DNA of 64,000 bases, from positions 186,001 to 250,000 of the forward strand of contig JAFRUE010000002.1 in the NCBI GenBank assembly GCA_017441925.1. Reading direction: 5' to 3'. Below the pieces are notes generated by a model. The model saw nothing but the letters and a program-made list of their open reading frames with translations, made no database searches and was not told the DNA's origin. How positions within the stretch are numbered: the first letter of the stretch is position 1; each line of letters opens with the position of its first letter. A program made the position numbers and the translations under genes. The DNA is from Bacillota bacterium (GTDB lineage Bacteria; Bacillota; Clostridia; Lachnospirales; Bianqueaceae). Below are positions 1-64,000 of the stretch, piece by piece.

Positions 1-1035
1 TGTACCGGATCCGGCCGGGTCCTCCGCCATCTGCCGCCTGTACTTCTCACGGTTCTCATAGGCTTCCTTCACACTCGTGAGGATCGTGTCCGCCGTCATT
101 TTCTCCTGCTCCAGGATGAGGCTAAAGCCCTTTTTCTCGAAGGACTGCGCGTTCAGGATCTGGTCTCCCCTGCTTGCGGAAAGCGGCAGCGGCACCAGTA
201 CGTTCGGCAGATGCAGGGCCAGGATCTCCGCCAGAGAATTCGCTCCGGCACGGCAGAGCGTCACGTCCGAAACGGCATAGAGATGCGGCATTTCTTCGTT
301 CGCATACTCGATCTGGAAATATCCCTCGCGCCCGGCAAGCGATGGATCCGCGTTGCCCCTCCCGCAGAGATGCGCGATCTGAAAATACGGCAGGAGCTTG
401 TCCAGTGCGCCTCGCACACCTTCATTCAGTGCCTGGGCTCCGGAACTGCCGCCCATTACGAGCAGAACGGGCTTGTCCGCTGTAAAACCGCAGATCCTTA
501 AACCTTCTTCCCGCGATCCATGCAGCAGTTCGTCACGGATCGGTGTACCTGTATAGACGCCCTTCTCCTTGGAAACATACGCAAGCGCTTCCTGGAAGTT
601 CACGCAGATTTTTTCCGCAAAAGGCGTCGAGAGCTTGTTGGCCAGTCCCGGCGTCAGATCGGATTCATGGCATACGACAGGAATATGCAGCCTGTGCGCC
701 GCGTATACGACCGGCACGCTGACAAAACCGCCTTTGGAAAAGACGATATCCGGTCTGATCTGTTTCAGGAGCTTCTTGGCCTGTGTGATCCCGCGGACCA
801 CGTGGAAAGGCATCAGCAGATTCTGCGCTGTCAGGTAGCGGTGCAGCCTTGCGGTATCGATCCCATAATACGGAATGCCGAACGGCTCGATCAGGCCTTT
901 CTCCATGCCCGCAATGCTGCCGATATAGCGGATATCCGCGCCTTCTGCCTTGAGATACGGGATCAGTGCCATATTCGGTGTAACGTGCCCACCGGTGCCT
1001 CCGCCCGTCAGAACGATCCTGTACGATCCGCTCAT
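1..1035 (-). CDS. murG: MurG, UDP-GlcNAc:lipid I N-acetylglucosaminyltransferase (3' end cut by the window)
   Basis: The frame is open from the ATG at 1035 to the left edge, giving 345 residues without a stop; the family is usually about 355-370 residues, so only the extreme C-terminus is missing. Visible motifs are the N-terminal glycine-rich loop GGGTGGHVTPN at residues 9-19, the FSKGGFVSVP segment and the second-domain VMGGSSGA loop, all typical of GT28 MurG. The enzyme adds GlcNAc to lipid I on the inner membrane face to make lipid II. Its start codon overlaps the stop of the upstream HIT gene by 4 nt (ATGA), so the two are co-transcribed and probably translationally coupled. Identity is secure. 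Confidence 0.95.
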   Translation of the reverse strand, partial: MSGSYRIVLTGGGTGGHVTPNMALIPYLKAEGADIRYIGSIAGMEKGLIEPFGIPYYGIDTARLHRYLTAQNLLMPFHVVRGITQAKKLLKQIRPDIVFSKGGFVSVPVVYAAHRLHIPVVCHESDLTPGLANKLSTPFAEKICVNFQEALAYVSKEKGVYTGTPIRDELLHGSREEGLRICGFTADKPVLLVMGGSSGAQALNEGVRGALDKLLPYFQIAHLCGRGNADPSLAGREGYFQIEYANEEMPHLYAVSDVTLCRAGANSLAEILALHLPNVLVPLPLSASRGDQILNAQSFEKKGFSLILEQEKMTADTILTSVKEAYENREKYRRQMAEDPAGSGT

Positions 1036-1454
1036 TTCTGCTCCTGCAGGGCTGCCGCGATCGCTGCCACGGCGGCATGTGTCTCCACCTGTTCCGGATG
1101 CAGCTGTCTCCACGTCGGCAGGATCCCGTCCCCATAGTAACGCGGAATCACATGCATATGGAAATGCATCACGGTCTGGCCGGCAGCCTCGCCATTATTC
1201 TGGATCACATTGATGCCGTCCGGCTTAAGCGCCGTCTTCATTGCGATCACAGTCTTACGGACAGCCTTCATGACCTCCGCAGCCGTTTCCTCATCCAGTT
1301 CTGTCATATTCGCCGTATGCTTCTTGGTGATCACCAGCAGATGCCCGACATTTGCCGGATTCGCGTCCGCGATGACCCGCACGTAATCATTCTCATAAGC
1401 AGTTTCGGTCGGAATCTCACCGTTAGCCAGTTTGCAGAAAATACAATCGCTCAT
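1032..1454 (-). CDS. HIT-family nucleotide hydrolase/transferase
   Basis: 140 residues, the normal length for a HIT protein. The N-terminus CIFCKLANGEIP and the histidine triad HFHMHVIPR near residues 97-105 are the family signatures; the HxHxH block is the nucleotidyl-His active site. Members hydrolyse adenosine phosphoramidates, dinucleoside polyphosphates or similar AMP conjugates in the cytoplasm; the substrate here cannot be told. An AGAGGAGA ribosome site precedes the ATG. It is first in a two-gene operon with murG, with its own sigma-A promoter at 1493-1521. Confidence 0.9.
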   Translation of the reverse strand: MSDCIFCKLANGEIPTETAYENDYVRVIADANPANVGHLLVITKKHTANMTELDEETAAEVMKAVRKTVIAMKTALKPDGINVIQNNGEAAGQTVMHFHMHVIPRYYGDGILPTWRQLHPEQVETHAAVAAIAAALQEQK

Positions 1455-1492
1455 TCTGTTCTCCTCTGTCTGTTCAGATTAAATCACGTTAT

Positions 1493-1521
1493 ATTATATC
1501 ACTCTTCCGGCCGCTTTTCAA
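1493..1521 (-). promoter_or_regulatory. Sigma-A promoter of the HIT-murG operon
   Basis: Read on the minus strand: -35 TTGAAA (1516-1521), a 17-nt spacer and -10 TATAAT (1493-1498), about 40 nt upstream of the HIT start codon. Confidence 0.75.
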
Positions 1522-1589
1522 TCCATTCCCCAGGAAGGAGTTGTAAACATTCCTTAAATATACTGTGAGGACTATATCGCGTTTCCTCC

Positions 1590-1629
1590 AAAAAACTGCA
1601 GTCATGGTCATGGACCACAACTGCAGTTT
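1590..1629 (-). terminator. Intrinsic terminator of the giant adhesin gene
   Basis: A 10-bp arm pair AAACTGCAGT/ACTGCAGTTT (1593-1602 and 1620-1629) encloses a second pair TGGTC/GACCA (1605-1609, 1613-1617), and six T residues follow on the minus strand. It lies 50 nt past the stop at 1680. Confidence 0.85.
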
Positions 1630-1679
1630 GCTTAAGTCATACTTTTTTAAGTCCGATCCCGGCTATGTGCCAGATGCTT

Positions 1680-4600
1680 TTAGATACCGCGTTTCCTGCG
1701 ATAGGTCAGAATACTGATAATCGCACCGGCCAGAGCCGCTGCCATCAACCCGGCGAAAACAAACGGTCTAGAATTATCGCCTGTTGCCGGAACCGGTTTC
1801 TCAGGCTTGGATTCTTCCGGTTTGGATTCTTCCGGCTTGGATTCTTCCGGTTTGGATTCCTCGGGTTTGGACTCTTCCGGAACAGACTCTTCGGGTTCGG
1901 ATTCCTCAGGTTTGGACTCTTCCGGAACAGATTCCTCGGGTACAGACTCCTCGGGCTTGGGCTCCTCGGGCTCTTCAGGAATGTGCACATTGGTCAGAAT
2001 CGTCAGAGTTCCGCTTGTATTGCTGCTCGCAAGTTTGTAGCCTTCCGGCAGCTTGCCCTCGGTCCAGGTATAAGTGATCTCTTTGCCGTCCTTATACATC
2101 GGGAGTTTGTCGAGAGTCGCTGTCCACTTGTTATCTGCGTTCAGTGTTACCGTTCCGACGTCCTCTGTCCCGTTGCTGAGCGTTACCGTCAGCGTCTCCG
2201 GACGAATGCCGTCCTGGTCATCCGCGTCATCCCAGACTTTGCGGACTGTTCTGAAAGTCGTTGCCGGCTTATGTGTATTGGTAAGAGTCGTTACCGTTCC
2301 TTCAGTCTTACTGTTCTCCAGCTTGTAGCCGTCAGGCAGTTCGCCTTCAGTCCAGGTGTAAACGATCTCCTCACCGTCCGCGTACTTCGGCAGATCTTCG
2401 ATCGATCCGGTCCACTCGTTGTCCGCGTTCAGTGTTACCGTTCCGACGTCCTCCGTACCGTTGTTGAGTGTTACCGTCAGCGTCTCCGGACGGATGCCGT
2501 CCTGATCATCTGCGTCATCCCAGATCTTCTTGACAGTCAGTTCTTCTGTCGCCGGTTCATGCACATTGGTGATAGTTGTTACTGTACCTTCGGTCTCGTT
2601 GCTCTCCAGCTTGTAGCCATCAGGCAGTTCGCCTTCGGTCCAGGTATAAACGATCTCCTCACCGTCCGCATACTTCGGCAGATCTTTGATCGATCCGGTC
2701 CACTCGTTGTCCGCGTTCAGCGTTACCGTTCCGATGTCCTCCGTACCATTGTTGAGTGTTACTGTCAGCGTCTCCGGACGAATACCATCCTGATCATCTG
2801 CGTCGTTCCAGGCCTTCTTGACAGTCAGTTCAACCGTCTCCGGAATATGCTTGTTCGTCAGAGTTGTAACTGTTCCTTCAACTGTGCTGCTCTCCAGCGT
2901 ATAGCCATCAGGCAGTTCGCCTTCGGTCCAGGTATAAACGATCTCCTCACCGTCCGCATACTTCGGCAGATCTTTGATCGATCCGGTCCACTCGTTGTCC
3001 GCGTTCAGCGTTACCGTTCCGATGTCCTCCGTACCGTTGCTGAGTGTTACCGTCAGCGTCTCCGGACGGATGCCATCCTGATCATCTGCGTCGTTCCAGG
3101 CCTTCTTGACAGTCAGTTCAATCTTCTCAGGGCTGTTTTTCACTACAAGCGCTCCGTCTTTCATCGTACCGCTGTAAGTTACTACACCATCGGCACCAAT
3201 CTTAAATGTCGCATCTGCAGCAATCACATATCCCTTCGGAGCGACCGTCTCTCGCAGTGTATAGGTTACTCCTGTTACAAGCTTTTCGACCACATGCGGT
3301 TTGCTTCCGGAGACCCACTCTTCCATTACTTCATTCTTACTGTCAAGGATCTGCAGAGTCGCGCCTTCCAGTGCTTTGCCATCTTCAGCATTTACCTTGA
3401 TGATCGAAACAGAGGTTTTCTCATCCTCCACAAGGAGAATAATACTGCCGTCTTCATCCGTATCGATACTGCCGGTTGAAGTCACTTTCCCGTCTTCGCC
3501 GATCACAAAGGTAATATCATTGGCCAGGATAAATCCGTCCGGTGCTGTTATTTCCTTCAAAGTATATTCTTCACCGATCAGAAGGCCCTCAATAACATAA
3601 GGCTCTTTCTCGGATATCCAGTGAATAACTTCGTTCTTCTTACTGTCAAGGACCTGCAGCGCTGCGCCTTCCAGTGTTTCTCCGTCTTCCGCGTTAACCT
3701 TGCTGATCCGGATGACTGTCTTTCTGTTGATGATTACCGCTTCGATCGTCTCACCGGCAATGATCTCCCCTTCAGCATTATCGGTTTCAGAGAAATAACT
3801 GTTGTTCGGATCCTCGACAACCTCATAGGTAATGCCTGCAGGCAGCCCGATAGCTTTCCTGGTTTCTCTCGAAGAAAGTTCAAAACTCGCAACACCGTCC
3901 TCAAAGGTCATATCACCATATGTTCCGTTGACAAAAGTGTCACTGAGCGTAACCGTAAAACCGAACTTGGTATTGTCCGCCTGGCCAGCGGCACCGTCAG
4001 AATCAGCCGGAACAGCCGGCTCAACGATCTTGGTCACAGACAAATTACCTGTCTCGTTGCTCTTAACCTTGATGTACAGGTGATATGTATTGGTATTGTC
4101 GCCACCCGCATCAAAGGTCCATGCGGTATTGTCTCCAAATTCAGTCTCAGCTCCGACTGTAAGATTACCGCCAGGTGTCTGCGGGTCGCCGACATTGGAA
4201 AGCTTGGAATTGTCCGTTGCGGAGGGTTTGTTCTCCGCAGACTTGGTCTGTTTGATTGTCCAGACATCAGAATCGAGCTCTCTGCCTGCCGGCGCTTCCG
4301 GAAGTTCGGCGATCGGAATTACGTGTTCATAAGTGTCAAACTCGTACTGGAAGATCGAATACTCGCCGCGTTCGATCTTCTTATCTTTGAAAGTCGAACC
4401 GTCCGTCGGCGTCTGCTCGATCAAGCGTGTGAATCTCTCATCGTCATCTGCACCTTTGACGATCACATACTCCGCATTCTCACGGTTGGCTGCAACAGCG
4501 TTTTCCGTCCCGGCGGTCGTATAGTAATTCTCATTCGTCCAGGCATCATCTGTCAGCAGCTGATAGCCATTGCCGTCATCGCTGTCCAGATAATACTTGA

Positions 4601-7600
4601 TCTGATACTTCGTCGTTACGAAAATCTTAACTGTACTTCCGCCTTTTACATTGTCAAGCTGTCCGCCGACGACCTTGTCAAGCCAGTTCAGCCTGTACTT
4701 CAGGCCGTCTTCGGATCCGCCCTGCTCTGCCCAGACCGCATCGATCGCGTACTGATGCGAAGGTTCAGCTTCGGAGAAATCCGTACTGGACATGTATTCA
4801 TACAGCGTATCCGCTGTAGTTCCGTCCTTGATGAACTTGATGTTCAGGTCGGCCGCATCATCGTTGTGATAAGCGAAGTACAGCGTGGCTTTCTGTACAG
4901 GATTCGCGCCGAGCAGTCTCTTTCTGCCTGTCGTGCTGCCGCCTGTGCCGTTCGGCACCCATGCCTCGCCATCACGGTAGACTTCAATATTGATGCTTCC
5001 GAGCCAGCGCTCCTTGGGATCTGTCTCGCCTGTTCCGCCGTTCTGCAAGTCCTTGAAATCGGACGCGCCGACGATCATGCGGCCGTTGTCATTCGCAGTA
5101 ATCGCCGCAGAATAACCGCGGACTGCATAGACGGGATAGACCTTGAGGATGTCGGTTTCTTTGTCGCCATTCGTTTCCTTAACGATTTTATCCTGAACCT
5201 CATCATAACCGATCAGATTGCTCAATTCCGGATTGCAGTCGCCCAGCAGATTATACTGATCCTTTACGGCCTTTTTAATGGATGCCAGTTTTGCAAGGTC
5301 ATCATAATCATACAGGTTTGCAGAATCATCCAGAGAAAGATACCCGGCTTTTTCCGGATCCGTAGTCCAACCGACGAAAACATAATCTGTATCGTCTTTC
5401 TTCGTATCCGCAAGCTGCGTCAGTATAAAGGTATCCTGCGGTTTAACTTCGGTATGATCCACATTCTTATCCGCGTCATGATAACGGATCTCAAATACCT
5501 CGTCAGACGCCGGTCTGCGGTATACCTCTACTTCAATCCTATCCGCCGTATTAACCGTTGTAAATGAGGTATGCGGTGTAGATACCATTTCATATCGTCC
5601 GGTCTGTGTATTGTAAATCTCACCCTGATACGTAAGTGTACCTACCCATGCACTGGACTTACCGCCGCGGAGATAGAATGTTCCGGAAGTCCCGCCAGGA
5701 TAAAAGCTGACCTGCGACGGCTTATTATACACATATAAGCTCTCTATTCCGGCCTTAATATACATATAACTGGAATTCAGCCTGCCAAGCGGTGTTACCC
5801 ACAGGTATTTCCGCACTTTATTATTCTCTGTGTCTGCGGTTCCTATAGCATTTGCGGAAATACCCTGTGCCCAGATGATAGAAGCGTCTGTCGGATCAAT
5901 ATAGGCAAACGGTTTTTTGACCGTTTCGTCTGTATCAAGCCTGTATTTATATTTTAATTCTCTGTCACTAAGCACTCCATTTACTTCAAGTGTGGAATAC
6001 CCATTGAGGACCTCCACAGCTGCCGGATAATAATGATATCTGTTATAATTAGCATTTCTGAGATATACTTCATCGCCAAACGGAAAACCTACAATCCGTT
6101 TTGTCCCGTTATCATTATATACTATGAGGATTTCATCACCGGCATGAATGTCTGTGAGATCGTTTACCTTATAATACTTGTAAAGATCCGTCCCGTTCAG
6201 GCTTGAATAATGCCTGCGCAGCACATCAGTATAAACAGTAAAGCTCACAGCTTCCGCTTCGGAATCCACGGCTACCATCTGTTTCCTGCCGTTCTCTCCG
6301 TCTGCAATGCCAAGCCAAACTGTAGAGCCGTCACGATTCACGGACAGCTTATAAGTCTCGACATTATCCCAGTCTGCCAGACTGTATACAGGATCACTTG
6401 GATGCAGAATATATGTAGCCGGATCTGCATTCGCATTCTTGCTCCATCCGCTGCCCGCGTTGCTTCCGTCCAGAGTAAGATAATTCTTGGTATTATCTCC
6501 ATAATTCTGACGGTCTTTACGGAACGAATAGGATGTCAGGAACACATAAGATCCGTCCTGAATTTCCATCGGTCCGATGCTGAAATTGTCGCTTGTTCCA
6601 CTATTATTGTTCGGTATCAGCACATGGTCAGAAACTGTATTAACTGTTCTGTACCCGGAAGTTCCGGCCTTTGTAAGTATCTGATACAGACCGTCTGCCT
6701 CCATAGCATACTCTTTGCCGTCCGTATCCGTATACACAAGCAGCATTTTGCCGGAAACATTCTCTGAGCCGGAATACGTCTCAACAAAATCACCGAATGT
6801 TTTGACAAGTGTATACTGATTTACAGGTTCTTCCGGTTCTGTTGCCTCAATATCGTCGGACAGAATATAGAAATAATTATGCCCGATTCCTCCGGATCTG
6901 TTTTCCAGATCTTCCATGTACTCGGCATCAGACAGATATGACAGATCGATATCCGTCATGTATTTATTCTGATAATCGTTTTCATTGGAAACCCCTGCAT
7001 AGGAGCTGTAAGCATACATATCCAGCGGTGCGGTTGAACTTGACACATATTTATAGTTATATGCCAGGAAGCTGTAATCGCTGTGATTAACCGTACCGTA
7101 AATCTCGTGATATGAATACCACCATGGGCCGAACTTATTGCTCACCGTCCTGAATCCCGAATACCCGAACAGCTCATCAACATACCAAAGGAAAGAATAA
7201 TTGTTCTTGTTAATGCTGAAGAGTTTTTCTCCTTCTGAAGTGATAATAACAGTGCCCGCTGAGGTTGTAATCGTCGGTTCCGGTTCATTAGCGCTGCTTC
7301 CCATCTTTAATGAAAGCGTTTTTCCCGCCGAGTCTTTGGCAGCGGACTTGAGCTGCAGAGAGACAGACTGGCTTCCCGGAGTAAACTTCGAGGCCGTAAA
7401 GACCAGAGGTTTGAAGCGTTTCGATGTATCGACCTTATATCCGTTTTCAAGATCTTCAAGCGAAGCGATGTCTGTAAGCTCAACAGAATATCCGCCGTTC
7501 TCATCGGCATACAGTGCATACCATTTGTTATCCTTAGCATTCTGGGTAACGATAATATAATTTCCTTTATCCTTTATCGCATTGATATCGGAAATCGGTT

Positions 7601-10600
7601 TATAGACCACATAATCATCACCGCTTGCCTGCGTAATGCTTTCCGGAGCCGTTGTCTTCCAAGGAAGGATCAGGCAATCGTTATACAACTCCAGCATCTC
7701 CCCGGATGTATCATTGGTTCGTGTATAATAACTGTAAGCATCCGCAGCTTCCCTGTTATATACAAATCCCTTTATGTTACCGCTCAAATCAACGTTTGCA
7801 AATCTGAAGTAACTGATATGGCCCTGATAATGATTATCATAGTAATCATAATGATACTCTCTATGATCATACACAGGCCAGGCTTTGTTTGCCTTAGACA
7901 CATCAAAACTGTCCGTAGAGAAAGTGCCATAAGAAATCATATACTCAGCATTTTCTCTAAGGGTAATTGCCGCTCCATTCGGGCTTGTAAGCTGCAGATC
8001 GATCGTTCCTGTCTCCGTGATCTGTGTTTTTCCGGCCGCAATAATATTATTGGTTCCGTTATAACGTTCCGTAATGACAGCAACAAACGTATCGTCCTCA
8101 TTAAAGGCCTTGGCAGCATCCACTCCATCTTTTATGCTCGTAACAACCTTAACATTTAAAGAGTCTACGACCTTATGGTAACCCAGGCTGATACTTGACC
8201 CGTCGGAGTACTGCCAGATATTCGTGCCGGACTGATTTGTCCAACTATAATATGAATACGCACCAAGGTTGCCCCACCCCCTATTGGGCGTTGTACAGTC
8301 TTTATCCTGATATGTTTCAAACTTAAAATCCATAGGATGATCGTCATACTCACCATCCTCAAAAAACGGATTATACTTGTCAAACTCTACCGTCGTCCAT
8401 TGATTCAGACTGTTATAGTCGATTCTTACAATCTTCTCTGTTGACCAGCTCGGATGAACCGAATCAGTCGCTGTGATCTTAACATATACCGGAAAGTCCG
8501 CTTCCGTCAGTCCTGCACTGCCGTCATTGTAGAGTCTGAACATCACTCCAGGACGGATGCCGCCTGTTGCAGCAAGCTTCTTGAACTCCGGTACATATAG
8601 TTCTCCCGTAGCGCCATCAGCCCCTGCAGCCAGAATATACCCTTCATCATCAAAACCGGCAAGACGGAATGTAACATAGTTATTACCGTAACGGCTGTTG
8701 GGATCATTAAGGTCGAGAGCGTTTGTGAGCACCCATGTGTTGTATGGATGTTCGTCATCGATAGTAATTGTTAACGGCTGAGGCTGCATACCTGAGCCTT
8801 GAGCTGACATTTGTGACAGGTAGTACCTGCTGACGCCGACATCAAACTCTGCCTCAGCTACACCGTCTTCATTTACAGTCAGTGTCCCGATCCTGTCGGA
8901 TGTTCCGTACAGGCTTAATACAATATCTACAGGATATGCAGGATCGTCTCCCTCACGGATCTCCTGCTCATATTCGGTCGTATCAAGCTTTACCTTCGCC
9001 TTTGGATAAAATACTGTGCCGTCATGTATAACTATTGCCGTAACGCTGTCTTCAGATGCAGAAGACAGATAACCGGAAGTATAGATCTGCTCATCATCGT
9101 AATAGAGCCAGGATATGACTGTCCATTCCTGATTATAAGAGCCCCCTCCGTAATACGGATAATTCTCTCGGCCTTCCTCTCCCATGAAAATGATCAGATA
9201 AGGGTTCTCATATGTTGCAGCACTGTTTTTGATAAAGTCAAGCTTTGTATGCTGCGCGGAGATCGTCTGAGTTTTCTTATACTGTCCATATTTTGCACCG
9301 TTGTTATTCTGAAGGTCATCCCGGATGATATATTGAGGACCGGGATATCCCATCGGCATTGTCGAAGACGACTCAAGCTGAGCTCTCGTCATCCCGTCAA
9401 GTGCGCTAAGAGGTATTTCATAATACTCAAGTACAAAACCGTCACCGATCTGCGCTGCTGTAGATAACTGAGCGGTGTCTATTTCATAAACATCTATATA
9501 AATCTTGTCATGGATCTGATCGCGGATGAAATTCAGAACCGCTTTCTGGGTCCCTACGGTATATGAAGAGTCCGTCCCCATTGTAACACTCAGGATGTTT
9601 CCATTGGAATCGACGCCCATTAGCGGCATATTGACAGTTGACTGATTAACCGGAAGACCAATGAGCGATCCGTCCGCATGCCATCGATTTGCGGAGAACT
9701 CTCCTTCTGGATCCGAAGGATCTCCTTCAACAACCGTAATTCCAAGCATGGTAGCACGATTTCCGCTCAGCATCTCAGAAAGGGCGTTCCTGCTCAGTTT
9801 AAAGCTGAGAGATACAACAGCCTGTCCGTCTGCGGAGACTTCTTTATTCCCGATCCCACCGGAAGGTATTCCAAACATATATGGGTTTGGAGTGTATACA
9901 GGAACAGGCGGAGTAGTTGAGCCTCCGGATTCTCCGATATATACTGAGCCCATTACACTTACAATTACCGTAACAGGATAGGGATCGTTTCCCGTTGCTG
10001 CGCGGTATTCGGATGAATCGAGATCTACTGTGATCTTAGGCTCTATTATAGAATCATCATGCCTTATGATAACGTCTGCGGTATCGGTACTTCCCGCTCC
10101 GTTGTTAGGATAAGCATACATATCCGTTCCGTCATAGAACACGACCGTATTAGAAGCCCATTCCTTCCAGCCGCTGTAGCCCCTGATCCATTTATCTCCG
10201 GAGAATACTACAACATAAGGATTGTCTTCTGACGCTTCCTCTTCCATAGTCAGTTCAAGGTCATAACTGTTCGTTGTAAAATTATACTCACTTGCGGGGA
10301 TTTCAATTGTATTTTCATACGCCGAATAATCTGTACTGCTGTACATCATATTGGAGTATATTGAATTCGAAGTATGCGATTTCAGCGCGCTTAAAGTATA
10401 ATTCGTATTCAAAGCGCTGGCAGGCATTTCGTAATAATACAAAGTAAAGCCCTGGCCAAATTCATCTGCGGAAATATCATTTCCGGAATAATCTGTAACG
10501 TGAAGACTTAAGGCCTTCTTTACCTTTGCAGGCGCTTTTGCCGGCGCCTTGGTCTGAGTCCTTGTCTTCTGTTTGACAGAGAATTCTGCCAGTACATAGA

Positions 10601-11162
10601 TTCCCTTTTTGATCTCAAGTGTGTCCTTGATCTCCTGATACAGAATCTCCTCGATGCCGTTCTCATCGGCCTCGTCCGCCGGATTGGTCTTCTCAGCCTG
10701 ATCTGTCTTTTCAGTCTGATCTGTCTCATCGGCATTGATCAGATACACATGAAGAGTATCATAATCACCTTCCGTTTCTTCCGGGAAGGTAAAATCAATC
10801 TTTTTTTCCGTATCACAGGAATAGGAGAGCCGGAATTTGATATCCTCGGCATCTGCATAACTGTCGAGGATCGCTGCCTCAAGCAGTTCCTGCTCTTCCT
10901 GGGTAAGAGCGTGCTTTTCGATCTCGAGGCCGATCAGATCCGTCAGACCGATTCCGCCCTTAAAAGCGATCTCTTTCGCCAGCTTCCATAAGTTGGCGTC
11001 TTCTTTCTTGATGTCTTTTTTGAGTTCTTCCAGCGTTTCTTCTGCTGCAGAATTCTCTGCATTCGCATCTGGATTCTCCTCAGCGAAAACGTGCTGCGGG
11101 AAAAGCTGCAGACACATAATAACGCAAAGAAAAACTGCCGCAATCCTTTTCATACCTTTCAT
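1680..11162 (-). CDS. Giant sortase-anchored surface protein with SpaA/Cna-B repeats (3160 aa)
   Basis: A signal peptide (about residues 1-27, ending HVFA) opens the protein. Two related modules of roughly 300 residues follow, starting near 217 and 552; each carries GF-L-YYE-P-SAL and later NPY-(V/L)-(V/I)-F blocks. After a long Tyr/Asn/Asp-rich stretch come a Listeria-Bacteroides/InlB-like repeat near 1893 (YHDADKNVDHTEV), an FctA-like pilin fold near 2367, two SpaA-type domains near 2482 and 2582, and four Cna-B domains (about 2676-3060). A Pro-Glu-Ser wall-spanning stalk precedes VPATGD near residue 3123, a hydrophobic helix and an RRKRG tail, which is a sortase sorting signal. The SpaA/Cna-B domains probably form isopeptide bonds. 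It is a monocistronic gene with an AGGAGG site and a strong promoter. Role inferred: adhesin or fibrous surface stalk; the ligand is unknown. Confidence 0.9.
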   Translation of the reverse strand: MKGMKRIAAVFLCVIMCLQLFPQHVFAEENPDANAENSAAEETLEELKKDIKKEDANLWKLAKEIAFKGGIGLTDLIGLEIEKHALTQEEQELLEAAILDSYADAEDIKFRLSYSCDTEKKIDFTFPEETEGDYDTLHVYLINADETDQTEKTDQAEKTNPADEADENGIEEILYQEIKDTLEIKKGIYVLAEFSVKQKTRTQTKAPAKAPAKVKKALSLHVTDYSGNDISADEFGQGFTLYYYEMPASALNTNYTLSALKSHTSNSIYSNMMYSSTDYSAYENTIEIPASEYNFTTNSYDLELTMEEEASEDNPYVVVFSGDKWIRGYSGWKEWASNTVVFYDGTDMYAYPNNGAGSTDTADVIIRHDDSIIEPKITVDLDSSEYRAATGNDPYPVTVIVSVMGSVYIGESGGSTTPPVPVYTPNPYMFGIPSGGIGNKEVSADGQAVVSLSFKLSRNALSEMLSGNRATMLGITVVEGDPSDPEGEFSANRWHADGSLIGLPVNQSTVNMPLMGVDSNGNILSVTMGTDSSYTVGTQKAVLNFIRDQIHDKIYIDVYEIDTAQLSTAAQIGDGFVLEYYEIPLSALDGMTRAQLESSSTMPMGYPGPQYIIRDDLQNNNGAKYGQYKKTQTISAQHTKLDFIKNSAATYENPYLIIFMGEEGRENYPYYGGGSYNQEWTVISWLYYDDEQIYTSGYLSSASEDSVTAIVIHDGTVFYPKAKVKLDTTEYEQEIREGDDPAYPVDIVLSLYGTSDRIGTLTVNEDGVAEAEFDVGVSRYYLSQMSAQGSGMQPQPLTITIDDEHPYNTWVLTNALDLNDPNSRYGNNYVTFRLAGFDDEGYILAAGADGATGELYVPEFKKLAATGGIRPGVMFRLYNDGSAGLTEADFPVYVKITATDSVHPSWSTEKIVRIDYNSLNQWTTVEFDKYNPFFEDGEYDDHPMDFKFETYQDKDCTTPNRGWGNLGAYSYYSWTNQSGTNIWQYSDGSSISLGYHKVVDSLNVKVVTSIKDGVDAAKAFNEDDTFVAVITERYNGTNNIIAAGKTQITETGTIDLQLTSPNGAAITLRENAEYMISYGTFSTDSFDVSKANKAWPVYDHREYHYDYYDNHYQGHISYFRFANVDLSGNIKGFVYNREAADAYSYYTRTNDTSGEMLELYNDCLILPWKTTAPESITQASGDDYVVYKPISDINAIKDKGNYIIVTQNAKDNKWYALYADENGGYSVELTDIASLEDLENGYKVDTSKRFKPLVFTASKFTPGSQSVSLQLKSAAKDSAGKTLSLKMGSSANEPEPTITTSAGTVIITSEGEKLFSINKNNYSFLWYVDELFGYSGFRTVSNKFGPWWYSYHEIYGTVNHSDYSFLAYNYKYVSSSTAPLDMYAYSSYAGVSNENDYQNKYMTDIDLSYLSDAEYMEDLENRSGGIGHNYFYILSDDIEATEPEEPVNQYTLVKTFGDFVETYSGSENVSGKMLLVYTDTDGKEYAMEADGLYQILTKAGTSGYRTVNTVSDHVLIPNNNSGTSDNFSIGPMEIQDGSYVFLTSYSFRKDRQNYGDNTKNYLTLDGSNAGSGWSKNANADPATYILHPSDPVYSLADWDNVETYKLSVNRDGSTVWLGIADGENGRKQMVAVDSEAEAVSFTVYTDVLRRHYSSLNGTDLYKYYKVNDLTDIHAGDEILIVYNDNGTKRIVGFPFGDEVYLRNANYNRYHYYPAAVEVLNGYSTLEVNGVLSDRELKYKYRLDTDETVKKPFAYIDPTDASIIWAQGISANAIGTADTENNKVRKYLWVTPLGRLNSSYMYIKAGIESLYVYNKPSQVSFYPGGTSGTFYLRGGKSSAWVGTLTYQGEIYNTQTGRYEMVSTPHTSFTTVNTADRIEVEVYRRPASDEVFEIRYHDADKNVDHTEVKPQDTFILTQLADTKKDDTDYVFVGWTTDPEKAGYLSLDDSANLYDYDDLAKLASIKKAVKDQYNLLGDCNPELSNLIGYDEVQDKIVKETNGDKETDILKVYPVYAVRGYSAAITANDNGRMIVGASDFKDLQNGGTGETDPKERWLGSINIEVYRDGEAWVPNGTGGSTTGRKRLLGANPVQKATLYFAYHNDDAADLNIKFIKDGTTADTLYEYMSSTDFSEAEPSHQYAIDAVWAEQGGSEDGLKYRLNWLDKVVGGQLDNVKGGSTVKIFVTTKYQIKYYLDSDDGNGYQLLTDDAWTNENYYTTAGTENAVAANRENAEYVIVKGADDDERFTRLIEQTPTDGSTFKDKKIERGEYSIFQYEFDTYEHVIPIAELPEAPAGRELDSDVWTIKQTKSAENKPSATDNSKLSNVGDPQTPGGNLTVGAETEFGDNTAWTFDAGGDNTNTYHLYIKVKSNETGNLSVTKIVEPAVPADSDGAAGQADNTKFGFTVTLSDTFVNGTYGDMTFEDGVASFELSSRETRKAIGLPAGITYEVVEDPNNSYFSETDNAEGEIIAGETIEAVIINRKTVIRISKVNAEDGETLEGAALQVLDSKKNEVIHWISEKEPYVIEGLLIGEEYTLKEITAPDGFILANDITFVIGEDGKVTSTGSIDTDEDGSIILLVEDEKTSVSIIKVNAEDGKALEGATLQILDSKNEVMEEWVSGSKPHVVEKLVTGVTYTLRETVAPKGYVIAADATFKIGADGVVTYSGTMKDGALVVKNSPEKIELTVKKAWNDADDQDGIRPETLTVTLSNGTEDIGTVTLNADNEWTGSIKDLPKYADGEEIVYTWTEGELPDGYTLESSTVEGTVTTLTNKHIPETVELTVKKAWNDADDQDGIRPETLTVTLNNGTEDIGTVTLNADNEWTGSIKDLPKYADGEEIVYTWTEGELPDGYKLESNETEGTVTTITNVHEPATEELTVKKIWDDADDQDGIRPETLTVTLNNGTEDVGTVTLNADNEWTGSIEDLPKYADGEEIVYTWTEGELPDGYKLENSKTEGTVTTLTNTHKPATTFRTVRKVWDDADDQDGIRPETLTVTLSNGTEDVGTVTLNADNKWTATLDKLPMYKDGKEITYTWTEGKLPEGYKLASSNTSGTLTILTNVHIPEEPEEPKPEESVPEESVPEESKPEESEPEESVPEESKPEESKPEESKPEESKPEESKPEKPVPATGDNSRPFVFAGLMAAALAGAIISILTYRRKRGI
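1797..1975 (-). repeat. Pro-Glu-Ser (PEES) tandem repeat region
   Basis: Short in-frame repeats of 15-18 bp encode KPEES, VPEES and EPEES units directly before the sorting signal. This is a typical extended cell-wall-spanning stalk. The short identical units can expand or contract by slippage. Confidence 0.85.
1984..3130 (-). repeat. Four tandem Cna-B domain repeats (about 280 bp each)
   Basis: Four in-frame copies of a roughly 93-residue domain share blocks such as DDADDQDGIRPETLTVTL, YADGEEIVYTWTEGELP and GTVTTLTN. At the DNA level long stretches are identical or nearly so, most clearly between the copies at about 2540-2830 and 2840-3125, which suggests recent duplication or gene conversion. 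Confidence 0.9.
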
Positions 11163-11265
11163 GCCGAACCTCCTGATCTGGCTATTGGAATATCAACACT
11201 TTGCGGGCACTGCCGCACAGCATCATCTGAATTTACTACCGATGTTACTTGATAGATACATAAAT

Positions 11266-11293
11266 TCTATAATAGCTCCCCTTTGTTTGTCAA
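11266..11293 (-). promoter_or_regulatory. Promoter of the giant adhesin gene
   Basis: Minus strand: -35 TTGACA (11288-11293), a 16-nt spacer and -10 TATAGA (11266-11271), giving a leader of about 95 nt. A second TTGACA at 11325-11330 lacks an equally good -10 and may be an auxiliary element. Confidence 0.7.
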
Positions 11294-11340
11294 CATATTT
11301 TTAAATTTCTATTTACATACAAGTTGTCAATCAAGTATAT

Positions 11341-11568
11341 AGTCCAACCTCATACAATCTTGGAGCATTAGACTTAAAATTTTCTCTTAATTGAGCCTTT
11401 TTATAATACTATAATCACATGTATTAATCTGTCAGTTCAAAAATAATAATTCTTGAAAGCTCAGTTTCGGCCTCTGCAATCTCACATTTGTAAACATATA
11501 TTATTTTACTATTTGTAATATATTGTATTCATGAATTCCTGCAAACGCCAAATGTTTTCTGGCAACAT
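11341..11568. other. AT-rich intergenic stretch, no gene seen
   Basis: Lies between the adhesin promoter and the rsmI terminator. It is very AT-rich, has no plausible reading frame with a ribosome site, and shows no RNA-like fold that I recognise. It may hold upstream regulatory sites of the adhesin gene. Confidence 0.6.
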
Positions 11569-11596
11569 AAAAAAGACTGTGAAATGCTTCACAGTC
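11569..11596 (-). terminator. Intrinsic terminator of the tmk-rsmI operon
   Basis: A perfect 9-bp stem GACTGTGAA/TTCACAGTC (11588-11596 and 11575-11583) with a 4-nt loop is followed on the minus strand by six T residues (11569-11574). It is about 60 nt past the rsmI stop. Confidence 0.9.
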
Positions 11597-11657
11597 CCGT
11601 CTTCTCACATGGTTTTACATCTTCAGTCAAACGCTGCCGGCTGAATACCGACTGCTG

Positions 11658-12509
11658 TCACTGCCGGCTTTCCTTTTCTTTCAGCAGGGCTTCGTATACA
11701 TTTTTGCGCGCGATCCCTCTGTCGGCCGCGACCTTTTTCATCGCTTCTTTAGGCGGCAGATCAGCATACAGATCCATGTGTTCCTGCATCGTCATCTGCT
11801 CCCAGCGGCCGTCCTGCTTCTTACGGACTGCTTCCGGGTCAGCGCCTCCGAGGATCAGCACATATTCTCCGCGCGGCTCCCTCTGTTCATACTCTGCGGA
11901 AGCAGCAGCCAATGTCGTCAGTTCCATCTCTTCGTGCACTTTGGTCAGTTCCCGGCCGATAGCAAGCTTCCGGTCACCCAGCTTCTCGAGCAATATAGAA
12001 AGCGTCTTGCGCAGGCGGTGCGGCGCCTCGTAGAAAATGACTGTCCTCTCTTCTCGCTGCAGGCTCTCAAGCAGGGCATTCCGTTCCTTGGCCGCGACCG
12101 GCAGGAAACCTTCGAAAATAAACCGTCTGCTTGGCATGCCGGACATCGACAGCGCTGTAACGAAAGCACATGCCCCGGGAACCGCTGTGACCGGGATGCC
12201 CTCCTCATGGCACTTCCGCACCAGGATTTCTCCCGGGTCGCTGATCGCCGGTGTCCCGGCATCGCTGACATAAACAATCCGCACACCTTCCCGCATCTTC
12301 GCGATCAGTTCGTCCGAGCGGAATTCTTCATTGTCTTTATGACAGCTGATCATCGGCACACGGATCCCGTAATGGTTCAGCAGTCCGAGAGTATGTCGGG
12401 TATCCTCCGCCGCGATCAGATCAGCTCCGCGCAGTACTTCCAGTGCTCTGGCAGAAATATCGTCCAGATTGCCGATCGGCGTTGCACAGACTGTCAGACT
12501 TCCTGCCAT
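11658..12509 (-). CDS. rsmI: RsmI, 16S rRNA (cytidine1402-2'-O)-methyltransferase
   Basis: 283 residues, normal for the family. The N-terminus carries ATPIGNLDDIS, then AEDTRHT and the SDAGTPAISDPG loop, which are hallmark SAM-binding and substrate motifs of RsmI. The enzyme 2'-O-methylates C1402 in the ribosomal P site, together with RsmH. A GGAAGGAG site precedes the ATG. It is the last gene of the operon that starts at tmk, the same relative position as in Bacillus subtilis. Confidence 0.95.
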   Translation of the reverse strand: MAGSLTVCATPIGNLDDISARALEVLRGADLIAAEDTRHTLGLLNHYGIRVPMISCHKDNEEFRSDELIAKMREGVRIVYVSDAGTPAISDPGEILVRKCHEEGIPVTAVPGACAFVTALSMSGMPSRRFIFEGFLPVAAKERNALLESLQREERTVIFYEAPHRLRKTLSILLEKLGDRKLAIGRELTKVHEEMELTTLAAASAEYEQREPRGEYVLILGGADPEAVRKKQDGRWEQMTMQEHMDLYADLPPKEAMKKVAADRGIARKNVYEALLKEKESRQ

Positions 12510-12530
12510 ATTGATTCTCCTTCCGGTCCG

Positions 12531-13271
12531 TCAATTCTGATCATAGATCAGGCGGACCTCTTCCGTATACTGTCCCTTTTCGTCATAAATGTAAAAAGGC
12601 CTTGCGATCCTGAGCCCCTGCGCTCCGTCGCGAAGGCCCTCTATCAGCACGATATTCGGCTCGCGGTCCCGCCTCGGATAGACCAGAGTCATCCTCTTCG
12701 GCTCGATCCGGAATGCATGCATCTCCGAAAGGATCTCCGCCAGCCTCTCCGGCCTGTGCACCATGTAGAAACGCCCTCCGCTGCGCAGCAGATAAGCCGC
12801 GCACCGCAGCACGTCGGAAAGCGTGCAGCACACTTCATGCCGCGCAATGCTGTATGCGTCCGCCGCGTTCTGTTTCCCGCTCTGCACCTTGGCATAAGGC
12901 GGATTTACCGTCACAACGTCCGCACTGCCTGCCCTTGCGATCTCTTTATACTCACGCACGTCCCCCCGAAGGATTCGGATCGCGTCCTCACAACCGTTCA
13001 GGATCACGCTGCGCCGCGCCATATCAGCGGATTCCGGCTGCAGTTCGACCCCGAGATACGTGCTCCCGGGATAACGGCTCTCCATCAGGATCGGGATCAC
13101 GCCTGTCCCGGTGCACAGATCAATGACGCAGTCACCGGCAGATGCCTTCGCATATGCAGAAAGCAGGACCGCATCCATGCCGAAACAGAACCGTCCCGGA
13201 TGCTGGATGATCTTCCTGCCGTCACGCTGCAGATCGTCGATCCGCTCTCCCTCAAGCAATACTTCAGGCAT
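12531..13271 (-). CDS. tRNA1(Val) (adenine37-N6)-methyltransferase family protein
   Basis: 246 residues from the preferred ATG at 13271, which has a GGAAAAG site; a start 42 nt further upstream would lie deeper inside ricT. The SAM-binding loop VIDLCTGTGVIPIL and the catalytic NPPY motif mark a class I N6-adenine methyltransferase of the TrmN6/YfiC (B. subtilis YabB) type. It is expected to methylate A37 of a tRNA. The start overlaps the end of ricT by 8 nt, supporting coupling within the operon. Confidence 0.85.
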   Translation of the reverse strand: MPEVLLEGERIDDLQRDGRKIIQHPGRFCFGMDAVLLSAYAKASAGDCVIDLCTGTGVIPILMESRYPGSTYLGVELQPESADMARRSVILNGCEDAIRILRGDVREYKEIARAGSADVVTVNPPYAKVQSGKQNAADAYSIARHEVCCTLSDVLRCAAYLLRSGGRFYMVHRPERLAEILSEMHAFRIEPKRMTLVYPRRDREPNIVLIEGLRDGAQGLRIARPFYIYDEKGQYTEEVRLIYDQN

Positions 13272-14169
13272 TCTTTTCCAGCTCGCGCAGCTCGGCCGTC
13301 TCCTCGGCGTCAACAGGTTCTTCCAGATTCTGAGACTGTCTGCGTCCCCTCTTGCGGGAAACCATCTCGATCTCTTCAGCCGGATACTCCTTGATCTCGA
13401 CGTCGTCCTTGTCCTTGATTCGGATCCCGACCTTGACCAGCTGCTTCAGGATGCTTACGGAAAGCACCTCTCCGACACCGTCCGGCGTCCGCACGATGTC
13501 CTCGACGTTCGGAAGATTCCGGTTCATGGACTCGTACGTGGATTCCTCATACTTGAGACAGCACATCAGACGTCCGCAGACACCTGAGATTTTGCTCGGA
13601 TTGAGCGAAAGGTTCTGGTCCTTGGCCATTTTGATGGATACGGGGATAAAATCCGGCAGGAACGTCTGACAGCAGAAAGGTCTCCCGCAGATACCGATGC
13701 TCGGACAGGCTTTGGCCTCGTCCCGCACGCCGATCTGTCGCAGCTCGATCCGGGTATGGAAGACGGACGCGAGATCCTTGACGAGTTCGCGGAAATCGAC
13801 TCTGCCCGGCGCCGTGAAATAGAACAGGATCTTATTCCCGTCCAGTGTATACTCGGCATCCACCAGTTTCATGTTCAGTCCGTGCGCTGCGATCTTCTCC
13901 TTGCAGAGAACGAGGGCTTCCTTCTCAAGAGCAAGATTCCGCTCATAGGTCTGTCTGTCCCTCTCCGTCGCTTTGCGGACGATCGTCCGTACAGGCGCGA
14001 CAACATCCGCGTCATCGGCGAGCTGCGGGCCATGCGTAACCAGTCCGTATTCGACGCCGCGCGCGGTCTCGACGACTACATAATCGCCTTTTTCTATCAG
14101 GTTGAGTCCGGGCTGGAAGGAATAGACCTTAGCACTGTTCCGGAATCTTACCCCAATAATCGTAATCAC
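13264..14169 (-). CDS. ricT: RicT/YaaT, PSP1-domain protein of the Y-complex
   Basis: 301 residues, starting at GTG with AGGAGG 7 nt upstream. The PSP1 domain carries the conserved cysteine set CGRPFCC and CGRLMCC with an earlier CPSIGICG, which in B. subtilis RicT binds Fe-S clusters with RicA and RicF. That complex helps RNase Y mature operon mRNAs and affects phosphorelay signalling. The C-terminus is charged and RKRGRRQ-rich. It sits between holB and the tRNA methyltransferase as in Bacillus; the yabA gene found next to it in Bacillus is missing here. Confidence 0.92.
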   Translation of the reverse strand: MITIIGVRFRNSAKVYSFQPGLNLIEKGDYVVVETARGVEYGLVTHGPQLADDADVVAPVRTIVRKATERDRQTYERNLALEKEALVLCKEKIAAHGLNMKLVDAEYTLDGNKILFYFTAPGRVDFRELVKDLASVFHTRIELRQIGVRDEAKACPSIGICGRPFCCQTFLPDFIPVSIKMAKDQNLSLNPSKISGVCGRLMCCLKYEESTYESMNRNLPNVEDIVRTPDGVGEVLSVSILKQLVKVGIRIKDKDDVEIKEYPAEEIEMVSRKRGRRQSQNLEEPVDAEETAELRELEKNA

Positions 14170-14193
14170 AGTTACTCCTCCTGTTAACTTCTG

Positions 14194-15186
14194 TCACAGA
14201 GACCTGAGCGCCAGCTGCGACAGCAGCCAGTCCGACCAGAGTCCGAAATTCACATTATGGCCGCGCTTGGTCCGCGCGTCCTCTAATACAGCGATCTTGC
14301 GGTACAGCTCTTTTTTATCGTATCTCGCGGCTGATTTCCGCAAGGCTTCCGCCTGTCCTCTGCACATACAGAGAGAAGTGTCCCCTGTCTCACTGACGAG
14401 AATCAGATCCCGGAACCATACTTCCAGGATCCTCAGGACATCTTCCATATGTGCCTGATCCTCCAGGTCCTTACTCCACATCATTACGTCGGCAGGACCG
14501 AGTTCCGACAGATGCTGCAGCTTGCCGAGCCACTTTTCGCGCAGAGCGGCAAACTCTTCCGAAGAAGAAGTCTGCAGGGCTTTGCCCACACTTCCGCCGC
14601 TGAACGCGGCACATTCCACAGCTGTCCGCTCGTCTATACCGTACTGCTCCTGCAGGATGGATGCCACAAATGGCTCCGGCAGCGGTACCAGACGGATCTG
14701 CACGCAGCGCGATATGACTGTCGGCAGGAAACTCTGCACGCTGGTCGTAAGCAGCAGTATCACCGCGTATTCCGGCGGTTCCTCGATCGTCTTGAGCAGT
14801 ACGTTCTGCGCCTGCTGGCTGAGGTTCTGCGCATCCTCCACGATGTAGATCTTGCGCCCGTTATAATACGGCAGGATCTCTATGTCCTGCACAAGCGCTT
14901 CCCGGACAGTCTGGACCGGGATCCCGCCCTTTTCATCCGGACGGATCACGTGCACGTCCGGATGATTACCGGACAGAAAAACGCGGCAGGAACTGCATCT
15001 GCCGCATGCTTTTCCTTCCTGTGGTTCTTTGCAGACAAGAGCCATCGCGAAATCCCGCGCCAGAGTCTTCTTCCCTGCACCTTCAGCCCCTTCGATCAGA
15101 TACGAATGGCTTACGGTTCCGGAAACGACCTGCCGGCGCAGATTCCGCAGGATCGTATCATGACCCTGCAGTCCACCTTCTGTCAT
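14194..15186 (-). CDS. holB: DNA polymerase III delta' subunit
   Basis: 330 residues from the ATG at 15186; a TTG three bases upstream is less likely. The P-loop GAEGAGKKT, the zinc-finger cysteines CGRCSSC and the SRC motif (VISRCVQIRL) are those of clamp-loader delta'/tau AAA+ proteins. It forms part of the clamp loader that opens the beta clamp. The ATG shares a base with the darA stop (TGATG), indicating tight coupling. Confidence 0.93.
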   Translation of the reverse strand: MTEGGLQGHDTILRNLRRQVVSGTVSHSYLIEGAEGAGKKTLARDFAMALVCKEPQEGKACGRCSSCRVFLSGNHPDVHVIRPDEKGGIPVQTVREALVQDIEILPYYNGRKIYIVEDAQNLSQQAQNVLLKTIEEPPEYAVILLLTTSVQSFLPTVISRCVQIRLVPLPEPFVASILQEQYGIDERTAVECAAFSGGSVGKALQTSSSEEFAALREKWLGKLQHLSELGPADVMMWSKDLEDQAHMEDVLRILEVWFRDLILVSETGDTSLCMCRGQAEALRKSAARYDKKELYRKIAVLEDARTKRGHNVNFGLWSDWLLSQLALRSL

Positions 15187-15515
15187 CAATACTTAAGGAA
15201 CTGATCTACGTCCAGAACGAAGACCGTTGCTCCTCCGACCGTGACTTCGATCGGATACGGCACATAGCCTTCCGGTGTCGTTGTATACGGCTGATTCGCG
15301 ATCGTTGTCTGTTTCTGCGTATGGCAGCAGTCATGGATGATCTTGAGAGCATCTTCCAGACGGTCCTCTTCAACGCCGATCAGCATCGTTGAGTTGCCGA
15401 CTCGAAGGAATCCGCCGGTACTGGCGAGCTTTGTTACCTGGATCCCCGCTTTATTCAAGGCCGTCGTCAGCCTTGCGGAATCCTCATCATGAATAATGGA
15501 CATGATAAGTTTCAT
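15186..15515 (-). CDS. darA: DarA/PstA-type PII-like cyclic-di-AMP receptor
   Basis: 109 residues, the standard size. The sequence MKLIMSIIHDEDS, the TKLASTGGFLR loop and the MLIGVEE block match the DUF970/DarA (YaaQ) family, a PII-like trimer that binds c-di-AMP. Its downstream partner is unknown in general. The AGGAGG site lies 7 nt before the ATG. It is located directly after tmk as in B. subtilis; yaaR, which normally follows, is absent. Confidence 0.92.
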   Translation of the reverse strand: MKLIMSIIHDEDSARLTTALNKAGIQVTKLASTGGFLRVGNSTMLIGVEEDRLEDALKIIHDCCHTQKQTTIANQPYTTTPEGYVPYPIEVTVGGATVFVLDVDQFLKY

Positions 15516-15541
15516 GTTTGTTTCCTCCTTGTTTTATTTTT

Positions 15542-16168
15542 TTATAAACCCGTTAAAAACGGTTTGAGTACATTCTGTATTTCCCGGAAAACCTCATCCG
15601 GCGGATTGGCGCCGTCGATCAGGAAGACTCTGTCCGGATCCAGATCCTTTAAGTGCGTAAAACCATCGTGGATCCTGCGGAGAAAATCTTCCTTCTGCGC
15701 TTCCATCCGGTCAAGGCTGCCGTTCTGCCGGCCTTTGCGGCGCAGACCTTCTTCAAAATCGATCTGCAGAACGATCGTCACGTCCGGCTGCAGTCCGCCG
15801 GTAGCGAACGCGTTGATCTCCTCGATCGCCGGAATGCCCAGGCCGCGGCCTATCCCCTGATAGACAAGACTAGAATCCACATATCTGTCGCACAGTACGA
15901 TCTTCCCCCCGTCCAGCGCGGGCTTAAGGACCTGCTCAACATGCTGCGCGCGGGAAGCGGCATACAGCAAAGCTTCTGTCCTGGATGACATCTCCGTATT
16001 AGCCGGATCCAGAAGCATATCCCGGATCTTCTCACTGATCGCAGTACCGCCCGGTTCTCTCGACCGGAGAACGTCAAGTCCTCTCTGCCGGAGATCCTGC
16101 TCCAGCATATCCATCTGCATGGTCTTCCCGGAACCGTCCGGTCCCTCCATGGAAATAAAAAGACCCAT
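15542..16168 (-). CDS. tmk: Thymidylate kinase
   Basis: 208 residues from the ATG at 16168, which has a GGAGGAG site; a longer open frame upstream contains the promoter and is not coding. The P-loop EGPDGSGKT (residues 8-16), the DR-E-P-GT segment and the CDRYVDSSLVYQG motif identify dTMP kinase, which makes dTDP for DNA synthesis. It is the first gene of the operon tmk-darA-holB-ricT-trmN6-rsmI. Confidence 0.95.
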   Translation of the reverse strand: MGLFISMEGPDGSGKTMQMDMLEQDLRQRGLDVLRSREPGGTAISEKIRDMLLDPANTEMSSRTEALLYAASRAQHVEQVLKPALDGGKIVLCDRYVDSSLVYQGIGRGLGIPAIEEINAFATGGLQPDVTIVLQIDFEEGLRRKGRQNGSLDRMEAQKEDFLRRIHDGFTHLKDLDPDRVFLIDGANPPDEVFREIQNVLKPFLTGL

Positions 16169-16196
16169 ATTCTCCTCCTCCGAAGATTCTGACTGT

Positions 16197-16225
16197 ATTA
16201 TAACATACCTTTGTTCATTTTTCAA
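16197..16225 (-). promoter_or_regulatory. Promoter of the tmk operon
   Basis: Minus strand: TTGAAA (16220-16225), 17 nt, TATAAT (16197-16202). It sits about 30 nt upstream of the tmk ATG, which fixes that start. Confidence 0.8.
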
Positions 16226-16254
16226 ATTATAGATTCACGCGTTTTGCAATTCAT

Positions 16255-16285
16255 TAAAAAACCGGACATGCTTACGCACATCCGG
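16255..16285 (-). terminator. Intrinsic terminator of the GH25 muramidase gene
   Basis: The stem CCGGATGTG/CATGTCCGG (with G-U pairs; 16277-16285 and 16262-16270) is followed on the minus strand by TTTTTT. It lies 20 nt past the stop. Confidence 0.8.
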
Positions 16286-16304
16286 CTTTGATAAACTGTA
16301 TAGC

Positions 16305-18614
16305 TTACTTGCCTGCGACCGCCTGTGCCAGAGCCGCCCAGGTCTTGGCGCCGACTTCACCGTCGACATACAGGCCCTTGGCGTTCTGGAACTTTCTGAC
16401 CTGAGTATAAGTCTGGTTTCCAAAGAATCCGTCAACCACTCCGCAGTTGTATCCAAGCTTGTTCAGCCAGGTCTGCAGCTGTTTCACATAACTGTTGTTA
16501 GCGCCGTAAGTCGTATACGGATAGCCCGAAACATTAGGGACAGTACTTGCCGCGGACGTCGTGTTTGTCGGTTTTGCCGCGGAAGATGTTGTGCCGGTCG
16601 TTGACGAGCTTGCGGAACCGCTCTTTGAGCCTACGGCCTGCGCCAAAGCCGCCCAGGTCTTGCCGCCGACTTCACCGTCAACATACAGTCCCTTAGCGCT
16701 CTGGAACTTCCTGACCTGTGTATAGGTCTGATTGCCGAAAATACCATCCACCGTTCCGCAGTTGTAGCCCAGCTGATTCAGCCAGGTCTGCAGCTGCTTA
16801 ACATAACTGTTGTTCGCTCCATATGTCGTATACGGATAACCGGATACATTCGGGACAGAACCTGACGACGCAGAAGTCGTAGCCGCTGCCGGCTTTGCCG
16901 TTGAAGCGGATGATGTTGAGCTGGCCGTTGAAGAGCTCGCCGAACCGCTCTTTGAGCCTACGGCCTGCGCCAAAGCCGCCCAGGTCTTGCCGCCGACTTC
17001 ACCGTCGACATACAATCCTTTGGCACTCTGGAACTTCCTGACCTGTGTATAGGTCTGGTTACCAAAGATTCCATCCACTGCTCCGCAGTTGTAGCCCAGC
17101 TGGTTCAGCCAGGTCTGCAGCTGCCTGACATAACTGTTGTTCGCTCCGTATGTCGTATACGGATAACCTGATACATTCGGGACAGAACCCGTCACTGTCG
17201 TTGTCTTGGCTGCTTCTTCGGCTGCTTTAGCTTTAGCCGCTTCTTCAGCCGCCTTGGCTTCCGCCTCAGCTTTCGCTTTAGCCTCTGCTTCTGCTTTTGC
17301 CTTTGCTTCCGCTTCTGCTTTAGCCTTTGCTTCCGCTTCTGCTTTTGCCTTGGCTTCCGCCTCTGCCTTTGCTTTCGCTGCGGCTTCCGCAGCCGACTGA
17401 TCGGCATTCTCCTTCTTGGCTATCTCCGCTTTGACAGCTTTCCACGTCGCGCTGTCGACAATACCGGTCTGTGTGATCCCGTGATCTCTCTGGAAAGCCT
17501 TGACTGCGGCAGACGTCATATTGCCGAAATACTCATCGACTGAACCGAGATCATATCCCAGTTTCGTCAGATCTTCCTGAATAACGCCAACATAGCTTCC
17601 GGCATCTCCGCGCGTCAGCATCGGATAGCCGCTGACCTCGCCGTTGACTGAAATGACCGCGTCACCGGCACCGGACGGAATACCTGTCGTATTCGTAACC
17701 TCCGTCACACCTGCGGCAACGATCTCTCCCGGCAGCTTCTGCCTGGAGCCAAGTGTGCTGAGATTCGTGATCCTGCCGGCATAATCCACGAGCGACGCAT
17801 CCTGATCGACCGCGCCGCTGACACCGTTGACACGGCCCCAGTTCGTGCCGGAATACTGCCACATGGAGAAATCACCCGGATACGTGCTCAATTCCGAATT
17901 ATAGTAAGCCAGCCATACTTCATAACCGGCCTTGACGAATTCGTCTGCATAGACTTCGTTCTTTAAGAGCTCTCTGTAGGAATAGACTCCGGCCTTGTAT
18001 CCGCCCTCCTCGATCCGTTTGCAGAAAGCCTTGCAGATGTCCGTATACTGTCTTCTGGAAAGATTGGCGCGGCTTACGCGGGAACCGCCTTCCAGCTCCT
18101 CGACGTCAATATAGACAGGAAACTGGATCTTGGGATACTTGGCAAGCATCTTAAGACAAAACTCGGCTTCCTCTACAGCCTCTGACACATTGATCGCCTG
18201 ACTGTAGAAATACACGCCAAGAGGAATGCCCGCCGCATGTGCACCGCGCATATTGACATTGAATGTCTCATCCTCATAGATCTTGCCGCTCGAACCGCCT
18301 CTGAGTCCCAGCCTTACGATCGCGAAAGAGGTACCTGCGTCCCGTACCTTGCCCCAGTCGATATACGCCTGAAATTCCGAAACGTCAATTCCCCAGATGC
18401 TCGCGAGAGCACCCTTGTCATTGAAGTAGCATGCCCTTCCGTCGATAAAGTGCCAACCATAGATCCGGCTGCCTTTTTCAAGGTAGTACTTGACTCCGTC
18501 CCTCTCAATCCAGCCGGTATTTGTCGCATGTACGGTAAGCCCACTGGGTAAGAGCGCAATCAGAATCGCAAGTGCTGTCAGAACTGCCGTGGCTTTACGA
18601 ATCAAATTCCGCAT
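16305..18614 (-). CDS. Secreted GH25 muramidase with four peptidoglycan-binding modules
   Basis: 769 residues from the ATG at 18614, chosen for its AGGGG site and because the signal peptide (1-30, ending VHA) starts there. A short aromatic Trp/Tyr repeat (about 34-68, resembling a choline-binding repeat) is followed by a GH25 domain (about 73-265) with GIDVSEFQ and the acidic catalytic pair in VYIDVEE. Then come one PG_binding_1 module (about 327-398), a highly charged Ala/Glu/Lys linker (about 405-471), and three nearly identical PG_binding_1 modules starting near 480, 587 and 692. It should cleave MurNAc-GlcNAc bonds in the wall, as an autolysin or against other bacteria. Own promoter and terminator. 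Confidence 0.93.
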   Translation of the reverse strand: MRNLIRKATAVLTALAILIALLPSGLTVHATNTGWIERDGVKYYLEKGSRIYGWHFIDGRACYFNDKGALASIWGIDVSEFQAYIDWGKVRDAGTSFAIVRLGLRGGSSGKIYEDETFNVNMRGAHAAGIPLGVYFYSQAINVSEAVEEAEFCLKMLAKYPKIQFPVYIDVEELEGGSRVSRANLSRRQYTDICKAFCKRIEEGGYKAGVYSYRELLKNEVYADEFVKAGYEVWLAYYNSELSTYPGDFSMWQYSGTNWGRVNGVSGAVDQDASLVDYAGRITNLSTLGSRQKLPGEIVAAGVTEVTNTTGIPSGAGDAVISVNGEVSGYPMLTRGDAGSYVGVIQEDLTKLGYDLGSVDEYFGNMTSAAVKAFQRDHGITQTGIVDSATWKAVKAEIAKKENADQSAAEAAAKAKAEAEAKAKAEAEAKAKAEAEAKAKAEAEAKAKAEAEAKAAEEAAKAKAAEEAAKTTTVTGSVPNVSGYPYTTYGANNSYVRQLQTWLNQLGYNCGAVDGIFGNQTYTQVRKFQSAKGLYVDGEVGGKTWAALAQAVGSKSGSASSSTASSTSSASTAKPAAATTSASSGSVPNVSGYPYTTYGANNSYVKQLQTWLNQLGYNCGTVDGIFGNQTYTQVRKFQSAKGLYVDGEVGGKTWAALAQAVGSKSGSASSSTTGTTSSAAKPTNTTSAASTVPNVSGYPYTTYGANNSYVKQLQTWLNKLGYNCGVVDGFFGNQTYTQVRKFQNAKGLYVDGEVGAKTWAALAQAVAGK
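17206..17400 (-). repeat. 24-bp tandem repeats encoding the AKAEAEAK linker
   Basis: About eight imperfect 24-bp units encode repeating Ala-Lys-Ala-Glu motifs between the first and second wall-binding modules. They predict a long rigid alpha-helical or coiled-coil spacer and are prone to length change. Confidence 0.85.
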
Positions 18615-18654
18615 AAGATTCCCCTTACTCCTTCCGTATAGTGAAAGTAAGCTT

Positions 18655-18683
18655 ACCATAGCACATGAAAAATAGCTTGTCAA
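18655..18683 (-). promoter_or_regulatory. Promoter of the GH25 muramidase gene
   Basis: Minus strand: TTGACA (18678-18683), 17 nt, TATGGT (18655-18660), about 40 nt upstream of the ATG. Confidence 0.75.
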
Positions 18684-18752
18684 GTGATTTGTTACAATTA
18701 TATTAAGATTTTTTAAAATCTTGTGTTTGAAAATCCGTCAGACCACAATATA

Positions 18753-20444
18753 TCAGAATCCTGCGGTCATTTCGGTCTGAAGCTTCTTCGCGTACGCAGC
18801 CGCTTCCGCCTCATCCTTGCCGTTTGCGCCGAAATAGAACTTGATCTTGGGCTCCGTGCCGGACGGTCTTACGCAGACCCAGCAGTTGTTCTCGAGTACA
18901 TAGCGCAATACGTTGGACTTGGGCAGGCCGTTGTATCCTAAAGCGTAATCCTGGACCTCAAGGACCTTAAGTCCGGCGATCTCTGCCTTGGGTTCATTGC
19001 GCAGGCCGTCCATGATCGCCTTCATCTTCGCCGCGCCCTCGATGCCCTCGAACGCCATGGAGACGACCGATTCCTTAAAGAAGCCGTACTTCTCGTACAG
19101 GGACTGCATCCTGTCGATCAGGCTCATTCCGTTGTACTTGGTGATCGCAGCCATCTCGCAGATCAGCATCGCACCGCTGACAGCGTCCTTGTCGCGCGCA
19201 TAGGTACCGCAGAGGTATCCATAACTCTCTTCGAATCCGAACAGGTAGGTGCCGCGTCCGGTCTGCTCGCTTTTCAGGATCTGCTGTCCGATGAACTTGA
19301 AGCCGGTCAGGACATTGCGCAGCTCTACGCCGTATTCATCCGCCATCGGACGGACCATCTCGGTCGAAACGATACTCTTGCAGATGAAACCGTCCGCCGG
19401 CAGGTTTCCTGTCTTCTTGCGGGCTTCCAGAATGTAGTTGGTCAGCATAACGCCTACCATATTGCCGGTGAAAGGCTTGTATCCTTCCGGAGTTTTGACC
19501 AGAATGCCTACACGGTCCGAATCCGGATCCGTTCCGACGATAATGTCAGCACCGACCTTCTCGCCAAGCTGTCTGCCGAGCTCAAGCGCACGCGTGTCCT
19601 CGGGATTGGGCAGCTCTACTGTCGGGAAATCGCCGTCCGGCGCTTCCTGCTCTGTCACGACGTATACCTGCTTGAATCCGCACTCCTCGAGGATGCGGCG
19701 TACGGGCAGGTTGCCGGCTCCGTGCAGCGGCGTATAGACGATCTTCAGATCCGCGGCGCACTTTGCAAGCGTCTCCGGATCGATCAGGCTCTTCTTGATC
19801 TCGGCAATGTACGCGTCATCGATCTCCTTGCCGATCGCGACGTAGAGTCCCTTTGCCTCGGCTTCCGCTCTGTCCATGAGCTTAATACCGTCAAACATGT
19901 CTACAGCTTCAACGTCACCGATGATCTCGTCATCCATCGGAGGCGGTACCTGGCATCCGTCTTCCCAATAGGCCTTATAGCCGTTGTATTTTGCCGGATT
20001 GTGGCTTGCCGTGATCATGACGCCGCCTTTGCAGCCCAGATAACGGACAGTGAAAGAAAGCTCCGGAACCGGATGAAGTGTATCGAACACATAGGTCTTG
20101 ATCCCGTTGCCGTTGAAAACAGCAGCAGTCTCCCTGGCAAATACATCCGACTGGTGTCTGGAGTCAAACGAGATCGCAATACCCTTGGCAGGCGTCTCAG
20201 GATCCACCTTCATCAGATAGTTCGCTAAGCCCTGCGTCGCATGACGCACCGTATACACGTTCATGCGGTTCGCGCCTGCCGCCAGCACTCCGCGCAGGCC
20301 TGCTGTGCCGAATTCCAGATCCTTGTAAAAACGGTCTTCGATCTCCTTCTCGTCTCCGGCAATGGCGCGGAGCTCTTCTTTGGTCTTGTCATCGACAACG
20401 TCCGATGCAAGCCAGCGTTCGTAATTAGATCTGTAGTTCTCCAT
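18753..20444 (-). CDS. Phosphosugar mutase (alpha-phosphoglucomutase/phosphomannomutase)
   Basis: 563 residues, the size of Bacillus PgcA. The phosphoserine loop TASHNPAKYNGYK, the metal loop GTDPDSDRVG, the sugar loop FGFEESYGYL and the phosphate-binding RPSGTEPK are all present in order. The enzyme interconverts hexose 1- and 6-phosphates, feeding UDP-glucose and wall precursors. The ATG has GGGAGG upstream. It lies 54 nt behind the PEGA-protein gene in the same direction with no terminator between, so it is probably co-transcribed from the cca promoter. Confidence 0.93.
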   Translation of the reverse strand: MENYRSNYERWLASDVVDDKTKEELRAIAGDEKEIEDRFYKDLEFGTAGLRGVLAAGANRMNVYTVRHATQGLANYLMKVDPETPAKGIAISFDSRHQSDVFARETAAVFNGNGIKTYVFDTLHPVPELSFTVRYLGCKGGVMITASHNPAKYNGYKAYWEDGCQVPPPMDDEIIGDVEAVDMFDGIKLMDRAEAEAKGLYVAIGKEIDDAYIAEIKKSLIDPETLAKCAADLKIVYTPLHGAGNLPVRRILEECGFKQVYVVTEQEAPDGDFPTVELPNPEDTRALELGRQLGEKVGADIIVGTDPDSDRVGILVKTPEGYKPFTGNMVGVMLTNYILEARKKTGNLPADGFICKSIVSTEMVRPMADEYGVELRNVLTGFKFIGQQILKSEQTGRGTYLFGFEESYGYLCGTYARDKDAVSGAMLICEMAAITKYNGMSLIDRMQSLYEKYGFFKESVVSMAFEGIEGAAKMKAIMDGLRNEPKAEIAGLKVLEVQDYALGYNGLPKSNVLRYVLENNCWVCVRPSGTEPKIKFYFGANGKDEAEAAAYAKKLQTEMTAGF

Positions 20445-20498
20445 GAAACTGCCTCCCTTTATATGGTGTATATTAAAGCCTGTGTGAACAGTTCGTTC

Positions 20499-23357
20499 TC
20501 AGCCTTCGCTTTCAGAAGAGGTTCCTTCTGAAGACTCTTCCACGGAAGACTCCTGTACTGACGATTCCTCAGCACCTGATGACTCCTCGATTCCTGACGA
20601 TTCTTCAGCTTCTGAAGACTCCTCAGTTTCCGATGACTCTTCAGGTTTCGATGACTCTTCCTTGGATTCTTCCTTTGATGACTCTTCCTTGGATTCTTCC
20701 TTTGATGACTCTTCTGCAGCTTCAAGTTCCACAGATACCGCAACTTCAGCCTGATCGACCGTCACAGTATCTGTATACTCTTTGTAGCCGTCAGCCGTAA
20801 CTTTCAGGTCATGTATACCGTATTCGACTTCAGAGAACACACCGCCAGAAGCCGTCTTACCGTCCAGCATAATGACCGCGTCAACATTCTGCTTTACTGT
20901 GACCTTAACTGTCGCAGTGCTCTTCTTAAGCGTGACGTTTACGGATACTTCCGGCTTGTCCACGGTGACGGTCTTCGTTTCGGTAATATATCCGTCCGCA
21001 GTGATGACCAGTGTGTGATCGCCATAGTCAACATCACTGAACACGCCGCTGCCGTATACTATTCCGTCCAGCGTAACTTCTGCATCCGCAGGATCTGTCA
21101 CGACCGTGATGTTTCCGGTATTTTTCTTCAGCGAAACAATGACGCTGACCTTGTTCTGGTCGACCGTTACGTTCTGCTTCACGGTTCCGTAGCCTTCTGC
21201 GCTGACTTCCACCGTATGTTCTCCATACACAACATCCTTGAATTCTCCGTTGTTGGAAGTCTGTCCGTCGAGCATGACCTTAGCCTTTACACCGGCCGGA
21301 TCTATGGATACCGTAACGTCTCCCTTGCTCTGCTCCATCTTTACGGAAAGCGGAACGTTCTCCTTGTCGACCTTCACTTTTGCCGTGTAATCCTTATATC
21401 CGTCCGCCGAAACACGGATCTCATGCTCTCCGTACTCCACATTCGCGATCGTTGTACTGCTCTGCTGGACATTGTCCATCACGATCCGGACCGCGAGATC
21501 CGAAGGCTCAATGGACAGCGTGATCTGTCCGTACTGCACCTGCGGGACAAATTTGGAGAAATACAGATCCACTGCCGGAGACCCGCTCTCGATCTGCAGC
21601 TCGTAGCTCAGGACCTCGTATCCCGTATGGGCAAGCGTCAGCTCATAGCTGCCCGGATCCAGGCGGAACTGTACCGGCTTATTCTCATAGATGCCCATAT
21701 ATCTGCCGTCGCAGTACACCACGGTATCTTTGAGCGAAGCAGAGACCGACACCGTCACGTCCGTCTGTTTCAGATTGACCGTAACAGGCATATACGGCTG
21801 CTTCAGCGTGATCGTCTGCTTGTATTCCTCATATCCGTCAGCTTTTACGACGATCTCGTGATCGCCGTATTCAACGTCGGAGATCAGCTTTTTGGTCTGC
21901 TTTTTACCGTCCAGTGTAATTGTCGCGTCCGCGTCTTCAGGACGGATCTGCACCTCCAGCTCACCGGTCTGCTTACCGACGGAATTGAGCGTCAGCACGG
22001 TCCGTTCTCCCGAATTGACAAAGACCGAACCGCTCACCAGAATCTCTCCCGAGCGTTCCACCACATAGTGATTGAACCCTTCCGTCAGCGCGACCGGAGC
22101 CATATTCTTGGCGACCGGCACCTCGACCTTCTTGCCGACCGTCGGTGTAAACGTGATCTTTGTGTTCTCATCGGTATCTTCAATACCTTTGATTTCGACC
22201 GTTCCTTCCGCATGCGTAACGGTGATCCGGTAAATATGTCCGTCCAGCGCCGCACCGTTGAAAACATACCGGTCCGTAATGCTGCCGGGATTGATGTCTT
22301 CGCCCTGATACTGGCAAATCAGGTTCGAATCATAAGAGTAATTCTTGTTGTTGATCCGGATCAGACCGGCATTACGGTCGACGACAGCTCCGGAAATGTC
22401 CTTAAAGCCGGTCTCGGAAGAAGACAGTCTCAGGCGGCGGACTTTATTCTCCGCCCCGCTGCGGTAAGTAACATCGACCAGATCGCCGACACGAAGCGCA
22501 TCATAGCTGATCGAATTACCGTGAGCGTCCGTCAGGAGCTCTGCCTTCATCAGATTGAACACCTGTGTTTCCTTAGAAACGGCAGAATACACAGACACGA
22601 TTCCTGTCGTCTCGTCCATTTCCAGAATCACACCGGAAATACTCGCATCCACTGCAGATGTTCCCGGATCGTTTTCGGATTCTTCCTGCTGACTGATTGC
22701 TGCGGAGTCGTCCCGGCCGGAATTGTCCCGGTTGCCCTTCTGCATCAGGGCCATTCCGATCAGAAAGCCCAGTACCGCCAGCAGGATCAGCGCGATACCG
22801 ATGATCAGAACGATTCTGGCAGTCCGTCCCGGATCTCCGCCGGACGGTCCCTCTTCAGGCTCTTCTTCCGGAACAGGCTCAGCCTGCCTGGGCTTCTGCG
22901 CGTTCTGCGGCTGGCGGGACGGCTTTGTATCCGATCCGTCCACCGCCTCGACCGGCACCTGCGCGGTCATCATCGCGTCAATACTGTCAGACGGCTTCCT
23001 GACAGGTTCCTTCACAGATGCCGATGACGCCGAAACATCCGGTGCGGCCGCGGGCTTCATAGCCGTATCCGCGGCCGGCGCGACGGCTTCCGGTATCACG
23101 ATCGGAACGGATTCCGCAGGTTCAGCTTTGGATTCCGGTATGATCAGCGGCACGGGCTCTGTTTCTTCCGGTTCAAAGAACTCTGAATCCGGCAGGATCC
23201 CGTCGTCTTCATCCAGGGCCGGTACGTAATCGGTCTCTACCCGGTCCCCGAGATTGTGCGGAGCAAATTCCATCTCCGCCTCGATCTCGCTTTCTCTCTG
23301 TATTCTGCGAAGCTCTTCCTGACTCATGGAAGGACCCGCATTCCTCAAATCACTCAT
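20499..23357 (-). CDS. PEGA-repeat membrane protein with acidic N-terminus and Ser/Glu tail
   Basis: 952 residues. Residues 1-180 are acidic and low-complexity, with no signal peptide; one transmembrane helix lies near 182-205 (IVLIIGIALILLAVLGFLIG). Outside it are a beta-rich region to about 460 and six PEGA-like repeats starting near 463, 531, 608, 678, 745 and 813, each with a VEYGDHEI-V-ADGY signature. A tail of Ser/Glu repeats (about 885-952) ends the protein. PEGA domains are thought to bind wall or surface polymers; the tail may span the wall, but there is no sorting motif. The gene overlaps the cca stop by 8 nt. Function not known; a wall-linked sensor or scaffold is inferred. Confidence 0.85.
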   Translation of the reverse strand: MSDLRNAGPSMSQEELRRIQRESEIEAEMEFAPHNLGDRVETDYVPALDEDDGILPDSEFFEPEETEPVPLIIPESKAEPAESVPIVIPEAVAPAADTAMKPAAAPDVSASSASVKEPVRKPSDSIDAMMTAQVPVEAVDGSDTKPSRQPQNAQKPRQAEPVPEEEPEEGPSGGDPGRTARIVLIIGIALILLAVLGFLIGMALMQKGNRDNSGRDDSAAISQQEESENDPGTSAVDASISGVILEMDETTGIVSVYSAVSKETQVFNLMKAELLTDAHGNSISYDALRVGDLVDVTYRSGAENKVRRLRLSSSETGFKDISGAVVDRNAGLIRINNKNYSYDSNLICQYQGEDINPGSITDRYVFNGAALDGHIYRITVTHAEGTVEIKGIEDTDENTKITFTPTVGKKVEVPVAKNMAPVALTEGFNHYVVERSGEILVSGSVFVNSGERTVLTLNSVGKQTGELEVQIRPEDADATITLDGKKQTKKLISDVEYGDHEIVVKADGYEEYKQTITLKQPYMPVTVNLKQTDVTVSVSASLKDTVVYCDGRYMGIYENKPVQFRLDPGSYELTLAHTGYEVLSYELQIESGSPAVDLYFSKFVPQVQYGQITLSIEPSDLAVRIVMDNVQQSSTTIANVEYGEHEIRVSADGYKDYTAKVKVDKENVPLSVKMEQSKGDVTVSIDPAGVKAKVMLDGQTSNNGEFKDVVYGEHTVEVSAEGYGTVKQNVTVDQNKVSVIVSLKKNTGNITVVTDPADAEVTLDGIVYGSGVFSDVDYGDHTLVITADGYITETKTVTVDKPEVSVNVTLKKSTATVKVTVKQNVDAVIMLDGKTASGGVFSEVEYGIHDLKVTADGYKEYTDTVTVDQAEVAVSVELEAAEESSKEESKEESSKEESKEESSKPEESSETEESSEAEESSGIEESSGAEESSVQESSVEESSEGTSSESEG
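20540..20720 (-). repeat. Ser/Glu-rich repeat tail of the PEGA protein
   Basis: Short in-frame units (ESSKEESKEESS, EESSGAEESS) built of near-identical GATGACTCTTCC-type blocks encode the C-terminal tail. Confidence 0.8.
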
Positions 23358-24705
23358 TTATATCTCCTGTATTGTTTCTAAGCTTCGCGGCCGCCTGAAG
23401 CAGTATTTCTCTCTGATTATATTCCGGGCGGTCCAGCACCTGCTCCAGCAGCAGATTCAGGATCTGTCCCATCTCCCGGCCGCTTGTATAGCCGATTTCC
23501 ATGAGGTCCCTGCCTGTGACGGCAAGCTGCGACAGTTTAACGCACTGTTTCTCCCCCACGACACGGTCATATCGTTCCCGGATCTCCGCCAGTTCATCCA
23601 GCGAGATCTGCAGATACGCAGGATCCCTCGCATACGCGTCTGCTTCCTGCAGCTTGTGCAGATACGGATACAATCCGTCCGGCAAGCGGTTCAGCAGATG
23701 GCGCATCCCGGCATCATCCTTTGGATAGGCAACGTCGTGTTCCGTTATCAGCGTCACAACAGCATGCCGCAGATTGTTGTCGAATTTAAGTCTGCGCAGA
23801 ATCTCATTCGCCATTTCCGCGCTCTTCTCCGCGTGTCCGGGAAAATGATCCCTGCCGTCAGCATCCGTCTGTCTGACGAGCGGTTTGCCGATATCATGAA
23901 GCAGCGCTGCCCAGCGGATCACCCGGTCCCGCGGCGCGGCTTCAACCGTCCTGATCAGATGTATGTCGACCGGGAAACAATGATACGGCGTATTCTGTGG
24001 AAATCCGGTACAGGCATCCCATTCCGGAATGATCTCATGCATCAGTCCGCTTAAGACCATATCCTGCAGGATCTCCGGATGCGGCGAGACAAGAAGCTCA
24101 TCCATCTCCGCCTGAATGCGCTCACGGCTTACATTGGACAGGAGCGGCGCTTTGCGTCTGATAGCAAATTCCGTCCTCTGATCAAGCCGGAAGCCGAAAC
24201 GTGCCGCGAATCGGTATGCCCGCAGCATCCGCAGCGCGTCTTCATCAAAGCGCTCCATCGGGTCGCCGACCGCACAGATCCGCTTCTGCTCAATGTCACG
24301 GCATCCGCCGAACAGATCCACAAGCCCGGTCCGCGGATGATATGCCATCGCGTTCATCGTAAAATCCCGGCGCTTCAGATCCTCCGCCAGACTTGCGGTG
24401 AATTCGACCGCGTCCGGCCTGCGGTGGTCGGAATAGCTGCCGTCCACCCGGTATGTGGTTACTTCGTATATCTCCGTCCCGAACCTGACACTGACTGTAC
24501 CGTGCTCGATTCCCGTGTCATATGTATTCCTGAAAATCCTCTTGACATCCTGGGGTTTTGCAGAAGTCGTAATATCCCAGTCCTTTGGCTGATTGCCCAT
24601 CAGACTGTCCCGGACGCAGCCGCCGACAATATAGGCCTCAAATCCGGCTTTCTCCAGGTCCGACAAAATCCATCCGGCAGCGGCCGGCAGCTCAATCTTC
24701 TGCAT
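23350..24705 (-). CDS. cca: CCA tRNA nucleotidyltransferase
   Basis: 451 residues. The class II nucleotidyltransferase head has GGCVRD (28-33) and the metal-binding DWD (42-44), followed by the RRDFTMNA motif and a C-terminal HD domain (ALLHDIGKP). It adds CCA to tRNA 3' ends without a template; this matters here because the tRNA-Pro gene at 25.5 kb has no encoded CCA. It is the first gene of an operon with the PEGA gene and probably the mutase. Confidence 0.95.
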   Translation of the reverse strand: MQKIELPAAAGWILSDLEKAGFEAYIVGGCVRDSLMGNQPKDWDITTSAKPQDVKRIFRNTYDTGIEHGTVSVRFGTEIYEVTTYRVDGSYSDHRRPDAVEFTASLAEDLKRRDFTMNAMAYHPRTGLVDLFGGCRDIEQKRICAVGDPMERFDEDALRMLRAYRFAARFGFRLDQRTEFAIRRKAPLLSNVSRERIQAEMDELLVSPHPEILQDMVLSGLMHEIIPEWDACTGFPQNTPYHCFPVDIHLIRTVEAAPRDRVIRWAALLHDIGKPLVRQTDADGRDHFPGHAEKSAEMANEILRRLKFDNNLRHAVVTLITEHDVAYPKDDAGMRHLLNRLPDGLYPYLHKLQEADAYARDPAYLQISLDELAEIRERYDRVVGEKQCVKLSQLAVTGRDLMEIGYTSGREMGQILNLLLEQVLDRPEYNQREILLQAAAKLRNNTGDINE

Positions 24706-24723
24706 AGTTTCACCCCAGTATGC

Positions 24724-24752
24724 AGTATATCATAATCACACTCATTTTTCAA
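24724..24752 (-). promoter_or_regulatory. Promoter of the cca-PEGA-mutase operon
   Basis: Minus strand: TTGAAA (24747-24752), 17 nt, TATACT (24724-24729), close upstream of the cca ATG. It is divergent from the Lrp/AsnC promoter. Confidence 0.7.
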
Positions 24753-24799
24753 CGCAAATCAGCAAAGGTTAAAAACTGCACAATATTTTTTTAAATGTA

Positions 24800-24827
24800 T
24801 TGCTTTATTTATTAAATATGCTATAAT
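24800..24827 (+). promoter_or_regulatory. Promoter of the Lrp/AsnC-family gene
   Basis: TTGCTT (24800-24805), 16 nt, TATAAT (24822-24827) with an extended TGC just before the -10. Confidence 0.75.
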
Positions 24828-24869
24828 GGAGCAGTAATCAGTCCTATCAACTTGCGGGAGGTGCCTAAG

Positions 24870-25319
24870 TTGGATCATATTGATAAATCTATTCTGTCTC
24901 TCCTGCAGGAGAACGCCAGGATCTCTCTATCAGAAATCAGCAGTACCGTACAGCTTTCTGTTTCGGCAGTCAGTGAGCGGTTGCGCAGGCTTGAAGGTTC
25001 AGGCTTGATTCAGAAGTATACAGCCATTCTGGATCCTCATGCATTTCATAAAGACGTAACCGTTCTGGTGTGTCTTAAGACCCGTGGGCAGGATTATCAG
25101 GCTTTATATGATTATGTCATGTCAACTGCATCTATCACCGAGTTTTATAAGACTGCCGGTGTCTTTGATTTCGCGATTAAGGTCATAACTGATTCCGCGA
25201 CTTCTCTGGATGTGATCCTGGATAATATCCGCAGAATGCCTTGTGTCTCTCGTGTTCAAAGCAGCCTTGTGCTCTCGGTAGGCAAACTCGCCTATTCGAT
25301 AACACCTTCCGACAACTGA
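24870..25319 (+). CDS. Lrp/AsnC-family transcriptional regulator
   Basis: 149 residues from TTG at 24870, chosen because GGGAGG (24856-24861) lies 8 nt upstream; an earlier TTG at 24852 would place that site inside the gene. The N-terminus LDHIDKSILSLLQENARIS and the helix-turn-helix SVSAVSERLRRLEGSGLI are typical Lrp, followed by a RAM/AsnC ligand-binding domain. Such proteins sense amino acids and control their metabolism. It is an isolated gene with its own promoter and terminator; no target is visible next to it. Confidence 0.9.
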   Translation: MDHIDKSILSLLQENARISLSEISSTVQLSVSAVSERLRRLEGSGLIQKYTAILDPHAFHKDVTVLVCLKTRGQDYQALYDYVMSTASITEFYKTAGVFDFAIKVITDSATSLDVILDNIRRMPCVSRVQSSLVLSVGKLAYSITPSDN

Positions 25320-25360
25320 GATATTCATCTGCAATTCGGTGCATAGATCAGAACGTTCTG

Positions 25361-25387
25361 ACCTCCCCGGCTTTGGGGAGGTTTTTT
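25361..25387 (+). terminator. Intrinsic terminator of the Lrp/AsnC gene
   Basis: Perfect 8-bp stem ACCTCCCC/GGGGAGGT (25361-25368, 25375-25382), 6-nt loop and six T residues. Confidence 0.93.
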
Positions 25388-25433
25388 AGTGGATCTTCAC
25401 GGGCAGGCACTGCCGGCGGGCCGCAGCAAAAAC

Positions 25434-25462
25434 AAAAAAGCTGTGAAGGAAACCCTCACAGC
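25434..25462 (-). terminator. Intrinsic terminator of tRNA-Pro
   Basis: Stem GCTGTGA/TCACAGC (25456-25462 with 25440-25446) followed on the minus strand by six T residues, about 10 nt after the tRNA 3' end. Confidence 0.85.
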
Positions 25463-25472
25463 CTCTCATGCG

Positions 25473-25546
25473 TCTGGGTAACAGGAGTTGAACCTGCGGC
25501 CTCTTGAACCCCATTCAAGCGCTCTACCAAACTGAGCTATACCCAG
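25473..25546 (-). tRNA. tRNA-Pro(GGG)
   Basis: 74 nt fold into a full cloverleaf: acceptor CTGGGTA/TACCCAG with discriminator A, a D-arm with AGCTCAGTTTGGTAGAGC, an anticodon stem CTTGA/TCAAG with loop ATGGGGT (anticodon GGG), and a T-arm GCAGGTTCAACTCCTGT. No CCA is encoded. It reads CCC and CCU proline codons. Confidence 0.95.
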
Positions 25547-25631
25547 ATCTTGCTCAAAGCATACCTATTATAATGTATCCTGACCGATTCGTCAAGAGTT
25601 TTTACAGATTATTCTTGAACACGTCTGCAGA

Positions 25632-26174
25632 TTATTCCTGCAGGGACAGATTCTCTGACTCATGGCGCAGCAGCCACACCTTCCTGTCCAGTCCGCCGCC
25701 GTATCCGACCATCGAACCGTCCGCGCCGATCACACGGTGACAGGGAACGATCAGCGATACAGGGTTGCTTCCCACCGCTCCTCCGACCGCCTGGGCAGCC
25801 ATCCGCTTCAAACCGCGTTCTTTAGCGATCTTCGCAGCGATAGAGCTATAGGAAACGGTCGCTCCGTACGGGACTGTGAGCAGGATTTCCCAGACTTTTT
25901 TCTGGAAATCCGTCCCTTCCAGATGAATCTGCGGGATGTGATCCGGTATTTCTCCGCGGAAATATCCGTCCAGCCACTGTTTCGTCTCGGAAAAGACCCG
26001 GGCTGCTCCTGCGGCAGATATCTGCTCTTCAGGGCACTGTTCATGTGGAATCTGTTCCTGAAGGATCTGTTCCTGTGCATCCTCTCCGGCGAACCACAAC
26101 CCGGTCAGCGCCTTCCCGTCCGATGTCAGCAGAATCCTGCCAAGCGGAGAATCATAATTATCCGTATACTGCAT
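25632..26174 (-). CDS. ogt: Methylated-DNA-protein-cysteine S-methyltransferase
   Basis: 180 residues. The C-terminal domain has the active-site motif PCHRV with Cys145 and the downstream GYGGGLDRK-WLL block. The protein transfers an alkyl group from O6-methylguanine to its own cysteine, repairing DNA. Between the N-terminal and DNA-binding parts is a Gln/Glu-rich insertion (residues 33-52). An AAAGGGAC site precedes the ATG. No clear promoter is seen, and only a weak hairpin separates it from the flotillin gene upstream. Confidence 0.93.
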   Translation of the reverse strand: MQYTDNYDSPLGRILLTSDGKALTGLWFAGEDAQEQILQEQIPHEQCPEEQISAAGAARVFSETKQWLDGYFRGEIPDHIPQIHLEGTDFQKKVWEILLTVPYGATVSYSSIAAKIAKERGLKRMAAQAVGGAVGSNPVSLIVPCHRVIGADGSMVGYGGGLDRKVWLLRHESENLSLQE

Positions 26175-26232
26175 TTACTGTCCCTTTCCGGCCGGTTTAC
26201 GCCCCGGCGGACCGATGTTTTTGTTATACACA

Positions 26233-26263
26233 GGGGAAGCCGGACATCCCGCCCGGCTTCCCC
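26233..26263 (-). terminator. GC-rich hairpin after the flotillin gene (weak terminator)
   Basis: A perfect 11-bp stem GGGGAAGCCGG/CCGGCTTCCCC is present, but the following minus-strand sequence TGTGTATAAC is poor in T. It may be a partial terminator allowing some read-through into ogt. Confidence 0.5.
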
Positions 26264-26323
26264 GTGTTCCTCCTGAGATGTTCTCCGCGCACCGCGCGGA
26301 TCATGCGAGGACCTTGCCGGATC

Positions 26324-27889
26324 TTACTCCGTGAGGTCCTGCGGTGCAGCTTCAGCGGGATCCGCAGAAGTCTCCACATGTACTTCCGTTACGTTATCCA
26401 GCCCGGTGAAGTTCACGTTCTTCGTGACCTTCGCCTCCAGGGTCTCCGCCTTCATGATCTCGGACGGATCGACTCCCGTAACGTTCTTGATGATGTCGAA
26501 AGTCTGTTTCAGCACAGCGGGCGTGATGGCAGTCACGCTGCCGGTCGGAGAACCGTCCGAACCATTTCCTGCAGAGTAGATATTGATGTTGTCGATCGAC
26601 TCCATCGGCTTTGCAGCCGCCGCAACAAGCTCCGGCAGGATCTTGATGTACATTTCGGCAAGCGCTACATTGTTGTATTTCTTGTAGGCTTCCGCCTTCT
26701 TGTCCATTGCTTCCGCTTCCGCGCGGCCCTTGGCCTCGATCGCCTCAGCCTCGGCGCGGCCTTTCGCCGCGATACCGGCAGCCTCCGCCTCCAGTTTGGC
26801 ACGGATTCCTTCGGCTTCCTTCTCCGCGGAATACTTGCTGGCATCCGCCAGCGCTTTCTGTGCGATCGCTTTCTGCTCCTGCTCGTACTTCTCCGCTTCC
26901 GCGGTCCTCTGACGGGTGATCAGCTCAGCCTCCGCGTCCTTCTCCGCACGGTACTTGTTCGCATCCGCGACCTTGCGGATATCTGCGTCCAGCTGCTGCT
27001 GCTTAACTTCGACTTCCTTCAGCTTCAGCTCGGCCTCACGCTCGGCGCGGATGATCTGCGCGTTCACGGTAGCGGCCTGTACGGCTTTCTGCTGCTCTTG
27101 CTCCTGAATGCGGTAAGCGGCATCGGCTTCCGCCTGCTTGACGTCGGACTCTTTCTTAAGCTCCGCGCGGCGGATGATCAGCTCATTCTGACGGGAGCTG
27201 ATCTGCATGTCGGACTGCACCTTCGCCTCATTAGCGGCTCTGGCAGCTTCTGCCTCAGCGATCGCCACATCGCGCTCCGCAAGAGCTTTCGCGATGGAAG
27301 CGTCCTTCTGGATCTGGGACATATTGTCCTGACCAAGCGCAAGGATCAGGCCCTTCTCGTCTTCGATCCTCTGGATATTGCAGGAAATGATCTCAATACC
27401 CAGCGCGTTCATATCCTTCTGCGCTTTCTCCTGGACTTCGTCACCGAATTTCTTACGGTCGGTATTCAGCTCTTTCAGACGGACCGTACCGATGATCTCA
27501 CGCATATTACCCTGCAGAGAGTCGGTCAGCGCCGTGATGATCATCTCTTCCTTCATATTCAGGAAGTTCTTCATCGCCAGCTGAATGCCCTCTTCGTCCG
27601 TCTTGACACGGACCTTCGCGACCGCGTCGATGTCCACGCCGATGAAATCAAGCGTCGGCACATAGCCGTTCGTCTTGATATCGATACTGATCTGCTTCAG
27701 GACCAGTGTATCTTTTCTCTCCAGGAACGGAATCTTGATGCCCGCCCGTCCGATCAGGACCTTGGGCTTTTTCTTGGGTCCGGAGATAATGTACGCGATA
27801 TCCGGCGGTGCCTTGACGTAGCCGGCCGCGACGATGATTCCCAGTGCGACAATGATTGCCGCGATAATGATGATCTGATACAGTTCCAT
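26324..27889 (-). CDS. Flotillin-like SPFH/Band-7 membrane protein under a Mn2+ riboswitch
   Basis: 521 residues from the ATG at 27889 (GGAAAAGG site); ten extra upstream codons lack support. An N-terminal membrane helix (about 4-26) is followed by the SPFH/Band-7 domain (about 30-200) and a long Ala/Glu/Lys coiled coil (about 200-420) with repeated AEAEA motifs typical of flotillins (FloT/YuaG, YqiK). The C-terminus is polar. Flotillins form oligomers at the cytoplasmic membrane face and organise membrane microdomains. No NfeD-type partner gene is adjacent. The leader carries a yybP-ykoY manganese riboswitch with a terminator platform, so expression should rise with Mn2+. Confidence 0.9.
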   Translation of the reverse strand: MELYQIIIIAAIIVALGIIVAAGYVKAPPDIAYIISGPKKKPKVLIGRAGIKIPFLERKDTLVLKQISIDIKTNGYVPTLDFIGVDIDAVAKVRVKTDEEGIQLAMKNFLNMKEEMIITALTDSLQGNMREIIGTVRLKELNTDRKKFGDEVQEKAQKDMNALGIEIISCNIQRIEDEKGLILALGQDNMSQIQKDASIAKALAERDVAIAEAEAARAANEAKVQSDMQISSRQNELIIRRAELKKESDVKQAEADAAYRIQEQEQQKAVQAATVNAQIIRAEREAELKLKEVEVKQQQLDADIRKVADANKYRAEKDAEAELITRQRTAEAEKYEQEQKAIAQKALADASKYSAEKEAEGIRAKLEAEAAGIAAKGRAEAEAIEAKGRAEAEAMDKKAEAYKKYNNVALAEMYIKILPELVAAAAKPMESIDNINIYSAGNGSDGSPTGSVTAITPAVLKQTFDIIKNVTGVDPSEIMKAETLEAKVTKNVNFTGLDNVTEVHVETSADPAEAAPQDLTE

Positions 27890-27943
27890 AACCTTTTCCT
27901 TTCCGAGCCCGCAGCTCATACCGGATTCTCTCTGCTATATGCA

Positions 27944-27987
27944 GTAAAAAAGACCTTTGCACATAACAGATGTTGCGCAAAGGTCTT
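27944..27987 (-). terminator. Riboswitch expression platform: intrinsic terminator
   Basis: Stem AAGACCTTTGC/GCAAAGGTCTT (27977-27987 with 27950-27960), then T6 on the minus strand. The 5' arm shares the CCTTTG bases that close aptamer helix P1, so P1 and terminator are mutually exclusive. Confidence 0.88.
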
Positions 27988-28069
27988 GCCTTTTCATTTG
28001 ACCGGTTGGAAATCCAACGTCCTGACGGTTCACAAACTCGTCCTTTCGGACTAAGGCTACTCCCCTTTG
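27978..28069 (-). ncRNA. yybP-ykoY manganese riboswitch aptamer
   Basis: On the minus strand the leader has the two diagnostic conserved blocks of this class: CAAAGGGGAGTAGC at the 5' side (28056-28069) and GCAAGACCTTTG at the 3' side (27978-27989). CAAAGG pairs with CCTTTG as helix P1. Between them are the hairpin GTCCGAAAGGAC and a pairable GTTGGATTTCCAAC element. The class binds Mn2+ and typically switches genes on. The promoter starts transcription almost at its first base. Confidence 0.9.
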
Positions 28070-28074
28070 ATAAT

Positions 28075-28103
28075 ATAATAACAAAGTTCGCAGCCGTTGT
28101 CAA
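28075..28103 (-). promoter_or_regulatory. Promoter of the riboswitch-flotillin transcript
   Basis: Minus strand: consensus TTGACA (28098-28103), 17 nt, TATTAT (28075-28080), directly before the aptamer. Confidence 0.85.
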
Positions 28104-28166
28104 TATATTTTCAAAAAATATTTTTCAGTGTCAGGCAGTCCGCTCTGCAGACGCGCCGGCAGCGGG

Positions 28167-29096
28167 TCAGAACCATTTTTTCTTCTTGCCGACGATAAGC
28201 AGTGCTGTCACGACCACGACCGAGAGTACGATCACATATATGTAACCGTATTTCCAGCCGAATTCCGGCATCGCCTGGAAATTCATCCCGTACCATCCTC
28301 CGATGATCGTGAGCGGGAAGAAGATCGTCGTAATGACGGTCAGGATATTCATCTTCTGATTCAGCTTCATGTCCAGCGAGGATGAATACGCGTCCTGCAG
28401 GTGATCGACCGAATCGCTGAGGGCCGAAGTATCCGCGAGCAGCCGTGCGGCTTTATTCTTCAGATTTGCAATATAGATCAGATTCCCTTCCTCAAATATA
28501 CCGTTCTCGTTCTCTTCGAGTGTCTCGGTCATATCCAGGATCTGTTCGTAGAAACTGCACTGCCTGAGCAGCTTTTTCTTCAAGTTCAGCAGTTTCTCGA
28601 TAAACGTACCGTCCGCCTCGCCCTTAAGAACAAGTTCTTCCATATCCGAAACAGTATTGCGTGTCTTTTCGACATTGAACTTGCCGTCCGAGATCAGCGC
28701 TTCCAGGAAATGGCTTACGACCTTCTCCGCCTTCTGCCCGCTGCCCGAGAAGCGGTGGATCGCGTTAAAGAACGCATTGCGCGTCGAATTGTCTTCGTCC
28801 CTGATATCGACTATCATAACGAAATTCTTCTTCAGATACATCGCGATCCAGTCATCTTCACCGCTCGGCGACGCGATCCGGACCTCCGTAAAGGTATAGT
28901 CGCTGTGGATCTCCTCTCCTGTCCTAAAAAGCGGACTCGCTTCCCGGCACTCCTCGACTGTCTCCGGATCAAATCCGAAGAACTGATAGATCTCCTCCAG
29001 CTCGCTGCCGGATACATATGCTGCCGTTACGGCATCCGGTCTGATCTCCTGCAATTCAATTTCACGGACCGGATCTCCCAGCTGATAATATGCCAT
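28167..29096 (-). CDS. CorA-family divalent cation transporter
   Basis: 309 residues from the ATG at 29096, which has GGGAGG upstream. A large N-terminal cytoplasmic domain and long helix lead to two C-terminal membrane helices with the signature YGMNF between them, and the tail KKKKWF. The pentameric channel imports Mg2+ or a similar divalent ion. It follows the YdcF-like gene by 48 nt in the same direction. It lies just upstream of, but outside, the Mn2+ riboswitch transcript. Confidence 0.92.
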   Translation of the reverse strand: MAYYQLGDPVREIELQEIRPDAVTAAYVSGSELEEIYQFFGFDPETVEECREASPLFRTGEEIHSDYTFTEVRIASPSGEDDWIAMYLKKNFVMIVDIRDEDNSTRNAFFNAIHRFSGSGQKAEKVVSHFLEALISDGKFNVEKTRNTVSDMEELVLKGEADGTFIEKLLNLKKKLLRQCSFYEQILDMTETLEENENGIFEEGNLIYIANLKNKAARLLADTSALSDSVDHLQDAYSSSLDMKLNQKMNILTVITTIFFPLTIIGGWYGMNFQAMPEFGWKYGYIYVIVLSVVVVTALLIVGKKKKWF

Positions 29097-29144
29097 CCGT
29101 ACAACCTCCCTCTGCCGATGCATGCCGCCGGCATTCCGTTTATT

Positions 29145-30611
29145 TTAATTATTGATCAGATAATACAGGACGGTAAGCCCTGCCGTCACGATCGTAATGC
29201 CGGACAGAACGATCAGATGACCTTTCAGATTCGCATCGAAAGCCGCAATGAATTCCCGGATGAACGCATTGATCCAGAAATAGGCTTTTGTCGGCGCTCC
29301 GATCCCCTCGGCCGAAATCCCCTGATTATGCGCGTAAATACCGGCTCTGAGCACATGATAATTTGTCGTGGAGAAGGCCATCTTCCCTCCCGGGATCCTC
29401 TCTTCCATGACCCTATGGGAGAATTCGATGTTCTCGAAGGTATCGGCGGACTTGTCGTCCATCGCGATCTTCTCTTCCGGGACGCCCTGTTCCAGCAGAT
29501 AATTCCGCATGGCCTCCGCTTCGGAAACAGGTTCGTCCCCGCCCTTGCCTCCGGACGGAATAAAAAGGATGTCTTTGCCGGCTGCCTCTTTCTGCATGCG
29601 GGCAAATTCCAGAGCGCGGTCGACACGGGACTGCAGCAGCTTCGTCAGCGTCCCGTCATCCCGGATCTGGCAGCCGAGGATCGCGATCGCATCCTTGTCA
29701 AAGGACGGTATATGCCGTGCCACCCGCAGTGCGAAAACGATCGTGGAAATCAGCAGGAGCTCCCCGTAAGTCACAAGCGTGAAACTCATCTGTTCCAGGA
29801 ATATTTCTATATACAGCGCGATCCCGTTCATATTGTGAACGTCGATGTAAGGCAGGATCCACGAGGATGTCTGCAGAAGTTCGCCGATCTGAACGGGAAT
29901 GATGATGCCGAAGGACAGTACCATGCCGAGGATCAGTCCGAGCATGTTCCGGATACTCTTGCCCTCTTTGCGCACCAGCTTGATATTGCTGATCATCACA
30001 AGGACCGACACGATCAGAACAAGCGGCAGCGACAGCACTGCATAAGTCCCCGAGCTGATCAGACCGCTGATCGTACTTTCCATACTTCCGCGCTGCAGCA
30101 GATAATTCACGTGCCGGATGATCAGACTGGCAAGATAAAGCAGGATTCCGAAATATGTGATATTGCGGTACTGATATATGCTTTCCTTAACATTCCTCCG
30201 GTAGGCTCTGAGAAGAACCGCAAACAGAAAGACCAGATAGATCAGTATGGAAACATGTATGATCCAGTCGCCGTTCGTCGGCCCGAGGAAAGTATTCTCT
30301 GTCAGAAATCCGGTTTTATGTATATACAGCACACGGCCGGAAACAGATTTTTCAATTGCCAGATACACTGTTCCGACAGCGGTCCCCCGGTAAGTGACAT
30401 AGAACTGATCCCCTTCCAGTCTGCGGGAGACCTCCTCCAGATTCGGCTTATCCATCACAACAACGACATCCTCCGCGGATGCCGGCGGTTCCAGAAGTCT
30501 GAAATTGCATGTGATCGTTCTGCCTGAAATCAGTATTACAGCGACTGATACTGCAGCCAGTGCGAGCGCGAGCAGCACAGCCGTTATTACGAATCGTCTG
30601 CGGGTTTTCAT
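29145..30611 (-). CDS. YdcF/SanA-family (DUF218) multi-span membrane protein
   Basis: 488 residues. One N-terminal helix (about 10-30) is followed by an extracellular stretch (35-110), then about seven predicted helices. A C-terminal DUF218 domain (about 300-450) contains AILGCQIRDDGTL, IPSGGKGGDEPVSEAEAM and the STNYHVLRA block, the usual ElyC/SanA/YdcF motifs. These proteins are linked to envelope integrity, but the reaction is not established. It begins 6 nt after the nitroreductase stop, so the two are an operon that continues to corA. Confidence 0.85.
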   Translation of the reverse strand: MKTRRRFVITAVLLALALAAVSVAVILISGRTITCNFRLLEPPASAEDVVVVMDKPNLEEVSRRLEGDQFYVTYRGTAVGTVYLAIEKSVSGRVLYIHKTGFLTENTFLGPTNGDWIIHVSILIYLVFLFAVLLRAYRRNVKESIYQYRNITYFGILLYLASLIIRHVNYLLQRGSMESTISGLISSGTYAVLSLPLVLIVSVLVMISNIKLVRKEGKSIRNMLGLILGMVLSFGIIIPVQIGELLQTSSWILPYIDVHNMNGIALYIEIFLEQMSFTLVTYGELLLISTIVFALRVARHIPSFDKDAIAILGCQIRDDGTLTKLLQSRVDRALEFARMQKEAAGKDILFIPSGGKGGDEPVSEAEAMRNYLLEQGVPEEKIAMDDKSADTFENIEFSHRVMEERIPGGKMAFSTTNYHVLRAGIYAHNQGISAEGIGAPTKAYFWINAFIREFIAAFDANLKGHLIVLSGITIVTAGLTVLYYLINN

Positions 30612-30617
30612 TACAGG

Positions 30618-31205
30618 TCAATCCACGTACGTCACAGGATTCCCGGTTCGGGGCAAAGGGCTGCGGTTCGGCAGTCCGTCCTTGGCATATCCCAGAGCAA
30701 GCGCGCCGTAGACACGCTCCCCCTCCTCCAGGCCGATCCCGCGCAGATACTCCGTGATGACCGGATTTTCATTCAGCCATTTAAGCTGATTGATCCAGCA
30801 GCTCCCAAGATCCAGCGCGTTTGCCGCGATCATCATGTTCTCCAGGACACAGGCACAGTCCGCGATATTGTTGCCGTAATCGATCCGGTTTGCCGTAAGA
30901 ATCAGGACAGGCGCGCCGTAGTGGAAAACATAAACCTCTTCCTTGGAACGGCGGATCGCGGCCGCCATGCTTTTGTACATGCCGGGCGTAACTTCCATTT
31001 TGGAGAATTCCTGTTTGACCAGGGCTGCCAGATCCTCCAGCACCTTCCTGTTGCGGATCACGATCAGATGCGTCGTCTGATTATTTCCGCCGCTCGGAGC
31101 ATGCCGGCCGGCCTCAAGCACCTGATCCAGCACGTCCTGTCCGACGTCTTTCTGCGCAAACGCGCGCGTACTGCGTCTTGTCAGAATCGCTTCCAGTGTG
31201 TCCAT
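30618..31205 (-). CDS. Nitroreductase-family flavoprotein
   Basis: 195 residues. The N-terminus TRRSTRAFAQKDV, the GRHAPSGGNNQTTHL FMN-binding segment, and the C-terminal ALGYAKDGLPNRSPLPR match small NAD(P)H nitroreductases. They bind FMN and reduce nitro-aromatics, quinones or unknown substrates. AGGAGG lies upstream of the ATG. It is the first gene of a nitroreductase-ydcF-corA operon. Confidence 0.88.
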   Translation of the reverse strand: MDTLEAILTRRSTRAFAQKDVGQDVLDQVLEAGRHAPSGGNNQTTHLIVIRNRKVLEDLAALVKQEFSKMEVTPGMYKSMAAAIRRSKEEVYVFHYGAPVLILTANRIDYGNNIADCACVLENMMIAANALDLGSCWINQLKWLNENPVITEYLRGIGLEEGERVYGALALGYAKDGLPNRSPLPRTGNPVTYVD

Positions 31206-31229
31206 CCTGTTTCCTCCTCAAAAGAAACA

Positions 31230-31254
31230 GACCCCGGGACGCAAGTCCGGGGTC
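31230..31254 (-). terminator. Terminator after the epimerase-PmoA fusion gene
   Basis: Strong GC stem GACCCCGG/CCGGGGTC with one bulged base and a short inner AC/GT pair. It is followed by GTTTCTTTT on the minus strand, and is 13 nt past the stop at 31268. Confidence 0.7.
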
Positions 31255-31267
31255 CGATCATTACAGA

Positions 31268-33157
31268 TTACTGATGATTGGGCTGCTCATGAGCATACAG
31301 GATGAAACGATCACCTGTATTGATCTTGTCCTCATAGAAGCACATGCGGTACTTATAGGTGAGGGACTCGCCCGCCTTCAGAACAAATCCACCCTTGAAG
31401 TAGAAGTTGTTCGGAGCAAACAGTCCGTAGTTACGGATATGCCAGGTCGTAGGATAACGCTCGTTGTCTTCATTGTCGAAGCAGGCGATGCCGTAGGTCT
31501 TTCCATCGATCTGTCCGTGATAATCACACCAGCTTGCCGCACGTCCCCAGCACTCGCCCTCGTTGACAGCGCCGTAGGAGTTGTCGAAGCAGCCGCCGCG
31601 GTCCGCGCGCATCTGCTCGTTCAGACGGATGCCCAGAGGACCGGCTTCCTTGGTGGGTCCGAAGACAGCGTCGCCGTAGGAAGCGGTGAAAACGATCTCA
31701 ACGTCTACGTAGCGGGCCTTTGCGTCCTGTCCGTAGAATGTGAAGGTCCTCTTCTCATCGACCTGCGGAACGTTCTCCAGATCGGTCCAGACGTTCTTTG
31801 CAGTGATGCAGGCAGCAACATTGCCGCACTCGACCTTCTCGAATCCCTGATGATGCTCGGCACCGTAGTTGCCTTTCTCATTCCAGAAATCCAGTCCGTT
31901 CACGTCGCCGACAGCGACCCATACGGAACGATGATGCGGATGCTCTTTAATATTGGGATCCAGACGGGTGTACCAGTCGCCGTTGCCCGCGATGATGGGT
32001 CCAAGATAGGGCTTCAGCTCTCCTGCGTAAACGTAGGATGTGAACAGCTGTCCGCCGATCTTGACGTCGAGAGCGGAAGCCTCAGGACGCTCTACGATCT
32101 CAACGCCCAGGCCGGCCTTCTCCTCGCAAAGCTCAACCGCAACGGTCTCGCCCTTCTTAGCATCGGCAAGGATCAGGATGCCGCCCTCGACCTTCTGTGC
32201 CGGGAATACACGGCCATCAGCAGTCTTAGCGCTTCCTACAACTTCCGGAAGCTCTTCGGCAGCCAGGAAAACAGGCTCCTGGCACATATCTCTCTTGGCT
32301 GTAAATGTCAATGCCATTTTGTACTCCTTTCCATCCTTGAATACAGCATTCATGAATCTGAACGCAGGATCAAGCTCCACCGCGAAATCGGTGAATCCAC
32401 ACTCTGCGGTCACTCTGCCGTCATATCCGGCCTTCTTCAGATGCTCTGCGAAAGCCTTGAGATACTTGCCGCCGTGCGCTCCGGGCCAGATTCTCTCCGG
32501 GACCTCGGCAACATGTGTGTGTACGAGCAGCTCGCCTTCCTCTTCCAGAACGCCGAGATCTTCCTTCTCGACGAACATGTGGTAGGCGTCCGCCAGCAGA
32601 CGTACATAAGGCAGATTCAGCTTGCGTACGATCTCGGCACCTTCCTTAACGGAAAGGATGCAGTTGGTCTCTCTGCGGTTAAGCGGTTCGATCACGACCG
32701 TTACGTTGTACTTCTCAGCAACCTCATTGCACATCCTGAGGAAATTGCAGATCTCCTCCATGCCGGTCTCATAGGCCATCTCTCTGGGGAACCTGCGCGC
32801 GAATCCGCTGCCGAATACGACAACGCGGATATCGAGCATGTCGAGTCTGCGCATTGCTTCCTCAACATACTTACGGAGCTCGTCGCGCATCTTGCCTTCC
32901 GCGATGCGGTACATCGGCGGAATGAAGCTGTTGCAGGCTTCCAGATGGAAAGTGCCGGCTTTACGACGCGCCGCGAGGTCCTGCAGTTCTTCTTCGGAAA
33001 GCTGCATGATCATTCCGACAGTAGCCTCGGAATAATCATAACCGGCCTCGATGACCATACGGTCTCCGTCAAGGAGCTTCTGATATGTCTGTGCCGATAC
33101 GGCTCTTACGCCCTGCAGCATGAAAGAGCCGCCGGGAATGTTATATCCGATTCTCAT
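31268..33157 (-). CDS. Fusion: sugar-phosphate-isomerase-like TIM barrel plus PmoA-type DUF6807 domain
   Basis: 629 residues. Residues 1-277 form a xylose-isomerase-like TIM barrel with the expected metal ligands in VVIEPLNR, LADAYHM, LVHTHVAE and TAECGF. The C-terminal half (about 350-629) is a PmoA/DUF6807 domain, recognised by EHPHHRSVWVAVGDVNG-DFW and GYGDAVFG-like blocks, ending in a beta-rich KYRMCFYED segment. Both families are usually separate proteins next to Gfo/Idh/MocA dehydrogenases in glycan-catabolic loci. Here they are joined and follow such a dehydrogenase by 11 nt. No signal peptide, so cytoplasmic. Substrate unknown; conversion of an oxidised (3-keto) sugar is an inference. 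Confidence 0.85.
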   Translation of the reverse strand: MRIGYNIPGGSFMLQGVRAVSAQTYQKLLDGDRMVIEAGYDYSEATVGMIMQLSEEELQDLAARRKAGTFHLEACNSFIPPMYRIAEGKMRDELRKYVEEAMRRLDMLDIRVVVFGSGFARRFPREMAYETGMEEICNFLRMCNEVAEKYNVTVVIEPLNRRETNCILSVKEGAEIVRKLNLPYVRLLADAYHMFVEKEDLGVLEEEGELLVHTHVAEVPERIWPGAHGGKYLKAFAEHLKKAGYDGRVTAECGFTDFAVELDPAFRFMNAVFKDGKEYKMALTFTAKRDMCQEPVFLAAEELPEVVGSAKTADGRVFPAQKVEGGILILADAKKGETVAVELCEEKAGLGVEIVERPEASALDVKIGGQLFTSYVYAGELKPYLGPIIAGNGDWYTRLDPNIKEHPHHRSVWVAVGDVNGLDFWNEKGNYGAEHHQGFEKVECGNVAACITAKNVWTDLENVPQVDEKRTFTFYGQDAKARYVDVEIVFTASYGDAVFGPTKEAGPLGIRLNEQMRADRGGCFDNSYGAVNEGECWGRAASWCDYHGQIDGKTYGIACFDNEDNERYPTTWHIRNYGLFAPNNFYFKGGFVLKAGESLTYKYRMCFYEDKINTGDRFILYAHEQPNHQ

Positions 33158-33168
33158 ATCGTCCGTTA

Positions 33169-34287
33169 TCAGTCGAGGTAAACGGTCTTGCCGGTGCGGG
33201 CAGACTCATAAACAGCGTTAACGATCTTAACAGCCTTGATTCCTTCCGGCGGGCAGATCATCGGATCGGTGTCATTGTAAACAGCATTGATCAGGTTGTT
33301 TACAACACTGCCGTGTCCGGTGGACAGAGCCGGGTCGGAAGCCGCGCTTCCGCCTACGGAATACTTAGCCTTCATGGCAGCCTCTTCGGCAGCCTCGACA
33401 GCCTTGGCGATCTCAGGATCATCTACGGTGCTGTGGATCTTCCAGGTCAGGATCTCACCCTGGTCGCACTCGATCGTTCCGCCGGTGCCGTAAACCTTGA
33501 TACCGGTACCGCAGCCTGCCTCATAAGCACAAGTCGTGCTGACGAAGGTAGCGACCGCGCCGCTCTTGAACTTGATCAGAGAAGCGGTCATATCCTCGGT
33601 CTCAATGTCATGTCCGCAGATCTGCATGGTGGAAGTAACGCTCTCAACGTCGCCCATCAGCCACTGCATCAGGTCTACCGTATGAACGCCCTGGTTCATC
33701 AGAGAACCGCCGCCGTCCATCTCCCATGTTCCTCTCCAGCCACCGTCCTTCTCAAAGTAGGACTGTGGACGATACCACTTGACCTCGAAGGTTCCCAGGA
33801 AGACCTTGCCGATATGTCCCTCGTCAATAGCCTTCTTCATCGGAGCCATATCCAGGTTGTTGCGGTTCTGATGCATAACGCCGACCTTAACGCCGGTGCG
33901 CTTCCACGCGTCGATGATGCTCTGGGCAGCCTCAACGGTGATATCCATCGGCTTCTCGATCAGAACGTTCTTGCCGGCTTCCATAGCCTTGATGGCGTAC
34001 TTGGCATGCAGGCCGCTGGGAAGAGCAACGCTGACGCACTCGATCTCGGGATTCTTGAGCATCTCATCGAAATCCGTATACTTCAGCAGATTGTCTGCCA
34101 GATGTTCCTTGTGCTCCGGATGAGCTTCAATATCCTTAGCGATGACGGTCTTCTCGACCATATCCATCTTCTCCGGCAGAAGGTCGCAAAGAGCGATCAG
34201 CTTGCCATGGTCAGAATTCAGAACTCCGCGGACGTGGTTCTTACCAACGCCAAGTCCGGCTACGCAGTACCCGATCATTTTTCCCAT
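33169..34287 (-). CDS. Gfo/Idh/MocA-family oxidoreductase
   Basis: 372 residues. The N-terminal Rossmann fold shows CVAGLGVGKNHVRGV, followed by VALPSGLHAKYAIKAMEAGKNVLIEKPMD with the EKP signature; a C-terminal alpha/beta domain carries GGSLMNQGVHTVDLM. These enzymes oxidise or reduce sugars and cyclitols with NAD(P). GGAAAGGA precedes the ATG. First gene of a two-gene operon with the epimerase-PmoA fusion, from the promoter at 34388-34416. Confidence 0.93.
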   Translation of the reverse strand: MGKMIGYCVAGLGVGKNHVRGVLNSDHGKLIALCDLLPEKMDMVEKTVIAKDIEAHPEHKEHLADNLLKYTDFDEMLKNPEIECVSVALPSGLHAKYAIKAMEAGKNVLIEKPMDITVEAAQSIIDAWKRTGVKVGVMHQNRNNLDMAPMKKAIDEGHIGKVFLGTFEVKWYRPQSYFEKDGGWRGTWEMDGGGSLMNQGVHTVDLMQWLMGDVESVTSTMQICGHDIETEDMTASLIKFKSGAVATFVSTTCAYEAGCGTGIKVYGTGGTIECDQGEILTWKIHSTVDDPEIAKAVEAAEEAAMKAKYSVGGSAASDPALSTGHGSVVNNLINAVYNDTDPMICPPEGIKAVKIVNAVYESARTGKTVYLD

Positions 34288-34379
34288 TTTAAATACATCC
34301 TTTCCTATGTATATTTGCTTTTACCGTTTCAGGTGTGACCCCTTATGGTATAGGCATAGGCTGCTTCGTACAGCCGCAG

Positions 34380-34394
34380 TTATAATCATTATAA
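34380..34394. promoter_or_regulatory. Perfect 7-1-7 palindrome over the -10 box (candidate operator)
   Basis: TTATAATCATTATAA, perfectly symmetric about 34387, overlaps the -10 and transcription start of the dehydrogenase-fusion operon. The position fits a repressor site; the binding protein is unknown. AT-rich palindromes can also arise by chance. Confidence 0.45.
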
Positions 34395-34416
34395 GCTCAT
34401 CCCGTAAAATTTGCAA
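34388..34416 (-). promoter_or_regulatory. Promoter of the dehydrogenase / epimerase-PmoA operon
   Basis: Minus strand: TTGCAA (34411-34416), 17 nt, TATAAT (34388-34393). The leader is about 95 nt. Confidence 0.7.
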
Positions 34417-34462
34417 TGCTTTTCGGCAAAATATTTGCGTGCGTCTCCGCATCCGCCTCTGC

Positions 34463-35161
34463 TTACATGCAGAACCGGAAAACCGTGATGAACTGCAGAA
34501 CTGTCCCCAGTACGACGAAAACATGAAATACCGAATGGATATACCGCACATGCCTGTGCGCGCCGATCCCGTACAGAACGGCTCCGACCGTATAGGCAAT
34601 GCCGCCGGCAAGCAGGAACCAGAATCCTGTTACCGTCACAGCCTGGACTGTCGGCTTGACTGCAAAAATGATCAGCCATCCGATCAGGATATAGCAGACG
34701 TTGGACAGCACCCGGTACTGCCTGTGGTCGATCGCGGTGAAGACCGTTGCGAACGCGCTGATCCCCCACACCAGCCCGAAAATCGTCCACGCAAGAACCG
34801 GTCTCAGTTCACGGAGCGGACCCAGCACGACCGGCGTATAGGATCCGGCGATCAGGAAATAGATCATACAGTGGTCAAGCACCTGCATGACCTTCTTTCC
34901 CCTGTTCGGATGAAGGCCGTGATAAACGCTTGAAACCGTGTACATTACGATCAGCGAGAATCCGTAGACAACTGCTCCGACGATCCTGTAGGCATCCCTC
35001 TTCTCCGCCGCGGCAATCACACATAGAAGGAGAACAACGATTCCGAAAGCCGCGCCGATGATATGTGTCACCATGTTGGCGATCTCTTCGCCCTTTGTAT
35101 ATTCCGGAAGTTTCCGGTCCGCAAGTTTTGTTCTTGGCATCTGCGGGATGCCCCCTTTCAT
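34463..35161 (-). CDS. Hemolysin III / PAQR-family membrane protein
   Basis: 232 residues with seven predicted membrane helices. The conserved THIIGAAFG, SSVYHGL and ALDHCMIYFLIAGSYTPV-like blocks, and the C-terminal RYIHSVFHVFVVLG histidines, are the PAQR/YqfA signature. Members may act as membrane hydrolases or lipid-homeostasis proteins; hemolysis is an old name and not shown here. The start overlaps the DUF1836 stop by 4 nt (ATGA); an internal ATG at 35140 with GGGGG upstream is an alternative start. Confidence 0.9.
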   Translation of the reverse strand: MKGGIPQMPRTKLADRKLPEYTKGEEIANMVTHIIGAAFGIVVLLLCVIAAAEKRDAYRIVGAVVYGFSLIVMYTVSSVYHGLHPNRGKKVMQVLDHCMIYFLIAGSYTPVVLGPLRELRPVLAWTIFGLVWGISAFATVFTAIDHRQYRVLSNVCYILIGWLIIFAVKPTVQAVTVTGFWFLLAGGIAYTVGAVLYGIGAHRHVRYIHSVFHVFVVLGTVLQFITVFRFCM

Positions 35162-35808
35162 TTTGTTCCTATGTTCAGTCCCTCTGCCCCTGCTCTGTCT
35201 CCGGGTTCTCTGCGGGTAATGTCTCCGCCGTCCTCAAGCGTCTTGTTGTTGAGCAGGAGGAGCTTCTCCGCGAGGAGGCGCGAGAAACCGCTGATCACCG
35301 CTACGACCGTGATCAGATCCTGCGTGTCGTCGGTGGACAGTTCCGAATCCGGCTCATGATCCAGGATCCCGGCCGCGGCCGACCGTACGGACCTGACAAA
35401 GACTTTGCCTGCCAGACGGTGCCGTTCGGCATACGAAGTATAGATCTTCTCCAGTTCCTCTTCACTGATATTCATCGGGATCATCGTCTGCAGAGTCGGA
35501 ATACTGAGACAATGCTTCAGCGAACAGATAATGATCAGATACGCGATGTGGGAACGGTAGTACTTCTTCTTGACCGGTTCGGGCATGATCTTCTTGCGGA
35601 CGTAGTTATTGATCGTCGTCGGGGTTATGAACTGCTCCTCCTTCAGTTCCGGAGGCAGATAATCCAGATACTCCTTCAGCAGGATAATGACCTGCTCCAT
35701 ATACAGCCCGATATTCGGGATCTCTCTCCATTGCGGAAGCCTGTAATCGTTCAGAAATCCTTCCCATCGCCTGAGTTTGCCGGCGATCAGCGCTTTATCA
35801 TATGCCAT
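35158..35808 (-). CDS. DUF1836 protein (MerR-like helix-turn-helix, putative regulator)
   Basis: 216 residues from the ATG at 35808; the longer frame upstream includes the promoter, so it is not coding. The DUF1836 core reads FITPTTINNYVRKKIMPEPVKKKYYRSHIAYL, which looks like a winged-helix/MerR-type DNA-binding segment. It is the first gene of a two-gene operon with hemolysin III. A paired repeat CAAGATAT/ATATCTTG lies across its -35 and could be an autoregulatory site. Function otherwise unknown. Confidence 0.82.
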   Translation of the reverse strand: MAYDKALIAGKLRRWEGFLNDYRLPQWREIPNIGLYMEQVIILLKEYLDYLPPELKEEQFITPTTINNYVRKKIMPEPVKKKYYRSHIAYLIIICSLKHCLSIPTLQTMIPMNISEEELEKIYTSYAERHRLAGKVFVRSVRSAAAGILDHEPDSELSTDDTQDLITVVAVISGFSRLLAEKLLLLNNKTLEDGGDITRREPGDRAGAEGLNIGTK

Positions 35809-35839
35809 GATCCATACCGCCTGTCTTTCGTTTTTCTGT

Positions 35840-35868
35840 ATTATAGCACAATCTAATCTGCCAGTCAA
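35840..35868 (-). promoter_or_regulatory. Promoter of the DUF1836-hemolysin III operon
   Basis: Minus strand: TTGACT (35863-35868), 17 nt, TATAAT (35840-35845), with TG before the -10 region. It fixes the DUF1836 start at 35808. Confidence 0.8.
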
Positions 35869-35887
35869 GATATTCTTGTATATCTTG
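35866..35887. promoter_or_regulatory. Inverted repeat at the DUF1836 -35 (candidate operator)
   Basis: Perfect 8-bp arms CAAGATAT and ATATCTTG separated by TCTTGT, overlapping the -35 hexamer by three bases. The DUF1836 protein encoded just downstream is a natural candidate to bind it. Confidence 0.45.
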
Positions 35888-35910
35888 TTTTTCATCTTGA
35901 TCAGCACACA

Positions 35911-35945
35911 AAAAGCGGCGTTCCGTAACGGATAACGCCGCCTTT
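35911..35945. terminator. Bidirectional hairpin terminator after the GH78 gene
   Basis: A long stem GCGGCGTT/AACGCCGC extended by CCGT/ACGG is flanked by AAAA on one side and TTTT on the other. It ends the GH5-GH78 operon on the minus strand. Confidence 0.85.
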
Positions 35946-35974
35946 TGTGTGTTTTTTGAAAGTCTTACTGTCCG

Positions 35975-38530
35975 TCAGCCGGTTACATAACGGTATTCTC
36001 CTGCAGAGACATGTTCCGTCCGGCCGTCAGGCAGACTGATCAGCGCACGGCATCCGGCAGGGACGGAGACGGTGTATACGGTCTTTCCGTCTTTGATCTC
36101 CCATCCGCTTTTTACAAGCCCGAATCGGCTCTGATAGGAAGCTCTGGCATAAGTGAAATGTCCGCCCGGCAGCGGTGCGATTTCAAACTCGTTCGCGTCC
36201 TTGACCCGGATTCCGCACATCACAGCGAAGACCCATTCCAGAACGGCCCCTTTGGAATAATGGTTCAGAGAAGCGGGATGATCCGTCTTTGTTCCTTCCC
36301 AGTTCTCCCAGATTGTTGTTGCACCGTTCTTCGGCATGGAGAGCCATCCCGGGATTTCTTCATTTTCCAGCAGCCGATAAGCAGCGGCCGGATCGATATC
36401 CGTCAGGACATCCAGGATCAGCGGAGTGGAAAGGAATCCGGTCCCAAGGCGCCATCCGTAGTTTTCCATAGCCTTAATGAGGCGTTCCCTGGCTTCCTGT
36501 TCCTGAACATCGTCCAGCAGTCCGAAATACAGCGGACGCACCAGTTTGGCCTGGCGCTCGGTATCCAGTGAGAAGCCCTTCTTCCTGACCAGCGCCTGAT
36601 AAGCCTTGCGGCACCCTTCGCTGTATTTTCCAAACAGCACGGCATCTTCCGCCTTTCCGAGTTCTCGGGCGATCTCCTCCATAAGTCCAAGGACGTAAGC
36701 GGTATAGGCAGTTGACTCTTCCGGATGCGGGAAAATAAAATCCTTGACGGCAAAAGGCTTGACGTCGGCCGGTTCCGCCCACTCACCGTAGGACTGCCCG
36801 CAGTTGACCAGATAGCGCTGGTATTTCCCGATGAACAAGGGCTTCTGGAGCGGCGTCACTTTCCCGCAGCGCGAGATCATGAACTTCGCATAACGCTTCA
36901 TGCCGTCGTAATAACGTTCCAGGACCGTTCTGTCCTGATAGCGTTTCCACATGCGGTAAGGGATCAGGATCCCTGCGTCCGCCCAGCCGACCGATCCGTT
37001 CATCGTATACATGATCCTGTCGGCACCGCCGTCCGGCACGATGTGCGGCAGACAGCCGTCTTTCCGCTGCCAGTCATACATATCCCGGACGTATTTCTGC
37101 CCAAAGGCGGCATAGTCAAACAGATAAGCGGCTGTATTATAGAAAATCTGCGCGTCGCCTGTCCATCCGTGCCGTTCCCTGGTGGGACAGTCGGTCGGAA
37201 TATCCAGATGATTGCTCTTTGTGGACCAGACCGTGGATTCAAAGAACTGATTCAGCAGGCTGTTCGAACACTCAAAATTTCCGGTCTGCTCGAGATCAGA
37301 ATAGACTGCAGCCGCTTCGATCTGTTCCGGCAGAAACTCCACTTCACTGTCCAGCTCGCCATAGCGGAAGCCGAAGATTCCGAAGCGCATACGGTACTCG
37401 TTGAGGCCTTCCCAGCAGGTATAGTCGATCTGCTGAAGAGGCGACGGTTTTTTCCTGTTCGTCTGGATATTCGCAAGTGTCAGATTGCCATCAGCGTCCA
37501 GCATCTCGCCAAAACGCATCAGGATTCTCTGTCCTTCCTTCGCCTGCACGCGGAAGGCTATGATACCGGCTATATTCTGGCCGAAATCCAGGATCTTCTT
37601 CCCGTTCGGCGCGTCCCAGATCACCGGGTGCAGCACCTCATGTGCCTTGACCGGGACATTATTGGAGGCTGCCGGTACGACCGGATGGCTGGTCTTTCTG
37701 GCTTTTCCGCCATAGCTCGGCTTCATGGCCGCTACGACGATCTCGCCGTCTTTATGATCGGCAAAACGGACCGGACCGTCATTCGACCATGCCCACTGCT
37801 CATCCGTCCCGATCATCAGCGCGGATCCATCTGCACAGGCAATCTCCAGCTGAGCCAACAGCTTTGTCTCTGTTCCGTACTGATATGTCAGGCCGAAAGC
37901 TCCGCAGGCACCACGGTACCATCCGTCAGCCAGCGTAACGCTGAGCCTGTTCTCTCCCGGATGGAGCATATCCGTTACGTCATAGACCTGATACTGTACA
38001 CGTTTACGGTAATCCGTATAACCGGGAGTAAAAAACCGATCGCCGATCTTTGCTCCGTTCAGACAGGCTTCATAATCTCCGCAGGCCGTGATATAAAGCC
38101 GTGCCTTACGGATTTCCCGGCCGAGCGTAAACACTTTGAGAAATTCATCCACGGGATACCGTTTCTTTTTATCCGGCTGATAATTACCCGTGATCCAGGC
38201 CGCCTTCCAGTCTCCGGCCGACAGCAGGCCCGTTTCAAAGCAGGCTCCTTCGGACCATTCTCCGGGCAGGCCGTTTTCGTCCCACAGACGGACTTTCCAC
38301 ACGGCACGCTGGCGGCTCTTCAGATCCGGCTCATATACAGCCTGCATACGGGAAGAAGCGGTTTTCCCGCTGTCAAAGAGTACTGATCCGTCCTGATCCG
38401 GATCTGCGCAGATTACCTGATAGGCTGTCTGTTCCAGGCCGCCTTCACAGTTCCACATCAGACGGGGATGGATACAGTCGATCCCCATAGGATCTTTCAG
38501 ATATTCTGTCCTTAAGCGAATCGCTTTCAT
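35975..38530 (-). CDS. GH78 alpha-L-rhamnosidase family protein (cytoplasmic)
   Basis: 851 residues without a signal peptide. N-terminal beta domains (RPRLMW-type start, WKVRLWDENG, FETGLL) are followed by the accessory domain GYTDYRKRVQYQVYDVT and the (alpha/alpha)6 catalytic barrel. That barrel contains LDIPTDCPTRERHGWTGD and WADAGILIPY, which hold the acidic residues of GH78, and a C-terminal beta domain with WGVP-like GHFTYARASYQSRFG. It should release L-rhamnose from small rhamnosides imported by the adjacent GPH symporter. It starts 16 nt after the GH5 gene; same operon. Confidence 0.9.
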   Translation of the reverse strand: MKAIRLRTEYLKDPMGIDCIHPRLMWNCEGGLEQTAYQVICADPDQDGSVLFDSGKTASSRMQAVYEPDLKSRQRAVWKVRLWDENGLPGEWSEGACFETGLLSAGDWKAAWITGNYQPDKKKRYPVDEFLKVFTLGREIRKARLYITACGDYEACLNGAKIGDRFFTPGYTDYRKRVQYQVYDVTDMLHPGENRLSVTLADGWYRGACGAFGLTYQYGTETKLLAQLEIACADGSALMIGTDEQWAWSNDGPVRFADHKDGEIVVAAMKPSYGGKARKTSHPVVPAASNNVPVKAHEVLHPVIWDAPNGKKILDFGQNIAGIIAFRVQAKEGQRILMRFGEMLDADGNLTLANIQTNRKKPSPLQQIDYTCWEGLNEYRMRFGIFGFRYGELDSEVEFLPEQIEAAAVYSDLEQTGNFECSNSLLNQFFESTVWSTKSNHLDIPTDCPTRERHGWTGDAQIFYNTAAYLFDYAAFGQKYVRDMYDWQRKDGCLPHIVPDGGADRIMYTMNGSVGWADAGILIPYRMWKRYQDRTVLERYYDGMKRYAKFMISRCGKVTPLQKPLFIGKYQRYLVNCGQSYGEWAEPADVKPFAVKDFIFPHPEESTAYTAYVLGLMEEIARELGKAEDAVLFGKYSEGCRKAYQALVRKKGFSLDTERQAKLVRPLYFGLLDDVQEQEARERLIKAMENYGWRLGTGFLSTPLILDVLTDIDPAAAYRLLENEEIPGWLSMPKNGATTIWENWEGTKTDHPASLNHYSKGAVLEWVFAVMCGIRVKDANEFEIAPLPGGHFTYARASYQSRFGLVKSGWEIKDGKTVYTVSVPAGCRALISLPDGRTEHVSAGEYRYVTG

Positions 38531-38546
38531 GATCCTTCTCTTCCTC

Positions 38547-39935
38547 TTATTTCGAAAGCACGATCGTTGTTTCTCCGGCTTCCTGTGCGGTCACGCTGAA
38601 GACGCAGGCATTCTCCGTCACCCGGATCACCTCCGTCTGCGCGGTCCGGCCGGCATCGGTCTTTTCAGGAATAAACGGCAGGAAGAAACGGCTCGTTCCT
38701 CCGGGAACCGCGTCATAGCTGACGGTAAACGTCCCCGCGGCTTCGTCATAATGATACGCGAGCAGTTTTCCCGCGGTCTCCATCGGATATGCCCGGCAGA
38801 GCGAAGCGAAGTTCGGATCCTGTTCATTCTCCGGATGATACTCACAGTAAGCAGAACCCCACAGATACTTCTCGACGATCCCGTTCATGAAGCGGATCAG
38901 GCCGTTGACAACAGGCAGTGAGGGAAAAGCGCCCCACTCTGCCGCGATCGTAGGCAGCCCCAGCCGGTCCTGTGTCTCTTTCTTGTGGGCGTAAAGCCTT
39001 TCCACATTGGCTTTGCTGTAGGATTCATAACGGTCAGAATCCACAACGGCATCGTAGCCATGCGGTGCATAGATCTGCTGAATGCCCTCCAGCCGTTCGA
39101 TTCCGGTCGGAAGATCCGTACTGCAATAGATATTGCCTCCGGTAATGATCGGCAGATCGCTTGTCTTCTGGATCGCCCGCTGCATGCGGCGGTAGAAATC
39201 CATCAGTGTCGTCCGGTCGAATTCCAGGAAACGCTGTGCCACGATGCCCATGAATTCCGCGGTCTCTTCCGGACTGACGGCAGCCGGATCCGCCAGACTG
39301 AAGGACGGGTTCTTAGCCATCATCTGCATGGTGCCGGCACCAAAAACTTCGCGCGCAAGGCTTCCCATGAAAGGTTCATTCATGGGTTCAAGACCGATGA
39401 CATTTGTGCAGTCCGCAAAAGCAGCAGCGATCTCTTCCCACATATGCTCGTAATGATCCAGTAGTCCGATACCGTCGGCAGCCGGCTTATTGGCCCAGAA
39501 GTTATCCGCGGCCCGGATGATCGCTTCGCTGGAAAGATAGGCTTCATACCAGAGTCTGCAGTTCTCCGGATGCGGCAGCCCTTCATCCAGGCAGGCCCAG
39601 TCAGGCGCTCCGTCAATGAACTTCTGCGCGAACAGATCCTGATGCATGTCCAGCATGACGTAGAGTCCGTTCTCATTCGCCAGATCCACGTAATGACGGA
39701 CCTTCTTCAGGTATTCGTGATCGATGACGCCGGGTTCAGGTTCGACCGCATCCCAGAAGATCCCGAAGCGGAGGAAGTTAAAGCCCATCCGCCTAAAGTA
39801 GTCATAAGCCTTCTCAAAATCAGGATAAAAATGATTATGATCGCGGTTCCGCTGCAGGACATTGATTCCCTGCAGGATGACTTCTTTACCGCTTTCGTTG
39901 ACAAACCGTGTTCCTTCCGCGTGCAGACGTTCCAT
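38547..39935 (-). CDS. GH5 glycosidase resembling endoglycoceramidases (cytoplasmic)
   Basis: 462 residues. The TIM barrel has LQGINV near the N-terminus, YVMLDMHQD, the acid/base motif EPMNEP with Glu187, and the nucleophile motif AAEWG with Glu333; a small beta-sandwich ends the protein. The pattern is closest to endo-glycosylceramidase-type GH5 members, which split a glycan from a hydrophobic aglycone. No signal peptide or anchor is present, unlike the secreted ceramidases, so the real substrate may be an imported aryl or terpenoid glycoside. It starts 4 nt past the transporter gene and precedes GH78. Confidence 0.82.
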   Translation of the reverse strand: MERLHAEGTRFVNESGKEVILQGINVLQRNRDHNHFYPDFEKAYDYFRRMGFNFLRFGIFWDAVEPEPGVIDHEYLKKVRHYVDLANENGLYVMLDMHQDLFAQKFIDGAPDWACLDEGLPHPENCRLWYEAYLSSEAIIRAADNFWANKPAADGIGLLDHYEHMWEEIAAAFADCTNVIGLEPMNEPFMGSLAREVFGAGTMQMMAKNPSFSLADPAAVSPEETAEFMGIVAQRFLEFDRTTLMDFYRRMQRAIQKTSDLPIITGGNIYCSTDLPTGIERLEGIQQIYAPHGYDAVVDSDRYESYSKANVERLYAHKKETQDRLGLPTIAAEWGAFPSLPVVNGLIRFMNGIVEKYLWGSAYCEYHPENEQDPNFASLCRAYPMETAGKLLAYHYDEAAGTFTVSYDAVPGGTSRFFLPFIPEKTDAGRTAQTEVIRVTENACVFSVTAQEAGETTIVLSK

Positions 39936-39939
39936 GACT

Positions 39940-41382
39940 TTATTCTCCTTTTTTCAGATTTCTTTCTTTGATTACTGCCTGTTCTTCATCGATGTGTTTC
40001 TCCACATCCAGCTTCCACAGGATCATAATCAGGATCAGAGCCGTAATGATCTCAAAACCTACGAAGAAAAACGTAAAAACATTCTGCGTCGCGGCATTCT
40101 GGACGTATCCGACTGTTTTGCCTGTTTCTGCGATAAAGTCCGGGGCCTTGTAGCCGGCAAAGGACATCGAGAGATTCAGGATGCCGCTGGCGATACCGAC
40201 GGCAATCGTTGTAACAACAGAGTTGACAGAGGCTGCCAGACCGTCGCAGCGGAATCCGCATTTATATTCGATATGATCCAGTACATCGGCGAACATGGCG
40301 GCAAAAACATACGCGCACGGCAGGCCGCCGATATTCTTGATGAACTGGCCGATCAGCACCATTACCATGTTCTTCGGGAAGAGATAGCAGATCACGCCGC
40401 CGATCGCGTACAGGATAAAACCTGCCAATGTGACGTTGCGTTTGCCGAACTTCCTGGCAAGCGGCCAGACGGCAAAGATTCCGATTCCCATAGGGATACC
40501 GCCGATCACCGATACCAGCATCTGGGTAGTTCCGTCATTGTAAGTTCCAAGCACATAGTTGCAATAATATACGAGCGCCGAATTCTTGAAGCTTGATCCA
40601 AGCGTATAGATCAGGAAATAAAGAGCGATCAGCACCCAGTATTTTTCATGCAGAATCACATGAAGCTGCTCTCTCAGCGGATGTGTTTCTTCTGCTGTTC
40701 CGATCTCTTCTGTCACACGTTCCTTGGTATAGAAATACTCGAGAAGAATCAACGGAAATGCAAGGATTGCAAGCAGACTCATGGTCATCAGCCACAGTTT
40801 TTTATTGACACCCAAAACGGGCATGACGGCCATTGGGAAAATCAGCGCAACGATGATCCCGGATATCATGACCGACGCGATATTGTTGAAAACGGACAGG
40901 AGCCCGCGTTCTTTGGTGTTGCGGGTCGACAGCGGCACCATCAGGGCATGGGACATATTGTAGATCGTTGCCGCGATGCTGTAGAAGAGATTATAAGAGA
41001 TCATGATCCAGATCACCTGGATCGTCTCCGATCCCGTCGGGACTGTAAACAGCAGGATCCCGGTGACCGGAACAAGAACGGCGGATAAGAGCAACCATGG
41101 ACGGGCTTTTCCTTCCCTGGTCCGGGTCCGTTCGATGATCTGTCCCATGAGAAGATTTGTAAGGGCATCGATCACTTTGGACACGATGGGAAAAGCCATC
41201 AGGAATGCGCCGCCCCAGACTCCGGTCAGTTTCAGCACGTCGGTATAGAAAACATTCAGATAGATCGCAAGCACCGCGTTTAAGAGCAGCGGCCCGGCAG
41301 GACCGACCAGATAGCCTAACCATTGTTCCTTTCGATCAACATGATCGCTTCTGACTTTGCTTACCGGCAGATTCAGTTTCAT
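39940..41382 (-). CDS. GPH-family sugar:cation symporter
   Basis: 480 residues from the ATG at 41382, which has GGGAGGAAAG; a longer frame upstream overlaps the regulator's promoter. About twelve membrane helices; [15 protein letters not shown] and the DxxT-like [25 protein letters not shown] segment are typical of glycoside-pentoside-hexuronide symporters (MelB/XynP type). It likely imports a small glycoside with Na+ or H+ for the GH5 and GH78 enzymes encoded behind it. Its -10 TATAAT has no good -35, suggesting activator dependence on the divergent AraC protein. Confidence 0.9.
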
Positions 41383-41443
41383 CGATCTTTCCTCCCGATA
41401 CGGTTTCTTGTTTTTCATTATATGAATCGAGCGGGAAAGAGTC

Positions 41444-41472
41444 TTGCACAATTCTCTTATTATTTGTATAAT
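41444..41472 (+). promoter_or_regulatory. Promoter of the AraC-family regulator
   Basis: TTGCAC (41444-41449), 17 nt, TATAAT (41467-41472); the AAAGGAG site of the gene follows about 20 nt later. It is divergent from and close to the GPH promoter. Confidence 0.8.
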
Positions 41473-41503
41473 CGTATCATCCTGGATCTGAAAGGAGTTC
41501 AAC

Positions 41504-42706
41504 ATGGAACAATCGGATCTCTTTTATATCTGCACCACTGTTGCGAATCTCGCAGGCGTCCCGGTCCGTGTCTATGAAAACGGAAAGCAATGCTTCTACC
41601 ATTGTGTGGTCGACCTGCCTGCCGATCCGGTCCGGCTGCATGAACCGCAGATCCTCGCACTTGCAGATCATATCAGTTACTTCGCTACGCCGGAATTCGA
41701 CTACTACGGAATCGTGACCTGTGATTCCAGTCAGGTCGTGCTCGGGCCGACCCGCCAGACAGAGAATACAGACCGTGAACTGGAGAAAATGGCTTTTGAT
41801 CTATCGATAGCCTCGGAGAAACGGAAACAGTTTGTCCAGGCCATGAAGAACCTGATCCGTTTCCCCCTTGACAGTTTTCTTCAGATGCTCTGTACCATAA
41901 ACTTTATGATGAACCACGAGAAACTGTCCCTAAGGGATATCCCGATCTACGGGATCGGACTGCCCGAGCTGCCGCTGGAAGCAATGCCGGATCCCGCCGT
42001 CACTGACAACCAGGGCGCAATTGAATACCCCTATACAGGTTATGATACCGAACAGCAGCTCATGCAGATTGTTTCAAAAGGAGATGAAGCAGCGTTTCTC
42101 GCCTGGTCTGAAAGTGCTCCCGCGATCCGTCCCGGGGTCATGTCCAACGATCAGCTCCGGCAGATCAAGGATCTTTTCATCGTCAGTACCGCCCTTACCT
42201 GCCGCGCGGCTGTCCGCGGCGGGCTGGACGGTCAGACCGCTTTCCGGCTGAGCGACGCGTATATCCGCCGCTGTGAACTGTTCAGAGATCCTGCTCAGAT
42301 CACAGCTTTGCAATATGAGATGGTCCTGGATTATATCCGGCGTGTCTCTCAAGTCCGTGTGGGACCAGTCGTTACGGAGCTGTCTCTCAAGGCGGCAAAT
42401 TATATTCAGAATCACATAACAGAAGTGATCACGGTGGACGATCTTGCAAAGGCTCTCTTCTTATCACGTGCCCGTCTTTCCGCCCGGCTTAAAGCAGAGA
42501 CGGGTATGACCGTCGTCCAGATGATCCAGACCATCAAAGCAGAAGAAGCCAAGAGGCTCCTTCGCTATTCCGCCCTCCCTGTCAGCGCGGTCAGCGATTA
42601 CCTGGCCTTCTCCTCCCAGAGTCACCTGACCAGAGTGTTCGAAAAGCTCGTCGGCATGCCGCCTGCCGCCTACCGCCGGAGCATCCGGACAGAACAGGAC
42701 GCATAA
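41504..42706 (+). CDS. AraC-family transcriptional regulator of the GH78/GH5/GPH operon
   Basis: 400 residues. The C-terminal 100 residues form two helix-turn-helices: [19 protein letters not shown] and [30 protein letters not shown], the AraC/XylS signature. The N-terminal 280 residues are a sensory region without a clear cupin motif, similar to YesN-type regulators. It is transcribed away from the GPH-GH5-GH78 operon across a 121-nt gap, so it most likely activates that operon when the glycoside is present. Confidence 0.88.
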
Positions 42707-42733
42707 GGAAGTATCTGTTTTTCCCGCAAAAAA

Positions 42734-42764
42734 AAGAACCGCGGTCTGCTGCACCGCAGTTCTT
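42734..42764. terminator. Bidirectional terminator between araC-type gene and ThuA array
   Basis: Stem AAGAAC-GCGG/CCGC-GTTCTT with one mismatch, flanked by A8 on the left and TTTTT on the right. It serves both convergent units. Confidence 0.8.
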
Positions 42765-42774
42765 TTTGTTTGTG

Positions 42775-43470
42775 TCAGATCTCTCTTGCGAGCCACCTGC
42801 CGCAGTTCCTGAGGAACTTTCGCAGCATCGGATGCCTGTAATCTTCGGCATTGTGGCCGGGACAGGCATAGACGATCCTGCCTTCGCCGAACTCATTGCA
42901 CCACGCCAGATCGACACCGTTCCCGCTGTTTTTGGCGTAGATATCCTGATGAGGGACAGGCCCGGTCTCATGCGGCCTGCCGTTGTCGTTTTTGATAGTG
43001 AGCAGAAGTGTCCTGTTCAGGACTTCTTCCGTATAAACCTGGTGCATCTCATCTTCCAGCTCAAACGGCTCGATTCCTTCCAGGATCGGATGGCCGTTGC
43101 CGGCCGGTTCCAGCCTGTAACGGTTAAAAGGCGGATGCATCCTGAATGCCCCGCCGATCACCTGCGCGGTCTCCGGAATGGCTCCGGTTGAGATGATATG
43201 CAGGATGATGACGCTTCCGCCTGTTACAATGTATTCCAGCAGGTTCGCTACGATATCGCTGTCGCCCTTAAGCCCCCAGAACGGCGCACTGTAAAACATC
43301 AGACAGTCATACTCCTTCATGTCGGAGAGCGTCATATCCTTGAAACTGTCGGTGATCTTCACAAAATCATATGTGTTGCTGAAAATCGATACGATCTCCT
43401 TATCCGTCCCTGTCAGGAACGGGTGGAAACCAGGTCCGAAGCTGCTGCACAGAAAAGCTTTTTTCTTCAT
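42775..43470 (-). CDS. ThuA-like protein 1 (last gene of the ThuA array)
   Basis: 231 residues. ThuA (trehalose-utilisation) proteins have a class I glutamine-amidotransferase-like fold without a fixed activity. The markers here are the flavodoxin-like start KAFLCSSFGPGFHPF, the turn GGSVIILHIIST, GHPILEGIEPFELEDEMHQVY and the C-terminal VYACPGHNAEDYRHP block. It overlaps the stop of ThuA-like 2 by 4 nt. It contains all conserved ThuA blocks, so is likely active in whatever reaction this family has. Confidence 0.85.
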   Translation of the reverse strand: MKKKAFLCSSFGPGFHPFLTGTDKEIVSIFSNTYDFVKITDSFKDMTLSDMKEYDCLMFYSAPFWGLKGDSDIVANLLEYIVTGGSVIILHIISTGAIPETAQVIGGAFRMHPPFNRYRLEPAGNGHPILEGIEPFELEDEMHQVYTEEVLNRTLLLTIKNDNGRPHETGPVPHQDIYAKNSGNGVDLAWCNEFGEGRIVYACPGHNAEDYRHPMLRKFLRNCGRWLAREI

Positions 43471-44090
43471 TTTGCCACCTGTCCGCTCTCAAAGAAATCC
43501 ACTGCGGCCTTTATCGCCGGAACCAGCGCTCCGATGCTCTCTGTAGTCAGATCCACTGTCAGGCACGCTGCTTTTCCCTTGCTCCACGTATGCGCAAAAA
43601 GCGCCGGATACTCTGCGTTCCCGTACCGGAAGGTCATGAACACTTCGCTCTGCTTGAACACATCAGGCTTCACGAAATGCGGGACAGTTCTGACAGTGAT
43701 CCTGTCGCAGCTTTCTGCCATCCTGCCTGCAGGCTCCAGATCCAGCTCCGTATAATACGAGCTTCCCTGATGAACGCATGCCGTGATCACTTTCAGCTCC
43801 TGCGCGTTGCCCATGTCAAGCCCGTTTCCCGCGATCAGAAGATTCCCGCCGTGCAGCACATACCGGAAAACCGCCTGGGCGCTTGCCGCAGATCCCGTTT
43901 CTCGCCAGGACGCCGGCATAAATACGATCATGCCGTAATCCTTTATCTTCCCATAGTTCAGATTCCCGTGTTCCGTTTCATCACAGGCATCAACGGCACA
44001 GCCGAGTATCCCGGGAAGGGCCTTCTCGGCCGCGTCCATGCTCAGATACGGAACACAGTTCCTGCTGCCGATCAACAATGCTTTATTCAT
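43467..44090 (-). CDS. ThuA-like protein 2 (divergent copy)
   Basis: 207 residues in the same fold by order of elements (KALLIGSRNCVPYL, YGMIVFMPASW, HGGNLLIAGNGLDMG). It lacks the PGH block near the C-terminus that the other three copies have, and the ILEG motif is missing; it reads AACLTVDLTTES instead. It may be a structural partner of the other copies rather than an enzyme. It lies between ThuA-like 3 (11 nt gap) and ThuA-like 1 (4 nt overlap). Confidence 0.7.
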   Translation of the reverse strand: MNKALLIGSRNCVPYLSMDAAEKALPGILGCAVDACDETEHGNLNYGKIKDYGMIVFMPASWRETGSAASAQAVFRYVLHGGNLLIAGNGLDMGNAQELKVITACVHQGSSYYTELDLEPAGRMAESCDRITVRTVPHFVKPDVFKQSEVFMTFRYGNAEYPALFAHTWSKGKAACLTVDLTTESIGALVPAIKAAVDFFESGQVAK

Positions 44091-44101
44091 CCCGTACCTC
44101 C

Positions 44102-44752
44102 TTACAGTCCGCCGGCGGTCCAGAGCGCCGCGTTCCGCAGGAATCTGCGGTACGAAGGATCTCTGAACGCGCTGACATCGTGTCCCGGAGCAGTGTAGAT
44201 GACTCTGCCGAGACCGAATTCGACCGCCCAGGCCATCGGCACCTCGATGCCGTCCTCGATCACCGCGTTCAGCAGTACGGTCTTATCGGTCAGGCGGTCA
44301 TGATGGATGTCAAAAAGGTCGTCCTCCAGAGAAAACGGCTCTACGCCCTCCAGGACCGGATGCTCTGCCTTAGCCGGATAATAATCGATATGCCTGTGAT
44401 TCTGCGGGGCAAGCGTCTTTTTCATGGCGCCTCCCAGCATCTGTGCCATCTCGTAATCGACTCCGGCATCCAGATTGTGAACGACAAGCAGTCCCCCGCC
44501 GCACGCGACATAGTGGATCAGCGCCTGGACCTGCTGATGCACGGTCGGCGACTTATCGATCCAGTGATCGTTGTACAGCAGCACCGTATCGAACCGCCCG
44601 TACTCATAATCCTCCAGCGATTCAAAATGCTCGGTATTCAGCGCAAATTCAAAATCATCCCCAAGTATGGCAAAGATCTCCTCGTCAACGTTCTTTAGCG
44701 GATGATACAGCGGATACGTATAATCGCCTGAAAGGAACAGTTTCTTTTTCAT
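44102..44752 (-). CDS. ThuA-like protein 3
   Basis: 216 residues from the ATG at 44752, chosen for its AGGAGG site; a longer frame upstream only reads the neighbouring gene out of frame. Markers: GGGLLVVHNLDAG, AEHPVLEGVEPFSLEDDLFDIHH and the VIYTAPGHDVSAFRDPSYRRFL block. It is a regular ThuA family member, very similar in layout to copy 1. Confidence 0.85.
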   Translation of the reverse strand: MKKKLFLSGDYTYPLYHPLKNVDEEIFAILGDDFEFALNTEHFESLEDYEYGRFDTVLLYNDHWIDKSPTVHQQVQALIHYVACGGGLLVVHNLDAGVDYEMAQMLGGAMKKTLAPQNHRHIDYYPAKAEHPVLEGVEPFSLEDDLFDIHHDRLTDKTVLLNAVIEDGIEVPMAWAVEFGLGRVIYTAPGHDVSAFRDPSYRRFLRNAALWTAGGL

Positions 44753-44762
44753 CTGTCTCCTC

Positions 44763-45389
44763 CTATATCCTGTCCAGGAACCACAGCCCGGCTCTGTAGA
44801 GGATCTTCCTGACCGGCGCGTGAAGTGATTCCGTCTGGTGTCCAGGGACGACGCAGACGACTTTGCCCCAGCCGTACCGGTGGCACCACACGGCCGGGAT
44901 CCGACTGTTCGCGTACCTGTATTCGACCAGGACCTGTTTCCTGGTAAAGTCGTCAAAATCGAACATATACGCCTCTTCCGTCGTCCTGAATTCTTCAAAC
45001 CGTTCCGAGATCTGGTGATCTACGTCCGTCTTATAGTAATCGATCAGGACCTGCGACGGGTGCCACAGGAAGCGGGCTCCGTACAGAAGCGCCAGTTCGT
45101 GGGAAGAGCCGGCTGCGACCAGCCCGTTATGCAGCACAAGAAGGCTGCCCCCGTCCGCGACATAGGTCACAAGCGCGGCCGCAGCCTGTTTTGTCCCTTT
45201 TTCTCCCCACCGGTCCGTATAGGAGATCACCATATCGTACTCTTCGAGACCGTCCAGTGTCAGTTCTCCGTAATTCTCCTCCAGCGTGATATCAAAAACA
45301 CCGTCATAGATACGTTTGAGCACTTCATAGATCCCGCCGACAGGATGGTACGGAGCAACTCTGTCGCCCAGCAGCAATGCTTTTCTCAT
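44763..45389 (-). CDS. ThuA-like protein 4 (first ThuA gene after the SDR)
   Basis: 208 residues: KALLLGDRVAPYHPVGG start, GGSLLVLHNGLVAAG, ISERFEEFRTTEEAYMFDFD in place of the ILEG segment, and VCVVPGHQTESLHAPV at the C-terminus. It begins 6 nt after the SDR stop and is followed 10 nt later by copy 3. Same fold as its neighbours but clearly diverged, so the array is not a recent duplication. Confidence 0.82.
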   Translation of the reverse strand: MRKALLLGDRVAPYHPVGGIYEVLKRIYDGVFDITLEENYGELTLDGLEEYDMVISYTDRWGEKGTKQAAAALVTYVADGGSLLVLHNGLVAAGSSHELALLYGARFLWHPSQVLIDYYKTDVDHQISERFEEFRTTEEAYMFDFDDFTRKQVLVEYRYANSRIPAVWCHRYGWGKVVCVVPGHQTESLHAPVRKILYRAGLWFLDRI

Positions 45390-45395
45390 GCCGGT

Positions 45396-46163
45396 TTACC
45401 ACGGGATCGAATTGCCGCCGTACTGCAGATAAGCCGGATGGTCGGATTTGAAATGCTCCTGCTCCAGAAGCAGCCGGACAATCCCTTCCGCAGAGGTCTT
45501 GGCGTTTGTGAAGCCTTCCCGCAAGGGCTTCGTGATCATCTCGTCGTCAGGTCCCTGTGTCGTGCCGAGATACGACGGCATCCCGCCCGGATTGAAGAGC
45601 ATGACCTGTCCGTTGAATTCCCTGTGGAGCCTGTTGTGGACGATCGAGCCCGCCATATTGAGGGCGGCCTTGCTCATGCAATAACCGAATCCGCTGTATC
45701 TCCAGCAGGTCCCGATCGATCCCGCTTCAGAAGAAATGATACCGATCAGCTTGTGGAAACTCGGGATGATCATATCGATAAATGCATTCATGACGCGGAG
45801 CGTTCCGATGGCATTGACGTTGATGACCCGGAGCATTTCTTCAAAATCAAGCTCGTGGTCAAAGATATCGCCGGTGCCGGTGCCGTGTTTCCCGCTGATG
45901 CCCGCGTTGTTTACGAGAATATCCAGCGTGTCCGTATATTTCCTGACTTCATCGACCGCCGCGAGTACGCTCTGTTCATCCGTAATATCCAGCGTCACTT
46001 TGACCAGGTCGTCAGGGTATTCTTTTTGCAGGTCGTCAAGGAGTGTCCATTTGCTGAAATACTGTCCCCCGAAGACGAAGAATCCACGCTCCAGGAACTG
46101 TCTGCAGATCTCGAGTCCAAGTCCCCTGTCCGCACCTGTTACAAATACTGTTCTCTTGTCCAT
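45396..46163 (-). CDS. Short-chain dehydrogenase/reductase
   Basis: 255 residues from the ATG at 46163 (AAAGGCGG site); the longer frame upstream contains the promoter. The NAD(P) loop TGADRGLG (9-16), LVNNAGISG and the catalytic YCMSKAAL motif are the classical SDR set. First gene of the SDR plus four-ThuA operon. A sugar or polyol is a likely substrate given the neighbours; this is an inference. Confidence 0.92.
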   Translation of the reverse strand: MDKRTVFVTGADRGLGLEICRQFLERGFFVFGGQYFSKWTLLDDLQKEYPDDLVKVTLDITDEQSVLAAVDEVRKYTDTLDILVNNAGISGKHGTGTGDIFDHELDFEEMLRVINVNAIGTLRVMNAFIDMIIPSFHKLIGIISSEAGSIGTCWRYSGFGYCMSKAALNMAGSIVHNRLHREFNGQVMLFNPGGMPSYLGTTQGPDDEMITKPLREGFTNAKTSAEGIVRLLLEQEHFKSDHPAYLQYGGNSIPW

Positions 46164-46230
46164 GTGTCTGCCGCCTTTCCTTGAATAATTGGCTGATATT
46201 TGCTTTTCATATCCGTTAGCCGTTGCCGTG

Positions 46231-46259
46231 ATTATATCATAACGAATATTCCTTATCAA
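46231..46259 (-). promoter_or_regulatory. Promoter of the SDR-ThuA operon
   Basis: Minus strand: TTGATA (46254-46259), 17 nt, TATAAT (46231-46236) with TGA before it. It fixes the SDR start. Confidence 0.8.
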
Positions 46260-46271
46260 TAAATAAAATAC

Positions 46272-47603
46272 TTATTCACGGTAAATGATGATCTCCCGCA
46301 GTTCGACCGTATCCCGCGCAGAAAGGATCTCGATCGTGATCCGGTCGGTATCCGCCTCCAGGGGACAGATCTTACGGTATCCGATGGTATAGCCCTGATA
46401 GACGCATTTCTCCTCTGCCATGATCCGGAACTGTTCCACTCTCTGTCCCTTTGCGATGTCTTCATCCAGTTCGACATAAGCGATCCGCGTCTTCTCCGGC
46501 AGTGTAAGCGTTATGCGTGCCTGCGTATCGGACAGGACTGTCTTCTCACAGATATACGGGACTTTTTTCTCCTCGCCGAACCGCGACCTAAGCGCCTCTC
46601 CGAGTTCCCCGAGCCGCCGGACGTCCTTCTCATTGAAGCGGCCGTTCGGCATCGGCGGGATATTCAGGTTGAAAGCCGTATTGGAGCCGACGGAATTGAT
46701 ATATGTGCTGACAAGCCGTTCCAACGGGTGCGGCTCTTCGTTCTCGTGGTAGAACCAGCCCGGCCGGATCGACATATCGATCTCCGCCCCGCAGAAGGAC
46801 AGCCCGTGCGCGTACTGAATAACAGAAATGTCCCCGATGCACTCTTCCGTATTGTACAGATAGCCGAGGTCCCCTGCCATCGGTCCGTCCCCGGTCTGCT
46901 TCTCACAGCGGAAACAGAGATCATGCGGAACGACCGCCCACTCGGCACGACGCGCCTTGCCCGCTTCGTTGCCGCACCAGCGCACATCCGGTCCGAAATC
47001 GTTGAAGATCACGGCATTCGGCTGGTACTTGCGGATCAGGGCAATATATCTGTCGAAATCATAGACCTGCCTGCGGCCGTTCGGACCCTCTCCGCACGCG
47101 CCGTCGAACCATACGGCAAAAATCTCCCCGTAGCCTGTCAGGAGTTCTGTCAGCTGATTGCAGTAATAATCATTGTATGCTTCTGTCCCGTAATACGGAG
47201 AATTGCGGTCCCATGGCGACAGATAAACGCCGAATCTGATCCCGCCGCGCCTGCACGCTTGTGCGCATTCCCGCACGACGTCGCCTTTTCCGTCCTTCCA
47301 TGGACTGTTCTTCACACTGTGCTCCGTATAGTCGGAAGGCCACAGGCAGAAACCGTCATGATGCTTTGCTGTCAGGATGATCCCTTTCATCCCCGCGCTC
47401 TTGACGGCCTCGACCCAACTGCCGCAATCAAGTTCCGTCGGGTTGAAGATGGATTCAGGCTCGGTGCCGAGGCCCCATTCCAGGCCGGTATACGTATTGA
47501 CCGTAAAATGCACAAAAGCGTAGAAACCTGTTTCATACCATGCAAGCTGTCTTGCGGACGGCACGACATGCGCCGCGCTCTTCAGGAATTCCCGGTATTC
47601 CAT
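46272..47603 (-). CDS. GH29 alpha-L-fucosidase family protein (cytoplasmic)
   Basis: 443 residues, no signal peptide. GH29 blocks: WYETGFYAFVHFTVNT, LTAKHHDGFCLWPS, KGDVV and the nucleophile motif AVWFDGACGEG with Asp167; a short C-terminal beta domain follows. It should remove alpha-L-fucose from small imported oligosaccharides or glycosides. It has its own promoter, divergent from the GH2 gene, and lies 12 nt ahead of the SDR-operon promoter. Confidence 0.9.
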   Translation of the reverse strand: MEYREFLKSAAHVVPSARQLAWYETGFYAFVHFTVNTYTGLEWGLGTEPESIFNPTELDCGSWVEAVKSAGMKGIILTAKHHDGFCLWPSDYTEHSVKNSPWKDGKGDVVRECAQACRRGGIRFGVYLSPWDRNSPYYGTEAYNDYYCNQLTELLTGYGEIFAVWFDGACGEGPNGRRQVYDFDRYIALIRKYQPNAVIFNDFGPDVRWCGNEAGKARRAEWAVVPHDLCFRCEKQTGDGPMAGDLGYLYNTEECIGDISVIQYAHGLSFCGAEIDMSIRPGWFYHENEEPHPLERLVSTYINSVGSNTAFNLNIPPMPNGRFNEKDVRRLGELGEALRSRFGEEKKVPYICEKTVLSDTQARITLTLPEKTRIAYVELDEDIAKGQRVEQFRIMAEEKCVYQGYTIGYRKICPLEADTDRITIEILSARDTVELREIIIYRE

Positions 47604-47666
47604 TTGTTTTTCCTTTCGATGTCAGAATTGTCTCACTGTCTGAACTGTGTCGGATGATCTGTCCCT

Positions 47667-47695
47667 ATTATAACCGATTCCGTCCGCAAATCCAA
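47667..47695 (-). promoter_or_regulatory. Promoter of the GH29 gene
   Basis: Minus strand: TTGGAT (47690-47695), 17 nt, TATAAT (47667-47672). The GAAAGGAAAAA ribosome site is about 55 nt further on. Confidence 0.7.
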
Positions 47696-47729
47696 CCGGT
47701 CGCGCATCTTTTCCCGCCGGTACGGCCTA

Positions 47730-47759
47730 TTGACAAAAAGCGGACATCACGCATACAAT
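47730..47759 (+). promoter_or_regulatory. Promoter of the GH2 gene
   Basis: TTGACA (47730-47735), 18 nt, TACAAT (47754-47759), then GGGAGGAA before the ATG at 47808. Confidence 0.75.
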
Positions 47760-47807
47760 ACAGATAACACGAACGGCACAGACATTTCATAGATCGGGAG
47801 GAACGCG

Positions 47808-49976
47808 ATGGATACGATTACGATGACGCTGACAGAAGGCTGGCGTTTTCACAAAGGAAACTGTGATGAAGCCTGGTATAAAGGATACGATGACAGTGCA
47901 TGGCGCAAAGTGATGATCCCGCACGATTGGGCTGTGGAGAGTCCATTCTCCAGGGCGAACTCCAGCGGGACCGGTTATCTGGACGGCGGGACCGGCTGGT
48001 ACCGCGCGCATTTCCGTCTGCCGGCAGACTGCGGAGGCCGTCGTGTACGGGTCGTTTTTGACGGCGTGTACAAAAACAGCCAGGTCTGGTGCAACAGTTA
48101 TTATCTCGGCAAACGCCCGTATGGCTACACCGAGTTTTCCTACGATATCACGCACGCGGTGAGGATCGACGGTTCCGAGAACGTGATCAGTGTCAAAGTC
48201 ACGCACGAAGATCTGGCGGATTCCCGCTGGTTTACCGGCTCCGGCATCTACCGCAAGGTCCGGATCCTGATCGAGGATCCCGTGCACCCGGCTCTGCACG
48301 GCATCGCTTTTACCGCGGATTCTGTCAGTGCGGAATCTGCCCTGGTCACCATCCGGCAGGAGATCGTAAATGACGGCACGGCGGATACAGCCGTCCGGAT
48401 CGTTTCCGAGCTGACTGATCCGTATACCGGTGAAGCCGTTCTCACGTTGAGCGGAGAAAGTACTGTCCCTGCCGGCGGAACGGCGGAAGCCGCGCTCTGC
48501 GGAACTCTGCGGCATCCGCGCCTGTGGTCTGTCGACGCGCCTGTCCTCTACGATCTGAAGACCTGGTATGAAACGGATGGTACGCGTTCATTGGTCGGCT
48601 GTGAGCGCGTCGGGATCCGCAAAGCCGTATTTGATCCGGATAAAGGATTCTTCCTGAACGGTGTGCCGATGAAACTTAAGGGCGTCTGTGTACATCATGA
48701 CGCAGGCCCTCTTGGAGCCGCCGTCACGCGCGAGGTCTGGCAGCGTCGTCTGGAGATCCTTAAAGCAACAGGCTGCAACGCGATCCGCTGCAGTCATAAT
48801 CCGCACATGCCCGAGCTCTACGATCTGTGCGACACGATGGGCTTCCTGATGATCGATGAAGCTTTTGACGAGTGGGAAGCGCCTAAGAATAAATGGTGGC
48901 AGGGACACAACGTCTACCCGCCGAAACACCAGGGATATTATGAAGATTTCCCCGAGTGGCACGACGCTGATCTGCGCGCAATGGTCCGCCGCGACCGCAA
49001 CCATCCGTCAGTGATCCTCTGGTCGATCGGTAATGAGATCGATTACCCCAATGACATGTACTGTCATCCGATGTTTGAGGAGATGACCGGCAATAATGAC
49101 GCGAATAAGCCCGCCGCGGAGCGGATCTACAATCCGGATAAGCCCAATATGGAGCGGATCGTCACGATCGCTAAAGAGCTTGCGGCAACAGTCCGCGAAG
49201 AAGATCCGTCCCGTCCTGTCACATTGGCCGCGGCTTTCCCTGAGCTGTCCTCCCATATCGGTTTTCTCGACGCGGTCGATGTGATCGGCTACAATTACAA
49301 AGAACAGTTCTATGCGCAGGACCATCTACGCTTCCCGGCTAAGGCCCTGCTCGGGACGGAGAACGGCAAGCATGCGGAAGCCTGGGCGGCCGTGCGCGAC
49401 AATGATTACGTCTGCGGACAGTTCCTGTGGACGGGGATCGATTTTCTCGGGGAAGCGCGTGGCTGGCCGGTTTACGGTTCAAAGGCCGGACTGATGAAGA
49501 CTAACGGTTTCCCGAAGGACAGTTTCTACGAACGGTCCGTCATGTGGGATGGGCCCGCCGTAAAGCCGGAATTCTCCGATGCCGCGGCCGCCGACATTTC
49601 CGTCACACTCTGGCAGCAGCCGGATCGTATCTCGGGCCGCAGCTTTGAGAAAGCTTCTTCTAAAACCGGATATATCTATCAGCTGATCGTTGAACTGAAG
49701 GATGCCGCAGATATCCGGACGGCTGACGACCACGTTCTCCGTGTACAGGCTGAAGGTTCCGGCGAACTGCTCGCGATCGATTCCGGCGACCTCTCGGATC
49801 TCACGCCTTATACGGAGAACCGGCGCCGGACCCAGGACGGCAGTCTGGTCGTCTATGTCCGCAGAACTGCACCCGGCCCGGTCCGTGTACATATTACCTG
49901 TACCGATGACACAACCGGTGCAGCAGGAAACAAAAACACGCTGCAGGGCTTGACCCGCAGCGTGACGATCAGCTGA
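47808..49976 (+). CDS. GH2-family glycosidase (beta-galactosidase/beta-glucuronidase type)
   Basis: 722 residues, no signal peptide. The sugar-binding domain (1-150) with IPHDWAVE and GWYRAHF, an Ig-like domain (160-260) and a TIM barrel follow in order. The barrel has RCSHNPHMPELYDLCD, the acid/base SIGNEID (Glu410) and the nucleophile GTENGKHAEAW (Glu518). It is a retaining exo-beta-glycosidase acting inside the cell; galactosidase versus glucuronidase cannot be decided. Monocistronic, with its own promoter and a perfect terminator that lies inside the opposite-strand PAP2 gene. Confidence 0.9.
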   Translation: MDTITMTLTEGWRFHKGNCDEAWYKGYDDSAWRKVMIPHDWAVESPFSRANSSGTGYLDGGTGWYRAHFRLPADCGGRRVRVVFDGVYKNSQVWCNSYYLGKRPYGYTEFSYDITHAVRIDGSENVISVKVTHEDLADSRWFTGSGIYRKVRILIEDPVHPALHGIAFTADSVSAESALVTIRQEIVNDGTADTAVRIVSELTDPYTGEAVLTLSGESTVPAGGTAEAALCGTLRHPRLWSVDAPVLYDLKTWYETDGTRSLVGCERVGIRKAVFDPDKGFFLNGVPMKLKGVCVHHDAGPLGAAVTREVWQRRLEILKATGCNAIRCSHNPHMPELYDLCDTMGFLMIDEAFDEWEAPKNKWWQGHNVYPPKHQGYYEDFPEWHDADLRAMVRRDRNHPSVILWSIGNEIDYPNDMYCHPMFEEMTGNNDANKPAAERIYNPDKPNMERIVTIAKELAATVREEDPSRPVTLAAAFPELSSHIGFLDAVDVIGYNYKEQFYAQDHLRFPAKALLGTENGKHAEAWAAVRDNDYVCGQFLWTGIDFLGEARGWPVYGSKAGLMKTNGFPKDSFYERSVMWDGPAVKPEFSDAAAADISVTLWQQPDRISGRSFEKASSKTGYIYQLIVELKDAADIRTADDHVLRVQAEGSGELLAIDSGDLSDLTPYTENRRRTQDGSLVVYVRRTAPGPVRVHITCTDDTTGAAGNKNTLQGLTRSVTIS

Positions 49977-50018
49977 CGACAATTCTTGATTACGCAGGAA
50001 CCTTGCGCTTTCTGACAA

Positions 50019-50744
50019 TTACGGTTCACCGGCCGGTCCTTCGGGACCGGCTTTTTTCTTTTCCATAAGCCGGCTGCCCGGATCGATCTTCCAAACGATA
50101 ATATAGCACAGGACCGGGATCACGAGACCCGACACGACGTCCATGAAATAATGCTGTTTTGTAAAGACTGTGGACAAGGCGATCAGGACCACCATGACCG
50201 CGGAATAGACCCGGATGTCGCGTGAGATCTCCGGCCGTCTGCGGATCGCAAGATAACAGTTCATGCTGCTGATACAGTGCAGCGACGGGAACAGATTATA
50301 ACCGTATCTCCCGCCATCCGCGGTATAGATCACCCGGGACATCCAGTTCAGGATTCCCGGCCGCGCCGCGTATTCCAGCACACCTTCAGCCTCACGGTCA
50401 ATATAAGTCGGCAGGAAGAGCAGCAGTAGGAAGCAGATCACCCACGTCGCCAGAAGCATGTACAGATAATTAATGAAATTCCGTTTCTCCGTTAACGACG
50501 CGATGATCGGTCCCGTGACCCAGAAAACGTAAGAATAAATATAGATCAGCATAAACACCGGAACAAAGGGGATCCTGTCGTCGATCACAGGGATCTTGGG
50601 ACAGAAAGCCCATGCCGACGTCCCGATTATGGGACTGAGCCAGTTCGCGAACAGGTAAAAAATGTACTGTATAGTGATCACACCGGCCCCGAGGATCCAC
50701 CCGTAAACAGGGACCGATTTAAAGAACTGCCGGATTTTATTCAT
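50019..50744 (-). CDS. PAP2-family membrane phosphatase
   Basis: 241 residues from the ATG at 50744, which has GGAGG 8 nt upstream. Several membrane helices; the PAP2 motifs appear late as LFPSLHC and TKQHYFMDVVSG, whose histidines form the phosphatase site. The class hydrolyses undecaprenyl pyrophosphate, phosphatidic acid or similar lipids at the membrane. The final residues (KKKAGPEGPAGEP) are encoded by the antisense of the GH2 terminator hairpin. Confidence 0.88.
   Translation of the reverse strand: MNKIRQFFKSVPVYGWILGAGVITIQYIFYLFANWLSPIIGTSAWAFCPKIPVIDDRIPFVPVFMLIYIYSYVFWVTGPIIASLTEKRNFINYLYMLLATWVICFLLLLFLPTYIDREAEGVLEYAARPGILNWMSRVIYTADGGRYGYNLFPSLHCISSMNCYLAIRRRPEISRDIRVYSAVMVVLIALSTVFTKQHYFMDVVSGLVIPVLCYIIVWKIDPGSRLMEKKKAGPEGPAGEP
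50032..50057 (+). terminator. UUCG-loop intrinsic terminator of the GH2 gene
   Basis: Perfect stem GCCGGTCC/GGACCGGC (50032-50039, 50044-50051) with a TTCG tetraloop and six T residues. It is embedded in the coding sequence of the opposite-strand PAP2 gene. Confidence 0.93.
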
Positions 50745-50812
50745 GAAAAGACCTCCGAAATACAAATGTTTCCGATCTCGGACTTATAAATGTACTGAAC
50801 TCCCTGGCACAC

Positions 50813-51676
50813 TCAGATCCCGCAGTAATCCGTCCCTGCGCCGGCCGCCTCGACCTTGCAGGTGAAAAGGCAGCCGTCATACTGTCCCTGCAGGTTTTCT
50901 GCGGAACTCGTGATGAACAGTGTATCTTCATTCATAAAACAGCAGGAGGAAACATGCTCTGCCGGTACATCGATCACCGCGAACAGCTTGCCGGTCCCGG
51001 GATCCCTCTCTTCGATCCTGCTCCCGCCCCAGACAGCGACCCACAAATGATCGTCCGCGTCAATGCACATTCCGTCCGGAACACCGCCCGACACGTCAAA
51101 AAGCTTTTTCCTGCCGGAGATCTGTCCCGTCACCGCATCATAGTCATACGCGAAAACCGCGTATTCCAGCGAATCCGAGAAGAAAAACCTCTTGCGCGCC
51201 TTATCCCATGCCAGACCGTTGGAAATCTTTGTGTCCGCCTGAGCTACCCGGATCAGCCCGGTCTCTGGGTCAAGGCAGAACAGGTTGCCGTTATTGCCGT
51301 AAGTCTTATCCTCAGCCATCGACCCGAAATAAAGCCGGCCGGTCGGATCAGCTTTCGCGTCATTAGACCTCTGCCAAGGCTTATAGTAACCGTCCAGATC
51401 CACGATCTTCGTCATCGTCCCGTCTTTGAAACGGTACAGTCCGTCTACGCCGCAGAAAATATACGTCCCCGGCTCCGCGCCAGGTACCGCTGCTCCGATC
51501 ATCTGCCCTGCCTCAAAACAGAGCTGCCCGCCGTCCGGCATAATGCGATAGAACCGTCCCTTCTTGATATCCACATATGACAGGATCCCGGTCCTCCGGT
51601 CCATGGCCGGTCCCTCTCCGAGCATATATTTCTCCTCTGCGAAGGGAACTGCCTGATAATGCTTTACTTCCGTCAT
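50813..51676 (-). CDS. SMP-30/gluconolactonase-family protein
   Basis: 287 residues from the ATG at 51676 (GGAGG site). A six-bladed beta-propeller with the metal motifs LGEGPAMD, ISNGLAWDKARK (substrate Asn) and GVPDGMCIDADDHLWVAVWGG is typical of SMP-30 lactonases. They hydrolyse sugar lactones made by sugar dehydrogenases. The start lies inside the Pr6Pr stop region, so the two genes are joined in one transcript. Confidence 0.9.
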   Translation of the reverse strand: MTEVKHYQAVPFAEEKYMLGEGPAMDRRTGILSYVDIKKGRFYRIMPDGGQLCFEAGQMIGAAVPGAEPGTYIFCGVDGLYRFKDGTMTKIVDLDGYYKPWQRSNDAKADPTGRLYFGSMAEDKTYGNNGNLFCLDPETGLIRVAQADTKISNGLAWDKARKRFFFSDSLEYAVFAYDYDAVTGQISGRKKLFDVSGGVPDGMCIDADDHLWVAVWGGSRIEERDPGTGKLFAVIDVPAEHVSSCCFMNEDTLFITSSAENLQGQYDGCLFTCKVEAAGAGTDYCGI

Positions 51677-51695
51677 AATCCGCCTCCAAAAGCCT

Positions 51696-52262
51696 TTACA
51701 CAAGCCACAGGATCAGGCCGATCAGGAAACCGCCTGCAAGCATGCAGGCAATACTGACCCGCCACTTCCCGTTTCTGTTGAAACCGTAGAAATCTTCCCA
51801 GCCTTTATCCTCCGGCAGAACAACAACCTTGTACAGATACAAAGCTCCGTACAGAAGGACCGGCATCACGCCGAGCAGCACGATCCAGAAAGGTCCTTCC
51901 GGCTTCTCCCAGATAAAGTGCGTGAGGAGCGCGAGCACCGGATTTACCAGGTGCAGGAATAATGAGCTCCCGCTGAGCAGCATTTTAAGCCCGCCTTCCA
52001 TCGTCGGCGCCAGGAAGAAAAAGACCGTAAGCAGCGTTACCGTGACTGCTGCCGTCCCTACATACTTAAGCAGAATCACGGCCTGCGGGACCTTTCCCGC
52101 AAGCAGCGCAATGATCATGGCAAACGACGCCGCGGCGCACAGCACATTCGACTGCGTCGTAAAATACCTGAAGACACGCTTTACAGGATTCACCCGGCAG
52201 TCCCTGATAAGCGGCACGGCCACTAAGATTACGATCAGAGCATTCAGGATGATTTGTATCAT
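51696..52262 (-). CDS. Pr6Pr-family integral membrane protein
   Basis: 188 residues with about six hydrophobic helices. FTTQSNVLC, LHLVNPVLALLTHF, YGALYLYKV and YGFNRNGKW are blocks shared by the Pr6Pr/AIG1-like (FAR-17a) family of small membrane proteins. The biochemical role is unknown. It lies between the SIMPL and SMP-30 genes in the same direction. Confidence 0.75.
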   Translation of the reverse strand: MIQIILNALIVILVAVPLIRDCRVNPVKRVFRYFTTQSNVLCAAASFAMIIALLAGKVPQAVILLKYVGTAAVTVTLLTVFFFLAPTMEGGLKMLLSGSSLFLHLVNPVLALLTHFIWEKPEGPFWIVLLGVMPVLLYGALYLYKVVVLPEDKGWEDFYGFNRNGKWRVSIACMLAGGFLIGLILWLV

Positions 52263-52290
52263 AATGTGTTTCCTTTCCTGATCTTGGTGT

Positions 52291-52956
52291 TTACAGGATC
52301 TCCCACAGGACCGTGACGGTATCGGAAACTTCGATATCGTCCGGCTCGATATTCATATCATATGCCATAGCTTTTTCCATCCTGGCGCCGAGCATCCCGT
52401 TCGCTCTCACCATGCGGTCCACAGGCCTTACCTCAAAATCGATCCTGCCCCAGGAATAATCGATATTCTGGATCTCACCGAGGGAGAGCCCTGCAGCCTG
52501 CGCCAGCACCCCGGCCTTAATCTTCGCGTCGGCAACGGCCTTCCCAAGCAGCTCGTTCTTCACGGGTTCAGGATCTTTCACCGTATAGCTGATCTGAAAC
52601 TGTGGATCGACCGGACTGTTGGCAAGCGCGTAGAGCACCTTGCCCAGCCGCTCATTGTCCGACGGGAACTCTACTTTCATCATATGCGTGTACTTATAGC
52701 CGATAAAACGCTGCTTATATACGTCGTCTTCCCGATAGCTTTCGTACTCCGTATCCACGTTGAAGCTCAGCGTCTTCAGATCGGTCCGTTCAAAACCGTA
52801 ACCCGCGAGGAGCTCTCCAAGCAGTTCCGTGTCTTTAGCCGAATGCTCCAGTGCCTCTTTGTACTCCTTATACGTCCTTTCCAGAGACAAAGTGATCCTT
52901 GTCGTATCCGGTCTGACGCTGAGATTCCCTTTTCCTGTAACTTTGATCGTTCTCAT
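52291..52956 (-). CDS. SIMPL-domain (DUF541) protein
   Basis: 221 residues from the ATG at 52956 with AGGGAG upstream. The pattern IKVTGKGNLSVRPDTTRITLSLERTYKEY, QISYTVKD and AVADAKIKAGVLAQAAGLSLGEI is typical of SIMPL/YggE proteins, which form ring oligomers and are linked to oxidative stress. No signal peptide is visible, unlike many homologues. It starts 28 nt past the deaminase-like gene. Confidence 0.88.
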   Translation of the reverse strand: MRTIKVTGKGNLSVRPDTTRITLSLERTYKEYKEALEHSAKDTELLGELLAGYGFERTDLKTLSFNVDTEYESYREDDVYKQRFIGYKYTHMMKVEFPSDNERLGKVLYALANSPVDPQFQISYTVKDPEPVKNELLGKAVADAKIKAGVLAQAAGLSLGEIQNIDYSWGRIDFEVRPVDRMVRANGMLGARMEKAMAYDMNIEPDDIEVSDTVTVLWEIL

Positions 52957-52983
52957 CGCTAAACTCCCTTCTGCCATATCGGA

Positions 52984-55422
52984 TTATGTCCAGTTCAGAA
53001 TATCCGCGGGCATCGTGTCTTCTGTCAGGAATGTGACATATCCCTGCAGCGAAGCTGCCTTTTCCTTGAGCATTTTTGAATGATAATTGACGAAGATCCG
53101 GCTCCGCACGCGGCCGTTTTTCGCCTCCTGTATCAGGTTGGCGCCGGCTGAATTACCGTCAAGCGCGAGCAGAACGGACGAGCGGCCCTTAAAGATCTCA
53201 TACGCGATGCTCTTGTAGAGGCCCATCCGGGACGGTTCGATCGCGACCCGCACCTTGACGTCCGCCTTGAGGATCCGCTGCTTCTCCTCTCTGCTGACCA
53301 TGGACGGGACAAATGCATAGACGGGGAAACGTCCCTTGTTCTGTTCGTACAGATATTTCTCATATCCATGGAACTGATGTCCGATGACAAAACAGATCCT
53401 GTCGGGATCGCCTTCTTCGAGCAGCCCGTCGATCAGACGCTTGATATGGCCAAGCATCACGGTCTTATGCTGATCGTTATTGAAACTCCCGCCTGCGAGG
53501 ATGACCGGGGTCCTGTCCGCAGGGATCGCCTCGATTCTGTCCCGGAAGACACCGGCAGAATCTTCCCTTTCCTCCTGAAGGAAGAGATCATCCTGCCTCC
53601 CGACAGAACCGCGGATCCGCTCCTCGAAGAAAGCACGGACGTCCGCCGTCCCGGCCGTTTTCTCAAAAGCCTTCTGTTTCTTCAGGAAATTCTGCAGGCT
53701 GATCCGGACGACGTGTTCCTCCGCCTGACGCATCTTCAGCAGATCGTCATGAGACAGATCCAGGAGTTTCTCCAGCGTCAGCTGCTCATCGATCGAATCG
53801 GTCCCGTAGATCCCGCAGCCGTCCGTCCCCTGCACACACATAACGCCGGCCCGCAGATACCGCTTCAACGGGTGCTTCTCGACTTTGCTCAGGTTGTTCA
53901 GACGGACATTCGACGTGATCTGGAATTCCAGCACGACGCGGTTCCGGACGATATCCTGGAGCAGCTGCCGGCCCTTAGGCGTCTTCAGATTGGACGTATA
54001 CAGACCATGTCCGATCCGCAGATGCGGCATTTTCTGTCTTTTGTCAAGCGAGCTCTCAACGGCCGCGATGGCGTTTGCGACGTTGTCCTTCAGACTGTCG
54101 TTCTCACCCGCATGGATCCGTATCACGAACGTCGGATCTTTCTTTGCGATCTGAACGATCCTTGCGATGACCGGCCTGATCTCGCGGATATCGTTGATCT
54201 CCTCGCCCAGAATGTCGCTCCCTGCCACATACGGATCGGCTGAAACCGCCTCAAGCACCTTCAGATTCTCGTTCAGATAATCGTTCGGTGCGATCCTGTC
54301 CTTAACGATCGTAAGCGGAATACGGCGGATACCCGCCAGGAAACGGATCATGACGCCGGTCTCCCGGTAGATCTCCGGCATGACCGCGTGCACTTCCGCA
54401 AGCATCCGCGCCGCGCCGTCCGGCTTCACCAGCGTCGTGTCGGAAATCTCGACATAGCTGATGCCCTGGTTCTGATAGCTCCTCGCGATCCACAGCAGCT
54501 TATCCTGGAAAATCGAATTCCCGGAAAATACCGCGCCGGCATGGTCCTCCATCATCTGCCGCGTGATCCGGCGGATATCCGGATCGGGGACAGCTGACGG
54601 ATCTTTCAGGCGGATCTTATAGCTGCACGGCTCGCCTTTCGTAAAAACGTAACGGTACAGATAGACTTTCTCCAGATTCGTAAAGACCGCCTGACCGTCT
54701 TTCAGTACTGCCAGCGACGCGCGGATCCTTGGGATATTATAGGCCGCTTCCTTCGCGTTATTCAGGATCAGGTCGGCAAAATTCAGATATGTATGATCAT
54801 CGATCCTCCGGTCCAGATACTTGCCGGTAAGCCCTGAATCCGCGTAAAGCGCCGCGGCTTTGGCGCGTTCTTTTTCCAGGAACTTAAGCTGCCGCGGCGA
54901 ACACTTCAGCTCCAGCTTTTTGATATAATACAATGGATAGCGGATCTGGTGGACAATACCGAGCGCGATCAGTGTGTCCGGGGACAGATTCGCGTTCATA
55001 TGCGTATGCAGGTCCGAACGGAACTTGCAGTCATCCAGAATGTACGTCTTAATGATCGTCTTCGCGTTGTCCAGCTGATAATCCTTGGTCTGGCTCATCA
55101 GTGTCTTGGAGATCGACGGCACCGAAGCCTTCATCTCGATCCTTCCGTCGGGATAAATATTGGCGACCTTGGTCCCGCCCAGCCGGAAAATATAGATCTT
55201 CTGGTTATACGCGTCGATATAGCACGGAACTTCGCCGCGGATGACCTTAAGACCGTTCTCGTCATCAGAAAGCGGCAGGCTGCACAGCCTCGCCAGATTG
55301 CTGATCAGATTGCCGGAATGGTGATTCGGGGTTGCAAGGACATAGTGCATCCTCTCTCCCTGCCGGTCCAGCGTTACGATCATGTCTTTCTCTTTATCCA
55401 GATAGAACTGACCAAAAAACAT
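52984..55422 (-). CDS. Large adenosine-deaminase-like protein with C-terminal Rossmann/SLOG-like domain
   Basis: 812 residues. Residues 1-125 are an unrecognised domain. The deaminase barrel (about 130-590) keeps all expected zinc and catalytic motifs: DLHTH (His139, His141), HAGE (437-440), GHG (471-473), TSN (503-505) and GTD (532-534). After a charged hinge, residues 638-812 begin ILAGGSFNND and contain FVIGHQFHGYEKYL and LALDGNSAGANLIQEA. The pattern suggests a nucleotide-binding Rossmann/SLOG-like domain. Housekeeping adenosine deaminases are only about 330-350 residues. A GGAGGG site precedes the ATG. A nucleotide-signal or defence-type deaminase (compare RdrB of RADAR) is conceivable, but no RdrA-like ATPase is adjacent. 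Confidence 0.8.
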   Translation of the reverse strand: MFFGQFYLDKEKDMIVTLDRQGERMHYVLATPNHHSGNLISNLARLCSLPLSDDENGLKVIRGEVPCYIDAYNQKIYIFRLGGTKVANIYPDGRIEMKASVPSISKTLMSQTKDYQLDNAKTIIKTYILDDCKFRSDLHTHMNANLSPDTLIALGIVHQIRYPLYYIKKLELKCSPRQLKFLEKERAKAAALYADSGLTGKYLDRRIDDHTYLNFADLILNNAKEAAYNIPRIRASLAVLKDGQAVFTNLEKVYLYRYVFTKGEPCSYKIRLKDPSAVPDPDIRRITRQMMEDHAGAVFSGNSIFQDKLLWIARSYQNQGISYVEISDTTLVKPDGAARMLAEVHAVMPEIYRETGVMIRFLAGIRRIPLTIVKDRIAPNDYLNENLKVLEAVSADPYVAGSDILGEEINDIREIRPVIARIVQIAKKDPTFVIRIHAGENDSLKDNVANAIAAVESSLDKRQKMPHLRIGHGLYTSNLKTPKGRQLLQDIVRNRVVLEFQITSNVRLNNLSKVEKHPLKRYLRAGVMCVQGTDGCGIYGTDSIDEQLTLEKLLDLSHDDLLKMRQAEEHVVRISLQNFLKKQKAFEKTAGTADVRAFFEERIRGSVGRQDDLFLQEEREDSAGVFRDRIEAIPADRTPVILAGGSFNNDQHKTVMLGHIKRLIDGLLEEGDPDRICFVIGHQFHGYEKYLYEQNKGRFPVYAFVPSMVSREEKQRILKADVKVRVAIEPSRMGLYKSIAYEIFKGRSSVLLALDGNSAGANLIQEAKNGRVRSRIFVNYHSKMLKEKAASLQGYVTFLTEDTMPADILNWT

Positions 55423-55436
55423 CGGTGCCCTCCAAA

Positions 55437-55829
55437 TTACAGCTTATATCCCGTCCCTGTAAACAGCGCGATCTCCCGTCCGGTATCATCCGTCACATCG
55501 ACCTGATAGACGCCTGTCGTGCGGCCGCTCTTGACGCGTTTGGAACGCGCAAAGAGCTTTGTCCCTTTTACCATGCTGAGGAACTGAATATCGACCGTTA
55601 TCGCGACCGTCGGGTTATGATCCGTATTTGCCGCTACCGCGAAAGCAAAATCCGCCAGCGTGTAGATCACGCCTCCCATTACTCCGCCGATCGCGTTGCG
55701 GTGGTCGTCCCGGATCGTCATCGCGCAGAGAGTGCTGTCCGGCGACCACTCCTCGATCGTCATTCCGTTTGCCGCCGCGAATGTGTCGTTTTTAAAGAAA
55801 GTCCTGACTTCTTCTATATCTCTGAACAT
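55437..55829 (-). CDS. PaaI-family hotdog thioesterase
   Basis: 130 residues with the hotdog core: NAIGGVMGGVIYTLADFAFAVAAN, the conserved H/D catalytic helix, and ALFTGTGYKL at the end. These enzymes hydrolyse acyl-CoA thioesters, with unknown substrate here. It is upstream of the deaminase-like gene by 14 nt, head of the run PaaI-deaminase-SIMPL-Pr6Pr-SMP-30-PAP2. Its ATG has AGAGGAGAAG. Confidence 0.88.
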   Translation of the reverse strand: MFRDIEEVRTFFKNDTFAAANGMTIEEWSPDSTLCAMTIRDDHRNAIGGVMGGVIYTLADFAFAVAANTDHNPTVAITVDIQFLSMVKGTKLFARSKRVKSGRTTGVYQVDVTDDTGREIALFTGTGYKL

Positions 55830-55852
55830 TTTCTTCTCCTCTATAATATCCT

Positions 55853-55881
55853 TTGATTATCCGACCTGCTTGTGGTATGAT
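55853..55881 (+). promoter_or_regulatory. Promoter of the second Gfo/Idh/MocA operon
   Basis: TTGATT (55853-55858), 17 nt, TATGAT (55876-55881); AGGAGG at 55898-55903 precedes the ATG. Confidence 0.7.
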
Positions 55882-55911
55882 GGGATTACAAACACACAGG
55901 AGGTCACATTT

Positions 55912-57006
55912 ATGGATAAGACTATACATCTTGGTATTATAGGCGCAGGCGCGATTACTGTCAATCCCGGACGGCATCTTGACTCGCTGAAAGAGCTCAA
56001 GGAAACCGACTGGGAGCTCACCGCGATCTGCGATGTTGTGCCTGGCCTCGCCGAGAAGGTCGCCGCTAAATACGGTTTCAGGAAATTCTATACGGATTAT
56101 CATGAAATGCTCGCCGATGACGATATCAATGCCATCACGATCAACACGCCGACCAATTCGCATTATCAGATCGCAGTGGACTGCCTTAAAGCCGGCAAGC
56201 ACGTCTATCTGGAGAAGCCCATCACGGTGAACGCGGCCGAGATGGAATCGCTGCTCAAAGTCGCGAACGCCAGTCCCGGCGTCTTCGTGGCCGGTTCCAA
56301 CGGGCTGTTCGAGCGGCAGATGTTCATGTTCAAGGATATGATCGACGCCGGCGAATTCGGCGACGTCTATATGGTCAGCGTTGACCGCGCGTCCAGCCGC
56401 CTGAACGCTTACGGCAAGCGCGACAATACGAAGCAGCGCACCAAGGCGGACAATACCGGTATCAGCAAACACAGCGCTTCCCATAACGTGGAATGGGCTC
56501 TGTTCCTTCTTGGCGATCCTAAGCCTGTCTCTGTCGTCGCGAAAGCTTATTACCAGGAGGGGAACACCACGATTCCGGAGTCGGAGCGTGTGGAGGACGA
56601 CGACGGATGCATCGCAATGGTCCTCTTCGACAACAACTCCAGCTTTACATATAAGGCATTCCGGGCGGCGCCTGCGCGCGACCGCTACGAGATGCGTGTC
56701 TACGGCGACAAAATGAGTCTGGAATATGACGTGGACCGCTGCTACAACGGCCATAAGAAAGGACTGTACGGTCCGGACTGCATCCGGATGTTCAAGAGGG
56801 ACGATTTTGTCGGGCAGTTTGAGATGAATCCGCATTATCCGGCGGAGCGCGGGCACGCGGCCATTTACAGGCACTTCTTTGACTGCATCCGCCGCGGAGA
56901 GAAGTCAACGATCTCGAACGGCGAGCGCGGGCTTGTGACCATGCGCATCATCGACGCGATCGAGGAATCCATCCGCCTGGGCGGGAAGCAGGTGATGCTG
57001 TCATGA
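55912..57006 (+). CDS. Gfo/Idh/MocA-family oxidoreductase
   Basis: 364 residues from the ATG at 55912; earlier codons in the same frame overlap the antisense PaaI gene and the promoter. GIIGAGAITVNPGRHL is the NAD(P) loop, INTPTNSHYQIAVDCLKAGKHVYLEKP the substrate-loop signature, and HSASHNVEWALFLLGD carries the catalytic His region. It probably oxidises or reduces a sugar, paired with the isomerase encoded directly behind it (ATGA overlap). Confidence 0.93.
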   Translation: MDKTIHLGIIGAGAITVNPGRHLDSLKELKETDWELTAICDVVPGLAEKVAAKYGFRKFYTDYHEMLADDDINAITINTPTNSHYQIAVDCLKAGKHVYLEKPITVNAAEMESLLKVANASPGVFVAGSNGLFERQMFMFKDMIDAGEFGDVYMVSVDRASSRLNAYGKRDNTKQRTKADNTGISKHSASHNVEWALFLLGDPKPVSVVAKAYYQEGNTTIPESERVEDDDGCIAMVLFDNNSSFTYKAFRAAPARDRYEMRVYGDKMSLEYDVDRCYNGHKKGLYGPDCIRMFKRDDFVGQFEMNPHYPAERGHAAIYRHFFDCIRRGEKSTISNGERGLVTMRIIDAIEESIRLGGKQVMLS

Positions 57007-57854
57007 TCCGTTGGAGCTGCCACAACGATAATTTCGGGAAGATACCGGCCGCGGACGCTTTCCGCTTCATCAAAATGCTGGACTATGACGCAGTCGACGT
57101 CTCGGTACGCGGCGCGGCGCCGTTTGAAGAGATCTACAGGGATCCGGAAGGATTCGGCGCGCAGATCCGCGGGCTTGCAGACGAAACAGGACTGGGCCTG
57201 AGCGAGCTCTTCGCGGGGACACTTTCCGTGGACGGACAGCCGGTCGTGCCGACTTCTCCCGAAGCCCCTGACTGCGATGCGCTGTACCGCGAATTTGACA
57301 AGGTTTTCCGGTTCTGCCGCAGCGCCGGGCTCGCGAGTATCATGACATCCGTCGGGAACGCACAGCCGGATGAGGATTTTGAGGCAAGCTTTGCGCGGGC
57401 CGGGCAGGTCCTCGAAAAACTGTCCCTGCAGGCCGCCGGTTACGGGCTGAAGCTCCACGTCGAGCCGACCCGCACGTCAATTCTGCAGGATCCCGGCAAA
57501 GCCGAGACTTTTATGCAGCTCGCGCCGCATCTTGGCTATACGCTTGACCTGCTGCACTACCAGATCAACGGGATCGGCGCAGAGCAGGTGGTCAAACTGC
57601 TGCCCTACTCCGGGCACCTGCACATCCGTCAGGCAAAACGCGATGTCGGCAAATGCGCCTATGAAGAAGGCGAGATCGATTATCAGGTCCTCGCCCGCGA
57701 GATCGTCCGGACCGGCTGGCAGGGCGACATCGCCAGTGAATTCTGGTGCGACGAAGCCATGACCCGCCGCGGGCTGCGGCCGGTCGAGCAAAATATCATC
57801 ATGCGATATGAATTCCGCCGCATGCTGCGCGAAGCCGGCTGTACGGATTGCTGA
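57003..57854 (+). CDS. Sugar phosphate isomerase/epimerase (xylose-isomerase-like TIM barrel)
   Basis: 283 residues. The TIM barrel ligands are visible as KLHVEPTRTS, YTLDLLHYQ, SGHLHIRQAKRD and IASEFWCDE, matching AP-endonuclease-2/xylose-isomerase-like enzymes. With the preceding dehydrogenase it forms a two-gene sugar-oxidation/epimerisation unit comparable to the one at 31-34 kb, but without the PmoA domain. Substrate unknown. Confidence 0.9.
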   Translation: MIRWSCHNDNFGKIPAADAFRFIKMLDYDAVDVSVRGAAPFEEIYRDPEGFGAQIRGLADETGLGLSELFAGTLSVDGQPVVPTSPEAPDCDALYREFDKVFRFCRSAGLASIMTSVGNAQPDEDFEASFARAGQVLEKLSLQAAGYGLKLHVEPTRTSILQDPGKAETFMQLAPHLGYTLDLLHYQINGIGAEQVVKLLPYSGHLHIRQAKRDVGKCAYEEGEIDYQVLAREIVRTGWQGDIASEFWCDEAMTRRGLRPVEQNIIMRYEFRRMLREAGCTDC

Positions 57855-57863
57855 TTTTGCCGT

Positions 57864-58649
57864 TCAGAATAATTCGTCCATGAGCAGATAGAATCTGATC
57901 TTCTCCCAGTCAGGTTCTATCTGCAGTTTTTTAAACAGCAGCATCGGGTCCGTATCCGGATAGATCCGGCCGCCGTAAACTCCCTCTGCATTGTGCTTCA
58001 GGCTCCGGTAACAAAGCGCGATGTCCCGCCATTTATCACCGATTCCGGTGTCACCGAGATCGATAAAACCGCTGATTCCTCCATTGTCCAGATAAATATT
58101 CGGCAGGCAGAAATCGCCGTGCGAAAGCACCGGCTCGTACGACGGGCGATGATCATACAACCACGCAAGCAGTTCCTCCGGATCACGGAACCCACCCGGC
58201 CCGAAAGTCTCTGGCTCCACGTTGTCCATGTCGACCAGGTGCCGCTCCACTCTGTACTTTGCCTCAGCCAGTTCCACATCGATGCTGCGCTCCCGCGGGC
58301 AGCCCGCTGTATCGACGTTCCAAAGCATATGCAGCGCCTCTGCAAGAAGCGTCGTCAGCTCATCCGGACGTTCCAGATAGTATTCATCGCAGGCCATCCG
58401 TCCCTGGACGCGGCTCATCAAAGTATAACTGAATCCGTCCTCCTCCGCATAGACGGCAATTACCGGAACGGGGATCCGTCCCTCAAGCCAGCGCATGACG
58501 GCAATGGTTTCAAGGTCCTCATGGCGTGTTTTTTCGATCTTCAGAACGTATTCGTCATACATCAGTACACGCGAACCGGACATTCCGGTAAGATTTTCTG
58601 TATATGTTTTGCCGGCAACAAACCCGGCAATTCTGTCAGGAAACTGCAT
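57864..58649 (-). CDS. APH(3')-family aminoglycoside phosphotransferase-like kinase
   Basis: 261 residues, the usual size. The eukaryotic-type kinase motifs are present: VLKIEK (Lys37), catalytic LSHGDFCLPN (Asp179) and metal-binding GFIDLGDTGIGDKWRDIAL (Asp197). The order and spacing are those of APH(3') enzymes, which phosphorylate the 3' hydroxyl of kanamycin-type drugs. Whether this chromosomal homologue confers resistance cannot be read from sequence. GAGGAAAAG precedes the ATG, with a good promoter at 58685-58713. It faces the isomerase gene tail to tail. Confidence 0.88.
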   Translation of the reverse strand: MQFPDRIAGFVAGKTYTENLTGMSGSRVLMYDEYVLKIEKTRHEDLETIAVMRWLEGRIPVPVIAVYAEEDGFSYTLMSRVQGRMACDEYYLERPDELTTLLAEALHMLWNVDTAGCPRERSIDVELAEAKYRVERHLVDMDNVEPETFGPGGFRDPEELLAWLYDHRPSYEPVLSHGDFCLPNIYLDNGGISGFIDLGDTGIGDKWRDIALCYRSLKHNAEGVYGGRIYPDTDPMLLFKKLQIEPDWEKIRFYLLMDELF

Positions 58650-58684
58650 TTTCTTTTCCTCGCAGCATAAATTGATGATACTCT

Positions 58685-58713
58685 ATTGTAATCGCTGCTG
58701 CAGGCATTGTCAA
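58685..58713 (-). promoter_or_regulatory. Promoter of the APH(3')-like gene
   Basis: Minus strand: TTGACA (58708-58713), 17 nt, TACAAT (58685-58690), about 40 nt upstream of the ATG. Confidence 0.75.
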
Positions 58714-59126
58714 TCACCGCCCTGCCCGGTCCTTCTCTGAGCCTTATTATTCGCCTTTTCCCAGCCTTGTCTCCATTCGTGTCAGCAGATCATCCATTTT
58801 TACAGAATACGTTCTGTTTTCTGACATACTATTTAATGTAATGTCAGCATTCTACTGATTCTTTACAAAAAACATCCGGACTCTGACACAATGGCGGGAT
58901 TGAGACTGACCTATTCCTATTCGTGTCAGCAATCAACGCATTTCTTTATAAACGCATTCAATTGCTGATAGACCGAAGAATATTCCTGTCAGGGACAGTT
59001 CTGCAAGAAAGACATAAAAACAGGACGACCGGCTTTGCAGCATCAATCGTCTCATTATGCAGGGGAATGCGATTTTCTCTTATTTTATGCCATAAAAACC
59101 ACACTATCCGCAAAAATGCAGGATTC
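58714..59126. other. Non-coding stretch with repeated TGTCAG motifs
   Basis: No credible reading frame on either strand outside the flanking genes. It holds ATTCGTGTCAGCA twice (58775 and 58919), GTTTTCTGACAT (58815), AATGTCAGCATT (58840), CTCTGACACA (58881) and CTGTCAGGGACAG (58987). Similar motifs recur around mnmA. Confidence 0.55.
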
Positions 59127-59876
59127 CTACGGCCAAAAAACACCCCTTGCGTGCAGCATCTGTTCGATTTCCACAAGGTCGATCCGCTTGCCGTGTGCAA
59201 CACTAATCAGCAGATCAACGCCGTCAACCAGATTATCATAACGATACCGCTCGTGTTTTCTATGCCAATCCTCCTGATAGCCGGCATCGTCCGGCAATCC
59301 AAGATGCTCATGATAAACAGGCTGCCCGTCAACAATATACTTAAAATCTGGATGAATATACCATCCTCCGATATAGGTCCGCGGTGCATACTCAAATCGT
59401 ACGCGATGCTTGTGCAGCATCTCGACGATCGCAGCCTCCGCCGTTGAACAGACATAGATCTTATTCGTATAATAGATATAATTATCAGCATATCGTCGGT
59501 CAATAATTGCCTGTTTCGCGGCAAGGCGCCGCCTATAGCCCGGAAGATGCCGTGAAGCCTTACGGATTCTTGTCAATGCCGCCCGGATCTGCTTTTTCTT
59601 TTTTAATAATTCAATCAGTTCTGCATTATAACGCAGTGAAAGATATCTGTCCTGCCGCACATGATAAACCGTTGTCTGCAGACTGTAATATACTCGCTGA
59701 CCGCGGCGCCGCACGGCAAGTGTCCCCCTTGGCAGAAACCGCAGTTCATACAGCAGTTTTGCGTGCATCGTTACCAAATCCTCGACCTCAAGTGCCTCAA
59801 TGTCAACCTCCGGCTTCGGCACAAGCAACTCCGCTATCTCCAGATAAGGCGTGGCAACAGTATCGTATAATTCCAT
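59127..59876 (-). CDS. Orphan protein with a putative PD-(D/E)XK nuclease-like core
   Basis: 249 residues; not a family I can name. The C-terminal half follows the restriction-endonuclease-like pattern: a helix with Glu147 (AEAAIVEML), RFEYAPRTYIGGWYIHPDF with Asp177, VYHEHLG with Glu190, then WHRKHERY with Lys207. This resembles nuclease domains found at helicase C-termini. The N-terminal 130 residues are basic and helical, as in a DNA- or RNA-binding arm. GGAGGGGG precedes the ATG. It stands alone between two stretches rich in TGTCAG motifs. Nuclease activity is an inference. Confidence 0.6.
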   Translation of the reverse strand: MELYDTVATPYLEIAELLVPKPEVDIEALEVEDLVTMHAKLLYELRFLPRGTLAVRRRGQRVYYSLQTTVYHVRQDRYLSLRYNAELIELLKKKKQIRAALTRIRKASRHLPGYRRRLAAKQAIIDRRYADNYIYYTNKIYVCSTAEAAIVEMLHKHRVRFEYAPRTYIGGWYIHPDFKYIVDGQPVYHEHLGLPDDAGYQEDWHRKHERYRYDNLVDGVDLLISVAHGKRIDLVEIEQMLHARGVFWP

Positions 59877-60209
59877 TTACTATCCCCCTCCAAATAATCA
59901 TCTGCACCCTTATTATGTAACGATTTATGGATTTGGCTGGCGGAATTGAGATTATTCCGGAAAAAGTAATTCTTTCTCTGTCTTTTTCTATCTTGCTCTG
60001 TCAGAAAACTATGCTATAATGACTATATTCATAATATTCTCTGACAGAAAAAAGCAGTCAGAAAAATATGACCGCCTAAAATGTCAGAAAACCATTCACA
60101 AAAAACGATTTCCCATAAAAGTCTGACAGAATGGTTTTAGCAACAGTATAGTTTTGTGACAGTATCGTATAGCAACAGAAATAGAGTCATGCAGGAAAGG
60201 AGGCTTCCG
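59877..60209. other. Leader region of mnmA with TGTCAGAAAA motifs
   Basis: No gene. Besides the mnmA promoter it holds CTGTCAGAAAAC (59999, inside the promoter spacer), TCTGACAGAAAA (60037), AGTCAGAAAA (60056), TGTCAGAAAACC (60081) and GTCTGACAGAAT (60121). It also has ACAGTATCGTATA (60159-60171), identical to 59857-59869 in the 5' end of the nuclease-like gene. Confidence 0.55.
59993..60020 (+). promoter_or_regulatory. Promoter of mnmA
   Basis: TTGCTC (59993-59998), 16 nt, TATAAT (60015-60020) with extended TGC. The spacer contains TGTCAGAAAAC, so a regulator binding this motif would block it. The leader to the ATG is about 180 nt. Confidence 0.65.
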
Positions 60210-61244
60210 ATGAATAAAGTAGTTATCGGCATGTCTGGCGGCGTCGATTCTTCGGTATCCGCGCTATTGCTGCAGCAGCAGGGCTACAGCGTGATCGGCG
60301 TCACGATGGACTGCTGGGAAGGCGAGCTTGACGACGCCGAGGAAGCGCGCGCGATCGCCGATTTCCTTGGAATCCCGCACTACGTCATTGATTTCAAGGA
60401 TACTTTCCGCGAAAAAGTCATCAACCGCTTCATCGATGACTACAAGAACGGCCGCACGCCGAATCCCTGTATCGAATGCAACCGCTACGTCAAATGGGAA
60501 GTCCTCCGGCAGACGGCCGCCAGGCTTGGCGCGCAATATGTCGCGACCGGCCATTATGCCCAGATCGGCACGATGCCTAACGGCCGCCTGGCCATCCGCA
60601 ATTCTGCCACGGTGGAAAAAGACCAATCCTACGTCCTCTACCGCCTGACCCAAGAACAGCTCACAGGGACACTTTTCCCCGCCGGCGCATATTCCAAGCC
60701 GCAGATTCGCAAAATCGCCGAACAAGCCGGCCTCCCGGTCGCGTCCAAACCCGATAGTCAGGAAATCTGCTTCGTTCCGGGGACGGATTACGCAGGCTAC
60801 ATCGAGCGCCAGACCGGTTACGTGCCTGAACCAGGCAATTTCGTCACGCCGGACGGGACAGTTCTTGGCCGCCACAAAGGTATCATTCATTATACGGTCG
60901 GCCAGCGCAAAGGCCTTGAACTCGCTATGGGCCACCGCGTTTTCGTGAAGGAAATCCGTCCCGAAACCAACGAAGTCGTCATCGCCGAGCCGGAAGACCT
61001 GATCGCCGCTTCCGTCAGGATCCACGATCTTGCCTTCATGGGCTCGGATACTCTGACATCTGCTCCCAACGAAACCTGGCAAGCCAAGATCAATTACAAT
61101 CACCGCGGCTGCGGCTGCCGCGTCGAACGGACCGGTGAAGACGAGGTTCTGGTGACTTTTGCATCGCCGGTGCGGGTGGTGACCCCCGGTCAGTCGGTCG
61201 TCCTGTATCAGAACGGCTTCGTCATGGGCGGCGGCGTGATCTAA
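60210..61244 (+). CDS. mnmA: MnmA, tRNA-specific 2-thiouridylase
   Basis: 344 residues from the ATG at 60210 (AAAGGAGG site). The PP-loop GMSGGVDSS (7-15), catalytic Cys87 in NPCIECN and Cys187 in QEICFVPG, and KDQSYVLY are diagnostic. The enzyme makes 2-thiouridine at position 34 of Lys, Glu and Gln tRNAs using sulfur relayed from a cysteine desulfurase. No desulfurase gene is adjacent. It has its own promoter with an unusually long leader and a terminator at 61270-61306. Confidence 0.95.
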   Translation: MNKVVIGMSGGVDSSVSALLLQQQGYSVIGVTMDCWEGELDDAEEARAIADFLGIPHYVIDFKDTFREKVINRFIDDYKNGRTPNPCIECNRYVKWEVLRQTAARLGAQYVATGHYAQIGTMPNGRLAIRNSATVEKDQSYVLYRLTQEQLTGTLFPAGAYSKPQIRKIAEQAGLPVASKPDSQEICFVPGTDYAGYIERQTGYVPEPGNFVTPDGTVLGRHKGIIHYTVGQRKGLELAMGHRVFVKEIRPETNEVVIAEPEDLIAASVRIHDLAFMGSDTLTSAPNETWQAKINYNHRGCGCRVERTGEDEVLVTFASPVRVVTPGQSVVLYQNGFVMGGGVI

Positions 61245-61255
61245 AACGCCCTGTT

Positions 61256-61474
61256 TCAGCACAATACTACAGCCTTGCCTGAACATGTATCAAGCAAGGC
61301 TGTTTTCTGTTCTATAATTCTGTTCTGTAATTCTGTCAGAAAACCGTGAAAAACGACTGATTTCATTGTTTTCTCTGACACGTTCGGCGAGAATAGCGGC
61401 TGACCGGCCACGCAGATCATCGAGCAGTATTTCATCAGTTCCGCCCGGTATACGGTATTCAGTTCCGTGATCAT
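61256..61474 (-). CDS. Hypothetical 72-aa protein (doubtful)
   Basis: A 72-residue frame starting MITELNTVYRAELMKY at 61474 has GGAAGG 8 nt upstream, but no recognisable domain. Its last codons run through the mnmA terminator hairpin, and its middle covers TGTCAGAAAA-type repeats, so it may be chance or a gene remnant. Confidence 0.25.
   Translation of the reverse strand: MITELNTVYRAELMKYCSMICVAGQPLFSPNVSEKTMKSVVFHGFLTELQNRIIEQKTALLDTCSGKAVVLC
61270..61306 (+). terminator. Intrinsic terminator of mnmA
   Basis: Perfect 9-bp stem CAGCCTTGC/GCAAGGCTG (61270-61278, 61294-61302) with a 15-nt loop, then TTTT. Confidence 0.8.
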
Positions 61475-61536
61475 CAGCGCCTTCCTTTCCTGCGGCTTTC
61501 CGTTTGAGAAAGGCAAAGTGTTGTCAGTAATTTCCG

Positions 61537-61572
61537 AAAAAAGAAGCGGCGCCGGACGTGCGGTACCGCTTC
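61537..61572 (-). terminator. Intrinsic terminator of the transketolase operon
   Basis: Stem GAAGCGG/CCGCTTC (61566-61572 with 61543-61549) with a GC-rich inner part and T6 on the minus strand, 10 nt after the stop at 61582. Confidence 0.88.
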
Positions 61573-61581
61573 ATGAGTTCC

Positions 61582-62550
61582 TTACGCAAACAGGGACCGG
61601 ACCGCCTGCCGGATTCCCTCGGCATTCAGCCCGTACGTGTCAAAGACTTCTTTAGAAGTACCGGTAATGACCGGTGCGTCAGGCAGCGCGAGATTGACGA
61701 CTCTCTTCGGGCAGGCAGCCGCCACGGCCTGACTGACCATGGAGCCCAGCCCGCCGAACGGAGCATGCTCCTCGACCGTAACATAACCTTTTACCGTCGG
61801 TGCAAGTTTCAGGATTGCCTCGGTATCAAAGGGTTTTACGCAGTACATATCCACAACCGCCGCGTGAATGCCCGATGCCGCGAGCGCTTTCGCCGCTTCG
61901 ATCGCAGGACGCACCATCTCACCGCAGGCCACGATTGCGGCGTCCGGATTCTCCGTGTCGCAGAGTACCGTCGCTTTGTCCATCTCAAAGGGACAGTTCT
62001 CCGCAGAATAAATATCCTCCACCGGATTGCGGCCTACGCGTACGTAGGCGCATTTCTGATCCGTCAGCAGTGCCCGGATCAGCTTCGCGGTCTGATGCTG
62101 GTCGGAAGGAAGATATACGCGCATATTCGGGATGGCCGAGAACGCCGCAATATCCTGAGCACTGTGATGGCTCATGCCCAGCGCACCGTAGCTCACGCCG
62201 CCGGAGATACCGATCAGCTTCACATTCGTATCCGAATAGGCACAGTCGATCTTGGCCTGTTCATAGCTTCTTGTCGAGAGGAAACACGCCGGCGAAAAAG
62301 CATAGGGCTTTTTGCCGCACTTGGCCAGTCCTGCGGAGATGCTTACCAGATTCTGCTCCGCGATGCCGACCTCAATGCTCTGCTGTGGAAATGCGTTGAA
62401 AAACGGCGTCATAGAAGCGGATCCGCGGGAGTCGCTGCACAGGGCGACCACATTGCGGTCGTCTGCCGCCGCGGCCATTAATGTATCGCAAATCGCCTGC
62501 CTATTCGGGATTTTGTTGCCGACAGTATTCAGTTCAGGCAGCTTATGCAT
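61582..62550 (-). CDS. Transketolase, C-terminal subunit (split enzyme)
   Basis: 322 residues from the ATG at 62550 (AGGAGG, 9 nt). It holds the pyrimidine-binding half of transketolase: GIAEQNLVSISAGLA, YGALGMSHHSAQDIA and the C-terminal domain VEEHAPFGGLGSMV. The start overlaps the end of the N-terminal subunit gene by 8 nt. The two subunits form a heteromeric thiamine-diphosphate enzyme moving two-carbon units between sugars. Confidence 0.93.
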   Translation of the reverse strand: MHKLPELNTVGNKIPNRQAICDTLMAAAADDRNVVALCSDSRGSASMTPFFNAFPQQSIEVGIAEQNLVSISAGLAKCGKKPYAFSPACFLSTRSYEQAKIDCAYSDTNVKLIGISGGVSYGALGMSHHSAQDIAAFSAIPNMRVYLPSDQHQTAKLIRALLTDQKCAYVRVGRNPVEDIYSAENCPFEMDKATVLCDTENPDAAIVACGEMVRPAIEAAKALAASGIHAAVVDMYCVKPFDTEAILKLAPTVKGYVTVEEHAPFGGLGSMVSQAVAAACPKRVVNLALPDAPVITGTSKEVFDTYGLNAEGIRQAVRSLFA

Positions 62551-63379
62551 GGGCCAGTTCCTCCTTCCGTGTCTCAAGATCTGCTTCGATCCTAGCATAT
62601 TCTTCGGCAGTCGGCACCTTATGATGCCAGGGTGCCTTGTTCTCCATCACAGCAGAACCGCGTCCCTTCACTGTATGCGCGATCACCACGCTCGGCTGTC
62701 CTTTGGTGCACTTTGCTTCGCTAAAAGCCGCGTCCAGACTGTCCATATCGTTGCCATCGCACTCGATCACGTGCCAGCCGAACGCTGCAAAGCGCTCTGC
62801 AAGCGGCTCGTGGCTCATGACATCCTCCGTGGAACCGGAGATCTGCAGTCCATTGCGATCCACAACGGCACAGAGATTGTCAAGCTTATAATGCCCTGCT
62901 GCCATCGCGCCTTCCCAGACACTGCCTTCGGCAAGCTCTCCATCACCCATGACCGTATAGACCCTGTACGAAGCCTGATCCATTTTGCCTGCCAGTGCCA
63001 TGCCGATACTGACCGGCAGCCCATGCCCGAGCGATCCGGAATTCATCTCCACGCCCGGCAGCGTATTGTGCGGATGTCCGATGAATTCGCTGCCGTAGCG
63101 GGAAAACGTGTTCTTATAAGTCTCATAGTCGAAGAAGCCTTTTTCGGACAGGACTGTGTAGTAGCTCTCGACGGAGTGTCCTTTGCTCAGGACAAATCTG
63201 TCCCTGCCGGGGTCATCCTGATTCTCCGGCGAGATATTCATATGCTTGAAATACAGCATGACGAGCACATCCATCACACTCATGTCCCCGCCGATATGAC
63301 CGGCTCCGGCGCCCATGATCACGTCGACAGTCTTCTTACGCAGCTCATAGGCCAATACCGACAATTCTTTATTTGTCAT
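62543..63379 (-). CDS. Transketolase, N-terminal subunit (split enzyme)
   Basis: 278 residues with the thiamine-diphosphate motif GDGELAEGSVWEGAMAAGHYKLDN and GAGAGHIGGDMSVMDVL at the N-terminus, GSLGHGLPVSIGMALAGK in the middle. It starts just 2 nt after the fucose-isomerase-like stop, so the three right-edge genes form one operon. Confidence 0.93.
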   Translation of the reverse strand: MTNKELSVLAYELRKKTVDVIMGAGAGHIGGDMSVMDVLVMLYFKHMNISPENQDDPGRDRFVLSKGHSVESYYTVLSEKGFFDYETYKNTFSRYGSEFIGHPHNTLPGVEMNSGSLGHGLPVSIGMALAGKMDQASYRVYTVMGDGELAEGSVWEGAMAAGHYKLDNLCAVVDRNGLQISGSTEDVMSHEPLAERFAAFGWHVIECDGNDMDSLDAAFSEAKCTKGQPSVVIAHTVKGRGSAVMENKAPWHHKVPTAEEYARIEADLETRKEELAHA

Positions 63380-63381
63380 CC

Positions 63382-64000
63382 TTATACCTCGTCAAATATC
63401 ACGTCTTCGCCGTGAAGATATGCCTTGACCTTGTCTTCGATCGGATCGTACAGGTCAGGCTTAACACCGATATACTTACAGGCTTCATACACGACCGGAA
63501 CCACGTCGCCGTGGATCGCCGCGACATGATGGATATACGGGCCTTCAACGACTTTTGCCTCAAGCCGCTTCAGGTTCGCGACCTCGACCCAGACGTACGT
63601 GCCGCGCGTCCAGGGGCCTTCAATGCCTCTCGCATGGCCGAGCAGGATCGAATACTCACCTTCATCGCCGTCAAAACGGACCAGGCTCATCGGGCCGTGC
63701 TTGGCCTCGGCGCTGACCGCGCCGTTCTCTGGGAAAGCGACCGGCACACAGATGGTCGGTTTTTCTTTCGCGACGGAAATCGGCCAGGGACCGCAGTGCT
63801 GCAGCAGCTCGCCGTTATCGTTGTCGGGATGGCGCACGGTCCAGTCGGAGAACATGACGCGCCGCTCGTTCAGTGTCGCGGCCTCCGCGATCAGCTGGGA
63901 AACAGCACCGTGGATATCCGTTTCGCATACGACCGGGATGCCCTCTTCATTGAGCAGAGAATTGGCCGCGCAGGGCATGATGTGGATCTCGTCCTGCAGC
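63382..64000 (-). CDS. L-fucose/L-arabinose isomerase-like protein (5' part cut by the window)
   Basis: The last 206 codons are visible; the frame is open at the right edge. ETDIHGAVSQLI, SDWTVRHPDNDNGELLQHCG (a metal-ligand region with a histidine near GELLQHCG) and HGPMSLVRFDGDEGEYSIL match the C-terminal domain of the fucose/arabinose isomerase superfamily. These enzymes interconvert aldoses and ketoses with Mn2+. Linked to a split transketolase, it suggests an aldose is isomerised to a ketose and then cleaved by the transketolase. The sugar cannot be named. Confidence 0.85.
   Translation of the reverse strand, partial: LQDEIHIMPCAANSLLNEEGIPVVCETDIHGAVSQLIAEAATLNERRVMFSDWTVRHPDNDNGELLQHCGPWPISVAKEKPTICVPVAFPENGAVSAEAKHGPMSLVRFDGDEGEYSILLGHARGIEGPWTRGTYVWVEVANLKRLEAKVVEGPYIHHVAAIHGDVVPVVYEACKYIGVKPDLYDPIEDKVKAYLHGEDVIFDEV

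Follow-up and report, generated by a model that had tools for sequence, protein, structure and literature searches.

A promoter, an aptamer and a terminator precede a flotillin-like gene

The window, by which we mean the whole 64-kb stretch of DNA that was analysed, carries on its minus strand a flotillin-like SPFH gene headed by a structured leader. Read along that strand from 28103 to 27889, the order is promoter, aptamer, terminator and start codon. The features of the locus are as follows.

28167..29123, minus strand: CorA-family gene, upstream of the leader and on the same strand (Pfam CorA, 1.6e-43)
28075..28103, minus strand: sigma-A-type promoter, -35 TTGACA at 28103-28098, -10 TATTAT at 28080-28075, spacer of 17 nt
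27978..28069, minus strand: yybP-ykoY (Mn2+) riboswitch aptamer, of the subtype with the L3 of the L. lactis form (UCAnnnC), assigned with covariance models R1 and R2, the RF00080 match being under its cut-off
28064..28069, minus strand: 5' strand CAAAGG of the switch helix P1, partner at 27983-27978
28065-28056, minus strand: conserved block GGGGAGUAGC
28055..28063, minus strand: L1 loop GGAGUAG and 5' strand of P1.2
28057-28055, minus strand: GCC of P1.2, pairing with GGC at 27990-27988
28040..28051, minus strand: P2 hairpin GUCC-GAAA-GGAC, from sequence and fold
27997..28036, minus strand: P3, UUUG(UGA bulge)ACCG / CGGU-CAAA
28025-28019, minus strand: L3 loop UCAGGAC, inside P3
Within P3, minus strand: P3b, upper stem GUUGG/CCAAC
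27989-27982, minus strand: conserved block GCAAGACC
27978..27983, minus strand: 3' strand CCUUUG of P1, common to the 5' arm of the terminator
27945..27987, minus strand: intrinsic terminator, stem AAGACCUUUGC.. / ..GCAAAGGUCUU at 27987-27951 and then a U run; predicted OFF state
26324..27889, minus strand: flotillin-like SPFH gene, 521 aa, ATG at 27889-27887, alone behind the switch

A preliminary description made from the letters alone had named a promoter, both conserved blocks, P1 and a terminator overlapping P1, and all of these were found in place on the minus strand. The promoter scored 11 of 12 in a scan against the consensus. Because of the placement of its -35 and -10 elements, the transcript is expected to start at about 28069, with the opening base of P1.

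The flotillin-like SPFH nature of the target, also proposed at that stage, was confirmed by Pfam matches to Band_7 (4.7e-19, 69.5 bits) and Flot (4.6e-11, 43.3 bits), both above the Pfam cut-offs. The protein shares with the FloT/YuaG flotillins (PF01145 plus PF15975, NF058507) the combination of Band_7 and Flot and a match to the FloT model over almost its whole length. It differs from them in its NCBIfam FloT (NF058507) score, which at 256.3 bits was under the equivalog cut-off of 700, and in that its gene stands alone behind a Mn switch. The product is best described as flotillin-like only, orthology with FloT not being proven. A further in-frame ATG lies ahead of the gene at 27919.

The CorA-family gene carries a GMN motif and ends about 60 bases ahead of the switch promoter; it is probably a separate transcription unit. 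In G002, a genome of the same genus as that of the window (G000), the 3' end of a CorA-family gene also precedes the leader. A tRNA gene at 25473-25546 on the minus strand (64.6 bits) was the sole Rfam match of the window at curated cut-offs.

The genome of the window encodes MntP, whose gene was without an aptamer match in R1 and R2 searches, while a UPF0016 gene was not found in the family. We considered the flotillin as a stand-in for an absent exporter and dropped the idea, since the genome has MntP.

The leader is assigned to the yybP-ykoY class by models built from relatives

A significant match to RF00080, expected in the preliminary description, was not reached. At Rfam curated cut-offs there was no RF00080 match in the 64-kb window, and the leader alone scored 17.0 bits (E 0.0099) against a curated cut-off of 45 bits, which is a library cut-off and not a biological defining feature. 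The leader was the top RF00080 match of the whole 2.7-Mb genome. No aptamer in 146 related genomes passed the cut-off, and all 24 other sub-threshold matches in these relatives lay before P-type ATPase, UPF0016, MntP or CaCA-type genes. Mn-transport genes of these types are known targets of the class. The RF00080 search also left a named Lactococcus lactis control without a match at E 0.05. Because the same cut-off rejects all the aptamers of the relatives, the miss was not counted as a refutation; its cause is in the library model, whose cut-off is unfair for this clade. RF00080 at its curated cut-off overlooks the Mn riboswitches of the clade, and the regulon on record for the class is consequently an underestimate.

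Model R1 was made from 22 aptamers of relatives, with zero flotillin leaders among them and with a structure written by hand. On the 64-kb window it gave a sole match, at 27976-28072 on the minus strand (35.9 bits, E 8.9e-7), an independent confirmation of the Mn2+ riboswitch class suggested earlier. Model R2 scored the leader at 52.8 bits. The fold of the leader was better than that of 200 out of 200 shuffles (z -3.3). When 43 aptamers were fitted to R1, 24 of 26 pairs were changed on both sides; among the nine SPFH-linked aptamers the figure was 16 of 26, which was matched in 0 of 500 shuffles, and P1 covaried in both sets. The helices P1, P1.2, P2 and P3 around the junction are backed by covariation; the P2 counts are weak owing to its variable length and to slippage of the alignment at this helix. 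MAFFT alignments of three flotillin leaders and their relatives misplaced parts of P3, and the model-fitted A4 and A5 were used. The RF00080 score below the cut-off might be read as a chance likeness of an AT-rich leader that happens to have a terminator. This is refuted by the independent R1 match, by the recurrence of the leader with altered letters in G002, G003 and G389, and by the covariation, and we allow it practically no weight.

The features that mark the class, L1 GGGAGUAG at 28064-28057 and the AGAC of the 3' block at 27986-27983, are present and invariant or nearly so among relatives, GGGAGUA of L1 being invariant in their alignment. In crystal structures of the class an invariable L3 adenosine, A41 in L. 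lactis (UCA41AUUC) and A48 in X. oryzae, donates N7 to Mn2+ (PMC6754395). The R1/R2 alignment places the UCAGGAC of the window against UCA41AUUC, which makes A28023 the equivalent of A41 and shows the Mn-site adenosine to be kept. With the L. lactis yoaB type of yybP-ykoY (RF00080), the leader has in common P1, L1 GGGAGUAG, P2, P3, L3 UCA(A41)nnnC, the GCAAGAC block, the overlap of P1 with the terminator and, as predicted, the ON logic. It differs in its flotillin target instead of a transporter, in a 3-nt bulge in P3, in having no P4 and in a score under the Rfam cut-off.

The leader scored below most of its exporter-linked relatives (R1, 35.9 bits versus up to 88 bits). Together with the UGA bulge in P3 and the adjoining CorA gene, this would fit a copy that has kept the aptamer fold but has drifted, and that either responds to a different ion, for instance Mg2+, or has become constitutive. 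Against this, neither L1 nor the L3 adenosine has been lost, and the G389 leader, which has the same arrangement, scores level with any aptamer of the order; we consider drift of this kind unlikely.

RF02617 (SSRC10, Streptococcus sRNA 10) scored the window leader at 17.4 bits and the leader of G389 (L311:5128-5250, minus strand) at 43.2 bits, as might be expected if the leader were an independent small RNA akin to RF02617 and no riboswitch. Yet the Mn aptamer blocks and a terminator are part of the RF02617 consensus itself, as they are of the window leader, and the founding copy of RF02617 precedes a putative calcium transporter (PMC3675131). The differences are that RF02617 is filed as an sRNA and that the window leader reaches just 17.4 bits. 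Despite its sRNA label, RF02617 is probably a Mn riboswitch leader ended by its terminator, and a small RNA independent of the class is a very improbable account of the window leader. Judged by its sequence, the window RNA appears to be an ordinary member of the Mn riboswitch class, and its novelty would lie in the class of its target.

Anatomy of the switch predicts activation by Mn2+

The stem of the terminator was -20.7 kcal/mol by folding and is also found in the minimum free energy structure of the leader. A simple terminator scan did not pick it up in the window, probably due to a 2-nt bulge in the stem. The 3' stretch of P1 lies wholly within this stem (7 of 7 bases), and the same is true of all nine SPFH leaders, in which the 3' strand of P1 (7 of 7 bases) is within a terminator stem (-15.6 to -23.0 kcal/mol).

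In this class, Mn2+ joins L1 and L3 and thereby stabilises P1 (P1.1) (PMC6754395). At low Mn2+, the terminator would take the 3' strand of P1 and transcription would halt ahead of the flotillin gene. When Mn2+ is abundant, it would join L1 and L3 and P1 would stay closed, blocking the terminator so that flotillin could be produced. As P1 and the terminator are mutually exclusive and Mn2+ stabilises P1, Mn2+ should therefore turn the gene on. The ON logic of the preliminary description follows in this way from the P1/terminator anatomy and the published mechanism (PMC6754395), from which we infer both Mn2+ as the ligand of this RNA and the switching.

Mn aptamers recur before SPFH genes

R1 matched the flotillin leaders of G002 and of G003, a genome of another genus (E 2.7e-5 and 0.0013, respectively). 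The G002 flotillin is 96% identical to the window protein and that of G003 50%. Across 19 genomes of the family, R1 found 24 aptamers. The genes behind them were flotillin in three cases (G000, G002 and G003), HflK/HflC-like SPFH in four, OadB-like in six, MntP in five (two of these with a CaCA-type gene next) and P-type ATPase in three; a CitMHS/ArsB-type carrier, a LURP-one-like gene and a contig end accounted for one aptamer each. The HflK/HflC-like SPFH genes (about 298 aa) were found behind the switch in G004, G008, G011 and G014, which are four out of four genomes of genus g3.

The search was extended with model R2 to the order (392 genomes) and the class (391 genomes). Its top match in the order, at 74.6 bits, was in G389, directly before a flotillin, and an aptamer in G373 precedes hflK and hflC, both above the NCBIfam cut-offs. 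A genome survey for Mn aptamers before SPFH genes, an idea of the preliminary description carried out here with R1 and R2, thus yielded nine leaders in five genera: flotillins in three, HflK/HflC-like SPFH genes in a fourth and the hflK-hflC pair in a fifth.

Outside the family, 140 aptamers were assigned to targets by the nearest frames matching a reference protein in the next 1.5 kb, so that a few of the targets are second genes. They preceded MntP (47), P-type ATPases (35), UPF0016 (27), CaCA (12), OadB (8), ABC transporters (6) and SPFH genes (2), with three unassigned. SPFH genes thus lie behind 9 of 164 aptamers, or in four separate linkages when each set of relatives counts as one. There are about 3.6 SPFH genes per genome in the family, so that, on the assumption of 2300 genes per genome, a random gene is SPFH in about 1 of 600 cases. 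The linkage exceeds chance, with p ~1e-4 even for four linkages. It is sporadic: the aptamer was absent from 79 of 80 flotillin relatives in the genome collection, and the flotillin of G001, of the same genus as the window genome, is without it.

The four switch-bearing flotillins require three changes on a tree of 40 flotillin sequences. A tree uniting all four was rejected (p-AU 0.005), and one uniting only the flotillins of G000, G002 and G389 was weakly rejected (p-AU 0.03). Flotillin and switch travelling as one unit was rejected by the flotillin tree and the p-AU test. Because this result is joined by two SPFH linkages of other subfamilies, SPFH genes appear to have been recruited to the switch at least four times, provided that losses were not very frequent.

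SPFH scaffolds as candidates for the response to excess manganese

In the open-licence papers searched, the founding papers of the class excepted, 'manganese riboswitch' and SPFH were joined nowhere, and yybP-ykoY and flotillin occurred together only in a TerC study (PMC10550928), where the subject is co-purification and not regulation. SPFH genes appear to be a new target class of the Mn riboswitch. A riboswitch that reads one metal is a direct clue to SPFH function, namely that the scaffold would be made at high Mn2+. The clue is repeated across five genera and in both flotillin and HflK/HflC types of SPFH protein, which makes it testable, and it ties Mn homeostasis to membrane organisation. 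On this basis, scaffolds of this kind may well form part of how bacteria respond to excess manganese.

Two known systems bear on what the scaffold might do. In Bacillus subtilis, co-purification linked FloA and FtsH to MeeY (YkoY), a protein whose gene a Mn riboswitch controls, and FloT and FloA to the MeeY paralogue MeeF (PMC10550928). In Mycobacterium, the scaffold PacL1 gathers the exporter CtpC (PMC9374683). The PacL1-CtpC platforms offer a parallel in that a Glu/Ala-repeat membrane scaffold collects a metal exporter; they differ in that PacL1 is not described as SPFH and in that the platforms form without FloT, the mycobacterial flotillin being dispensable (PMC9374683). The likeliest reason for the recruitment is that a scaffold made on demand would help the membrane in Mn2+ excess, either by gathering or stabilising exporters or by steering FtsH-type quality control. 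The involvement of membrane scaffolds in Mn homeostasis, first suggested for this locus alone, is strengthened by the recurrence with other SPFH genes, and a role in Mn2+ handling is what we infer. For the wider proposition, that SPFH scaffolds (flotillins, HflK/HflC) form a recurrent, independently recruited branch of the Mn2+-excess regulon, with the task of organising or protecting exporters and FtsH-type quality control in the membrane, we put the chances at even.

The main rival to a Mn scaffold is a general role in envelope stress. The RNA would again be a Mn2+ riboswitch, but Mn2+ excess would stand for envelope or oxidative stress, and it is to this stress, not to Mn as such, that the flotillin would respond. 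General roles of flotillins and HflKC in membrane stress and quality control, as described in two papers (PMC8581546, PMC10434171), are consistent with this, as are the sporadic linkage within the family and the MntP gene of the same genome, which has no aptamer match. Against it, ion transporters make up nearly all other targets of the switch in both the order and the class, and the flotillins of B. subtilis co-purify with Mn-related TerC proteins (PMC10550928). We regard a stress role of this kind as a serious possibility, somewhat short of probable. The reading that we favour, and hold with considerable confidence, is that the leader belongs to the yybP-ykoY class and acts as an ON riboswitch for Mn2+ at the level of transcription, that SPFH genes have been recruited to this class repeatedly, and that the scaffold likely aids the response to Mn2+ excess.

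Other unusual targets of Mn aptamers

The genome of the window has a second Mn aptamer (G000:C4:495641-495735, minus strand), which R1 scored at 46.6 bits and RF00080 missed. It precedes a lone OadB-like gene (L316:2947-4236). OadB is the beta subunit of Na+-pumping decarboxylases, and in G000 no obvious carrier or alpha subunit adjoins the gene. The combination of aptamer and OadB-like gene was seen in six genomes of the family (including loci L318, L141, L149, L150 and L151) and for 8 of the 140 other aptamers; the OadB-like protein may be a Mn2+ exporter.

Mn aptamers in G018 were found before a CitMHS/ArsB-type carrier (L146:1731-2996, plus strand) and before a LURP-one-like (Tubby-like) protein (L158:960-1427, minus strand). 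ABC ATPases followed Mn aptamers at L174, L194, L232 and L242 in the order and in two more cases in the class sample; at L174, L194 and L242 a second frame resembling an FtsX-type permease came next, a kind of target unexpected for the class. A Mn aptamer in G124 precedes an apparent methyl-accepting chemotaxis-type protein (L217:218-1596, plus strand).
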